64,000 bases of DNA from Xestospongia bergquistia. Its lineage: Eukaryota > Porifera > Demospongiae > Haplosclerida > Petrosiidae. Made by a program: the position numbers and the translations under genes. A model generated the notes under the pieces. It did no database searches. It had not been told where the DNA came from and was given only the letters and a program-made list of their open reading frames with translations. Of the stretch, positions 1-64,000 are shown one piece after another; the stretch's first letter is position 1; each line of letters opens with the position of its first letter. The stretch covers positions 3,895,001 through 3,959,000 of the forward strand of contig OZ014421.1 in the NCBI GenBank assembly GCA_963965975.1, given 5' to 3'.

Positions 1-912
1 ACTGAGCAGTTGACTTTATAAACTTCTCTCAATAGTCTAAACCTTCTAAAGTCTGTAACTTAAAGACTTTAGAGCGTTAATGCAAACTAAATTAGTAAAC
101 TGTTGATAGCAGTTTACTTAGTTAGTGCAATAAAGTCCTTTAGACTGAGCAGTTTATTTTATAAACTTCTGTCAATAATCTAAACCTACTAAAGTCTTTA
201 ATTTAAAGACTTTAGAGCGTCAATTCAAACTAACTTATTAAACTGTTTATAGCTGTTTATTTAGTTAGTGCCATAAAGTCCTTTAGACTGAGCAGTTCAC
301 TTTATAAACTTCTGTCAAATATCTAAATCTTCTAAAGTCTTTAACTTAAAGACTTTAGAGCGTTAATGCATAGAAACTTACTAAACTGTTAATAGCTGTT
401 TATTAAGTTATTGCCATAAAGTCCTTGAGACTGAGCAGTTTAGTTTATAAACTGCTCTCAATGGTCTAATCCTACTAAGGTCTTTAACTTAAAGACTTTA
501 GAGCGTTAATGCAAACTAACTTACTAAAATCTTAATAGGTGTTTATTTAGTTAGTGCCATAAAGTCCTTTAGACTGAGTAGTTTACTTTATAAACTTCTC
601 TCAATAGTCTAAACCTTCTAAAGTCTTTAACTTAAAGACTTTAGAGTGTTAATGCAAACTAACTTACTAAACTGTTATTAGCTGTTTGTTTAGTTAGTGC
701 CATAAAGTCCTTTAGACTGAGCAGTTTACTTTATAAACTTCTCTCAATAGTCTAAACCTTATAAAGTCTTTTACTTAAAAACTCTAGAGCGTTATTGCAA
801 ACTAAGTTACTAAAGTGTTAATAGCTGTTTATTTATTTAGCGCCATAAAGTCCATTAGACTGAGCAGATTACTTTATAAACTTCTCTCAATAGTCTAAAC
901 CTTCTAAAGTCT
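1..912 (+). repeat. 143-bp satellite array, subtype A
   Basis: Tandem monomers with a period of 143 bp: the landmark ACTGAGCAGTT falls at 1, 144 and 287. Each monomer runs ACTGAGCAGTTTACTTTA, CTCTCAATAGTCTAAACC, a palindrome around AAAGTCTTTAA, then GCAAACTAACTTACTAAAC and a GCTGTTTATTTAGTTAGTGC tail. Subtype A is marked by TTCTCTCAATAG, by GCTGTTTA and by GTGCCATAAAG. Monomers differ by scattered point changes. No coding potential is visible. Confidence 0.97.
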
Positions 913-1584
913 TTAACCCTTTCACGGGCAGTTGCGCAATTTTGCGCAGGCGAATGTAATTATTGAGTGGGCGGTAGCGCAATTTTACGCAGGAGCCATT
1001 ACCAGGACACGTAGACTTTTTTTTTGAAAGGAACAACGCGAAGGCATTTGTAAATACTCGTTTGCAAAGCTAAAGACCCAATTAAAGCATCATGGCTTCG
1101 TAAGGCAGAAACTTCATACAGTTGCCTTCTGAAACAGACCTCCAATTGAAAGCTCCGCCCAAATTAATTGACAGGATATGATTGTTTCATTATGAGATGT
1201 GTCCAAGAAAACCTTCGTTGTGCACTTAGTTTGCATCGTTTGGCTTAGAACAAAGTATCAACAGACTCCCCACACAACGAAGAGATCAACTGTATGCTCA
1301 TAAAAATGATCAGTCGAGTTCTTCTGTTTCAGATATGGCTTCGAAATGTAAGCGTTTTTTGTCGTAGTATAGTACAGAGTTGAGCTTTCATTATACGGCT
1401 TTTCTTGTTGTTATGGTAAAAACAACAACCTATATATCCTGTCACACTAGTTACTTACATGTAAGCGTCACGTAGTTGCTATAGTAAGCTTTTAAAGCGT
1501 TGCTATTGTTGAAAAGCGTTTTTGGAAAAGTAGCCACCCATGGGCGTGATTACACTTAATTTGCCCCGCCCGTAAAAGGGTTAA
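913..1584 (+). mobile_element. piggyBac-like non-autonomous element 1 (with TTAA duplications)
   Basis: The element proper is 917-1580 (664 bp), with TTAA at 913-916 and 1581-1584. Its ends are CCCTTTCACGGGC on the left and the complement of CCCTTTTACGGGC on the right. Removing it and one TTAA restores an ordinary monomer (AAAGTCTTTAACTTAAAG), so this is a clean insertion. Just inside the left end lie two copies of a palindromic motif, GCGCAATTTTGCGCAGG and GCGCAATTTTACGCAGG, that are shared with the element at 10118. There is no transposase. A pyrimidine-AG tract before 1335 leads into a 10-codon frame starting MASKCKRFLS and then a stop, possibly a scrap of a transposase start. The piggyBac assignment rests on the TTAA target and the CCCTTT end. 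Confidence 0.85.
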
Positions 1585-4205
1585 CTTAAAGACTTTAGAG
1601 CGTTAATGCAAACGAACTTAGTAAACTGTTAATAGCTCTTTACGTAGTTAGTGCCATAAAGTCCTTTAGACTGAGCAGTTTACTTTATAAACTTCTATCA
1701 ATAGTCTAAACATTCTAAAGTCTTTAACTTAAAGACGTTAGAGCGTTAATGCAAACTAACTTACTAAACTGTTAATAGCTGTTTATTTAGTTAGTGCCAT
1801 AAAATTTTTTAGACTGAGCAGTTTACTTTATAAACTTCTATCAATAGTCTAAACCTTCTAAATTCTTTAACTTAAAGACTTTAGAGCGTTAATGCAAATT
1901 AACCTACTAAACTGTTAATAGCTGTTTTTTTAGTTAGTGCCATTAAGTCCTTTAGACTGAACAGTTTACTTTATCAACTTCTCCCAATAGTCTAAACCTT
2001 CAAAGTCTTTGACATAAAGACTTTAGAGCGTTAATGCAAACTAACTTACTAAACTGTTAATAGCTTTTTAATTAGTTAGAGCCATAAACACTTTAGACTG
2101 AGCAGTTTACTTTATAAACTTCACTCAATATTCTAAAACTTCTAAAGTCTTTAACTTAAAGACTTTAGAGCGTTAATACAAACTAACTAAACTGTTAATA
2201 GCTGTTTACTTAGTTAGTGCCATAAAGTCCTTTAGACTGAGCAGTTTACTTTATAAACTTCTCTCAATAGTTAAAACCTTCTAAAGTCTTAAACTTAAAT
2301 ACTTTAGAGCGTTAATGCAAACTAACTTAATAAACTGTTAATAGCTCTTTATTTAGTTAGTGCCATAAAGTCCTTTAGACTGAGCAGTTTACTTTACAAT
2401 CTTCACTCAATATTCTAAACCTTCTAAAGTCTTTAACTTAAAGACTTTAGAGCGTTAATGCAAACTAAGTTACTAAACTGTTAATAGCTGTTTAATTAGT
2501 CAGCGCCATAAAGTCCTTCAGACTGAGCAGTTTATTTTGTAAACTTCTCTCAATAGTCTAAACCTTCTAAAGTCTTTAATTTAAAGACTTTAGAGCGTTA
2601 ATACAAACTAACTAAACTGTTAATAGCTGTTTAATTAGTTAGTGCCATAAAGTCCTTTAGACTGAGTAGTTTACTTTATAAACTTCTCTCAATAGTCTGA
2701 ACCTTCTAAAGTCTTTAATTTAAAGACTTTAGAGCGTTAATACAAACTAACTAAACTGTTAATAGCTGTTTAATTAGTTAGTGCCATAAAGTCCTTTAGA
2801 CTGAGCAGTTTACTTTAAAAACTTCTCTCAATAGTCGAAACCTTCTAAAGTCTTTAACTTAAAGACTTTAGAGCGTTAATGCAAACTAACTTACTAAACT
2901 GTTAATAGCTGTTTATTTAGTTAGTGCCTTAAAGTCCTTTAGGCTGAGCAGTTTACTTTATAAACTTCTCTCAATAGTCTAAACCTTATAAAGTCTTTTA
3001 CTTAAAGACTTTAGAGCGTTAATGCAAACTAACTCACTAAACTGTTAATACCTGTTTATTTAGTTAGTGCCATAAAGTCCTTTACACTGAGCAGTTTACT
3101 TTATGAAGTTCTAGCAATAATCTAAACATTCTAAAGTCTTTAACTTAAAGACTTTAGAGAGGTAATGCAAACTACCTTACTAAACTGTTAATAGCTGTTT
3201 ATTTAATTAGTGCCATAAAGTCCTTTAGACTGAGCAGTTTACTTTATAAACTTCTCTCAATAGTCTAAACCTACTAAACTCTTTAATTTAAAGGCTTTAG
3301 AGCGTTAATGCAAACTAACTTATAAACTGTTAATAGCTGTTTATTTAGTTAGTGCCATAAAGTCCTTTAGACTGAGCAGTTTACTTTACAAACGTCTCTC
3401 AATAGTCTAAACCTTCTAAAGTCTTTAACTTAAAGACTTTACATCGTTAATGTAAACTAACTTACTAAATTGTTAATAGCTGTTTATTTAGTTAGTGCCA
3501 TAAAGTCCTTTATACTGAGCAGTTTACTTTATCAACTTCTCTCAATAGTCTAAACCTTCTAATGTCTTTAACTTAAAGACTTTAGAGCGTTAATGTAAAC
3601 AAACTTACTAAACTGTTAATAGCTTTTTAAGTAGTTAGTGCCATAAAGTCCTTTAGACTGAGCAGATTACTTTATCAACTTCTCTCAATAGTCTAAACCT
3701 TCTAAAGTGTTTTACTTAAAGACTTTAGAGCGTTAATGCAAACTAACTTACTAAACAGTTAATAGCTGTTTATTTATTTAGTGCCATAAAGTCCTTTAGA
3801 CTGAGCAGTTTACTTTATAAACTTCTCTCAATAGTCTAAACCTTATAAAGTCTTTAATTTAATGACTTTAGAGCGTTAATGCAAACTAACTTACTAAACT
3901 GTTAATAGCTGTTTATTTAGTTAGTGCCATAAAGTCCTTTAGACTGAGCAGTTTACTTTATAAACGTCTCTCAATAGTCTAAACCTTCTAAAGTCTTTAA
4001 CTTAAAGACTTTAGAGCGTTAATGCAAACTAACTTACTAAACTGTTAATAGCTGTTTAGTTAGTTAGTGCCATAAAGTCCTTTAGACTGACAGTTTACTT
4101 TATAAACTTCTCTCAATAGTCTAATCCTTCTAAAGTCTTTAACTTAAAGACTTTAGAGCATTAATGCAAACTAACTTACTAAACTGTTAATAGCTGTTTA
4201 TTTAG
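1585..4205 (+). repeat. 143-bp satellite array, subtype A (continued)
   Basis: About 18 monomers of subtype A follow the first transposon directly. Most retain GCTGTTTATTTAGTTAGTGC and TTCTCTCAATAG. A few lose blocks of 5 to 10 bases around CAAACTAACTTACTAAAC (for example near 2180, 2610 and 2750). Three monomers with the shared variant AATACAAACTAACTAAAC lie close together, which suggests local copying. No gene is seen. Confidence 0.96.
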
Positions 4206-7200
4206 TTAGTCCCATAGAGTCCGTTAGACCTATCAGTTTACTTTGTAAATTTCACTCTATAGTCTAAACCTTTTAAGTCTTTAAATTAAAAACTTTAGAG
4301 TGTTAATGCAAACCAACTTACTAAACTGTTAATTGCAGTTTATTTAGCTAGTCCCATAGAGTCCGTTAGACCTATCATTTTACTTTGTAAATTTCACTCA
4401 ATAGTCTAAACCTTCTAAAGTCTTTAAATTAAAGACTTTAGAGTGTTAATGCAAACCAACTTACTAAACTGTTAATAGCAGTTTATTTAGTTAGTTTCAT
4501 AGAGTCCTTTAGAGTGAGCTGTTTACTTTGTAAACCTCACTCAATAGTTTAAACCTTCTAAACTCTTTAATTTAATGACTTTAGAGCATTAATGCAAACT
4601 AACTTACTAAACTGTTAATAGCTGTTTATTTAGTTAGTGCCATAAAGTCCTTTAGACTGAGCAGTTTACTTTATAAACGTCTCTCAATAGTCTAAACCTT
4701 CTAAAGTCTTTAACTTAAAGACTTTAGAGCGTTAATGCAAACTAACTTACTAAACTGTTAATAGCTGTTTAGTTAGTTAGTGCCATAAAGTCCTTTAGAC
4801 TGACAGTTTACTTTATAAACTTCTCTCAATAGTCTAATCCTTCTAAAGTCTTTAACTTAAAGACTTTAGAGCATTAATGCAAACTAACTTACTAAACTGT
4901 TAATAGCTGTTTATTTAGTTAGTCCCATAGAGTCCGTTAGACCTATCAGTTTACTTTGTAAATTTCACTCTATAGTCTAAACCTTTTAAGTCTTTAAATT
5001 AAAAACTTTAGAGTGTTAATGCAAACCAACTTACTAAACTGTTAATTGCAGTTTATTTAGCTAGTCCCATAGAGTTCGTTAGACCTATCAGTTTACTTTG
5101 TAAATTTCACTCAATAGTCTAAACCTTCTAAAGTCTTTAAATTAAAGACTTTAGAGTGTTAATGCAAACCAACTTACTAAACTGTTAATAGCAGTTTATT
5201 TAGTTAGTCCAATAGAGTCCTTCTGAATGAGCAGTTTACTTTATAAAATTTACTCAATAGACTAAACCTTCTAAAGTCTTTAAATTAAAGACGTTAGAGT
5301 GTTAATGCAAACCAACTTCCTAAACTATTAATAAAATTTTTTTTAGTTAGTCTAATAGAGTCCTTTAGACTGAGCTGTTTACTTTATAAACTTCACTCAT
5401 TAGTCTAAACCTTCTAAACTCTTTAAATTAAAGACTTTAGAGTGTTAAAGCAAACCAACTTACTAAACTGTTAATAGCAGTTTATTTAGTTAGTCCCATA
5501 GAGTCCATTAGACCTATCAGTTTACTTTGTAAATTTCACTCTATAGTCTAAACCTTCTAAAGTCTTTAAATTAAAAACTTTAGAGTGTTAATGCAAACCA
5601 ACTTACTAAACTGCTAATAGCAGTTTATTTAGCTAGTCCCATAGAGTCCGTTAGACCTATCAGTTTACTTTGTAAATTTCACTCTATAGTCTAAACCTTC
5701 TAAAGTCTTTAAATTAAAGACTTTAGAGTGTTAATGCAAACCAACTTACTAAACTGTTAATAGCAGTTTATTTAGTTAGTCCAATAGAGTCCTTTTGAAT
5801 GAGCAGTTTACTTTATAAATTTTACTCAATAGTCTAAACCTTCTAAAGTCTTTAAATTAAAGACTTTAGAGTGTTAATGCAAACCAACTTACTAAACTGT
5901 TATTAACATTGTATTTAGTTAGTCTAATAGAGTCCTTCAGCTGAGCTGTTTACTTTATAAACTTCACTCAATAGTTAAGCCTTCTAAAGTCTTTAAATTA
6001 TAGACTTTAGAGTGTTAATGGAAACCAACTTATTAAACTGTTAATAACTTTGTATTTAGTTAGTCTAATAGAGTCCTTCAGACTTAGCTGTTTACTTTAT
6101 AAACTTCACTCAATAGTTAAGCCTTCTAAACTCTTTAAATTACAGACTTTAGAGTGTTAATGCAAAGCAACTTACTAAACTATTAACAGCAGTTTATTTA
6201 GTTAGTCCCATAGAGTCCTTTAGAATGAGAGGCTTACTTTATAAAATTTACTCAAAACTCTAAACCTTCTAAAGTCTTTAACTTAAAGACTTTATAGTGT
6301 TAATGCAAACCAACTTACTAAACTGTTAATAGCAGTTTATTTAGTTAGTTTCATAGAGTCCTTTAGAGTGAGCTGTTTACTTTGTAAACCTCACTCAATA
6401 GTTTAAACCTTCTAAACTCTTTAATTTAAAGACTTTAGAGTGCTAATGCAAACCAACTTACTAAGCTTTTAATAGCAGTTTATTTAGTTAGTCCAATAGA
6501 GTCCTTTTGAATGAGCAGTTTACTTTATAAAATATACTCAACAGTCTAAACCTTCAAAAGTCTTTAAATTAAAGACTTTAGAGTGTTAATGCAGACCAAC
6601 TTACTAAACTGTTAATAAGAGTTTATTTAGTTAGTCCCATAGAGTCCTTTAGACTGAGCTCTTTACTTTATAAACTTCACTCAATAGTCTAAACCTTCTA
6701 AAGTCTTTAATTCAAAGACTTTAGAGTGTTAATACAAACCATCTTACTAAACTGTTAATAGCAGTTTATATATTTACAAACCAACTTATACAAACAATAC
6801 AAACCAACTTACTAAACTGTTAATAGCACTTTATTTAGTTAGTCCCATAGATTCCTTTAGAATGAGCAGTTTACATTATAAAAATTACTCAATAGTCTAA
6901 ACCTTCTAAAGTCTTTAAATTAAAGACTTTATATTGTTAATGCAAACCAACTTACTAATCTGTTAATAACACTTTATTTAGTTATTCCCATAGAGTCCTT
7001 TAGACTGAGCAGTTTACTTTATAAACTTCACTCAATAGTCTAAACCTTCTAATGTGTTTAAATTAAAGAGTTTAGAGCGTTAATGCAAACCAACTTATTA
7101 TACTGTTAATGCCATTTTATTTAGTTGGTGCCATTAAGTCCTTTAGACTGAGCAATATACTTTAAAAATTTCACTTATTAGTCTAAGGTTTCTAAGCTCT

Positions 7201-7992
7201 TTAAATTAAAGACTTTAGACCGTTAATGCAAACCAACATACTAAACTGTTAATAGCAGTTTATTTAATTAGTCCCATAAGTTTTTTAGACTGAGCAGTTT
7301 AGTTTATAAAATTTACTCAATAGTCTAAACCTTCTAAAGTCTTTAAATTAAAGACTTTAGAGTGTTAATGTAAACCAACTTAATGAACTGTTAATAACAG
7401 TTTATTTAGTTAGTTTCATAGAGTCCTTTAGACTGAGCTGTTTACTTTATAAACTTCACTCAATAGTCTAAACCATCTAAATTCTTTAATTTAAAGACTT
7501 TAGAATGCTAATGCAAACCAACTTACTAAATATAACAGTTTATTTTGTTAGTCCAGTAGGGTCCTTTAGACTGAGCTGTTTACTTTATAAACTTCACTGA
7601 ATAGCCTAAACCATCTAAACTCTTTAATTTAAAGACTTTAGAGTGCAAATGCTGACCAATTTACTGAACTGTTAATAGCAGTTTATTTAGTTAGTCCCAT
7701 AGAGTCCTTTAGAATGAGCAGTTTACTTTATAAAAATTACTCGATAGTCTAAACCTTCTAAAGCCTTATAATAAAGACTTTAGAGTGTTATTGCAAACCA
7801 ACTTACTAAACTGTTAATAGCAGTTTATTTAGTTAGTCCCATAGAGTCCTTTAGACCTATCAGTGTACTTTATAAACTTCACTCAATAGTCTAAACCTTC
7901 TAAAGTCTTTAATTTAAAGACTTTAGAGTGTAATGCAAAACAACTTATTATACTGTTAATACCATTTTATTTAGTTAGTGCCATTAACTCCT
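4206..7992 (+). repeat. 143-bp satellite array, subtype B
   Basis: From about 4206 the monomers change to a second subtype: GCAGTTTATTTAGTTAGTCC, CATAGAGTCC, TTCACTCAATAG and GAGTGTTAATGCAAACC. A block of about 713 bp (five monomers, roughly 3850-4562) recurs at 4563-5275 with the same private variants, including TAAACGTCTC at 3961 and 4674. The duplication therefore straddles the subtype border and carries two subtype A monomers into subtype B. A small scrambled insert lies at about 6765-6805. No gene is seen. Confidence 0.95.
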
Positions 7993-8647
7993 TTAACCCT
8001 TCGTTTGCGGAAGGCTCCATAAGGAGCCCCACCCAATTTCATTGCAAAACGCGGAAGGCTCTTTTAGGCACCTGGAAGTATTATAAAAACATTCGCTTGT
8101 TTGCATCGATTTTTTTTTTTGAAATGGCTCGTTTTCTAAGCTCTAATGATCCTGAGACATTGTTACAATTAATGGAAGAAATAGATAGCGATTTTAGCGA
8201 TGACGATTTCGATGGTTTTATTGATGAAAATGATGATAATGAAAAAAAAGATGATTGTTTTTCAGATGAAGAAACTAGTAATATTACTACAACTTTCTCT
8301 TCTTCTGGTACCACCTCTTCTTCAACTTCTCCTACAAATTATCCTGATATTAGTATTCCTCAGTATCAAGAAAAACCAGACTAATTCTAACGAACCAGTC
8401 AGTTATAAAGTTACCGTTTATATGTAGACAAAGGTACGAGCATCGATAGATTACAACTCTCTTGCTGACTCCCTTCTTCCATCAGAACCTCGTGGCTAAC
8501 CACAAAGTTATTTTTAGACTTCTACTATAAATAGAAACCTCAAAACGCCCTGAAATGGTAAGACAGCACAATAGTTGATTCAAGCAATTTTTATCCCGCA
8601 CCACGCCCCTAACGAGCAATAATTGAATAACGCAGTTGAAGGGTTAA
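7993..8647 (+). mobile_element. piggyBac-like internally deleted element 2 (with TTAA duplications)
   Basis: The element proper is 7997-8643 (647 bp), flanked by TTAA at 7993-7996 and 8644-8647. Ends read CCCTTCGTTTGCG and, complemented, CCCTTCAACTGCG, a 13-bp inverted repeat with three mismatches. A subterminal motif GCGGAAGGCTC occurs twice near the left end (about 8007 and 8051). It carries a short acidic reading frame at 8124-8384 and then about 260 bp of non-coding sequence. The catalytic part of a transposase is absent, so it would need a helper. Its ends differ from those of elements 1 and 3, so it is a separate family. Confidence 0.85.
8124..8384 (+). CDS. acidic N-terminal fragment of a piggyBac-type transposase
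   Basis: An 86-residue frame from an ATG in good context (GAAATGG). Residues 1-10 read MARFLSSNDP. Next comes a strongly acidic stretch (about residues 17-52, rich in D and E, with DSDFSDDDFDGFIDENDD), then a Ser/Thr-rich tail. An acidic low-complexity N-terminus is typical of piggyBac-family (PGBD-like) transposases, whose catalytic DDD core should follow after roughly 100 residues; here it is missing. The frame ends at TAA inside the element. The sequence shows the frame and its composition; its family comes from the TTAA-flanked element around it. It may be an untranslated leftover. A longer frame can be opened with a TTG upstream, but the ATG is preferred. Confidence 0.55.
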   Translation: MARFLSSNDPETLLQLMEEIDSDFSDDDFDGFIDENDDNEKKDDCFSDEETSNITTTFSSSGTTSSSTSPTNYPDISIPQYQEKPD

Positions 8648-9345
8648 ATGACCAGTTTACATTAGAAATTTCACTTATTAGTCTAAGGCTTCTAAAGTCT
8701 TTAAATTAAAGACTTCAGACCATTAATGGAAACAAGCTTACTAAACTGTTAATAGCAGTTTATTTAGTTAGTCCCATTAAGTCCTTTAGACTGAGCAGTT
8801 TACTTTATAAACTTTACTCAACAGTCTAAACCTTCTAAAGTCATTAAATTAAAGACTTTAGAGTGTTAATGCAAACCAACTTACTAAACTGTTAATTGCA
8901 GTTTATTTAGTTAGTCCCGTAGATTCTTTAGAATGAGCAGTTTAATTTATGAAATTTATTCACTAATCTAAACCTTCTAAACTCTTTAAATTAGAGTGTT
9001 AATGCAAATCAACTTACTAAAGTGTTAATAACAGTTTATTTAGTTAGTCAGATAGAGTCCTTTAGACATAGCTGTTTACTTTATAAACTTCACTCAATAG
9101 TCTAAACCTTCTAAACTCATTAATTTAAAGACTTTAGAGTGTTAATGCTAACCAACATACTAAACTGAGAATAGCAGTTTATTTAGTTAGGCCCATAAGT
9201 CCTTTAGACTGACCAGTTTACTTTATAAAATTTAATCAGTCTAAACTTTCTAAAGTCATTAAATTAAAGACTTTAACGTGTTAATGCAAACCAACTTACT
9301 AAACTGTTAATAGCAGTTTAGTTAGTTACTTTCATAGAGTCCTTT
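8648..9345 (+). repeat. 143-bp satellite array, subtype B (to inversion breakpoint)
   Basis: About five degraded monomers in the forward orientation follow element 2. One lacks part of the palindrome (around 8985-8998). The array breaks at about 9345 inside TCCTTTA and continues in the opposite orientation. No gene is seen. Confidence 0.93.
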
Positions 9346-10113
9346 ACCATTAACAGTTTATTAAGTTTGTTTGCAATAACACTTTTAAATCTTTAAATTA
9401 AAGACTTAAGAATGTTTAGACTGTTGAGTAAATTTTAAAAAGTAAACTGCTGAGACAGAAGGACTTAAAGGGACTAACTGAGTAAACTGCCATTAACAGT
9501 TTGTCAAGTTTGTTTGCATTAATGCTCTAAATTCTTTAATTTAAAGACTTTAGAAGGTTTAGACTATTGAGTGAACTTTCTAAAGTAATCTGTTCAGACT
9601 AAAGGACTTAAAGGGACCTACGTAATAATAATCTGCAATTAATGGTTTACTAAATTTGAGTGTATTAAAACATTAAAGTCTCAAATTTAAAGACTTTAAG
9701 AGGGTTAGGCTATTGATTTCAGTTTATAAAGTAAAGTGAAAAGAGTAAAGGACTTAAAACGACTAACTAAATAAACTGCCATTAACATTTATTAAGTTTC
9801 TTTGCATTAATGCTCTAAAGTCTTAAATTTAAAGACTTTAGAAGGTTTAGTTTATTGAGTGAATTTTATAAAGTAAACTGCTCAAAGTAAAAGACTTAAA
9901 GGGACTAACTAAATAAACTAGAATTAACATTTTATTAAGTTTGTTTCCAATAACGCTCTATTGACTTTATTTTAAAGACTTTAGAAGTTTAGACTATTGA
10001 GTTAAGGTTATAAAATAAACTGTTGAGACTAAAAGACTTACAATGACTAACTAAATAAATTACCATTAACAGTTTATTAAGTTTGTTTGCATTTACGCTT
10101 TAAAGTCTTTAAT
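9346..10113 (-). repeat. 143-bp satellite, inverted block, part 1
   Basis: From about 9346 the monomers read as the complement of the preceding array: CCATTAACAGTTTATTAAG, GCTCTAAAG, TTTAGACTATTGAGT, GTAAACTGCTGAGAC. The period is unchanged. Copies are more divergent than in the flanking arrays (for example AGTGAAAAGAG near 9740 for the usual GTAAACTGCTCAGAC). No gene is seen. Confidence 0.94.
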
Positions 10114-10755
10114 TTAACCCTTTCACGGGTAATCAAATTAATTAAGATCAACATCCTGTGGGTGACTTGATTATTCGCGTTTTACTCGAGGTCACCTTTG
10201 GTCATTTTTCTGTCTTGTTGAGAGCTGTACGCTCTATTTTTGACAGGTTAGTTGTTGTATAATAGTTTTTGGTTATATTCTTAGAGTTTGAAGCTTGTGT
10301 CAACAACTTTAGATAAAAAAAAAAGCTTCGTCATACCAATTTCATTCGCGGGTACTTAACCTAGATTTGTGACAGTTTTTATAAGGCTATTACTCATTAT
10401 GAATTATTTTTTGGACAGGTTAGTTGTTGTATATTGGTTATTGGTTGTGTTCTTAGAGTTTATGGAGCTGGAGATAGCAGTGCAGCTGGATTCTTCATCT
10501 TCCACATCTTCATCCGTAATGTAAACATCGAAGTTGTTGTCAGATTCACCATCACTAGGCATTTCTTCAAGATAATTTAACAGGAAATTAGGGTCTGAGG
10601 GTAATATATCTCTTCTACAAGTCATAATCTCACTTTCTTTTATAAAAATTGATTTTAATAATAATTTGACATATGCTGCGCAAAATTGCGCAGCCACCCA
10701 CTCAAAAGGAAGCCACGCCTGCGCAAAATTGCGCAGCAATCCGTGAAAGAGTTAA
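10114..10755 (-). mobile_element. piggyBac-like internally deleted element 3 (with TTAA duplications)
   Basis: The element proper is 10118-10751 (634 bp) between TTAA at 10114-10117 and 10752-10755. The left end is CCCTTTCACGGGT and the right end complemented is CTCTTTCACGGAT. Read on the - strand, its start has GCGCAATTTTGCGCAGGCG, then GAGTGGGTGGCTGCGCAATTTTGCGCAG, matching the start of element 1 (GAGTGGGCGGTAGCGCAATTTT) in motif order and spacing. The two thus belong to one family, although their interiors differ. It holds a short acidic frame on the - strand (10404-10625) and no catalytic domain. Confidence 0.85.
10404..10625 (-). CDS. acidic N-terminal fragment of a piggyBac-type transposase
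   Basis: A 73-residue frame beginning MTCRRDILPSDPNFL. It includes an acidic run (about residues 19-47, with EEMPSDGESDNNFD and DEDVEDEESS) and an Asn/Thr/Ser-rich end. The ATG at 10625 is preferred: the longer frame reaching 10739 runs back into the terminal repeat and would encode the GCGCAAAATTGCGC motif, which is unlikely to be coding. As in element 2, only the region before the expected catalytic core remains. It shows no obvious sequence match to the frame at 8124 beyond acidity. Product and expression are uncertain. Confidence 0.5.
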   Translation of the reverse strand: MTCRRDILPSDPNFLLNYLEEMPSDGESDNNFDVYITDEDVEDEESSCTAISSSINSKNTTNNQYTTTNLSKK

Positions 10756-11308
10756 AGACTTTAGAAGGTTTAGACTATTGGGTGTACTTTAAAAAGGAAA
10801 CTGCTCAGACTAAAGGACTTAAATGGACTAACTGAATAAACGTCATTTAACGGTTTATTAAGTTTTGTTGCATTTATGCTCTAAAGTCTTTCATTTAAAG
10901 ACTTTAGAAGGTTTAGATTATTGAGTGAATTTTATAAAGTAAACTGCTCAGAGTAAAGGACTTAAAGGGACTAACTTAATAAACTGGAATTAACAGTTTA
11001 TTAAGTTTGTTTGTATTAACACTCTAAAGTCTTTAATTTAAAGACTTTAGAATGTTTAGACTATTGAATTGTTTTTATAAAGTGAACTGATGAGAATAAA
11101 GGACTTAGGGACGTAGTAAACAAACTGCAATTAACAGTTTATTAAGTTTTTTTCCAATAACGCTCTAATGTCTTTAAATTAAAGACTTTAGAAGGTTTCG
11201 ACTATTGAGTTAAGGTTATAAAATAAACTGCTGAGACTAAAGGACTTAAAATGACTAACTAAATAAACTACATTAACAGTTTATTAAGTTTGTTTGCGTT
11301 CACGCTCT
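10756..11308 (-). repeat. 143-bp satellite, inverted block, part 2
   Basis: About four complemented monomers lie between element 3 and the large transposon. They carry GCTCTAAAGTCTTTAATTT and TTAGACTATTGAGT in the inverted orientation. The last one is cut at GCTCTAAAT by the 4.2-kb insertion. No gene is seen. Confidence 0.94.
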
Positions 11309-11312
11309 AAAT

Positions 11313-11350
11313 GTGACCGTAAATACGAAAATGGTACCTAACGCGCAATT
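11313..11350 (+). repeat. left terminal inverted repeat of the 4.2-kb transposon
   Basis: Begins GTGACCGTAAATACGAAA and continues through GGTACCTAACGCGCAATT. It pairs with 15503-15540 and differs at one base (C here, T in the complement of the other end). The high identity suggests that the element inserted fairly recently compared with the age of the satellite. Confidence 0.93.
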
Positions 11351-11627
11351 ATTGTTTTTTCACTACAGGCTAAAATATGTTCCAAATGGTTGACTAATGG
11401 AAATCGAGATTTCGGTATAGTCGAGGTCCACAAACACTATACCTCATGTTGCTCTTTCAAACTTAACAAAATTCTATGTTTTCCAATGTTATAACAATTT
11501 TTCTAACACAACTGTTATAGTATACGGTTTTACCGCGAATGGAGCCATGCTTGACGTGATGCACTGCCCTGGTAACACAGGCCCTTGCGCGCTAAGAGCT
11601 GCAGCTGTTGCTTTCAGTTAGAATTCG

Positions 11628-11778
11628 ATGGACAAAACAAAACAAATTGCTAAAGTCTTGAACAATCTTACCACGAGTAGATCGTTTTGTTCCAGTGACC
11701 AATCTCTACTAGAATCCTTTATAGAGGAATACTTCCTTAGCGAAGACAGTTCCTTCGATGAACACGATGACTATTCCA
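11628..11778 (+). other. exon 1 of the transposase-like pseudogene (acidic N-terminus)
   Basis: Fifty codons plus one base, starting MDKTKQIAKVLNN and ending in the acidic run LSEDSSFDEHDDYS. The donor GTATGT at 11779 and the acceptor TTTTAAG before 11860 join it in phase 1 to an exon that continues DKEVDLSEYHHH. After about 11950 the frame is lost and shifts more than once before recovering at 12358. Confidence 0.7.
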
Positions 11779-12357
11779 GTATGTTTATTAAATTCTTACT
11801 ATTTCTAGTTTTACTTTGACTTTACTAATTATTTAATAATCAAACATAATTATTTTAAGGCGACAAAGAAGTAGACCTCTCCGAATATCATCATCACATA
11901 GAGGCTTCTACAATATTGGGAAGTGGTATTATTGAGGCTCCTGAAGAGACTACAGAAGGTAGATGTTACATTAATGAAACATAGTCATACCTCTTTTGTA
12001 GAAGAAATCGAGCAGCATAACACAGATACTAATGAAGTAGCAGCACCTAATGATGTACAAGATAAAACAGACAATGTCTTGTACAATTCATACACCTTGT
12101 TTAGTTATGGAACATGATAGCACTCCTTTGGAAAGGAGTACAGTTAATGTTATTACTCTACCACAAAGGGAAAATGATGAAAGTAAGCTCAATAAAACAA
12201 AATCTTCAGACATACCATAATTACGGTAGATGTTGTTTATGAATCTGCTGACATAGCAGTACAAGAAAGTTAGTCAATCTATTACCATAGTTGACCATCA
12301 ATTTCATTGTGATATTTCAGTTGAGGTTACGCTGGATGACAGAGGTATAACAGAAAT

Positions 12358-12621
12358 GAAAAAGAGAAAATAGATTACTTCTTTGAGACTGGATGTGGGT
12401 GTGGGTCATATAGGAATGGTCCTTGTAGCAGAGCCTTCTCAGTAGACCACTACGAATCTATTATGAGTCAATGTCAAGCATTGGACCATTCGACACTTGA
12501 TTTTGTTATTTTTGGACAAATAATGGCCAGCATATCGACATCTACAAAGATTCAACATAGAGGACATCAGGTAAAGGACAGTGAAAAAATAAGAACACAG
12601 TTCATGCATCAAGGTATTAAG
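12358..12621 (+). other. intact exon part with Cys-rich segment
   Basis: An open stretch of 88 codons beginning EKEKIDYFFETGCGCG and ending FMHQGIK at a donor GTAGTG. It holds the cysteines of GCGCGSYRNGPC and a helical stretch around LDFVIFGQIMA. The next exon, from 12672, continues in phase 0 with ICRTTFLFLHSISRKRL. This order (Cys-rich start, then FFLH and KRL) agrees with what I recall of DUF7869-type proteins. Confidence 0.7.
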
Positions 12622-12671
12622 GTAGTGTAAGCACAGCTTTCAACAATTGACTAACAGAATATATCTTATAG

Positions 12672-13142
12672 ATTTGTAGGACAACTTTTCTATTCTTGCA
12701 TAGCATCAGTAGAAAGAGATTAGATGCCATCAGGCTAAGCTATCTCAACTACGGATTAAATACAAGAATTCACCGCAATGCTAATCAGCTACCACACAAT
12801 GCATACACAACAGAGGAACTGAAACATACAGTCACATTCATAAAAAACTACGCTGAAACTCATGGTATTTTACTACCAGGGAGAATCCCTGGTTATAAAA
12901 GAATAGACAAACAATTGCTTCCGACTCACATGACAAAGAGAGGAGTATGGAATGATTACATTCGTGCAAATGGACCACCATCAAAGCGTATAGCTGGATA
13001 CATGAGCTTTATCAAAATATGGAAGAAGTTTGCTCCTCACGTCGTCATCACAAAACCAAGATCAGATCTCTGCTGGATATGCCAGAGAAATTCTGTTGCA
13101 ATTACTCAGGCTGCTAATTCATCTGAGTCTCACAAACTACAG
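12672..13142 (+). other. exon with LPGRIPG and CWICQ motifs
   Basis: This 157-codon stretch has no stop. It carries RIHRNANQLPHNAY, ILLPGRIPGYKR and the pair of cysteines in SDLCWICQRNS, probably a metal-binding site. It ends HKLQ at a donor GTAAAT, and the following exon begins IIDSAKAHIEQATIERNFY, in phase 0. Confidence 0.75.
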
Positions 13143-13190
13143 GTAAATATGAACGATAACAACAAAGGTAATAATGATAATTTATACTAG

Positions 13191-13496
13191 ATCATTGATT
13201 CAGCAAAGGCTCACATTGAGCAAGCAACAATTGAGAGAAATTTCTACAAAGCTGAATGTGCTAAAAGCAAAAATAACATTGAACAAGGGTTCACAATCAA
13301 TGAACTAACTTTCTGTCTGCCTCCTTTTAGAACCTCCATTACTAACTGTACAAGAGACATAAGTCTTCATCTAAGTTTTGATTTTGCACAGCAAATGCAT
13401 TATCCAAGCAACCCCTTACAACCTGGACCAATTTATTTCCTAACACCAAGAAAGTGTGGGCTATTTGGTATATGCTGTGAGGGAATACCCAGACAG
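13191..13496 (+). other. exon with the conserved FDFAQQ / CCEG core
   Basis: 102 codons, open throughout. Motifs are LSFDFAQQMHYPSNP, GPIYFLTPRKCGLFG and CCEGIPRQ. The aspartate of SFDFAQQ lies where the first catalytic acidic residue of an RNase H-like nuclease fold would be expected, just after a hydrophobic strand; that catalytic role is inference. The exon joins in phase 0 to VNYLIDES at 13545. Confidence 0.75.
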
Positions 13497-13544
13497 GTAA
13501 ATATTAATCATACAATACTTACATAGCAGGCAGTCCTTTTCTAG

Positions 13545-13705
13545 GTTAACTACTTGATTGATGAATCTTGTGACACTGGCAAAGGATCGAACAAGGTTGT
13601 TAGCTTGTTACGTGACTTTCTCACTAACTTTGGGCTCGGAGAGATGCACCAGTCTATGCATGCTGACACTGTATAGGACAAAACAAGAATAACACGGTTA
13701 TTCAG
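13545..13705 (+). other. exon with the HAD-N-C motif broken by a one-base loss
   Basis: The reading runs VNYLIDESCDTGKGSN, LLRDFLTNFGLGE and then MHAD, after which the frame meets TAG at 13674. Read one base over, the sequence continues CIGQNKNNTVIQ to the donor at 13706. The family motif here, as I remember it, is HADNC-GQNKNN, so a single base is missing at about 13668, in the second candidate acidic motif. Confidence 0.7.
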
Positions 13706-13763
13706 GTAAAATAATAACTATCAAAATTATCATCATTATTAATATTAAATTTACTTAAAATAG

Positions 13764-14380
13764 TATCTGTGCTGGAGAGTGATGGTTGGTCTGAGCAGAT
13801 CCATTATTCTCTCATTTATGGAAGTTGGACATACCAAGTTTGCACCAGATGCAGGTTTTGGACTAATCAAACAAAAATACAAAAAAACAAATGTCGAATG
13901 CCTGCAAGACATCGTTCAAATGATTAACGAGTCAGCAGCACTTAACGAAACAAGACTTGTAGGAACACAGGATGGACAATGATAGTTCCAACGTATGATT
14001 GGTCCACTCATCTTGGTGTATATTTCAAAAAGGTCCCAAAAATTAAGCAGTATCATCAGTTTTACTTTGTTGCTGAGAAGCCAGGCAGGGTCTTTGTTAA
14101 AAGGTTCAGTGATTCTGAACAGCTGGAGCTTGATCTTAGAAAGAGTGATTTATCTTGGAGCCCATCATCAGCCTAATTACCACCTGTAGTTCATCCAAAG
14201 GGATTGTCTGAGAAGAGGCAGTGGTATCTCTTTGAAAAAATCCGACCATTTTGTATTTCTTTGAGATCAAAGGATCTCACTTGTCCACAACCTACTGCAT
14301 TAAGACCAAAAAATTGCTCTAATGAACAACACGTCTCCTCTTCAGAACAAGATGTTGAAGCTCCTCTAGACTTACATCAG
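13764..14380 (+). other. exon with GHTKFAPD and VPTYDW, one frameshift and one stop
   Basis: Starts YLCWRVMVGLSRS in phase 0, then EVGHTKFAPDAGFGLIKQK, and runs to LVGTQDGQ. The frame ends at 13979 and resumes one base over with IVPTYDWSTHLG. A TAA at 14174 interrupts the resumed frame, which then continues LPPVVHPKGLSEKRQWY and EKIRPFC to LDLHQ at the donor (14381). Together these are two lesions in an exon of 617 bases. Confidence 0.72.
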
Positions 14381-14423
14381 GTAAATTAACTAAATCAATA
14401 ATAACATATTTATGGTATTTTAG

Positions 14424-14509
14424 ATTCCCCTCCAAGAAAGCGATTAAGAATCCGTGGTAATTGTGGTATTGCTGGCCATAATCGAAGATCCTGTCAAAAG
14501 AGCAACTAA
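14424..14509 (+). other. last exon: C-terminal zinc knuckle lacking its first cysteine
   Basis: Codes for SPPRKRLRIRGNCGIAGH then NRRSCQKSN and a stop. A CX2CX4HX4C knuckle would read C-x-x-C-GIAG-H-NRRS-C; the first position here is Arg (CGT), one step from Cys (TGT). The phase across the 43-bp intron also does not fit exactly, so a small indel near the junction is likely. Such a Cys-rich tail after a basic run is, from memory, usual for this family. Confidence 0.55.
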
Positions 14510-14570
14510 TTTCATTGCTTCATCATTACTGGGCATTTCAACTTATAATATTCCTGTTAACGATTCTTTT

Positions 14571-14760
14571 CAGAACCACCACTCCCATTCTTTACAATGG
14601 TTCTTTTCAGAACCACCACTCCCATTCTTACAATGGTTCTTTCAGAACCACCACTCCCATTCTTTATAACGGTTCTTTTCAGAACCACCACTCCCATTCT
14701 TTACAATGGTTCTTTTCAGAACCAAAAACAATTTTTAACGGTTCTTTTAAGAATCACCAT
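14571..14760 (+). repeat. 37-bp minisatellite downstream of the pseudogene
   Basis: Four units begin at 14571, 14608, 14643 and 14680 (37, 35, 37 and 37 bp). They start CAGAACCACCACTCCCATTC and end AATGGTTCTTTT. A fifth, degraded unit runs from 14717. It lies just after the stop codon of the transposase-like gene, in its presumed 3' untranslated region. The open frames over it (rich in NHHSHS and WFF) are products of the repeat, not a gene. Confidence 0.9.
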
Positions 14761-15502
14761 TTACAACACAAGATTTCAATTGTTACATTAAAAATTAAGC
14801 AGGAATGAGGAAATGAATATTCTGGTAGAGTGTGAAAATGCCTAATCCAACTTTTAAAAAGTAACATTTAGAACTATTGACATATCACCAACAATACACA
14901 ACATTCTACCACAATGATAATAGTTATAATACTTTGACTTCAAACTCAATAATAAGATTAACAAACAATAAGGCAGAAACAGTTTTTATTGTACACTATC
15001 CAACGTCTTCATTTGCATGAGTTCTGCCACTTAGAACTAACATACATTATCTAATAAAGTCTAACCCTTAACTAATAAAATGTTGACACATCTCGAGATT
15101 CTTTGACTCCAATCTAAATTCATCATGAGAAGGTAGCGCGGCACCTATTGGATAGTGACAGAATAGTATACTAATCTATCAAATACTTCACTTACTAATC
15201 AGACATAGTTTAGCCTTCTTCGTAGTAAAGAAGTCAAATGAGAGCATCGCCATCATCTTCCTGGCTATTTAGCCACCATGAGGTCTTGTGGTTTATCATG
15301 TGACATTATTCAATACGGAGTAAGATTACGGAAACATTGAAAAATAGCTAAAAATGCATTTTTCTCAATAAAATAATTAACAAACGAAGCGTCTTCCTCC
15401 TCGCGTATCTTGGAAACGGGACGCGTGATTCCAAAAGGACAAAAAACATTTTGTAGCCAAAAACAAGCTTAACCATGTCGTGTGACTATCTCAAATTCTT
15501 CA
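14761..15502 (+). other. 3' non-coding part of the 4.2-kb transposon
   Basis: About 740 bp of AT-rich sequence with no frame of note on either strand, between the minisatellite and the right terminal repeat. The only feature I can point to is AATAAA at about 15366, a possible polyadenylation signal in an AT-rich context. Nothing else is recognised. Confidence 0.5.
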
Positions 15503-15540
15503 AATTGCGCATTAGGTACCATTTTCGTATTTACGGTCAC
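15503..15540 (-). repeat. right terminal inverted repeat of the 4.2-kb transposon
   Basis: Ends in TTTCGTATTTACGGTCAC, the complement of the left end. It is followed at once by AAAT, the second copy of the putative target duplication. Confidence 0.93.
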
Positions 15541-15544
15541 AAAT

Positions 15545-15890
15545 TGTTTAATTTAAAGACTTTATAAGGTTTCGACTATTGAGTTTAGTGTATAAAACAA
15601 ACTGCTGAGACTAAGGGACTTAAAGGGACTAAGTAAATAAACTGCCATTGACAGCTTATTAACTTTGTTTCATTAACGTTCAAAAGTTTTTAATTCAAAG
15701 ATTTTAGAAGGTTGAAACTGTAGAGTTAACTTTATAAAGTAAACTGCTCAGAATAAAGGACTTAAAGAGACTTACAAAATAAACTGCCATTATCAGTTTA
15801 TTAAGTTTATTTCCATTAACGCTCTAAAGTCTTTAATTTAAAGACTTTAGGGGTTTTACACTATTCACTGTACTTTAAAAAGTACACTTA
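15545..15890 (-). repeat. 143-bp satellite, inverted block, part 3
   Basis: About two and a half complemented monomers run to an inversion breakpoint near 15890. There GTACTTTAAAAAGTACACT passes into forward-reading TAATAGTCCCTTTAGGTC. The breakpoint sits beside a short palindrome, ACTTTAAAAAGT. No gene is seen. Confidence 0.92.
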
Positions 15891-18800
15891 ATAGTCCCTT
15901 TAGGTCTTTTAGACTGAGCAGTTTACTTTATAAACTTTATTCAACAGTTAAAACATTCTAAAGTCCTTAAATTAAAGACTTTAAAGCGTTAGGCAAACAA
16001 ACTAACTAAACTGTTAATAGCAGTATATTTAGTTAGTACCATTAAATCCTTTAGACAGAGCAGTTTACTATATAAACTTCACTCAATAGTCTAAACCTTC
16101 TAAAGTCTTTAAATTAAAGACTTTAGAGCATTAATTCAAACCAACTTACTAAAATGTTAATTGCAATTTATTTAGTTAGTAACGTTAACTCATTTAGACT
16201 GAGCAGTTTACTTTATAAAGTTCAGTCAATAGTCTAAAACTTCTAAAGTCTTTAAATTAAAGACTATAGAGCGTTAATGCAAACCAACGTACTAAACTGT
16301 TAATAGCAGTTTATTTAGTTAGACCCATTAATTCCTTTAGACTGAGCAATTTACTTTATAACCTTCACTCAATAGTCTAAATCTCCTAAAGTCCTTAAAG
16401 TAAAGACTTTAAAGCGTTAATGCAAACCAACTTACTAAACTGTAAATTGCACTTTATTTAGTTAGTCCCATTAAGTCCTTTAGATTGGGCAGTTTACTTT
16501 ATAAACTTCAATCAATAGTCTAAATCTTCCAAAGTCTTTTAAAATTAATGACTTTGCACACTTAATGCAAACAAAGTTACTAAACTGTTAATTGCAGTTC
16601 ATTTAGTTAGTCCCATTACGTCCTTTAGACTGAGCAGTTAACTTTATAACCTTAACTCTATAGTGTGAACGTTCTAAAGTCTTAAACATAATGACTTTAG
16701 AGAATTAACGCAAAACAACTTACTAAAATGTTAACGCCGCTTATTTAGTTAGTCACATTAAGTCCTTTAGACTATCCAGTTTACTTTATAAACTTCACTC
16801 ATTAGTCTAAACCTTCTAAAGTCTTTAAATTAAAGACTTTAGAGCGTTAATGCAAACCAACTTACTAAACGGTTAGTAGCAGCTTCCTTAGTTAGTCCCA
16901 TTAACTCCTTTAGACTGAGCAGTTTACTTTATAAACTTCACTCAATAGTATAAACCTTCTAAAGTCTTTATATTAAAGACTTATGAGTCTTAATGCAAAT
17001 GAACTTACTAAACTGTTAATAGCAGTTAATTTAGTTAGTCCCAATAAGTCGTTTAGACTAAGCAGTTTACTTTATAAACTTCAATCAGTAGTCTAAACCA
17101 TCTAAAGTTTTTAAATTAAAGACTTTAGAGTGATAATGCAAAACAACTTACTAAACTGTTAATAGCAGCTGATTTCGTTAGTCCCATTAAGTCCTTTAGA
17201 CAGAGCAGTTTACTTTATAGACTTTATTCAATAGCCTAAACCTTCTAAATTCTTCAAAAAAGGCTTCAGATCTTTAATGTGAACCAACTTACCGAAGTGT
17301 TAATAGCAGGTTCCTTAGTTACTCACATTAAGTCCTTTAGACTGAGCAGTTCACTTTGTAAACTTTACTCATTAGTCTAAACATTCTAAAGTCTTTAAAT
17401 TAAAGACTTTATAGCGATAATGCAAACCAACTTACTAAACTGTTAACTGCAGTTTATTTAGTTAGTCCCATGATATAATTTAGACTTAGAAGTTCACTTT
17501 ATAAACTTCACTCAACAGTCTAAACCTTCTAAAGTGCTTAAATTAATGACTTTAGAGCGTTAACGAAAACCAACTTAATAAACGGTTAGTAGCAGCATAT
17601 TAAGTTAATCCCATTAAGTCCTTTAGACTGAGCAGTTTACTTTATAAAATTCACTCAATAGTTTAAACCTTCTAAAGTTTCTAAATTAAAGACTTTTGAG
17701 CGTTAATGCAAACGAACTTACTAAACTGTTAATGGTAGTTTATTTAGTTAATACCATTAAGTCCTTTAGACTGAGCAGTTTACTTTATAAAGTTGACTAA
17801 ATAGTCTAAACCTTCTAAAGTCTTTAAATTAAAGACTTTAGAGCGTTAATGCAAACCAACTTCCTAAACTGTTAATCCTTTAGACTGAGCTGTTTACTTT
17901 ATAAACTTCATTCAATAGTGTTAACTTTCTAAAGTCTTAAATTTAAAGACTTTAGAACGTTAATGCAAACAAACTTACTAAACTGCTAATTGCATTTTAT
18001 ATATTTAATCCCATTAAGTCCTTCAGACTGAGCAGTTTACTTTATAAATTTCACTCAATAGTCTAAACCTTCAAAAGTCTTTAAATTAAAGACTTTATAG
18101 CGTTAATGCAAACCAGCTTACTAAACTATTAATTGCAGTTTATTTAGTTAGTCCCATTAAATCCTTTAGACTGAGCAGTTTACTTTATAAAGTTCACTCA
18201 ATAGTCTAAACATTCTAAAGTCTTTAAATGAAAGACTTTATAGCATTAATGCAAACCAACTTACTAAACTGTTAGTAGCAGATTGTTGAGTTAGTCCCAT
18301 TAAGTCCTTTAGACTGAGCAGTTTACTTTATAAACTTAACTCAATAGTCTAAACCTTCTAAAGTCTTTAAATTAAAGACTTTAGAGTGTTAATGCAAACC
18401 AACTTACTAAAGTGTTAATAGCAGCTTATATATTTAGTCCCATTAAGTCCTTTAGACTGAGTAGTTTACTTTATAAACTTCACTCAATATTCTAAACCAT
18501 CTAAAGTCTTTCAATGAAAGACCTTAGAGTGTTAATGCAAACCAAGTTACTAAACTGTTAATAGCAGCTTATATATATAGTCCCATTAAGTCCTTTACAC
18601 TGAGCAATTTACTTTATAAACTTTACTAAATAGTCTAAACCTTCTAAAGTCTTTAAAATAAAGACTTTAGACCGTTAATGCAAACCAACTTACTAAACCG
18701 TTAGTAGCAGATTGTTGAGTTAGACCCATTAAGTCCTTTAGACTGAGCCATTTACTTTATAAACATCACTCAATAGTCTAAACCTTCTAAAGTCTTTAAA

Positions 18801-21800
18801 TTAAAGACTTTAGAGAGTTAATGCCAACAAACTCACTAAACAGTTTGAAGCAGGTAGTTGAGTTAGTTCCAATAAGTCCTAGAGACTGAGTAGTTTACAT
18901 TATATACTTCACTCAATAGTCTAAACCTTCTAAAATCTTTAAATTAAAGACTTTAGAGCGTTAATGCAAACAAACTTACTAAACTGTTAATTGCAGGTTA
19001 TTTACATAGACCCCCTAAGTCCTTTAGACTGAGCAGTTTACTTTATAAACTTCACTCAATACTCTAAACAGTCTAAACTCTTTAAATTAAAGACTTTAGA
19101 GCGTTAATGCGTACCAACTCACCAAACTGTCAGTAGCAGATTGTTGAGTTAGTCCCATTAAGTCCTTTAGACACAGCAGTTTACTTTATGAAATTCACTC
19201 AATAGATTAAATCTTCTAAAGTTTTTGAATTAAAGACTTTAGAGGGTTAATGCAAACAAACTTACTAAACTGTTAATTGCATTTTATATATTTAATCCCA
19301 TTAAGTCCTTCAGACTGAGCAGTTTACTTTATAAATTTCACTCAATAGTTTAAACCTTCAAAAGTCTTTGAATTAAAGACTTTATAGCGTTAATGCAAAC
19401 CAGCTTACTAAACTATTAATTGCAGTTTATTTAGTTAGTCCCATTAAATCCTTTAGACTGAGCAGTTTCCTTTATAAAGTTCACTCAATACTCTAAACAG
19501 TCTAAACTCTTTCAATTAAAGACTTTAGAGCGTTAATGCGTACCAACTCACCAAACTGTCAGTAGCAGATTGTTGAGTTAGTCCAATTAAGTCCTTTAGA
19601 CAGAGCAGTTTACTTTATGAAATTCAATCAATAGATTAAATCTTCTAAAATCTTTGAATTAAAGACTTTAGAGGGTTAATGCAAACCAACTCACTAAACT
19701 GTTAATAGCAGATTATATAGTTAGTCCCATTAAGTCCCTTAGACTGAGTAGTTTATATTATAAAGTTCACTCAATAGTCTAAACCTTCTAAAGTCTTTAA
19801 ATTAAAGACTTTAGAGTGTTAATGCAAACCAACTTACTAAACAGTTAATAGCAGCTTATTTAGTTAGTCCCATTAAGACCTTCAGACTGAGCAGTTTACT
19901 GTATAAACTTCACTTAATAGTCTAAACCATCTAAAGCTTTTCAATTAAACACTTTAGAGCGTTAATGCAAACCTACTTCCTAAACTGTTAATAGTAGTTT
20001 ATTTAGGTACTCCCATTAAATCCTTTAGACTGAGCAGTTTACTTTATAAACTTCACTCAATAGTCTAAACTTTCCAAAGTCTTTAAGACTTTAGAGCGTT
20101 AATGCAAATCAACTTTCTAAACTGTTAATAGCAGATTATTTAGTTAGTCCCATTAAGTCCTTTAGATTGAGCAGTTTACTTTATAAATGCCAACCAACTT
20201 AGTAAACTGTTAATTGCAGTTTATTTAGTTAGTCCCTTTAAGTCCTTTTCACTCAGCAGTTTACTTTATAAACTTCATTCAATAGTCAAAACATTTAAAG
20301 CCAAAATTTATGCAAACCTACTTCCTAAACTGTTAATAGTATCTTATTTAGTTAGTCCCATTAAATCCTTTAGACTGAGCAGTTTACTTTATAAACTTCA
20401 CTCAATAGTCTAAACCTTCTAAAGTCTTTAAGACTTTAGAGCGTTAATGCAAAGCAACTCACTAAACTGTTAGTAGCAGATTGTTGACTTAGTCCCATTA
20501 AGTCCTTTAGACTGAGCAATTGACTTTTTAAATTTCACTCAATACTCTAAATATTCTAAAGTCTTTAAATTAAAGACTTTAGAGCGTTAATGCAAACCAA
20601 CTCACTAAACTGTTAGTAGCAGATTTTTGAGTTAGTCTCATTAAGTCCTTTAGACAGAGCAGTTTACTTTATAAACTTTACTCAATAGTCTAAACCTTCT
20701 AAGTCTTTAAATTAAACACTTTAAACGTTAATGCAAACCAATTTTCTAAAGTCTTAATAGCAGTTTATTTAGTTAGTCCCATGATGTACTTTAGACTGAG
20801 TAGTTTACCTTATAAACTTCACTCAATAGTCTAAACATTCGAAAGTGTTTAAATGTAAGACTTTAGAGCGTTAATGCAAACCAACTTACTAAACTGTTAG
20901 TAGCTGTTTGTTCAGTTAGTCCCATTAAATCCTTCACACTGAGCAGTTTACTTTATAAACTTCACTCAATAGTCCAAACCTTCTAAAGTCTTTAAATTAA
21001 AGACTTTAGACAGTTAATGCAAAAAAACTTACTGAACTGTTAATGGTAGCTTATATAGTTAGTCCCATTAAGTCCTTTAGACTAGCAGTTTACTTATAAA
21101 TTTCACTCAATCGTCTAAACATTCTAAAGTCTCTAAATTGAAGAGTTTAGAGTGTTAATGCAAGCCAACTTACTGAACTGTCAATTGCAGTTATTTAGTT
21201 AGACCCATTAAGTCCATTAGACTGAGCAGTTTATTTTATAAAATTCACTCAATAGTCTAAACCTTCTAAAGTCTTTAAACTAAAGACTTTAGAGCGTTAA
21301 TGCAAACCAACTTACTAAACCATTAGTAGCAGATTGTTGAGTTAGTCCCATTAAGTCCTTTAGACTGAGTGGTTTACTTTATAAACTTCACTCAATAGTC
21401 TAAACCTTTTAAAGTCTTTCAATTAAAGACTTTAGAGCATTAATGCAAACCAACTTACTAAACTGTTAATAGCAGCTTATATAGTTAGTCCCATTGTGTC
21501 CTTTAGACTGAGTAGTTTATTTTATAGACTTCACTCCATAGTCTAAGCCATCCCAATTCTTTAAAAAAAGACTTTAGAGCGTTAATGCAAAACAACTTTG
21601 TAACTGATAATAGCAGTTTATTTAATTAGTCCCACTAAGTCCTTTAGACTGAGCAGTTTACTTTACAAATTTCACTCAATAGTCTAAACCTTCTAAGGTC
21701 TTTAAATTAAAGACTTTAAAGCGTTAATGCAAATGATCTTACTAAATTGTTTATAGCAGTTTACTTAGTTAGTCCCATTAAGTCCTTTAGACTGAGCAGT

Positions 21801-24800
21801 TTACTTTATAAACTTCACTCAATAGTCTAAACCTTCTAAAGTCTTTAAATTAAAGACTTTAGAGTGTTAATGTAAACCAACTTACTAAACTGTTAATATC
21901 AGTTTATTTTGTTACTCCTTTTAAGTCCTTTAGACTGAGTAGTTTACTTTATAAACTTCACTCAATAGTCTAAACATTCTAAAGTCTTTAAATTAAAGAC
22001 TTTAGAGCGTTAATGAAACCAACTCACTAAACTGTTAGTATCAGATTGATGAGTTAGTCCTATTAAGTCCTTTAGACTGAGCAGTTTACTTTATAAATTT
22101 CACTCAAGAATCTAAACCATCTAAAGTCTTTAAATTAAAGACTTTAGAGCGTTAATGCAAATGAACTCACTAAACTGTTAGTAGCAGTTTGTTGAGTTAG
22201 TCCCATTAAGTCCTTTAGACTGAGCAGTTTACTTTATAAATTTCACTCAAGAATCTAAACCTTCTAAAGTCTTTAAATTAAAGACTTTAGAGCGTTAATG
22301 CAAACAAACTTACAAAACTGTTAGTAGCAGATTGTTCAGTTAGTCCCATCAAGCCATTTAGACAGAGCAGTTTACTTTATAAATTTCACCCAATAGTCTA
22401 AACCTTCTAATGTCTTTAAATTAAAGACTTTAGAGTGTTAATGCAAACCAACTTACTAAACTGTTAATAGCAGTTTAGTTAGTTAGTCCCATTACGTCCT
22501 TTAGATTGAGCAGTTTACTTTATAAACTTCTCTTAATAATCTAAACCTTCTAAAGTTTTTTAATTAAAGACTTTAGAGTGTTAATGCAAACCAACGTACT
22601 AAACTGTTAATATCAGTTTATTTAGTTAGTCCGTTTAAATCCTTTACACTGAGTAGTTTACTTTATAAATTTCACTCGATAGTCTAAATATTCTAAAGTC
22701 TTTAAATTAAAGACTTTAGAGCGTTAATGTAAGCCAACTTACTAAACTGTTAATAGCAGCTTTTATAGTTAGTCCTATTAAGTACCTTAGACTGAGTAGT
22801 TTACTTTATAAACTTCACTCAATAGTCTAAACCATCTAAAGTCTTTGAATTAAAGACTTTAGAGCGTTAATGCAAACAAACTTACTAAACTGTTAGTAGC
22901 AGACTGCTGTGTTAGTCCCATTAAGCCCTTTAGACAGAGCAGTTTACTTTGTAAATTTCACTCAATAGTCTAAACCTTCTAAAGTCTTTAAATTAAAGAC
23001 TTTAGAGTGTTAATGCAAACCACCTTACCAAACTGTTAATAACAGTTTATTTACTTCGTCCCTTTAAGTCCTTTAGACTAAGCAGTTTACTTTATCAACT
23101 TCACTGAATAGTCTGAACCAACTTACTAAACTGTTAATAGCAGTTTATTTAGTTAGTCCCTTTAAGTCCTTTAGACTGAGCCGTTTACTTTATGATTTTC
23201 ACTCAATAGTCTAAACCTTCTAAAGTCTTCAAATTAAAGACATTAGTGTGTTAATGCAAACAATCTCACTAAACTGTTTATGCAGTTTACTTAGTTAGTC
23301 CCATTAAGTCCTTTAGATTGAGCAGTTTACTTTATAAACTTCACTTAATAGTCTAAACCTTCGAAAGTCTTTAAATTAAAGACTTTAGAGTGTTAATGCA
23401 AACAAACTTACGAAACTGTTAATATCAGTTTATTTATTTAGTCCCTTTAAGTCCTTTACACCGAGTAGTTTACTTTATAAATTTCAGTCGATAGTCTAAA
23501 TATTCTAAAGTCTTTAAATTAAAGACTTTAAAGCATTAATGTAAACCAACATACTAAACCGTTAATAGCAGCTTTTATAGTTTGTCCCATTAAGTACCTT
23601 AGACTGAGTAGTTTACTTTATAAACTTCACTCAATAGTCTAAACCATCTAAAGTCTTTGAATTAAAGACTTTAGAGCGTTAATGCAAACAAACTTACTAA
23701 ACTGTTAGTAGCAGACTGCTGTGTTAGACCCATTAAGCCCTTTAGACAGAGCAGTTTACTTTATAAACTTCACTCAATAGTCTAAACCTTCTAAAGTCTT
23801 TAAATTAAAGACTTAAGCGTGTTAATGCAAACCAAATTACTAAACTGTTAACAGCAGTTTATATAGTTAGTCCCTTTAAGTCCTTTAGACTGAGCAGTTT
23901 AATTTATACATTTCACTCAACAGTCTAAACCTTCTAAAGTCTTTAAATTAAAGACTTTACAGGGTTAATGCAAACAAACTTACTAAACTGTTTATAGCAG
24001 TTGATTTCGTAAGTCCCATCAAGTCCTTTAGACTGAGTAGTTTACTTTATAAACTTCACTCAACAGTCTAAAACCTCTAAAGTCTTTAAATTAAAGACTG
24101 TAGAGTGTTAATGCAAACCAAGTTACTAAACTGTTAATAGCAGTTTATTTAGTTAGTCCCTTTAAGTCCTTTAGACTGAGCAGTTTACTTTATAAATTTC
24201 ACTCAATAGTCTAAACCTTCTAAAGTCTCTAAATTAAAGACTTTAGAGCGTCAATGCAAAGAAACTTACTAAATTGTTAATTGTAGTTTATTTAGTTAGA
24301 CCAATTAAGTCCTTTAGACTGAGCAGTTTACTTCATAAACTTCACTCGATAGTCTAAACATTCTAAAGTCTTTAAATTAAAGACTTTAGAGTGTTAATGC
24401 AAACCAACTTACTAAACTGTTAATATCAGTTAGTGCCTTTAAGTCCTTTAGGCTGAGCAGTTTACTTTATAAACTTCACTCGATAATGCTAACCAACTTA
24501 CTAAACTGTTAATAGCAGCTTATATAGTTAGTCCCATTAAATCCCTTAGACTGAGTAGTTTACTTTATAAACTTCACTCAATATTCTTAACCTTCTAAAC
24601 TCTTTAAATTAAAGACTTTAGAGTGTTAATGCAAACCAACTTACTAAACTGATAATATCAGTTTCTTTAGTTAGTCCCTTTAAGTCCTTTAGACTGAGCA
24701 GTTTACTTTAAAAATTTCACTCAATAGTCTAAACCTTCTAAAATCTTTAAAAAATACTGTAGAGCGTATAATGCAAACAAATTTACTAAACTGTTAATAG

Positions 24801-25512
24801 CAATTTGTTTAGTTAGTCCCATTAAGTCCTTTAGACTAAGCAGTTTACTTCATAAACATCACTCGATAGTCTAAACATTCTAAAGTCTTTAAATTAAAGA
24901 CTTTACTGCGTTAATGCAAACCAACTTACTAAACTGTTAATAGCAGCTTATATAGTTAGTCCCATTCAGTCCCTTAGTCTGAGTAGTTTACTTTTTAAAC
25001 TTCACTCAATAGTCTAAACCTTCTAAAGTCCTTAAATTAAGGACTTTAGTGTGTTAATGGAAACAAATTTACTAAATTGTTAATAGCAGCTTATACAGTT
25101 AGTCCCATTAAGTCCGTTAGACTGAGTAGTTTACTTTAGAAACTTCACTCAATAGTCTAAACCTTCTAAAGTCTTTAAATTAAAGAGTTTATAGCGTTAA
25201 TGCAGACTAACTTACTAAACTGTTAATAGCAGTTTATTTAGTTAGTCCCATTAAGTCCTTTAGACTAAGCAGTTTACTTCATAAACTTCACTTGATAGTC
25301 TAAACATTCTAAAGTCTTTAAATTACAGACTTTACAGCGATAATGCAAACAAACTTACTAAACTGTTAATAGCAGTTGATTTAGTTAGTCCCATTAAGTC
25401 CTTTAGACTGAACAGTTTACTTTATAAACTTCACTCAATAGTCTAAACCTTCTAAAGTCTTTAAATAAAAGACTTTAGAGTGTTAAGGCAAACCAACTTA
25501 CTAAACTGTTAA

Positions 25513-27510
25513 TATCAGTTTATTTAGTTAGTGCCTGTAAGTCCTTTAGACTGTGCAGTTTACTTTATAAACTTCACTCAACTGTCTAAACATTCTAAAG
25601 TCTTTAAATTAAAGAGTTTATAGCGTTAATGCAAACTAACTTACTAAACTGTTAATAGCAGCTCATATAGTTAGTCCCATTAAGTTCCTTAGACTGAGTA
25701 GTTTACTTCATAAACTTTACTCAATAGTCTAAACGTTCTAAAGTCTTTAAATTAAAGACTTTAGAGCGTTAATGCAAACAAACTTACAAAACTATTAATA
25801 GCAGCTTGTACAGTTAGTCCCATTAAATCCTTTAGACTGAGCAGTTTACTCTATAAACATCACTCAATAGTCTAAACCTTTTAAAGTCTTTCAATTAAAG
25901 ACTTTAGAGCATTAATGCAAACCAACTTACTAAACTGTTAATAGCAGCTTATATAGTTAGTCCCATTGTGTCCTTTAGACTGAGCAGTTTATTTTATAGA
26001 CTTCACTCCATAGTCTAAGCCATCCCAATTCTTTAAAAAAAGACTTTAGAGCGTTAATGCAAAAAAACTTTGTACCTGTTAATAGCAGTTTATTTAGTTA
26101 GTCACACTAAGTCCTTTAGACTGAGCAGTTTACTTTACAAATTTCACTCAATAGTCTAAACCTTCTAAGGTCTTTAAATTAAAGACTTTAGAGCGTTAAT
26201 GCAAATGATCTTACTAAATTGTTTATAGCAGTTTACTTAGTTAGTCCCATTAAGTCCTTTAGACTGAGCAGTTTACTTTATAAACTTCACTCAATAGTCT
26301 AAACCTTCTAAAGTCTTTAAATTAAAGACTTTAGAGTGTTAATGTAAACCAACTTACTAAACTGTTAATATCAGTTTATTTTGTTACTCCCTTTAAGTCC
26401 TTTAGACTAAGTAGTTTACTTTATAAACTTCACTCAATAGTCTAAACATTCTAAAGTCTTTAAATTAAAGACTTTAGAGCGTTAATGAAACCAACTCACT
26501 AAACTGTTAGTATCAGTTTATTTAGTTAGTGCCTTTAAGTCCTTTAGACTGTGCAGTTTACTTTATAAACTTCACTCAACTGTCTAAACATTCTAAAGTC
26601 TTTAAATTAAAGAGTTTATAGCGTTAATGCAAACTAACTTACTAAACTGTTAATAGCAGCTCATATAGTTAGTCCCATTAAGTTCCTTAGACTGAGTAGT
26701 TTACTTCATAAACTTTACTCAATAGTCTAAACGTTCTAAAGTCTTTAAATTAAAGACTTTAGAGCGTTAATGCAAACAAACTTACAAAACTATTAATAGC
26801 AGCTTGTACAGTTAGTCCCATTAAATCCTTTAGACTGAGCAGTTTACTCTATAAACATCACTCAATAGTCTAAACCTTTTAAAGTCTTTCAATTAAAGAC
26901 TTTAGAGCATTAATGCAAACCAACTTACTAAACTGTTAATAGCAGCTTATATAGTTAGTCCCATTGTGTCCTTTAGACTGAGCAGTTTATTTTATAGACT
27001 TCACTCCATAGTCTAAGCCATCCCAATTCTTTAAAAAAAGACTTTAGAGCGTTAATGCAAAAAAACTTTGTACCTGTTAATAGCAGTTTATTTAGTTAGT
27101 CACACTAAGTCCTTTAGACTGAGCAGTTTACTTTACAAATTTCACTCAATAGTCTAAACCTTCTAAGGTCTTTAAATTAAAGACTTTAGAGTGTTAATGC
27201 AAATGATCTTACTAAATTGTTTATAGCAGTTTACTTAGTTAGTCCCATTAAGTCCTTTAGACTGAGCAGTTTACTTTATAAACTTCACTCAATAGTCTAA
27301 ACCTTCTAAAGTCTTTAAATTAAAGACTTTAGAGTGTTAATGTAAACCAACTTACTAAACTGTTAATATCAGTTTATTTTGTTACTCCCTTTAAGTCCTT
27401 TAGACTGAGTAGTTTACTTTATAAACTTCACTCAATAGTCTAAACATTCTAAAGTCTTTAAATTAAAGACTTTAGAGCGTTAATGAAACCAACTCACTAA
27501 ACTGTTAGTA
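25513..27510 (+). repeat. 998-bp tandem duplication (seven monomers) inside the satellite
   Basis: Two successive blocks share private variants: GTGCAGTTTACTTTATAA with AACTGTCTAAACATTC, then GTACAGTTAGTCCC, then CCATTGTGTCC (25964 and 26962) with CCATCCCAATTC and a run of seven A. The offset is 998 bp in two separate comparisons. The second block's end differs from the first, where the copy leaves register. Confidence 0.85.
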
Positions 27511-30390
27511 TCAGATTGATGAGTTAGTCCTATTAAGTCCTTTAGACTGAGCAGTTTACTTTATAAATTTCACTCAAGAATCTAAACCATCTAAAGTCTT
27601 TAAATTAAAGACTTTAAAGCGTTAATGCAAACAAACTTACAAAACTGTTAGTAGCAGATTGTTCAGTTAGTCCCATCAAGCCATTTAGACAGAGCAGTTT
27701 ACTTTATGATTTTCACTTAATAGTCTAAACCTTCTAAAGTCTTTAAATTAAAGACTTTAGTGCGTTAATGCAAACAATCTCACTAAACGGTTTATGCAGT
27801 TTACTTAGTTAGTCCCATTAAGTCCTTTAGATTACTTTATAAACTTCTCTTAATAATCTAAACCTTCTAAAGTCTTTTAATTAAAGACTTTAGAGTGTTA
27901 ATGCAAACCAACTTACTAAACTGTTAATATCAGTTTATTTAGTTAGTCCCTTTAAGTCCTTTACACTGAGTAGTTTACTTTATAAATTTCACTCGATAGT
28001 CTAAATATTCTAAAGTCTTTAAATTAAAGACTTTAAAGAGTTAATGTAAGCCAACTTACTAAACTGTTAATAGCAGCTTTTATAGGTAGTCCCATTAAGT
28101 ACCTTAGACTGAGTAGTTTACTTTATAAACTTCACTCAATAGTCTAAACCATCTAAAGTCTTTGAATTAAAGACTTTAGAGCGTTAATGCAAACAAACTT
28201 ACTAAACTGTTAGTAGCAGACTGCTGTGTTAGTCCCATTAAGCCCTTTAGACAGAGCAGTTTACTTTAAAAATTTCACTCAATAGTCTAAACCTTCTAAA
28301 GTCTTTAAATTAAAGACTTTAGAGTGTTAATGCAAACCACCTTACTAAACTGTTAATAACAGTTTATTTAGTTAGTCCCTTTAAGTCCTTTAGACTAAGC
28401 AGTTTACTTTATCAACTTCACTGAATAGTCTGAACCAACTTACTAAACTGTTAATAGCAGTTTATTTAGTTAGTCCCTTTAAGTCCTTTAGACTGAGCCG
28501 TTTACTTTATGATTTTCACTCAATAGTCTAAACCTTCTAAAGTCTTTAAATTAAAGACTTTAGTGCGTTAATGCAAACAATCTCACTAAACTGTTTATGC
28601 AGTTGACTTAGTTAGTCCCATTAAGTCCTTTAGATTGAACAGTTTACTTTATAAACTTCACTTAATAGTCTAAAGCTTCGAAAGTCTTTAAATTAAAGAC
28701 TTTAGAGTGTTAATGCAAACCAACTTACGAAATTGTTAATATCAGTTTATTTAGTTTGTCCCTTTAAGTCCTTTACACTGAGTAGTTTACTTTATAAATT
28801 TCACTCGATAGTCTAAATATTCTAAAGTCTTTAAATTAAAGACTTTAAAGCATTAATGTAAACCAACTTACTAAACTGTTAATAGCAGCTTTTATAGTTT
28901 GTCCCATTAAGTACCTTAGACTGAGTAGTTTTCTTTATAAACTTCACTCAATAGTCTAAACCATCTAAAGTCTTTGAATTAAAGACTTTAGAGCGTTAAT
29001 GCAAACAAACTTACTAAACTGTTAGTAGCAGAATGCTGTGTTAGTCCCATTAAGCCCTTTAGACAGAGCAGTTTAGTTTATAAACTTCACTCAATAGTCT
29101 AAACCTTCTAAAGTCTTTAAATTAAAGACTTTAGAGTGTTAATGCAAACCAACTTACAAAACTGTTAATAGCAGTTTATTTAGTTAGTCCCTTTAAGTCC
29201 TTTAGACTAAGCATTTTACTTTATAAACTTCACTCAATAGTCTAAACCTTCTACAGTCTTTAAATTAAAGACTTTAGCGTGTTAATGCAAACCAACTTAC
29301 TAAACTGTTAACAGCAGTTTATATAGTTAGTCCCTTTAAGTCCTTTAGACTGAGCAGTTTAATTTATACATTTCACTCAACAGTCTAAACCTTCTAAAGT
29401 CTTTAAATTAAAGACTTTACAGGGTTAATGCAAACAAACTTACTAAACTGTTTATAGCAGTTGATTTCGTAAGTCCCATCAAGTCCTTTAGACTGAGTAG
29501 TTTACTTTATAAACTTCACTCAACAGTCTAAAACCTCTAAAGTCTTTAAATTAAAGACTGTAGAGTGTTAATGCAAACCAAGTTACTAAACTGTTAATAG
29601 CAGTTTATTTAATTAGTCCGTTTAAGTCCTTTAGACTGAGCAGTTTACTTTATAAATTTCACTCAATAGTCTAAACCTTCTAAAGTCTCTAAATTAAAGA
29701 CTTTAGAGCGTCAATGCAAAGAAACTTACTAAATTGTTAATTGTAGTTTATTTAGTTAGACCAATTAAGTCCTTTAGAGTGAGCAGTTTACTTCATAAAC
29801 TTCACTCGATAGTCTAAACATTCTAAAGTCTTTAAATTAAAGACTTTCGAGTGTTAATGCAAACCAACTTATGAAACTGCTAATATCAGTTAGTGCCTTT
29901 AAGTCCTTTAGGCTGAGCAGTATACTTTATAAACTTCACTCGATAATGCTAACCAACTTACTAAACTGTTAATAGCAGCTTATATAGTTAGTCCCACTAA
30001 ATCCCTTAGACTGAGTAGTTTACTTTATAAACTTCACTTAATAGTCTTAACCTTCTAAACTCTTTAAATTAAAGACTTTAGAGTGTTAATGCAAACCAAC
30101 TTACTAAACTGATAATATCAGTTTATTTAGTTAGTCCCTTTAAGTCCTTTAGAGTGAGCAGTTTACTTTATAAACTTCACTCGATAATGCTAACCAACTT
30201 ACTAAACTGTTGATAGCAGCTTATATAGTTAGTCCCACTAAATCCCTTAGACTGAGTAGTTTACTCTATAAACTTCACTCAATAGTCTTAACCTTCTAAA
30301 CTCTTTAAATTAAAGACTTTAGAGTGTTAATGCAAACAAATTTACTAAACTGTAGCAATTTGTTTAGTTAGTCCCATTAAGTCCTTTAGA

Positions 30391-31248
30391 CTAAGCAGTT
30401 TACTTCATAAACATCACTCGATAGTCTAAACATTCTAAAGTCTTTAAATTAAAGACTTTACTGCGTCAATGCAAACCAACTTACTAAACTGTTAATAGCA
30501 GCTTATATAGTTAGTCCCATTCAGTCCCTTAGTCTGAGTAGTTTACTTTTTAAACTTCACTCAATAGTCTAAACCTTCTAAAGTCCTTAAATTAAAGACT
30601 TTAGAGTGTTAATGGAAACAAATTTACTAAACAGTAAATAGCAGCTTATACAGTTAGTCCCATTAAGTCCATTAGACTGAGTAGTTTACTTTAGAAACTT
30701 CACTCAATAGTCTAAACCTTCTAAAGTCTTTAAATTAAAGAGTTTATAGCGTTAATGCAGACTAACTTACTAAACTGTTAATAGCAGTTTATTTAGTTAG
30801 TCCCATTAAGTCCTTTAGACTAAGCAGTTTACTTCATAAACATCACTCGATAGTCTAAACATTCTAAAGTCTTTAAATTAAAGACTTTACTGCGTTAATG
30901 CAAACCAACTTACTAAACTGTTAATAGCAGCTTATATAGTTAGTCCCATTCAGTCCCTTAGTCTGAGTAGTTTACTTTTTAAACTTCACTCAATAGTCTA
31001 AACCTTCTAAAGTCCTTAAATTAAAGACTTTAGAGTGTTAATGGAAACAAATTTACTAAACAGTAAATAGCAGCTTATACAGTTAGTCCCATTAAGTCCA
31101 TTAGACTGAGTAGTTTACTTTAGAAACTTCACTCAATAGTCTAAACCTTCTAAAGTCTTTAAATTAAAGAGTTTATAGCGTTAATGCAGACTAACTTACT
31201 AAACTGTTAATAGCAGTTTATTTAGTTAGTCCCATTAAGTCCTTTAGA
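30391..31248 (+). repeat. 429-bp tandem duplication (three monomers)
   Basis: CTAAGCAGTTTACTTCATA recurs at 30391 and 30820. The intervening variants (AACATCACTCGATAG, TTAGTCTGAGTAG, ACAGTAAATAGCAGC) recur in the same order. The offset is exactly three monomers of 143 bp. The related region near 24.8 kb has only one copy of this block, so the duplication came after the longer copying event. Confidence 0.85.
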
Positions 31249-32584
31249 CTAAGCAGTTTACTTCATAAACTTCACTCGATAGTCTAAACATTCTAAAGTC
31301 TTTAAATTACAGACTTTACAGCGATAATGCAAACAAACTTACTAAACTGTTAATAGCAGTTGATTTAGTTAGTCCCATTAAGTCCTTTAGACTGAACAGT
31401 TTACTTTATAAACTTCACTCAATAGTCTAAACCTTCTAAAGTCTTTAAATAAAAGACTTTAGAGTGTTAAGGCAAACCAACTTACTAAACTGTTAATATC
31501 AGTTTATTTAGTTAGTGCCTTTAAGTCCTTTAGACTGTGCAGTTTACTTTATAAACTTCACTCAACCGTCTAAACATTCTAAAGTCTTTAAATTAAAGAG
31601 TTTATAGCGTTAATGCAAACTAACTTACTAAACTGTTAATAGCAGCTCATATAGTTAGTCCCATTAAGTTCCTTAGACTGAGTAGTTTACTTTATAAACT
31701 TCACTCAATAGTCTAAACGTTCTAAAGTCTTTAAGTTAAAGACTTTAGAGCGTTAATGCAAACAAACTTACTAAACCGTTTATAGCAGTTTATTTAGTTT
31801 GTCCCATTAAGTCCTTTAGACTGAGCAGTTTACTTTATAAACTTCACTCAATAGTCTGGAACCGGATGCATTCAGCCAAATCATTTGACAGTGTTCTCTG
31901 CAATAAATCCAAGACAATAATGTTCCTCGCTATAGCCCAAGGGCAAGTAAATACAGTCAAGTGTGTTAGTATATATAACTTGAGTTTAAATTTATTGAGC
32001 TTTAGCCCCTTGCTTAGTCCATTTGTAGTTAGTATCAGCTTGTAATAGTTTGTATAAGAAATCTTAGACGGTATTACTTCGTTTTAGCAACCATGGAGTC
32101 ATGACTTTATTTCTGCTGGGTTGTTTAGCAAGAGAGAAGAAGGAACTGGATTCCATTCAGCCAAGTCATTTGACAGTGTTCTTTGCAGTAAATCCAAGAC
32201 AATAATGTTCCTCGCTATAGCCCAAAGGCTAGTAAATACAGTGAAGTGTGTTAGTGTATATAGCATACCTTTAAATTCAATGACCTTTAGCTCTTAGTTT
32301 AGTTCATTGTTACTTCGTTTTAGCAGCCAAAGGTTCATGACTTTATTTCTACAGGGCTGTTTAGTAAAATAGAAGAAGGAACCAGATTCCATTCAGCCAA
32401 ATCATTTGACAGTGTTCTTTGCAGTACTCGCTATAGCCAAGGGCAAGTAAATACAGTGAAGTGTGTTAATATGTATAGCTTGACTTTAAATTCAATGAGC
32501 TTTACTAAATGAAGGTGCTAAAACTGTGATATTTGTGATTGACACAGCAATTATTATCATTAAATATTTTATCTTTATTATTAG

Positions 32585-32665
32585 GTGGGTTCTGATATAC
32601 CTGGTATTTCTGTTGAGATCGTAGAGGAGGCATTTCAATTACTGGAAGAGCAAAAGCAGATGTAA
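32585..32665 (+). other. single terminal-exon-like fragment captured in the module array
   Basis: After a tract TTTATCTTTATTATTAG, 27 codons run open: VGSDIPGISVEIVEE, then AFQLLEEQKQM and TAA. The segment from about 32515 to 32705 does not match the repeat and occurs once in the window. The repeat resumes afterwards in the middle of a core (GCTATAGCCCAAGG). I do not recognise the peptide; its second half looks helical. It may be the genuine last exon of the gene from which the modules derive, or a fragment of another gene. Confidence 0.45.
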
Positions 32666-33052
32666 TTCTTGTACCTGCTGTTGCCGGAGGATATTATACA
32701 GTTGGAGCCTTGCTATAGCCCAAGGGCAAGTAAATACAGTCAAGTGTGTTAGTATATATAGCTTGACTTTAAATTTAATGAGCTTTAGCCCTTAGTTTAG
32801 TGCATTTGTTATCTTAACTTAGCCTGTAATAAGTCATTTTAAAACATATGTCACCTATCCTTGTCTCTGTAATATATACTCTTTAATAACCAGTATATTT
32901 AGTACAATGTAGCAAGTCTGAATAATATTAGTCAAGTGTTTTTAAAAGATTTTTACTCCCATCATGTCTTCTTTGGTATTAGTATCAGCTTGTAAATGTT
33001 TGTACAAGAAATCTGTTTTAGCAACGAATCATTCACAACTTTATTTCTACAG

Positions 33053-33161
33053 GGCTGTTTAGCAAAACAGAAGAAGGAACTAGATTCCATTCAGCCAAAT
33101 CACTTAACAGTATTCTCTGCAGTAAATCCAAGGCAATAATGTTCCTTGCTATAGCCCAAGG
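33053..33161 (+). other. exon-like core, intact copy
   Basis: 109 bases between TTTATTTCTACAG and a GCAAGT donor, open in the same frame as the copy at 34294. It starts GGCTGTTTAGC rather than GGTTGTTTAGC, and ATAATG is preserved near its end. Confidence 0.45.
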
Positions 33162-33717
33162 GCAAGTAAATACAGTCAAGTGTGTTAGTATATATAGCTT
33201 GACTTTAAATTCAAATTCAATGAGCTTTAGCCCTTAGTTCAGCGCATCTTTACTTTGTTTTAGCAACCAAAGATTCATGACTTTCTTTCTACAGGGCTGT
33301 TTAGTAAGATAGAAGAAGGAACCAGATTCCATTCAGCCAAATCATTTGACAGTGTTCTATGCAGTAAATCCGAGACACTAATGTTCCTCGCTACAGCCCA
33401 TGAGGAAATGAATACAGTCAGTGTATCAATACTTCATTTGTGTTAGTATATCTAGCTTGACTTTAAATTCAATGAGCTGTAGCCCTTAATTTTAGTGCAT
33501 TTGTTATCTTAACTAAGCCTGTAATAAGTCATTTTAAAATATATGTCACCTTTCCTTGTCTCTGTAATATATACACTTTAATAACCAATATAAAAGGGTT
33601 TTTACCCCCATTGTGTATTCTTTGGTATCAGTATCAGTTTGTAAAGGTTTGTACTAGAAATCTTAGAAGCATTACTTCTTTAGTAGCAACCAATGAGTCA
33701 CGACTTTATATCTACAG

Positions 33718-33826
33718 GGCTGTTTAGCAAGACAGAAGAAGGAACAGGATTCCATTCAGCCAAAATATTTGACAGTGTTCTCTGCAGTAAATCCAAGACA
33801 ATAATGTTTCTCGCTATAGCCTAAGG
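33718..33826 (+). other. exon-like core, intact copy
   Basis: 109 bases between CTTTATATCTACAG and GCAAGTAAATACAG. The core is open in the same frame, with a Lys-Ile-Phe change (AAAATATTT) where others have Lys-Ser-Phe. Confidence 0.45.
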
Positions 33827-34293
33827 GCAAGTAAATACAGTAAAGTGTATTAGTATATATAGTTTGACTTTAAATAAATGAGCTTTAGCCCATAGTTTAG
33901 TGCATTGTAGTATCACGTTGTAATAGTTTGTGCTAGAAATGTTAGACAGTATTACTTCGTTTTAGCAACCATGGAGTCATGACTTTATTTCTGCAGGGTT
34001 GTTTAGCAAGACAGAACAAGGAACTGGATTCCATTCAGCCAAGTCATTTGACAGAGTTCTCTGCAGTAAATCCGAGACACTAATGTTCCTCGCTACAGCC
34101 CATGGGCAAATAAATACAGTCAGTGTATCAATACTTCATTTGTGTTATTATATCTAGCTTGACGTTAAATTCAATGAGCTTTAGCCCTTAGTTTAGTGCA
34201 TTTGTAGTATGAGCTTGTAATATTTTGTATTAGAAATCGTTGACAGTATTACTTCGTTTTAGGAACCATGGAGTCATGACTTTATTTCTGCAG

Positions 34294-34402
34294 GGTTGTT
34301 TAGCAAGACAGAGGAAGGAACTGGATTCCATTCTACCAAATCATTTGACAGTGTTCTCTGCAGTAAATCCAAGACAATAATGTTCCTCGCTATAGCCCAA
34401 GG
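34294..34402 (+). other. best-preserved exon-like core of the second array
   Basis: The sequence has a 3' splice-like tract (TTTATTTCTGCAG), a 109-base core and a GC-type 5' splice-like site (AAGG then GCAAGTAAAT). In the frame starting at the third base the core reads LFSKTEEGTGFHS, then KSFDSVLCSKSKTIMFLA and IAQG, with no stop. I do not recognise it with confidence. The pattern G-x-x-FH-x-x-KSF, a spacer, then MFLAxAxG vaguely recalls the late part of a PARP-type ADP-ribosyltransferase domain; this is a guess from eye alone. The core length is not a multiple of three, so splicing one copy to the next would shift the frame. That argues against a live tandem-exon gene. Confidence 0.5.
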
Positions 34403-34573
34403 GCAAGTAAATGCAATGAAGTGTGTTAGTATATATAGCTTGACTTTAAATTTAATGAGCTTTAGCCCTTAGATTAGTGCATTTGTAGTATGAACTTGTA
34501 TATTTCGTACTAGAAATCTTAGATAGCATTACTTCGTTTTAGCAGCCAATCATTCATGACCTTATTTCTACAG

Positions 34574-34682
34574 GGCTGTTTAGCAAGACAGAAGAAGGAA
34601 CCAGATTCCATTCAGCCAAATCATTTGACAGTGTTCTCTGCAGTAAATCCAAGACAATAATGTTCCTCGCTATAGCCAAAGG
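34574..34682 (+). other. exon-like core, intact copy
   Basis: 109 bases between CTTATTTCTACAG and GCAAGTAAACAC, open in the same frame. The neighbouring - strand frame over this segment is a shadow of the repeat. Confidence 0.45.
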
Positions 34683-36202
34683 GCAAGTAAACACAGTGAA
34701 GTGTGTTAGTATATATAGCTTGACTTTAAATTCAATGAGCTTTAGCCCCATCTACCTTGACTTTAAATTCAATGAGATTTAGCCTTTAGTTTAGTGCTTT
34801 TGTAGTATCACATTGTTATAGTTTGTGCTAGAAATCTCATACAGTATTACTTCGTTTTAGCAACCAATGAGTTGTGACTTTATTTCTACAGGTTTGTTTA
34901 GCAAAACAGAAGAAGGAACTGGATTCCATTCAGCCAAGTCATTTGATAGTGTTCTATGCAGTAATTTCGAGACACCAGTAATTCCAAGACACTAACGTTC
35001 CTCGCTACAGCCCTTGGGCAAATAAATGCAGTCAGTGTATCAATACTTCATTTGTGTTAGTATATCTAGCTTGAATTTAAATTCAATGAGCTTTAGCCCT
35101 TAGTTTTAGTGCATTTGTTATCTTAACTAAGCCTGTAATAAGTCATTTTAAAACACATATGTCACCTTTCCTTGTCTCTGTAATATATACACTTTAATAA
35201 CCAGTATATTTAGTATAATGTAGTCTGAATAATATTAGTCAAATGTTTTAAAAGGCTTTATCGCCATTGTGTCTTCTTTGGTATCAGTATCATCTTGTAA
35301 AGGTTTGTACTAGAAATCTCAGACATCATTACTTCTTTAGTAACAAATGTGTCAGGACATTACTTCTGCAGGGTTGTTTAGCAAGACAGAAGAAGGAACT
35401 GGATTCCATGCAGCAAAGTCATTTGACTGTCTTCTCTGTAGTAAACGCTACAACAAAAGGGAGAGACAGTAGTAACAAATACGTTCACGTAAGCTGTACT
35501 CCATATGAGTTAGTATATTTAGCTTGAGTTTCAAATTCAGTCAGAAACACAAAAAATAAGCCTGTCATTTGGAGACATATCTGACTGTTTCTTTTCTCTC
35601 TAATATATACTTTAGTAACCAGTATATTTAGTACAATGTAGGATATCTGAGTAATATTAGTAAAGTGTTTTTAAAAGGCTTTTTACTCCCATTGTGTCAT
35701 TGTCCCATTGTGCGTTAGTATATCTAGCTTGACTTTAAATTCAATGAGCTTTAGCCCTTAGTTTTAGTGCATTTGTTATCTTAAATAAACCTGTAATATG
35801 TCATTTCATAATGTAATATCTCACCTATAACCAGTATATTTAGTACAATGTAGGAAGTCTGAATAATATTAATCAAGTGTTTTTAAAAGGCTTTTTACCC
35901 CCATTGTGTCTACTTTGGTATCAGTATCAGCTTGAAAAGGTTTGTACTAGAAATGGAAAGATAGTAGTAACAAATACAGTCAGAGAAGCAGTACTCAATG
36001 TGCTGTAGTATATGTAGCATGACTTTTAAATTCAGTGAGTTTAGTCCTTAGTTTTAGTGCATTTGTTATCTTAACTAAGCCTATTGTAAGTCTATTTGAA
36101 ATATAAAATCTCACTAGTCCTTTTCTCTGTAATATAAAGACTTTAGTAACCAATATATTTGTACAATGTAGCAAGTCTCAATAAAATTAGTCGAATGTTT
36201 TT

Positions 36203-36589
36203 ATTTAGTACTAGCCTCGAACCCAGACTTTCGCGGTAGAAAAGAGCCCGGTCATTACTGCTTGTGCATGCACATAATTATTGACATCATAATGACACAT
36301 TTTAAATTAAATGACGAATTGATGAGTGGGTTTATATTGATGACGTTTTATTCACTACACGAGTTTAAGCACGAGTTTGTCAGTAATGCAGAGATTTATT
36401 TAGTGAAAGCCGAAAGAGCAACAAACTTGTTCAGTGCAATTGGAATGTGAAAGAATTAGGGTTCGTGAATAACTGCTTTATGAAGTGCAAACTTCTAATT
36501 GTGCCTCTAGAGAAATCTGTTGCAGACCTAGAGGAATTCAAGCAGTTGGTTCAAGACCTAGCTTGTAATCCATCATGAGGATTTTGAAA
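36203..36589. other. non-repetitive segment between the two orientations of the module array
   Basis: Left border: ATTTAGTAC at 36203-36211 (complement of the 9-bp duplication GTACTAAAT), then from 36212 TAGCCTCGAACCCAGACTTT, one end of the foldback element. It is followed through AATTATTGACATCA and then by about 290 bp found nowhere else in the window. The matching second end is missing. From about 36590 the modules resume on the opposite strand. A 62-residue open frame (36262-36450) is unremarkable. The segment could be the interior of a longer relative of the foldback element, cut off at an inversion point. Confidence 0.6.
36480..36578 (+). other. short coding-like fragment
   Basis: 32 codons and TGA: MKCKLLIVPLEKSVADLEE, then FKQLVQDLACNPS. 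The frame is open for several more codons upstream (GFVNNCF). The amphipathic helical look and balanced composition differ from the chance frames of the arrays. The sequence is single copy here. I do not recognise it; no splice sites or promoter were identified. Confidence 0.35.
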
Positions 36590-36849
36590 CACAAACTCTA
36601 TTTATTTGCCTATGGGCTGTAGCAAGAAACATTAGTGTCTCGGATTTACTGCAGGGACACTGTCAAATCACTTAGTGAATGCAATCCAGTTCCTTTTTCT
36701 GTCTTGCTAAAAAGCCCTGCAGTAATAAAGTCATGACTCGTTGCTTGCTAAAAGGAAGTAATGCTGTCTAAGATTTCTAGTACAAACTATTACAAGCTCA
36801 TACTGATACAAAAATAAAGACAATGGGGGTAAAAAGGCTTGTACTAAAT

Positions 36850-36992
36850 TAGCCTTGTAGCAAAGCTTTCGCAATAGAAAAGAGCCTGGTAACTACTGTT
36901 TGCGTGTCAATGTGATGTCAATAATTACGTGAAAGCACAAGCAGTAATGACCAGGGTTTCTTTTCTATCGCAAAAGTCTGGGTACGAGGCTA
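36850..36992. mobile_element. 143-bp foldback element with 9-bp target duplication (first of about 17 full copies)
   Basis: TAGCCTTGTAGC at one end and the complement of TAGCCTCGTACCCAGAC at the other; both arms continue with GCRATAGAAAAGA, CCTGGTMAYTACTG and CAATAATTA-like segments, so most of the element folds on itself. GTACTAAAT flanks it at 36841-36849 and 36993-37001. It codes for nothing. Long imperfect arms with a 9-bp duplication fit a Mutator-like foldback MITE, although other groups cannot be excluded. Further full copies: 38348-38490, 39867-40008, 41333-41475, 44238-44380, 44876-45018, 45619-45762, 46800-46940, 48912-49054, 49814-49957, 50995-51135, 53107-53249, 55219-55361, 56423-56565, 57907-58049, 59660-59802 and 61157-61305. 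All sit at the same place of the module, so they spread with it. Confidence 0.8.
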
Positions 36993-38879
36993 GTACTAAA
37001 TAAAAACACTTGTCCAATTTTATTGAGACTTGCTACAAAATATACCAGTTACTAAATTTCAAAAAGACTTACGATAGGCTAGTTAAGATAACAAACGCAC
37101 TAAAACTAAGGGCTAAAGTACACTCAATTTAAAAGTCATGTTAGATATACTACAGCACATGGAGTACTGCTTCTCTGACAGTATTTGTTACTACTATTTT
37201 TCCCTTTTGTTGTAACGAGGAATTTCATTGTCTTGGAAGTACTGCAGAGAACACTGTCAAATGACTTCCCCACATGGAATGCAGTTCCTTCTTCTGTTTT
37301 CATCCATACTAAAGTACATGAAGTATTGACACTTGACTGTATTTATTTACCCTTGGGCTGTAGTGAGGGACATTATTGTCTTGGATTTACTGCAGAGAAC
37401 ACTTTCAAATGACTTCCCTGCATGGAATACAGTTCCTTCTTCTGTTTTTGATCTACAGCCCGGCAGAAATAAAGTCCTGACACATTGATTGCTAAAATGA
37501 AGTAATGCAGTCTAAGGTTTGTAGTAGAAACAATTACAAGCTGATACTGATACAAAAATAGACACAATAAGTTTGAACTCAAGCTAGTTATACTAACGTA
37601 CATGAAATATTGACACTTGACTGTATATATATATTCTTGGGCTGTAGTGAGGAACATATATTGTCTCAGATTTACCGCAGAGAACACTGTCAAATGATTT
37701 GGTTGAATGAAATCCAGTTCCTTCTTTTGTCTTGCTAAACAGCCATGCAGAAATAGTCATGACTAATTAGTTGCTAAAATGAAGTAATGCTCTCTAAGAT
37801 TTCTAGTAAAAACATTTACAAGCTCATACTGATACAAAAGCAGACACAATGGGGGTAAAAGGCGTTTTAAAAACACTTGACTAATATTATTTAGACTTGC
37901 TACATTGTACTAAATATACTGGTTATTAAAGTGTATATATTACACAGACAAGGAAAGGTGAGATATATATTTTAAAATGACTTATTACAGGCTTAGTCAA
38001 AGATAACAAATGCACTAAAACTAAGGGCTAAAGCTCATTGAATTTAAAGTCAAGCTAGATATACTAACACAAATAAATTATTGACAATCTGACTCTACTT
38101 ATTTGCCTATGGGCTGTAGCGAGAAACATTAGTGTCTCGGATTTACTGCAGGGACACTGTCAAATCACTTAGCTGAATGCAATCCAGTTCCTTCTTCTGT
38201 CATGCTAAAAAGCCATGCAGAAATAAAGCCGTGACTCATTGCTTGCTAAAAGGAAGTAATGCTGTCTAAGATGTCTAGTACTAACTATCACAAGCTCATA
38301 CTGATACAAAAATAAAGACAATGAGGGTAAAAAGGCTTGTACTAAATTAGACTTGTAGCCAAGCTTTCGCAGTAGAAAAGAGCCTGGTAACTATTGTTTG
38401 CTTGTCAATGTGATGTCAATAATTACGCGAAAGCACAAGATGTAATGACCAGGGTTTCTTTTCTATCGGAAAAGTCTGGGTACGAGGCTAGTACTAAAAA
38501 AAAACACTTGTCCAATTTTATTGAGACTTGTGACAAAATATACCAGTTACTAAATTTCAAAAAGACTTACGATAGGCTAGGTAAGATAACAAACGAACTA
38601 AAACTAAGGGCTAAAGTACACTCAATTTAAAAGTCATGTTAGATATACTACAGCACATGGAGTACTGCTTCTCTGACTGTCTTTGTTACTACTGTTTTTC
38701 CCTTTTGATGTAACGAGGAATTTCATTGTCTTGGAATTACAGTAGAGAACACTGTCAAATGACTTCCCTGCATGGAATACAGTTCCTTCTTCTGTTTTGA
38801 TCTACAGCCCTGCAGAAGTAAAGTCCTGACACATTGATTGCTAAAATGAAGTAATGCAGTTTCTAGGACAAACAGACAC

Positions 38880-38998
38880 TAATGTTTCCTGGTAACTACT
38901 GTTTGCGTGACAATATGATGTCAATAATTATGCGAAAGCACAAGCAGTAATGACCAGGGTTTCTTATCGATCACAAAAGTCTGGGTACGAGGCTAGTA
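38880..38998. mobile_element. left-truncated foldback element
   Basis: Begins within the left arm at CCTGGTAACTACTG, preceded by unrelated ACAAACAGACACTAATG, and is complete to GAGGCTA and the right GTACTAAAT. The loss also removed part of the neighbouring module. Confidence 0.7.
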
Positions 38999-41900
38999 CT
39001 AAATAAAAAGACTCGTCCAATTTTATTAAGACTTGCTACAAAATATACCGGTTACTAAATTTCAAAAAGATTTACGATAGGTTTGTTAAGATAACAAATG
39101 CACTAAAACTAAGGGCTAAAGCTCATTGAATTTAAAGTAAAGCTAGATATACTAACACAAATGAAGTGTTGAAACATTAGTGTCTCGGATTTACTGCAGG
39201 GACACTGTCAAATGACTTAGCTGAATGCAATCCAGTTCCTTCATCTGTCTTGGTAAAAAGCCCTGCATAAATAGTCATGACTAATTGGTTGATAAAATGA
39301 GGTAATGCTGTCTAAGATTTCTAGTACAAACATTTACTAGCTGATACTGATACAAAAGCAGACACAATGGGGGTAAAAAGCCTTTTAAGAACACTTGACT
39401 AATATTATTCAGACTTGCTACATTGTACTAAATATACTGGTTATTACAGTGTATATATTACATAGACAAGGAAAGGTGAGATATATATTTCAAAATAACT
39501 TATTACAGGCTTAGTTAAAGATAACAAATGCACTAAATCTAAGGGGTTAAAGCTAATTGAATTTAAAGTCAAGCTAGATATACTAACACAAATGAAGTAT
39601 TGATACTCTGACTCTATTTATTTCCCCATGGGCTGTAGCGAGAAACATTAGTGTCTTGGACTTACTGCAGGGACACTGTCAAATCACTTAGCTGAATGCA
39701 ATCCAGTTCTTTCTTCTGTCTTGCTAAAAAGCCCAGCTGAAATAAAGTCGTGACTCATTGCTTGCTAAATCGAAGTAATGCTGTCTAAGATTTCTAGTAC
39801 AAACTATTACATGCTCATACTGATACCAAAATAAAGACAATGGGGGTAAAAAGGCTTGCATTAAATTAGCCTTGTAGCCAAGCTTTCGCAATAGAAAAGA
39901 GCCTGGTAACTATGTTTGCGTGTCAATGTGATGTCAACAATTATACGAAAGCACAAGCAGTAATGACCAGGGTTTCTTTTCTCTCGCAAAAGTCTGGGTA
40001 CGAGGCTAGTACTAAATAAAAACACTCGTCCATTTTTATTGAGACTTGATACAAAATATACCAGTTACTAAATTTCAAAAAGACTTACGATAGGCTAGTT
40101 AAGATAACAAACGCACTAAAACTAAGGGCTAAAACTCACTGAATTTATATGTCATGCTAGCTACACTACAGCACATGGGAGTACTGCTTCTCTGACTGTA
40201 TTTTTACTACTGTCTTTCCCTTTTGTTGTATCGAGGAATTTCATTGTCTTGGAATTACTGCAGACAACACTGTCAAATGACTTCACAGCATGGAATACAG
40301 TTCCTTCTTCTGTTTTCATCCATACTAAAGCACATGAAGTATTGACACTTGACTGTATTTATTTACCCTTCGGCTGTAGCGAGGAACATTATTGTCTTGG
40401 ATTTACTGCAGAGAACACTGTCAAATGACTTCCCTGCATGGAATACAGTTCCTTCTGTTTTGATTTACAGCCCTGCAGAAGTAAAGTCCTGACACATTGA
40501 TTGCTAAAATGAAATAATGCAGTCTAAGTTTTCTAGTACAAACCATTACAAGCTGATAGTGATACAAAAGTAGACACAATAACTTTAAAGTCAAGCTAGA
40601 TATACTAACGCACTTCAAGTATTGACACTTGACTGTATTTATTTACCCTTGGGCTGTAGTGAGGAACATATATTGTCTTGGATTTACTGCAGAGAACACT
40701 GTCAAATGATTTGGTTGAATGAAGTCCACTTCCTTCTTCTGTCTTGCTAAACAGCCCTGCAGAAATAAAGTCATGACTAATTAATTGCTAAAACGAAGTA
40801 ATGCTGTCTAAGATTTCTAGTACAAACCTTTACAAGCTGATACTGATACAAAAGCAGACATAATGGGAATAAAACGCCTTTTAAAAACATTTGACTAATA
40901 TTATTCAGACTTGCTACATTTTACTATATATACTGGTTATTAAAGTGTATATATTACACAGACAAGGAAGGTGAGATATATATTTTAAAATGACTTATTA
41001 CAGGCTTAGTTAAAGATAACAAATGCACTAAAACTAAGGGCTAAAGCTCATTGAATTTATACTAACACAAATAAAGTACTGCTACTCTGACTCTATTTAT
41101 TTTCCCATTGGCTACAGCTAGAAACATTAGTGTCTCGGACTTACTGCAGGGACACTGTCAAATAACGTAGCTGAATGCAATCCAGTTCCTTCTTCTGTCT
41201 TGCTAAAAAGCCCTGCAGAATAAAGTCGTGACTCATTGCTTGCTAAAAGGAAATAATGCTGTATAAGATTACTAGTACAAACTATTACAAGCTCATACTG
41301 ATACAAAGGGGGTAAAAAGGCTTGTACTAAATTAGCCTTGTAGCCAAGCTTTCGCAATAGAAAAGAGCCTGGTAACTACTGTTTGCGTGTCAATGTGATA
41401 TCAATAATTACGCGAAAGCACAAGCAGTAATGACCAGGGTTTCTTTTCTATCGCAAACGTCTGGGTACGAGGCTAGTACTAAATAAAAACACTCGTCCAA
41501 TTTTATTCAGAGTTGCTACAAAACATACTGGTTACTAAATTTCAAAAAGACTTACGATACGTTAGTTAAGCTAACAAATACACTAAAACTAAGGGCTAAA
41601 GCTCACTGAATTTAAAAGTCATGTTAGATATACCACAGCACATGTCTACTGTCTTTCCCCTTTGTTGTAACGATGAATTTCATTGTCTTGGAATTACTGC
41701 AGAGAACACTGTCAAATGACTTCCCTGCACGGAATACAGTTCCTTCTTCTGTTTTGATTCATACTAAAGGAAATGAATTACTGACACTTGACTGTATTGA
41801 TATACCCTTGGGCTATAGCGAGGAACATTATTGTCTAGGATTTACTGCAGAGAACACTGTCAAATGACTTCCCTGCATAGAATACAGTTCCTTCTTCTGT

Positions 41901-42288
41901 CTTGCTCCACAGCCTCGCAGAAGTAAAGTCCTGACATATTGATTGCTAAAATGAAATGAAGCAATGCAGTCTAAGGTTTCTAGTACAAACCATTACAAGC
42001 TGATACTGATATAAAAGTAGACACAATAGTTTAAAATCAAGCTAGATATACTAACGCACATGAAGTATTGACACTTGACTGTATTTATTTACCCTTGGGC
42101 TGTACTAAGGAACATTATTGTCTCAGATTTACTGCAGAGAACACTGTCGAATGATTTGGCTGAATGAAATCCAGTTCCTTCTTCTGTCTTGCTAAATAAA
42201 GTCATGATTCATTGCTTGCTAAAACAAAGTAATGCTGTCTAGTACAAACTATTACAAGCTGATACTACAAAATCACTAAACTAGGGAC

Positions 42289-42436
42289 TAAAGCTCATTG
42301 AATTTAAAGACAAGGTAGATAAGACTAAAGCTCATTGAATTTTAAGTCAAGGTGATTAGGCTAAAGCTCATTGAATTTTAAAGTCAAGGTAGATAGGGCT
42401 AAAGCTCATTGCTGATACTGATACAAAAGTTGACAC
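42289..42436. repeat. 37-bp minisatellite within the module spacer, copy 1
   Basis: TAAAGCTCATTGAATTT recurs at 42289, 42326, 42362 and 42400 (37, 36 and 38 bp apart), each time followed by AAGTCAAGGTAGATAGG-like sequence. It arises from the ordinary spacer segment AAGCTCATTGAATTTAAAG by local slippage. A related two-to-three-unit block lies at about 61996-62080. Confidence 0.88.
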
Positions 42437-42700
42437 AAGAGTATAGACTCAAGCTAGATATACTAACGCACATGAAGTATTGACACTTGACTGTATTTAT
42501 TTACCCTTGGGCTGTACCGAGGAACATTATTGTCTCGGATTTACTGCAGAGAACACTGTCAAATGATTTTGCTGAATGAAATCCAGTTCCTTCTTCTGTC
42601 TTGCTAAATAAAGTCATGATTCATTGCTTGATAAAACAAAGTAATGCTGTCTAGCACAAACTATTACAAGCTGATTCTACAAAAGCACTAAACTAAGGGC

Positions 42701-42886
42701 TAAAGCTCATTGAAATTAAAGTCAAGGTAGATAAGACTAAAGCTCATTGAATTTTAAGTCAAGGTATATAGGGATAAAGCTCATTGAATTTAAGGTCAAG
42801 GTAGATAGGGATAAAGCTCATTGAATTTAAAGTCAAGGTAGATAGGGATAAAGCTCATTGAATTTAAAGTGAAGGTAGATATACTA
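42701..42886. repeat. 37-bp minisatellite within the module spacer, copy 2
   Basis: Five units begin at 42701, 42738, 42775, 42812 and 42849, exactly 37 bp apart, each TAAAGCTCATTGAATTT then AAAGTCAAGGTAGATAGG. A two-unit version lies at about 62362-62445 in a related module. Confidence 0.9.
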
Positions 42887-43396
42887 ATGCAAATGAAGTA
42901 TTGACACTATTTATTTGCCTTTGGGTTGTAGCGAGGAACATTGTTGTCTCGGATTTACTGCAGAGAACACTGTCAAATGCTTACTGGAATCCAGTTCCTT
43001 CTTCTGTATTGTTAAACAGCCCTGCAGAAATAAAGTTGCGATTCATTGGTTTCTAAAATGAAGTAATGCTGTGTAAGATTTCTAGTACAAACCATTACAA
43101 GCTGATACTACAAATGCACTAAAACTAAGGGCTAAAGCTCATTCAATTTAAAGTCAAGGTGGATATACTAACGCACATGAAGTAATGATATTCTGATTGT
43201 ATTTATTTGCCTTAGCGCTGTAGCGAGGAACGTTATTTACTGCACAACACTGTTAAATGACTTGGCAAAATGGAATCCAGTTCCTTCTTCTCTCTTGCTA
43301 AATGGCTCTGCAGAAGTAATGTCCTAAGTTTTCTAGTATAAACCATTACAAAGTCATACTCATACAAAGGTAAACTCTATGGGGGTAAAAAGGCTT

Positions 43397-43405
43397 GTAC
43401 TAAAT
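43397..43405. other. empty target site of the foldback element
   Basis: In this module GGGGTAAAAAGGCTT is followed by a single GTACTAAAT and then AAAAAGTCTCG. In the filled modules the same flanks hold two copies of GTACTAAAT around the 143-bp element. This unit was either never hit or lost the element precisely, and it fixes the length of the duplication at 9 bp. Confidence 0.8.
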
Positions 43406-45356
43406 AAAAAGTCTCGAATAATTTTATTGAGACTCGCTATATATATATATTGTACAAAATATACCGGTTACTGAAGTCTTTATATTACGGACTAGTGAGA
43501 TATTATATTTCAAAAAGACTTACGATAAGCTTAGTTAAGATGGGCTGTAGTGAGGATCATTAGTGTCTCGGATTTACTGCAGGCAACACTGTCAAATGAC
43601 TTGGCTGAATGGAATCCACTTCCTTCCTCTGTCTTGCTAAACAGCCCTGAAGAAGTAAAGATGTGACTCATTGCTTGCTAAAAGAAAGTAACGCTGACAA
43701 ACCTTTACAAGCTGATATTGATACAAAAGCAGACACAATGGGGGTAAAAAGCCTTTTAAAAACACTTGACTAATATTATTCAGACTTGCTACATTGTACT
43801 AAATATACTGGTTATTAAAGTGTATATATTACACAGACAAGGAAAGGTAAGATATATGTTTTAAAATGACTTATTACAGGCTTAGTTAAAGATAACAAAT
43901 GCACTAAAACTAAGGGCTAAAGCTCATTGAATTTAAAGTCAAGCTAGATATACTAACGCAAATGAAGTATTGATACTCTGACTCTATTTATTTGCCCATG
44001 GGCTGTAGCGAGAAACATTAGTGTCTCGGATTTACTGCAGGGACACTGTCAAATCACTTAGCTGAATTCAATCCGGTTCCTTCTTCTGTCTTGCTAAAAA
44101 GCCCTGCAGAAATAAAGTCGTGACTCATTGCTTGCTAAAAGGAAGTAATGCTGTCTTAAGATTTCTAGTACAAACTATTACAAGCTCATACTGATACAAA
44201 AATAAAGACAATGGGGGTAAAAAGGCTTGTACTAAATTAGCCTTGTAGCTAAGCTTTCGCAATAGAAAAGAGCCTGGTAACTACTGTTTGCGTGTCAATG
44301 TGATGTCAATAATTACGCGAAAGCTGAAGTAGTAATGACCAGGGTTTCTTTTCTATCGTAAAAGTCTAGGTACGAGGCTAGTACTAAATAATAACACTCA
44401 TCCTATTTTATTGAGACTTGCTACAAAATATACCGGTAACTAAATTTCAAAATGACTTACAATAGGTTAGTTAAGATAACGAATGCACTAAAACTAAGGG
44501 ATAAAGCTCACTGAATTTAAAAGTCATGTTAGATATACTACAGCACATGGAGTACTGCTTCTCGGACTGTATTTGTTACTACTTTCTTTCCCTTTTGTTG
44601 TAACGAGGTATTTCATTGTCTTGGAATTACTGCAGAGAACACTGTGAAATGACTTCCATGAATGGAATACAGTTCCTTCTCTGTGTTTCATCTACTTAGC
44701 TGAATTCAATCAAGTTCCTTCTTCTGTCTTGCTAAAAAGTCCTGCAGAAATAAAGTCGTGACTAATTGCTTGCTAAAAGGAAGTAATGCTGTCTTAAGAT
44801 TTCTAGTACAAACTATTACAAGCTCATACTGATACAAAAATAAAGACAATGGGGGTAAAAAGGCTTGTACTACATTAGCCTTATAGCCAAGCTTTCGCAA
44901 TAGAAAAGAGCCTGGTAACTACTGTTTGCGTGTCAATGTGATGTCAATAATTACACTAAAGCACAAGTAGTAATGACCAGGGTTTCTTTTGTATTGCAAA
45001 AGTCTAGGTACGAGGTTAGTACTAAATAAAAACACTCGTCCAATTTTATTGGACTTTTTAAAAAATATACAGGTTACTAAATTTCAAAAAGATTTACGAT
45101 AGGTTAGTTAAGATAACAAACGCACTAAAACTAAGGGCTAAAGCTCACTGAATTTAAAAGTCATGTTAGATATACTACAGCACATGGAGTACTGCTTCTC
45201 CGACTGTATTTGTTACTACAGCCTTTCCCTTTTGTTGTAACGAGGAATTTCATTGTCTTGGAATTACTGCAGAGAACACTGTCAAATGACTTCTCCGCGT
45301 GGACTACAGTTCCTTCTCCTGTTTTGATCCAACTAAAGCACATGAAGTGTTGACAC

Positions 45357-48300
45357 TTGACTGTATTTATTTACCCTTGGGCTGTAGCGTGGAACATTAT
45401 TGTCTTCGATTTACAGCAGAGAACACTGTCTAATGACTTCCCTGCATGGAAGACAGTTCCTTCTTCCGTTTTTGATCTACAGCCCAGCAGAAATAAAGTC
45501 GTGACTCATTTCTTGCTAAAAGAAAGTAATGCTTTCTTAAGATTTCTAGTACAAACTATTACAAGCTCATACTGATACAAAAATAAAGAAAATGGGGGTA
45601 AAAAGGCTTGTACTAAATTAGCTTTGTAGCCAAGCTTTCGCAATAGAAAAGAGCCTGGTAACTACTGTTTGCGTGTCAACGTGATGTCAATAATTACGCA
45701 AAAGCATAAGCAGTAATGACCAGGATTTCTTTTCTATCGAAAAAAGTCTGGGTACGAGGCTAGTACTAAATAAAAACACTTGTCCAATTTTAATGAGACT
45801 TGCTACAAAACATACCGGTTACTAAATTTCAAAAAGATTTACAATAGTATAGTTAAGATAACAAACGCACTAAAACTAAGGGCTAAAGCTCACTGAATTT
45901 AAAAGTTATGTTAGATATACTACAGCACACGGAGTACTGCTTCTCTGACTGTATTTGTTACTATTGTCTTTCCCTTTTGTTGTAACGAGGAATTTCATTG
46001 TCTTGGAATTACTGCAGAGAACAATGTCAAATGACTTCCCTGCATGGAATACAGTTCCTTCTTCTGTTTTGATCTACAGCCCTGCAGAAGTAAAGTCCTG
46101 ACACATTCATTGCTAAAATGAAGTAATGCAGTCTAAGGTTTCTGTATTTATTTACCCTTGGGCTGTAGTGAGGAACATATATTGTCTCAGATTTACTGCA
46201 GAGAACACTGTCAAATGATTTGATTAAATGAAATCCAGTTCCTTCTTCTGTCTTGATAAAAAGCCCTGCAGAAATAAAGTCATGACTAACTAGTTGCTAA
46301 AACGAAGTAATGCCGTCTAAGATTTCTAGTATAAACCTTTATAAGGTGATACTGATACAAAAGAAGACACAATGGGGGTAAAAAACCTTTTAAAACACTT
46401 GACTAATATTATTCAGACTTGCTACGTTGTACCAAATACTGACTTATTACAGTCTTAGTTAAAGATAACAAATGCACTAAAACTAAGGGCTAAAGCTCAT
46501 TGAATTTAACGTCAAGCTAGATATACTAACACAAATGAAGTATTGATACTCTGACTCTATTTATTTGCCCATGGGCTGTAGCCAGAAACATTAGTGTCTC
46601 GGATTTACTGCAGGGACACTGTCAAATCACTTAGCTGAATGCAATCCAGTTCCTTCTTAAAAGCCCTGCAGAAATAAAGTCGTGACTCATTACTTGCTAA
46701 AAGGAAGTAATGTTGTCTAAGATTTCTAGTACAAACTATTACAAGCTCATACTGATACAAAAATAAAGACAATGGGGGTAAAAAAGGCTTGTACTAAATT
46801 AGCCTTGCAGCCAAGCTTTCGCAATAGAAAAGAGCATGGTAACTACAGTCTGCGTGTCAATGTGATGTCAATAAATACACAAAAGCAAAAAGTAATGACC
46901 AGGGTTTCTTTTCTATTGCAAACGTCTGGGTACGAGGCTAGTACTAAACAAAAACACTCGTCCAATTTTATTGAGACTTGCTACAAAATAAACCGGTTAC
47001 TAAATTTCAAAAAGACTTACGATAGGCTAGTTAAGATAACAAACGCACTAAAACTAAGGGCTAAAGCTCACTGAATTTAAAAGTCATGTCAGATATACTA
47101 CAGCACATGGAGTACTGCTTCTCTGACTGTATTTGTTACTATTGTCTTTCCCTTTTGTTGTAACGAGGAATTTCATTGTCTTGGAATTACTGTAGAGAAC
47201 ACTGTCAAAAGACTTCCTTGCATGGAATACAGTTCCTTCTTCTGCTTTGATCTATACTAAAGCATATGAAGTATTGACACTTGACTGTATTTATTTACCC
47301 TTGGGCTGTAGCGAGGAACATTATTGTCTCGGATTTACTGCAGAAAACACTGTCAAATGACTTCCCTGCATGGAATACAGTTCCTTCTTCTGTTTTTGAT
47401 CAACAGCCCTGCAGAAGTAAAGTCCTGACACATTCATTGCTAAAATGAAGTAATGCAGTCTAAGGTTTCTAGTACAAACCATTACAAGCTGATACTGATA
47501 CAAAAGTAGACACAATAAGTTTAAAGTCAAGCTAGATATACTAACGCACATGAAGTATTGACACTTGACTGTATTTATTTACCCTTGGACAGTAGTGAGG
47601 AACATATATTGTCTCGGATTTACTGCTGAGAATACTGTCAATTGATTTGATTGAATGAAATCCAGTTCCTTCTTTTGTCTTGCTAAATAGCCCTGCAGAA
47701 ATAAAGTCATGACTAATTAGTTGCTAAAATGAAGTAATGCTGTCTAAGATTTCTAGTACAAACATTTATTTACTAAATTTCAAAAAGACTTACGATAGGT
47801 TAGTTAAGATAACAAATGTACTTAAAAAAGGCCTAAAGCTCACTGAATTTAATAGTCATATTAGATATACTACAGCACATGGAGTACTGCTTCTCTGACT
47901 GTATTTGTTACTACTGTCTTTCCCTTTTGTTGTCACGAGGAATTTCATTGTCTTGGAATTACTGCAGAGAACACTGTCAAATGACTTCCCTGCATGGAAT
48001 ACAGTTCCTTCTTCTGTTTTTGATCTTCAGCCCTGCAGAAGTAAAGTCCTGACACATTCATTGCTAAAATGAAGTAATGCAGTCTAAGGTTTCTAGCACA
48101 AACCATTACAAGCTGATATTGATACAAAAGTTGACACAATAGTTTAAAGTCAAGCTAGATATACTAACGCACATGAAGTATTGACACTTGACTGTATTTA
48201 TTTACCCTTGGGCTGTAGTGAGGAACATATATTGTCTCAGATTTACTACAGAGAACACTGTCAAATGATTTGATTGAATGAAATCCAGTTCCTTCTTCTG

Positions 48301-51300
48301 TCTTGCTAAACAGCCCTGCAGAAATAGTCATGACTAATTAGTTGCTAAAATGAAGTAATGCTGTCTAAGATTTCTAGTACAAACCTTTACAAGCTGATAC
48401 TGATACAAAAGCAGACACAATGGGGGTAAAAAGCCTATTAAAAACACTTCACTAATATTATTCAGACTTGCTACATTGTACTAAATATACTGGTTATTAA
48501 AGTGTATATATTACACAGACAAGGAAAGGTGAGTTATATATTTTAAAATGACTTATTACAAGCTTAGTGAAAGATAACAAATGTACTAAAACTAAGGGCT
48601 AAAGCTCATTCAATTTAAAGTCAAGCTAGATATACTAACGCAAATGAAGTATTGATACTCTGACTCTATTTATTTGCCCATGGGCTGTAGCGAGAAACAT
48701 TAGTGTCTCAGATTTACTGTAGGGACACTGTCAAATCACTTAGCTGAATGCAATCCAGTTCCTTCTTCTGTCTTGCTAAAAAGCCCTGCAGAAATAAAGT
48801 CGTGACTCATTGCTTGCTAAAAGGAAGTAATGCCATTTCTAGTACAAACTATTACAAGCTCATACTGATACAAAAATAAAGACAATGGGGGTAAAAAGGC
48901 TTGTACTAAATTAGCCTTTTAGCCAAGCTTTCGCAATAGAAAAGAGTCTGGTAACTACTGTTTGCGTGTCAATGTGATGTCAATAATTACGCGAAAGCAC
49001 AAGTAGTAATGACAAGGGTTTCTTTTCTATCGCAAAAGTCTAGGTACGAGGCTAGTACTAAATAAAAGCACTCGTCCAATTTTATTGAGACTTGCTACAA
49101 AATATGCCAGTTACTAAATTTCAAAAGGACTTACGATAGGTTAGTTGTAACGAGGAAATTTATTGTCTTGGAATTACTGCAGAGAACACTGTCAAATGAC
49201 TTTCCCGCATGGAACGCAGTTGCTTCTTCTGTTTTGATCCATACTAAAGCACATGAAGTATTGACACTTGACTGTATTTATTTACCCTTGGGCTGTAGCG
49301 AGGAGGATTATTGTCTTGGATTTACTGCAGAGAACACTGTCAAATGACTTCCCTGCATGGAATACAGTTCCTTCTTCTGTTATTGATCTATAGCCCAGCA
49401 GAAGTAAAGTCCTGAAACATTCATTGCTAAAATGAAGTAATGCAGTCTAAGGTTTCTAGTAGAAACAATTACAAGGTGATACTGATACAAAAGTAGACAC
49501 AATAAGTTTAAAGTCAAGCTAGATATACTAACGCACATGAAGTATTGACACTAGACTGTATTTATTTACCCTTGGGCTGTAGCGTGGAACATTATTGTCT
49601 TCGATTTACAGCAGAGAACACTGTCTAATGACTTCCCTGCATGGAAGACAGTTCCTTCTTCCGTTTTTGATCTACAGCCCAGCAGAAATAAAGTCGTGAC
49701 TCATTTCTTGCTAAAAGAAAGTAATGCTTTCTTAAGATTTCTAGTACAAACTATTACAAGCTCATACTGATACAAAAATAAAGAAAATGGGGGTAAAAAG
49801 GCTTGTACTAAATTAGCTTTGTAGCCAAGCTTTCGCAATAGAAAAGAGCCTGGTAACTACTGTTTGCGTGTCAACGTGATGTCAATAATTACGCAAAAGC
49901 ATAAGCAGTAATGACCAGGATTTCTTTTCTATCGAAAAAAGTCTGGGTACGAGGCTAGTACTAAATAAAAACACTTGTCCAATTTTAATGAGACTTGCTA
50001 CAAAACATACCGGTTACTAAATTTCAAAAAGATTTACAATAGTATAGTTAAGATAACAAACGCACTAAAACTAAGGGCTAAAGCTCACTGAATTTAAAAG
50101 TTATGTTAGATATACTACAGCACACGGAGTACTGCTTCTCTGACTGTATTTGTTACTATTGTCTTTCCCTTTTGTTGTAACGAGGAATTTCATTGTCTTG
50201 GAATTACTGCAGAGAACACTGTCAAATGACTTCCCTGCATGGAATACAGTTCCTTCTTCTGTTTTGATCTACAGCCCTGCAGAAGTAAAGTCCTGACACA
50301 TTCATTGCTAAAATGAAGTAATGCAGTCTAAGGTTTCTGTATTTATTTACCCTTGGGCTGTAGTGAGGAACATATATTGTCTCAGATTTACTGCAGAGAA
50401 CACTGTCAAATGATTTGATTAAATGAAATCCAGTTCCTTCTTCTGTCTTGATAAAAAGCCCTGCAGAAATAAAGTCATGACTAACTAGTTGCTAAAACGA
50501 AGTAATGCCGTCTAAGATTTCTAGTATAAACCTTTATAAGGTGATACTGATACAAAAGAAGACACAATGGGGGTAAAAAACCTTTTAAAACACTTGACTA
50601 ATATTATTCAGACTTGCTACGTTGTACCAAATACTGACTTATTACAGTCTTAGTTAAAGATAACAAATGCACTAAAACTAAGGGCTAAAGCTCATTGAAT
50701 TTAACGTCAAGCTAGATATACTAACACAAATGAAGTATTGATACTCTGACTCTATTTATTTGCCCATGGGCTGTAGCCAGAAACATTAGTGTCTCGGATT
50801 TACTGCAGGGACACTGTCAAATCACTTAGCTGAATGCAATCCAGTTCCTTCTTAAAAGCCCTGCAGAAATAAAGTCGTGACTCATTACTTGCTAAAAGGA
50901 AGTAATGTTGTCTAAGATTTCTAGTACAAACTATTACAAGCTCATACTGATACAAAAATAAAGACAATGGGGGTAAAAAAGGCTTGTACTAAATTAGCCT
51001 TGCAGCCAAGCTTTCGCAATAGAAAAGAGCATGGTAACTACTGTCTGCGTGTCAATGTGATGTCAATAAATACACAAAAGCAAAAAGTAATGACCAGGGT
51101 TTCTTTTCTATTGCAAACGTCTGGGTACGAGGCTAGTACTAAACAAAAACACTCGTCCAATTTTATTGAGACTTGCTACAAAATAAACCGGTTACTAAAT
51201 TTCAAAAAGACTTACGATAGGCTAGTTAAGATAACAAACGCACTAAAACTAAGGGCTAAAGCTCACTGAATTTAAAAGTCATGTCAGATATACTACAGCA

Positions 51301-53580
51301 CATGGAGTACTGCTTCTCTGACTGTATTTGTTACTATTGTCTTTCCCTTTTGTTGTAACGAGGAATTTCATTGTCTTGGAATTACTGTAGAGAACACTGT
51401 CAAAAGACTTCCTTGCATGGAATACAGTTCCTTCTTCTGCTTTGATCTATACTAAAGCATATGAAGTATTGACACTTGACTGTATTTATTTACCCTTGGG
51501 CTGTAGCGAGGAACATTATTGTCTCGGATTTACTGCAGAAAACACTGTCAAATGACTTCCCTGCATGGAATACAGTTCCTTCTTCTGTTTTTGATCAACA
51601 GCCCTGCAGAAGTAAAGTCCTGACACATTCATTGCTAAAATGAAGTAATGCAGTCTAAGGTTTCTAGTACAAACCATTACAAGCTGATACTGATACAAAA
51701 GTAGACACAATAAGTTTAAAGTCAAGCTAGATATACTAACGCACATGAAGTATTGACACTTGACTGTATTTATTTACCCTTGGACAGTAGTGAGGAACAT
51801 ATATTGTCTCGGATTTACTGCTGAGAATACTGTCAATTGATTTGATTGAATGAAATCCAGTTCCTTCTTTTGTCTTGCTAAATAGCCCTGCAGAAATAAA
51901 GTCATGACTAATTAGTTGCTAAAATGAAGTAATGCTGTCTAAGATTTCTAGTACAAACATTTATTTACTAAATTTCAAAAAGACTTACGATAGGTTAGTT
52001 AAGATAACAAATGTACTTAAAAAAGGCCTAAAGCTCACTGAATTTAATAGTCATATTAGATATACTACAGCACATGGAGTACTGCTTCTCTGACTGTATT
52101 TGTTACTACTGTCTTTCCCTTTTGTTGTCACGAGGAATTTCATTGTCTTGGAATTACTGCAGAGAACACTGTCAAATGACTTCCCTGCATGGAATACAGT
52201 TCCTTCTTCTGTTTTTGATCTTCAGCCCTGCAGAAGTAAAGTCCTGACACATTCATTGCTAAAATGAAGTAATGCAGTCTAAGGTTTCTAGCACAAACCA
52301 TTACAAGCTGATATTGATACAAAAGTTGACACAATAGTTTAAAGTCAAGCTAGATATACTAACGCACATGAAGTATTGACACTTGACTGTATTTATTCAC
52401 CCTTGGGCTGTAGTGAGAAACATATATTGTCTCAGATTTACTACAGAGAACACTGTCAAATGATTTGATTGAATGAAATCCAGTTCCTTCTTCTGTCTTG
52501 CTAAATAGCCCTGCAGAAATAGTCATGACTAATTAGTTGCTAAAATGAAGTAATGCTGTCTAAGATTTCTAGTACAAACCTTTACAAGCTGATACTGATA
52601 CAAAAGCAGACACAATGGGGGTAAAAAGCCTATTAAAAACACTTCACTAATATTATTCAGACTTGCTACATTGTACTAAATATACTGGTTATTAAAGTGT
52701 ATATATTACACAGACAAGGAAAGGTGAGTTATATATTTTAAAATGACTTATTACAAGCTTAGTGAAAGATAACAAATGTACTAAAACTAAGGGCTAAAGC
52801 TCATTCAATTTAAAGTCAAGCTAGATATACTAACGCAAATGAAGTATTGATACTCTGACTCTATTTATTTGCCCATGGGCTGTAGCGAGAAACATTAGTG
52901 TCTCAGATTTACTGTAGGGACACTGTCAAATCACTTAGCTGAATGCAATCCAGTTCCTTCTTCTGTCTTGCTAAAAAGCCCTGCAGAAATAAAGTCGTGA
53001 CTCATTGCTTGCTAAAAGGAAGTAATGCCATTTCTAGTACAAACTATTACAAGCTCATACTGATACAAAAATAAAGACAATGGGGGTAAAAAGGCTTGTA
53101 CTAAATTAGCCTTTTAGCCAAGCTTTCGCAATAGAAAAGAGTCTGGTAACTACTGTTTGCGTGTCAATGTGATGTCAATAATTACGCGAAAGCACAAGTA
53201 GTAATGACAAGGGTTTCTTTTCTATCGCAAAAGTCTAGGTACGAGGCTAGTACTAAATAAAAGCACTCGTCCAATTTTATTGAGACTTGCTACAAAATAT
53301 GCCAGTTACTAAATTTCAAAAAGACTTACGATAGGTTAGTTGTAACGAGGAAATTTATTGTCTTGGAATTACTGCAGAGAACACTGTCAAATGACTTTCC
53401 CGCATGGAACGCAGTTGCTTCTTCTGTTTTGATCCATACTAAAGCACATGAAGTATTGACACTTGACTGTATTTATTTACCCTTGGGCTGTAGCGAGGAG
53501 GATTATTGTCTTGGATTTACTGCAGAGAACACTGTCAAATGACTTCCCTGCATGGAATACAGTTCCTTCTTCTGTTATTG
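45357..53580. repeat. 4195-bp tandem segmental duplication
   Basis: Copy 1 runs from about 45357 to 49551 and copy 2 from about 49552 to about 53580. Landmarks repeat at an offset of 4195 bp (for example 46772 and 50967, 47321 and 51516, 47945 and 52140). By eye only a few single-base differences exist, such as ACTACAGTCTGCG against ACTACTGTCTGCG. Three foldback elements are carried in each copy. After about 53580 the copies diverge to the level of ordinary modules. Confidence 0.9.
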
Positions 53581-54559
53581 ATCTACAGCCCTGCAGAAGT
53601 AAAGTTCTGACATATTCATTGCTAAAATGAAGTAATGCAGTCTAAGGTTTCTAGTACAAACCATTAGAAGCTGATACTGATACAAAAGTAGACACAATAA
53701 GTTTAAAATCAAGCTAGATATACTAACGCACATAAATTATTGACACTAGACTGTATTTATTTACCCTTGGGCTGTAGTGAGGAACATATATTCTCTCAGA
53801 TTTACTGCAGAGAACACTGTCAAATGATTTGGTTGAATGAAATCCAGTTCCTTCTTCTGTCTTGCTAAACAGCCCTGCAGAAATAGTCATAACTAATTAG
53901 TTGCTAAAATGAAGTAATGCTGTCTAAGATTTCTAGTACAAACCTTTACAAGCTGATACTGATACAAAAGCAGAGACACCGGGGTAAAAAGCCTTTTAAA
54001 ACACTTGACTAATATTATTCAGACTTGCTACATTGTACTAAATATACTGGTTATTAAAGTGTATATATTACACAGACAAGAAAATTTAAGACTTACGATA
54101 CGTTAGTTAAGATAACAAACACACTAAAACTAAGGTCTAAAGCTCACTGAATTTAAAAGTCATGTTAGATATACTACAGCACATGGACTACTGCTTCTCC
54201 AACTGTATTTGTTCCTACTGTCTTTCCCTTTTGTTGTAACGAGTAATTTCATTGTCTTGGAATTACTGCAGAGAACACTGTCAAATGACTTCCCTGCATG
54301 GAATACAGTTCCTTCTTCTGTTTTGATCTACAGCCCTGCAGAAGTAAAGTCCTGTCACATTGACTGCTAAAATGAAGTAATGCAGTCTAAAGTTTCTAGT
54401 ACAAACCATTACAAGCTGATACTGATACAAACGTAGACACAATAAGTTTAAAGTCAAGCTAGATATACTAACGCACATGAAGTATTGACAATTGATTGTA
54501 TTTATTTACCCTTGGGCTGTAGTGAGGAACATACTTTATATTGTCTCGGATTTACTGCA

Positions 54560-56980
54560 GAGAACACTGTCAAATGATTTGGTTGAATGAAATACAGTTC
54601 CTTCTTCTGTCTTGCTAAACAGCCCTGCAGAAATAAAGTCATGACTAATTAGTTGCTAAAATGAAGTAATGCTGTCTAAGATTTCTAGTACAAACCTTTA
54701 CAAGCTGATACTGATACAAAAGCAGACACAATGAGAGTAAAAAGCCTTTTAAAACACGTCACTAATATTATACAGACTTGCTACATTGTACTAAATATAC
54801 TGGTTATTAAAGTGTATATATTACACAGACAAGGAAAGGTGAGATATATGTTTTAAAATGACTTATTACAGGCTTAGTTAAAGATAACAAATGCACTAAA
54901 ACTAAGGGTTAAAGCTCATTGAATTTAAAGTAAAGCTAGATATACTAACACAAATGAAGTATTGATACTCTGACTCTATTTATTTGCCCATGGGCTGTAG
55001 CGAGAAACATTAGTGTCTCGGATTTACTGCAGGGACAATGTCAAATCAATTAGCTGAATGCAATCCAGTTCCTTCTTAAAAGCCCTGCAGAAATAAAGTC
55101 GTGACTCACTGCTTGCTAAAAGGAAGTAATGTTGTCTTAAGATTTCTAGTAGAAAATATTACAAGCTCATACTGATACAAAAATAAAGACAATGGCGGTA
55201 AAAAGGCTTGTACTAAATTAGCCTTGTAGCCAAGCTTTCGCAATAGAAAAGAGCCTGGTAACTACTGTTTGTGTGTCAATGTGATGTCAATAATTACGCG
55301 AAAGCACAAGTAGTAATATCCAGGGTTTCTTTTCTATCGCAAAAGTCTGTGTACGAGGCTAGTACTAAATAAAAACACTCGTCCAATTTTATTGAGACTT
55401 GCTACAAAATATACCGGTTACTAAATTTCAAAAAGACTTACGACAGGTTACTTAAGATAACAAACGCACTAAAACTAAGGTCTAAAGCTCACTTCATTTA
55501 AAAGTCATGTTAGATATACTACAGCACATGGAGTACTGCTTCTCTGACTGTATTTGTTACTACTGTCTTTCCCTTTGGTTGTAACGAGGAATTTCATTGT
55601 CTTGGAATTACTGCAGAGAACACTGTCAAATGACTTCTCCGCATGGAATACAGTTCCTTCTTCTGTTTTGATCCATACTAAAGATCATGAAGTATTGACA
55701 CTTGACTGTATTTATTTACCCTTGGGCTGTAGCGAGGAACATTATTGTCTTGGAATTACTGCAGAGAACACTGTCAAATGATTTGGTTGAATGAAATACA
55801 GTTCCTTCTTCTGTCTTGCTAAACAGCCCTGCAGAAATAAAGTCATGACTAATTAGTTGCTAAAATGAAGTAATGCTGTCTAAGATTTCTAGTACAAACC
55901 TTTACAAGCTGATACTGATACAAAAGCAGACACAATGAGAGTAAAAAGCCTTTTAAAACACGTCACTAATATTATACAGACTTGCTACATTGTACTAAAT
56001 ATACTGGTTATTAAAGTGTATATATTACACAGACAAGGAAAGGTGAGATATATGTTTTAAAATGACTTATTACAGGCTTAGTTAAAGATAACAAATGCAC
56101 TAAAACTAAGGGTTAAAGCTCATTGAATTTAAAGTAAAGCTAGATATACTAACACAAATGAAGTATTGATACTCTGACTCTATTTATTTGCCCATGGGCT
56201 GTAGCGAGAAACATTAGTGTCTCGGATTTACTGCAGGGACAATGTCAAATCAATAAGCTGAATGCAATCCAGTTCCTTCTTAAAAGCCCTGCAGAAATAA
56301 AGTCGTGACTCACTGCTTGCTAAAAGGAAGTAATGTTGTCTTAAGATTTCTAGTAGAAAATATTACAAGCTCATACTGATACAAAAATAAAGACAATGGC
56401 GGTAAAAAGGCTTGTACTAAATTAGCCTTATAGCCAAGCTTTCGCAATAGAAAAGAGCCTGGTAACTACTGTTTGTGTGTCAATGTGATGTCAATAATTA
56501 CGCAAAAGCACAAGTAGTAATATCCAGGGTTTCTTTTCTATCGCAAAAGTCTGTGTACGAGGCTAGTACTAAATAAAAACACTCGTCCAATTTTATTGAG
56601 ACTTGCTACAAAATATACCGGTTACTAAATTTCAAAAAGACTTACGACAGGTTACTTAAGATAACAAACGCACTAAAACTAAGGTCTAAAGCTCACTTCA
56701 TTTAAAAGTCATGTTAGATATACTACAGCACATGGAGTACTGCTTCTCTGACTGTATTTGTTACTACTGTCTTTCCCTTTGGTTGTAACGAGGAATTTCA
56801 TTGTCTTGGAATTACTGCAGAGAACACTGTCAAATGACTTCTCCGCATGGAATACAGTTCCTTCTTCTGTTTTGATCCATACTAAAGATCATGAAGTATT
56901 GACACTTGACTGTATTTATTTACCCTTGGGCTGTAGCGAGGAACATTATTGTCTTGGAATTACTGCAGAGAACACTGTCA
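54560..56980. repeat. 1204-bp tandem segmental duplication
   Basis: GTCAAATGATTTGGTTGAAT at 54567 recurs at 55771, and the frame at 55554 recurs unchanged at 56758, an offset of 1204 bp. Each copy carries one foldback element (55219 and 56423). Shared oddities, such as AATGGCGGTAAAAAGG and AGTAATATCCAGGG, show that this is a single recent event. Confidence 0.9.
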
Positions 56981-59900
56981 AATGACTTCCTGCATGGAAT
57001 ACAGTTCCTTCTTCTGTTTTGATCTATAGCCCAGCAGAAGTAAAGTCCTGACACATTCATTGCTAAAATGAAGTAATGCAGTCTAAGGTTTCTAGTACAA
57101 ACCATTACAAGCTGATACTGATACAAAAGTAGACACAATAATTTTAAAGTCAAGCTAGATATACTAACGCACATGAAGTATTGACACTTGACAGTATTTA
57201 TTTACCCTTGGGCTGTAGTGAGGAACATATATTGTCTCAGATTTACTGCAGAGAACACTGTCAAATGATTTGATTGAATGAAATCCAGTTCCTTCTTCTG
57301 TCTTTTTAAAAAGACCTGCAGAAATAAAGTCATGACTAATTAGTTGCTAAAACGAAGTAATGCTGTCTAAGATTTCTAGTACAAACATTTACAAGCTGAT
57401 ACTTATACAAAAGCAGACACAATGGGGGTAAAAAGCCTTTTAAAAACACTTGACTAATATTGTTCAGACTTGCTACATTGTACTAAATATACTGATTATT
57501 AAAGTGTATATATTACACAGACAAGGAAATGTGAGATATATGTTTTAAAATGACTTATTACAGGCTTAGTTAAAGATAACAAATGCACTAAATCTAAGGG
57601 CTAAAGCTCATTGACTTTAAAGTCAAGCTAGATATACTAACACAAATGAATTATTGATACTCTGACTCTATTTATTTGCCGATGGGTTGTAGCGAGAAAC
57701 ATTAGTGTCTCGGATTTACTGCAGGCACTTAGCTTAATGCAATCCAGTTCCTCCTTCTGTCTTGCTAAAAAGCCCTGCAGAAATAAAGTCGTGACTCATT
57801 GCTTGCTAAAAGGAAGTAATGCTGTCTAAGATTTCTAGTACAAACTATTACAAGCTCATACTGATACAAAAATAAAGACAATGGGGGTTAAAAGGCTTGT
57901 ATAAATTAGCCTTGTAGCCAAGCTTTCGCAATAGAAAAGAGCCTGGTAACTACTGTTTACATGTCAATGTGATGTCAATAATTACACGAAAGCACAAGCA
58001 GTAATGACCAGGGTTTCTTTTCTATCGCAAAAGTCTGGGTACGAGGCTAGTACTAAATAAAAACATCTTGTCCAATTTTATTGAGACTTGCTACAAAATA
58101 TATCGGTTACTAAATTTCAAAAACATTTACGATAGGTTAGTTAAGATAACAAACGCACTAAAACAAAGGGCTAAAGCTCACTGAATTTAAAAGTCATGTT
58201 AGATATACTACAGCACATGCAGTACTGCTTCTCTGACCGTATTTGTTACTACTGTCTTTCCCTTTTGTTGTAACGAGGAATTTCATTGTCTTGGAATTAA
58301 TGCAGAGAACACTGTCAAATGACTTTCCTGCATGGAATACAGTTCCTTCATCTGTTTTGATCTACAGCCCTGATAAAGGAAAGTCCTGACACATTCATTG
58401 CTAAAACGAAGTAATGCAGTGTAAGGTTTGTAGTACAAACCATTACAAGCTGATACTGATACAAAAGTAGACACAATAAGATTAAAGTCAACCTAGATAT
58501 ACCAACGCACCTGAAATATTGACACTTGACTGTATTTATTTACCCTTGGGCTGTAGTGAAGAATATATATTGTCTCGGATTTACTGCAGAGAACACTGTC
58601 AAATGATTTGGTTGAATAAAATCCAGTTCCTTCTTCTGTCTTGCTAAAAAGCCCTGAAGAAATAAAGTCATGATTAATTAGTTACTAAAACGAAGTAATG
58701 CTGTCTAAGATTTCTAGTACAAACATTTACAAGCTGATACTGATACAAAAGCAGACACAATGGGGGAAAAAAACCTTTTAAAACACTTTACTAATATTAT
58801 TCAGACTTGCTACTTTGTACAAAATACTGACTTATTACAGGCTTAGTTAAAGATAACAAATGCACTAAAACTAAGGGCTAAAGCTCATTGAATTTAAAGT
58901 CAAGCTAGATATACTTACACAAATGAAGCATTGACACTTGACTGTAGTTATTTACCCTTGGGCTGTAGTGAGGAACATATATTGTCTCAGATTTACTGCA
59001 GAGAACACTGTCAAATGATTTGATTGAATGAAATCCAGTTCGTTCTTCTGTCTTGCTAAAATGCCCTGCAGAAATAAAGTCATGACTAATTAGTTGCTAA
59101 AACGAAGTAATGCTGTCTAAGATTTCTAGTACAAACCTTTACAAGCTGATACTGATACAAAAGCACACACAATGGGAGTAAAAAGCCTTGTAAAAACACT
59201 TGACTAATATTATTCAGACTTGCTACATTGTACTAAATATACTGATTATTAAAGTGTATATATTACACAGACAAGGAAAGGTGAGATATATATTTTAAAA
59301 TGACTTATTACAGGCTTAGTTAAAGATAACAAATGCACTAAAACTAAGGGCTAAAGCTCATTGAATTTAAAGTCAAGGTAGATACACTAACACAAATGAA
59401 GTATTGATACTCTGACTCTATTTATTTGCCCATGGGCTGTAGCGAGAAACATTAGTGTCTCGAATTTACTGCAGGGACACTGTCAAATCACTTAACTGAA
59501 TGCAATCAAGTTCCTTCTTAAAAGCCCCGCAGAAATAAAGTCGTGACTCATTGCTTGCTAAAAGGAAGTAATGTTGTCTTAAGATTTCTAGTGAACACTA
59601 TTACAAGCTCATACTGATACAAAATAAAGACAATGGGGGTAAAAATGTTTGTACTAAATTAGCTTTGTAGCCAAGGTTTCGCAATAGAAAAGAGCCTGGT
59701 AACTACTGTTTGCGTGTCAAAGTGATGTCAATAATTACGCGAAAGCACAAGCAGTAATGACCAGGGTTTCTTTTCTATCGCAAAAGTCTGGGTACGAGGC
59801 TAGTACTAAATAAAAACACTTATCTAATTTTATTGAGACTTGCTACAAAATATACCGATTACTAAATTACAAAGAGATTTACAATAGGTTAGTTAAGATA

Positions 59901-62823
59901 ACAAAAGCACTAAAACTAAGGGCTAAAGCTCACTGAATTTAAAAGTCATGTTAGATATACTACAGCACATGGAGTACTGCTTCTCTGACTGTATTTGTTA
60001 CTACTGTCTTTTCCTTTTGTTGTAACGAGGAATTTCATTGTTTTGGAATTACTGCAGAGAACACTGTCAAATCACTTCTCCGCATGGAGTACAGTACCTT
60101 CTTCTGTTTTGATCCATACTAAAGCACATGAAGTATTGACACTTGACTGTATTTATTTACCCTTGGGCTGTAGCGAGGAACATTATTGTCTTGGATTTAC
60201 TGCAGAGAACACTGTCAAATGACTTCCCTGCATGGAATACAGTTCCTTCTTCTGTTTTGATCTACAGCCCTGCAGAAGTAAAGTCCTGACACATTAATTG
60301 CTAAAATGAAGTAATGCAGTCTAAGGTTTCTAGTACAAACCATTACAAGCTGATACTGATACAAAAGTAGACACAATAAGTTTAAAGTCAACCTAGATAT
60401 ACTAACGCACATGAAGTATTGACACTTGACTGTATTTATTTACCCTTGGGCTGTAGTGAGGAACATATATTGTCTCAAATTTACTGCAGAGAACACTGTC
60501 AAATGATTTGGTTGAATGAAATCCAGTTCCTTCTTCTGTCTTGTAAAACAGCCCTGCATAGAAAGTCATGTCTAATTAGTTGCTAAAATGAAGTAATGCT
60601 GTCTAAGATTTCTAGTACAAACCTTTACAAGCTGATACTGATACAAAAGCAGATACAATGGGGGTAAAAAGCCTTTTAAAAACACTTGACTAATATTATT
60701 CAGACTTGCTACATTGTACTAAATATACTGGTTATTAAAGTGTATACATTACACAGACAAGGAAAGGTGATATATATGTTTTAAAATGACTTATTACACG
60801 CTTAGTTAAAGATAACAAATACACTAAAACTAAGGGTTAAAGCTCATTGAATTTAAAGTCAAGCTAAATATACTAACATTAATGAAGTATTGATACTCTG
60901 ACTCTATTTATTTACCCATGGGCTGTAGCGAGAAACATTAGTGTCTCCGACTTACTGCAGGAACACTGTCAAATCACTTAGCTGAATGCAATCCAGTTCC
61001 TTCTTATGTCTTGCTAAAAAGCCCTGCAGAAATAAAGTCGTGACTCATTGCTTGCTAAAAGGAAGTAATGCAGTCTAAGATTTCTAGTACAAACTATTAT
61101 AAGCTCATACTGATACAAAAATAAAAAAAGTGGGGGTAAAAAGGCTTGTACTAAATTAGCTTTGTAGCCAAGCTTTCGAAATAGAAAAGAGCCTGGTAAC
61201 TACTGTTTGTGTGTCAATGTGATGTCATGTGATGTAATTATGCGAAAGCACAAGCAGTAATGACCAGGGTTTCTTTTCTATCGCAAAAGTCTAGATACGA
61301 GGCTAGTACTAAATAAAAACACTCATCCAATTTTATTGAGACTTGCTACAAAATATACCGGTTACTTAATTTCAAAAAGATTTACGATAGGTTACTTAAG
61401 ATAACAAACGCACTAAAACTAAGGGCTAAAGCTCACTGAATTTAAAAGTCATGTTAGATATACTACAGCACATGGAGTACTGCTTCTCTGACTGTATTTG
61501 TTACTACTGTCTTTCCACTTGGTTGTAACGAGGAATTTCATTGTCTTGGAATTAATGCAGAGAACACTGTCAAATGACTTCCCTGCATGGAATAAAGTTC
61601 CTTCTTCTGTCTTGCTCCACAGCCTTGCAGAAGTGAAGTCCTGACACATTCATTGCTAAAATGAAATGAAGCAATGCAGTCTAAGGTTTCTAGTATAAAC
61701 CATTACAAGCTGATACTGATACAAAAGTAGACACAATAGATTAAAGTCAAGCTAGATATACTAACGCATATGAAGTATTGACACTTGACTGTATTTATTT
61801 ATCCTTGGGCTGTACTGAGGAGCATTATTGTCTCGGATTTATTGCAGAGAACACTGTCGAATGATTTGGCTGAATGAAATCCAGTTCCTTCTTCTGTCTT
61901 GCTAAATAAAGTCATGATTCATTGCTTGCTAAAACAAAGTAATGCTGTCTAGTACAAACTATTACAAGCTGATACTAGAAAATCACTAAACTAGGGGCTA
62001 AAGCTCATTGAATTTAAAGACAAGGTAGATAAGACTAAAGCTGATTGAATTTTAAGTCAAGGTAGATAGGGCTAAAGCTCATTGCTGATACTGATACAAA
62101 AGTTGACACAATAGTTTAGACTCAAGCTAGATATACTAACGCACATGAAGTATTGACACTTGACTGTATTTATTTACTCTTGGGCTATACTAAGGAACAT
62201 TATTGTCTCGGATTTACTGCAGAGAACACTGTCAAATGATTTGGCTGAATGAAATCTAGTTCCTTCTTCTGTCTTGCTAAATAAAGTCATGATTCATTGC
62301 TTGCTAAAACGAAGTAATGCTGTCTAGCACAAACTATTACAAGCTGATACTACAAAAGCACTAAACTAAGGGCTAAAGCTCATTGAATTTAAAGTCAAGG
62401 TAGATAGGGCTAAAGCTCATTGAATTTAAAGTGAAGGTAGATATACTAATGCACATGAAGTATTGACACTATTTATTTACCTTTGGGTTGTAGCGAGGAA
62501 CATTATTGTCTCGGATTTACTGCAGAGAACACTGTCAAATGCTGAATGCAATCCAGTTCCTTCTTCTGTATTGTTAAACAGCCCTGCAGAAATAAAGTTG
62601 TGATTCATTGGTTGCTAAAATGAAGTAATGCTGTCTAAGATTTCTAGTACAAACCTTTACAAGCTGATACTGATACAAAAGCAGACACAATGGGAGTAAA
62701 AAGCCTTTTAAAAACACTTGACTAATATTATTCAGACTTGCTACATTGTACTAAATATACTGGTTATTAAAGTGTACATATTACACAGACAAGGAAAGGT
62801 GAGATATATGTTTTAAAATGAAT

Positions 62824-62893
62824 TATGAAAGCACAGGCAGTAATGACCAGGGTTTCTTTTCTATCACAAAAGTCTGGGTACGAGGCTAGTACT
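62824..62893. mobile_element. right half of a foldback element
   Basis: Only the right arm remains, from TATGAAAGCACAGGCAGTAA to GAGGCTA, with GTACTGAAT after it. The left side joins directly to a module spacer (TTTTAAAATGAATTATG), showing a deletion between two neighbouring modules. Confidence 0.7.
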
Positions 62894-64000
62894 GAATAAA
62901 AACACTCGTCCAATTTTATTGAGACTTGCGAAAAAATATACCAGTTACTAAATTTCAAAAAGACTTACGATAGGTTAGTTAAGATAACAAATGCACTAAA
63001 ACTAAGGGCTAAAGCTTACTGAATTTAAAAGTCATGTTAGATATACTATAGCACATGGAGTACTGTTTCTCTGACTGTATTTGTTACTACTGTCTTTCCC
63101 TTTGGTTGTAACAAGGAATTTCATTGTCTTGGAATTACTGCAGAGAACACTGTCAAATGACTTACCTGCATGGAATACAGTTCCTTCTTCTGTTTTGATC
63201 TACAGCCCTGCAGAAGTAAAGTCCTGATACATTCATTGCTAAAATGAAGTAATGCAGTCTAAGGTTTCTAGTACAAACCATTACAAGCTGATACTGATAC
63301 AAAAGTAGACACAATAAGTTTAAAGTCAAGCTAGATATATTAACGCACATGAAGTATTGACACTTGACTGTAGTTATTTACCCTTGGGCTGTAGTGAGGA
63401 ACATATATTGTCTCAGATTTACTGCAGAGAACACTGTCAAATGATTTGGTTGAATGAAATCCAGTTCCTTCTTCTGTCTTGCTAAACAGCCCTGCAGAAA
63501 TAGTCATGACTAAGTAGTTGCTAAAATGAAGTGATGCTGTCTAATATTTCTAGTACAAACCTTTACAAGCTGATACTGATACAAAAGCACACACAATGGG
63601 AGTAAAAAGCCTTTTTAAAACACTTGACTAATATCGTTCAGACTTGCTACATTGTACTAAATATACTGATTATTAAAGTGTATATATTACACAGACAAGG
63701 AAAGGTGAGATATATGTTTTAAAATGACTTATTACAGGCTTAGTTAAAGATAACAAATGCACTAAAACTAAGGGCTAAAGCTCATTGAATTTAAAGTCAA
63801 GCTAGATATACTAACACAAATGAAGTATTGATACTCTGACTCTATTTATTTGCCCATGGGCTGTAGCGAGAAACATTAGTGTCTCGGATTTACTGTAGGG
63901 ACACTGTCAAATAATTTAGTGAATGCAATCCACTTCCTTCTTCTGTCTTGCTAAAAAGCCCTGCAGAAATAAAGTCATGACTCATTGCTTGCTAAAAGGA

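Follow-up and report, generated by a model that had tools for sequence, protein, structure and literature searches.

A spliced gene lies between inverted repeats in a 64,000-nucleotide stretch of the genome of the sponge Xestospongia bergquistia (contig OZ014421.1, positions 3,895,001 to 3,959,000; hereafter the window), and the predicted product carries the Pfam domain of unknown function DUF7869. Is this domain the transposase of a mobile element and, if so, of which kind? An earlier note, made from the sequence of the window, had proposed a complete-looking cut-and-paste element with a 4-bp target duplication, perhaps a Sola-type element already catalogued. Taken jointly, the data point with good confidence to DUF7869 as the transposase of a cut-and-paste element that generates 4-bp duplications, probably of the Sola2 group. 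The core proposal of the note is thus supported by numerous genomic copies, four additional lineages, and relatives in prokaryote assemblies.

Structure of the Window Element

The element occupies positions 11313-15540 of the window (4,228 bp) and is bounded by 38-bp terminal inverted repeats (TIRs) with one mismatch between them (Table 1), as had been noted. An inverted-repeat search of the window returned arms of 39 nt (11312-11350 and 15503-15541; 97%), and the 38-bp limits (11313-11350 and 15503-15540) were set by the boundary that other copies use. Copies with boundaries other than 11313 and 15540 had been named as evidence against the element, but the boundaries of other copies agree. 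The reported AAAT on either side was present, and the claim that removing the element restores the length of the surrounding satellite also held: when the flanks were joined with a single AAAT the satellite register returned, the ungapped 120-base joint matching satellite elsewhere in the window at up to 97/120 positions and at 33 places with at least 90, vs. best matches of 78/120 when AAAT was left out and 75/120 when both were kept.

One spliced gene was found inside, in agreement with the note. Judged by eye, it runs from an ATG at 11628 to a TAA at 14507-14509, following a zinc-knuckle-like tail, and has GT-AG introns. The comparison with Pfam profiles that the note had suggested assigned the gene to the DUF7869 type (PF25273), with exon 13764-13979 exceeding the cut-off of 26 bits (28.4 bits, E 1.4e-6). 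"Complete-looking", however, describes the ends and not the gene. One base is missing in the exon carrying the second conserved aspartate and another towards the end of the exon that follows, just after 13764-13979, and both gaps are absent from all seven other family-A sequences in the alignment. The later TAA of the window gene is common to four of these seven. Hence, the window copy is a real though decayed cut-and-paste transposon, its ends intact and its reading frame lost.

Table 1. Features of the element in the window (positions are those of the window)
Feature	Position	Strand	Basis
Target site duplication, left copy, AAAT	11309-11312	.	Fits AWWT
Left TIR, 38 bp, starts GTGACC	11313-11350	+	Boundary common to other family-A copies
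Putative transposase gene with introns, disrupted in this copy	11628-14509	+	Limits by eye; exons by open reading frame and L094 homology
Exon, N-terminal conserved region	12672-13142	+	Open reading frame; 29% identical to L094 protein
Exon with first conserved aspartate (SFDFAQQ)	13191-13496	+	L094 homology, alignment of relatives
Exon with second conserved aspartate; 1-bp deletion inside	13545-13705	+	L094 homology, family-A alignment
Exon matching Pfam DUF7869, conserved aspartate in GHTKFAPD	13764-13979	+	Pfam profile
37-bp tandem repeat, 4.4 copies, within element, 3' of gene	14564-14724	.	Repeat search
Right TIR, 38 bp, one mismatch vs. left TIR	15503-15540	-	Inverted-repeat search and other copies
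Target site duplication, right copy, AAAT	15541-15544	.	Sequence and other copies

Copies and Target Sites across the Genome

Allowing up to three mismatches, the end pattern occurred at a minimum of 103 genome sites (48 + 55), including longer copies and copies of 257 bp, while a reversed-pattern control gave none. Target sites were compared in 40 copies with distinct flanks, comprising 36 pairs reduced to 33 by identical flanks and seven copies from other DUF7869 lineages; this set leaves aside the fetched loci missing one or both ends (L015, L016, L017, L019, L020, and L028) and counts L012 twice, owing to its two left ends. Identical 4-bp flanks were found in 36 of the 40 copies and non-identical flanks in four. 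All 36 identical pairs fit AWWT (29 ATAT, 4 AAAT, 2 ATTT, and 1 AATT), which makes up 3.6% of words in the window, and none was TTAA. The flanking 4 bp are a duplication rather than part of a longer inverted repeat because the six non-self-complementary pairs all repeat directly and none as the reverse complement; a longer inverted repeat, fitting 0/6 of these copies, was excluded. The genome therefore holds support of the kind that the note had asked for: numerous copies share these ends and carry 4-bp duplications at separate sites.

Other DUF7869 Lineages

Four further, more diverged DUF7869 lineages also had inverted ends starting GTGAC together with AWWT duplications (7/7 joined copies), the TIRs of group C being 39 bp. 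Across 44 DUF7869 loci, at least 26 had a matching end downstream and the rest (18 as counted) had no matched end. This count used six of 40 of the 124 candidate group D ends and took family-A ends from copy boundaries and genome pattern sites; it scored C4:3520159 as endless although a family-A copy with a left end is present there (L015). The note had held that genes of this family consistently found without terminal repeats would speak against it, which does not apply to these 26 or more loci but does describe, where searched, clade F (four loci) and three others. For clade F and C2:15087177, no GTGAC-type end pair was found in 7.5 to 9.6 kb each, and for two D-type loci no D end was found within 1.5 kb downstream. 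In the merged C4 stretch, homology between two clade F copies (96%) ends at 2534 and 6578, and the 600-base stretches at these limits shared no inverted match longer than 10 bp. A looser search for exact 14-base inverted pairs gave one in F_C3, nine in F_C6 (eight of them AT runs), and 13 in X_C2, where one set belongs to an inverted match of 104 bp whose arms are about 6 kb apart, amid local repeats. These pairs were not read as element ends.

Relatives in Prokaryote Assemblies and Conserved Residues

Three relatives in prokaryote assemblies, two of them in records labelled bacteria (L093 and L094), lie in 2.0 to 2.1-kb units with inverted ends of 35 to 38 bp, and two of the three have AWWT duplications. 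L094 encodes 635 aa in a 2,108-bp unit with a 35-bp TIR (one mismatch) and AATT at both flanks, and L110 has two frames in 2,044 bp with a perfect 35-bp TIR and ATTT at both flanks. The L093 unit (631 aa, about 2,058 bp) has a perfect 38-bp TIR, but no clear duplication can be made out in its flanks, and its contig folds back at the ends. The proteins of L094 and L093 scored above the DUF7869 cut-off of 26 bits (88.9 and 82 bits, respectively), and neither matched an NCBIfam insertion sequence family model over its cut-off. Judged from sequence, the prokaryote relatives appear to be built like insertion sequences. They also look rare: narrow patterns recovered two loci out of 50 matching stretches in prokaryote genomes, and, with the centre genome included, loci occurred in 1/369 genomes of one class, 1/398 of one phylum, and 2/143 relatives. 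Scans by protein, alignment, and pattern found no DUF7869 relatives in viral contigs, and none were found in phages and plasmids.

Among 11 relatives compared, which represent only seven lineages, D430, D472, and D523 were identical in all 11 and D351 in all 10 that cover it; D266, E384, and E396 were likewise invariant. Which of these residues are catalytic is inferred, and an RNase H fold is putative. AlphaFold reached a mean pLDDT of 45.3 for the L094 protein (five further rows supplied) and of 39.3 for the C-terminal 301 residues (four further rows); both models were too poor to place the aspartates or to support a fold search, and the order of strands and helices in the second was given no weight. 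A profile search of solved structures returned no transposase, its three matches (E 0.58 to 0.63) being to unrelated enzymes and taken as chance.

Discussion

In the mechanism we propose, the only gene of the element would encode the transposase, the DUF7869 protein, which would bind the GTGACC ends and cut the element out, moving it by excision rather than copying. The excised element would then be joined to a 4-bp staggered AWWT site, with ATAT preferred, giving rise to the 4-bp direct repeats. The window copy, having lost its frame and kept its ends, could still be moved by transposase made elsewhere, as must have happened to the short copies of 257 bp.

Were DUF7869 instead a host gene whose flanking repeats are artefacts of satellite or duplication, the C14 copies would be in keeping, as they are spaced 137 to 172 kb from one another, share one orientation, and in four of the five have both flanks in common; those with common flanks are therefore segmental duplicates and not independent insertions. 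Elsewhere, however, the copies are bordered by differing sequences and by direct 4-bp repeats, and only a single AAAT regenerates the empty satellite site, so this explanation is already contradicted by the distinct-flank copies and has next to no probability. That DUF7869 is a passenger gene in transposons moved by another, unseen transposase would accord with the putative status of its catalysis and fold and with the loci that show no ends. This we consider very improbable, since no gene other than DUF7869 was recognised in the elements, five lineages combine this gene with ends that differ among them, L093 and L094 have no other listed frame longer than 102 aa in their 2.1-kb units, and the aspartates are invariant together with the residues around them.

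A different alternative accepts the transposase and questions its kinship: DUF7869 elements may form a separate superfamily, with a transposase not homologous to that of Sola and a likeness to the AWWT target of Sola2 that arose by convergence or AT preference. Consistent with this, Sola2 was compared by description, Pfam calls the domain unknown, no mention of DUF7869 or of five of its motif strings was found in the literature text searched, and the list of eukaryotic-prokaryotic transposon pairs in the accessible part of PMC10045372 contains no DUF7869 pair. In contrast, the 4-bp length of the duplications, their exact AWWT set, the presence of TIRs, and the occurrence in bacteria and animals all fit what the available sections of the Sola and Sola2 sources print, making a separate superfamily rather unlikely. 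A superfamily of this kind, doubtful as it is, would take in both insertion sequences of roughly 2 kb in bacteria and animal transposons that contain introns and have short non-autonomous copies, and if real would add a bacteria-to-eukaryote transposon connection absent from the part of that list available. We return to the reading as Sola2 below.

On the reading as a transposase, a Pfam domain of unknown function gains a mechanism-level interpretation. Its elements could be found by their GTGAC or GGG ends and AWWT duplications, and members of the family that annotation treats as uncharacterised host proteins could be identified as genes of transposons. Study of the enzyme would be simpler in the bacterial relatives, which have no introns and would connect eukaryotic elements with bacterial insertion sequences. 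Should the family be Sola2, two catalogues become linked; if not, a new superfamily is at hand.

Comparison with Known Systems

By the curated Pfam cut-off, the window exon belongs to DUF7869, and so do the proteins of L093 and L094. The name of the domain gives no function; the tie to inverted ends and AWWT duplications is drawn from the present analysis. piggyBac and Sola3 target TTAA. Kolobok does likewise, according to the accessible text of PMC9587614. These three systems resemble DUF7869 elements in having 4-bp duplications and inverted ends, but differ in their TTAA target, AWWT being found in 36/36 pairs here, and the scanned DUF7869 proteins had no Pfam match to their transposases. 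Ginger1 and Ginger2 are similar in duplication length (4 bp or 4 to 5 bp, in the part of PMC10045372 available), but, unlike them, the scanned DUF7869 proteins gave no integrase-type match in Pfam.

The Sola superfamily reportedly goes back to Bao and colleagues in 2009. Its members are described, in the accessible text of PMC10741241, as having a DDD transposase, occurring in bacteria and metazoans, and carrying TIRs of 11 to 1,124 bp, a range that takes in those of the window element (38 bp), group C (39 bp), and the prokaryote relatives (35 to 38 bp); DUF7869 elements likewise occur in prokaryote assemblies and a sponge genome of 146 Mb with spliced genes. The available portion of PMC3627910 prints the Sola2 target as 4-bp AWWT, naming ATAT, AAAT, and ATTT, and notes TIRs, so that, compared by description only, Sola2 and DUF7869 elements are alike in both. 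They differ in that slime-mould Sola2 has TIRs of 12 to 21 bp and, in one case, a transposase of 888 aa (same source), whereas DUF7869 elements have ends of about 35 to 39 bp and bacterial proteins of 631 to 635 aa. In Repbase, superfamilies are defined by PSI-BLAST homology of transposases, as stated in the accessible part of PMC4455052. Because AWWT is the target printed for Sola2 in the text of PMC3627910 available, the suggestion of the note that this might be a catalogued Sola-type element is probably right: set against the description of Sola2, the element is most likely a member of the Sola2 group within the Sola superfamily, in which case DUF7869 would be the catalytic domain of Sola2.

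Insertion site and genomic copies

The element, whose coordinates are collected with those of the other features in the table below, interrupts an AT-rich satellite with a period of 142-143 bp. When its flanks were joined with a single AAAT, the best ungapped match to satellite elsewhere in the window was 97/120, against 78/120 with no AAAT and 75/120 with two; because the joint with one AAAT fits the satellite best, insertion duplicated four satellite bases. The orientation of the satellite unit flips near 9347 and again near 15890, and the element is located in the reversed block.

The end pattern, searched at three mismatches, gave 48 + 55 matches in the 146-Mb source genome and none when reversed. 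Forty loci fetched by position were analysed together with the window, yielding 36 pairs of family A (the group of the window element) with both ends detected, 33 of them with distinct flanks. Eight were long (on contigs C14 and C2 and in the window), two measured 1.1 and 1.6 kb, and the other 26 were short (24 of 257-258 bp, one of 206 bp, and one of 181 bp). Boundaries were consistent among copies, and the earlier note's reading, a cut-and-paste element with a 4-bp target duplication, is supported by the shared ends of many copies and by their duplications at separate sites. Of the five C14 copies, four have the same flanks on both sides; spaced 137-172 kb apart, they are therefore segmental duplicates of one insertion, and the C14 region as a whole displays large-scale segmental or tandem duplication. 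One C14 locus (L012) carries two left ends, 170 bp apart, beside a single right end, which points to either an additional solo end or an insertion nested in another. In the 1.1- and 1.6-kb derivatives the family-A ends have diverged, and these copies may represent an older subfamily of non-autonomous elements.

Against four aligned C14 copies, the window copy shows 98.6-98.9% identity. One base is missing in the exon carrying the second aspartate and another late in the exon that follows, neither gap being present in the seven copies aligned with it, while a TAA stop further downstream is common to four of those seven. Given the two private gaps and the stop, the window copy is decayed with its ends intact; it had been described as a complete-looking transposon, which holds for the terminal repeats but not for the gene.

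Features of DUF7869 elements and their surroundings (C-numbers, contigs of the source genome G000; L-numbers, fetched loci)
Feature	Location	Size or frame	Ends or internal structure	Flanks
Window element (family A)	window 11313-15540	4228 bp	38-bp inverted repeats, one mismatch	AAAT both sides
Satellite	window 1-31857	~143-bp period	AT-rich	
Several tandem-repeat arrays	window 33648-62443	units 280-284, 412, 375 and 37 bp		
Five family-A copies (L009-L013)	C14 2.58-3.19 Mb		one orientation	
Two family-A left ends	L012 441 and 611			
1.1-kb derivative	L018 372-1482			
1.6-kb derivative	L021 407-1977			
Group E element (L054+L092)	C11 3.52 Mb			
Group D element (L049+L088)	C11 3.57 Mb			
D_C1 element	C1:11033892-11038176			
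Clade F loci	C4:3696228, C3:5362684, C7:4275355, C6:2127803			
DUF7869 gene (merged L105, L058, L106)	C2:15083500-15091000		104-bp inverted match, 83% identity, arms ~6 kb apart	other local repeats
L094, Legionellales	MHBB01000045.1	635-aa uninterrupted frame; 2108-bp unit	35-bp inverted, one mismatch	AATT both sides
L093, Candidatus Thiomargarita nelsonii	JSZA02000368.1	631-aa frame; unit ~2058 bp	38-bp perfect inverted	
L110, assembly related to that of L093		protein in two frames; 2044-bp unit	35-bp perfect	ATTT both sides

Other DUF7869 lineages and the target site

The Pfam DUF7869 domain (PF25273) gave 60 genome matches at E up to 10, merged into 44 loci; best E exceeded 0.01 in six, a few of which may be chance matches. 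Comparison at the nucleotide level placed many of the 44 in groups A to F. Within groups B, C, D, and E, similarity between members stops at GTCAC in nearly all members shown (GTCAT in L047). Once the other flanks were fetched and the copies joined, 7/7 carried inverted ends that start with GTGAC, set between identical 4-bp flanks (five ATAT, one ATTT, and one AATT), the ATTT- and AATT-flanked copies being located, by eye, in seemingly the same satellite type. The group E and group D elements on C11, the window's contig, lie in seemingly the same satellite type.

Across families A to E, 36 of the 40 distinct-flank copies had identical 4-bp flanks, all AWWT (W = A/T): 29 ATAT, four AAAT, two ATTT, and one AATT. 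AWWT makes up 3.6% of the words of the window and, in six short-copy loci, 5.7%. ATAT is its own reverse complement and alone could belong to a longer inverted repeat; the six AAAT/ATTT copies rule this out in favor of target duplication, every one repeating the word directly and none as its reverse complement.

A known-group end was found 0.5-1.7 kb downstream of 26 of the 44 DUF7869 loci, and none was matched for the other 18. Among these 18, L015 belongs to family A and retains its left end; two are D-type loci with no D end in 1.5 kb downstream; and five, the four of clade F and C2:15087177, gave no GTGAC-type end pair in the 7.5-9.6 kb searched at each. The C4 and C3 clade F loci score higher against Pfam than any other locus of the genome and share 96% identity over parts of their length; clade F may be another type of element, or a host gene. 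The C2 gene, lacking GTGAC ends, lies inside an inverted match. In its first third, the group D gene region of the D_C1 element carries a number of imperfect copies of one peptide (GDNSHYPTSGKNENVQILT and similar).

Protein conservation and bacterial relatives

Scanning prokaryote genomes recovered two loci, L093 and L094, whose proteins passed the Pfam DUF7869 cut-off; NCBIfam assigned neither to a family. L093 has flanks without clear duplication on a contig that folds back at its ends: the last 75 bases (3598-3672) are the reverse complement of the first 75, through either a fold-back or an assembly artefact. The start of that contig (1-606) holds a frame that we take to resemble an IS630-type transposase.

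Family A homology to the L094 protein spans residues 134 to 629, and source-genome sequences were 46-52% identical to it over residues 345-560. D430, D472, and D523 were identical in all 11 compared sequences (seven lineages) and D351 in all 10 covering it; D266, E384, and E396 were likewise invariant. The window exons carry SFDFAQQ, HAD, and GHTKFAPD in that order, and the aspartates in SFDFAQQ and HAD, together with D472 or D523, would form a DDD-type catalytic set. A zinc-knuckle-like peptide ends the family D protein (E 3e-4, below Pfam's cut-off). Two AlphaFold runs gave models too poor to show the fold. In an unrooted FastTree of the core (residues 345-560), L093, L094, and L110 formed one group (support 0.98), next to A and B with weak support (0.81).

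Relation to known transposons

DUF7869 is very probably a transposase. Neither its name nor the motif strings tried were mentioned in the literature searched, which covered few subscription papers, and no DUF7869 pair is among the eukaryotic-prokaryotic transposon pairs listed in the available part of PMC10045372. In PMC3627910, Sola2, a group of the Sola superfamily, makes AT-rich 4-bp AWWT duplications in Dictyostelium fasciculatum and Polysphondylium pallidum, with ATAT, AAAT, and ATTT named; PMC10741241 describes Sola as having a DDD transposase and 4-bp duplications and as found in bacteria and metazoans. The duplications and the occurrence in bacteria and metazoans fit the present element, and its putative DDD set would fit too. 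Hence, likened by described traits rather than by protein comparison, the element behaves as Sola2 does and probably belongs to that group.
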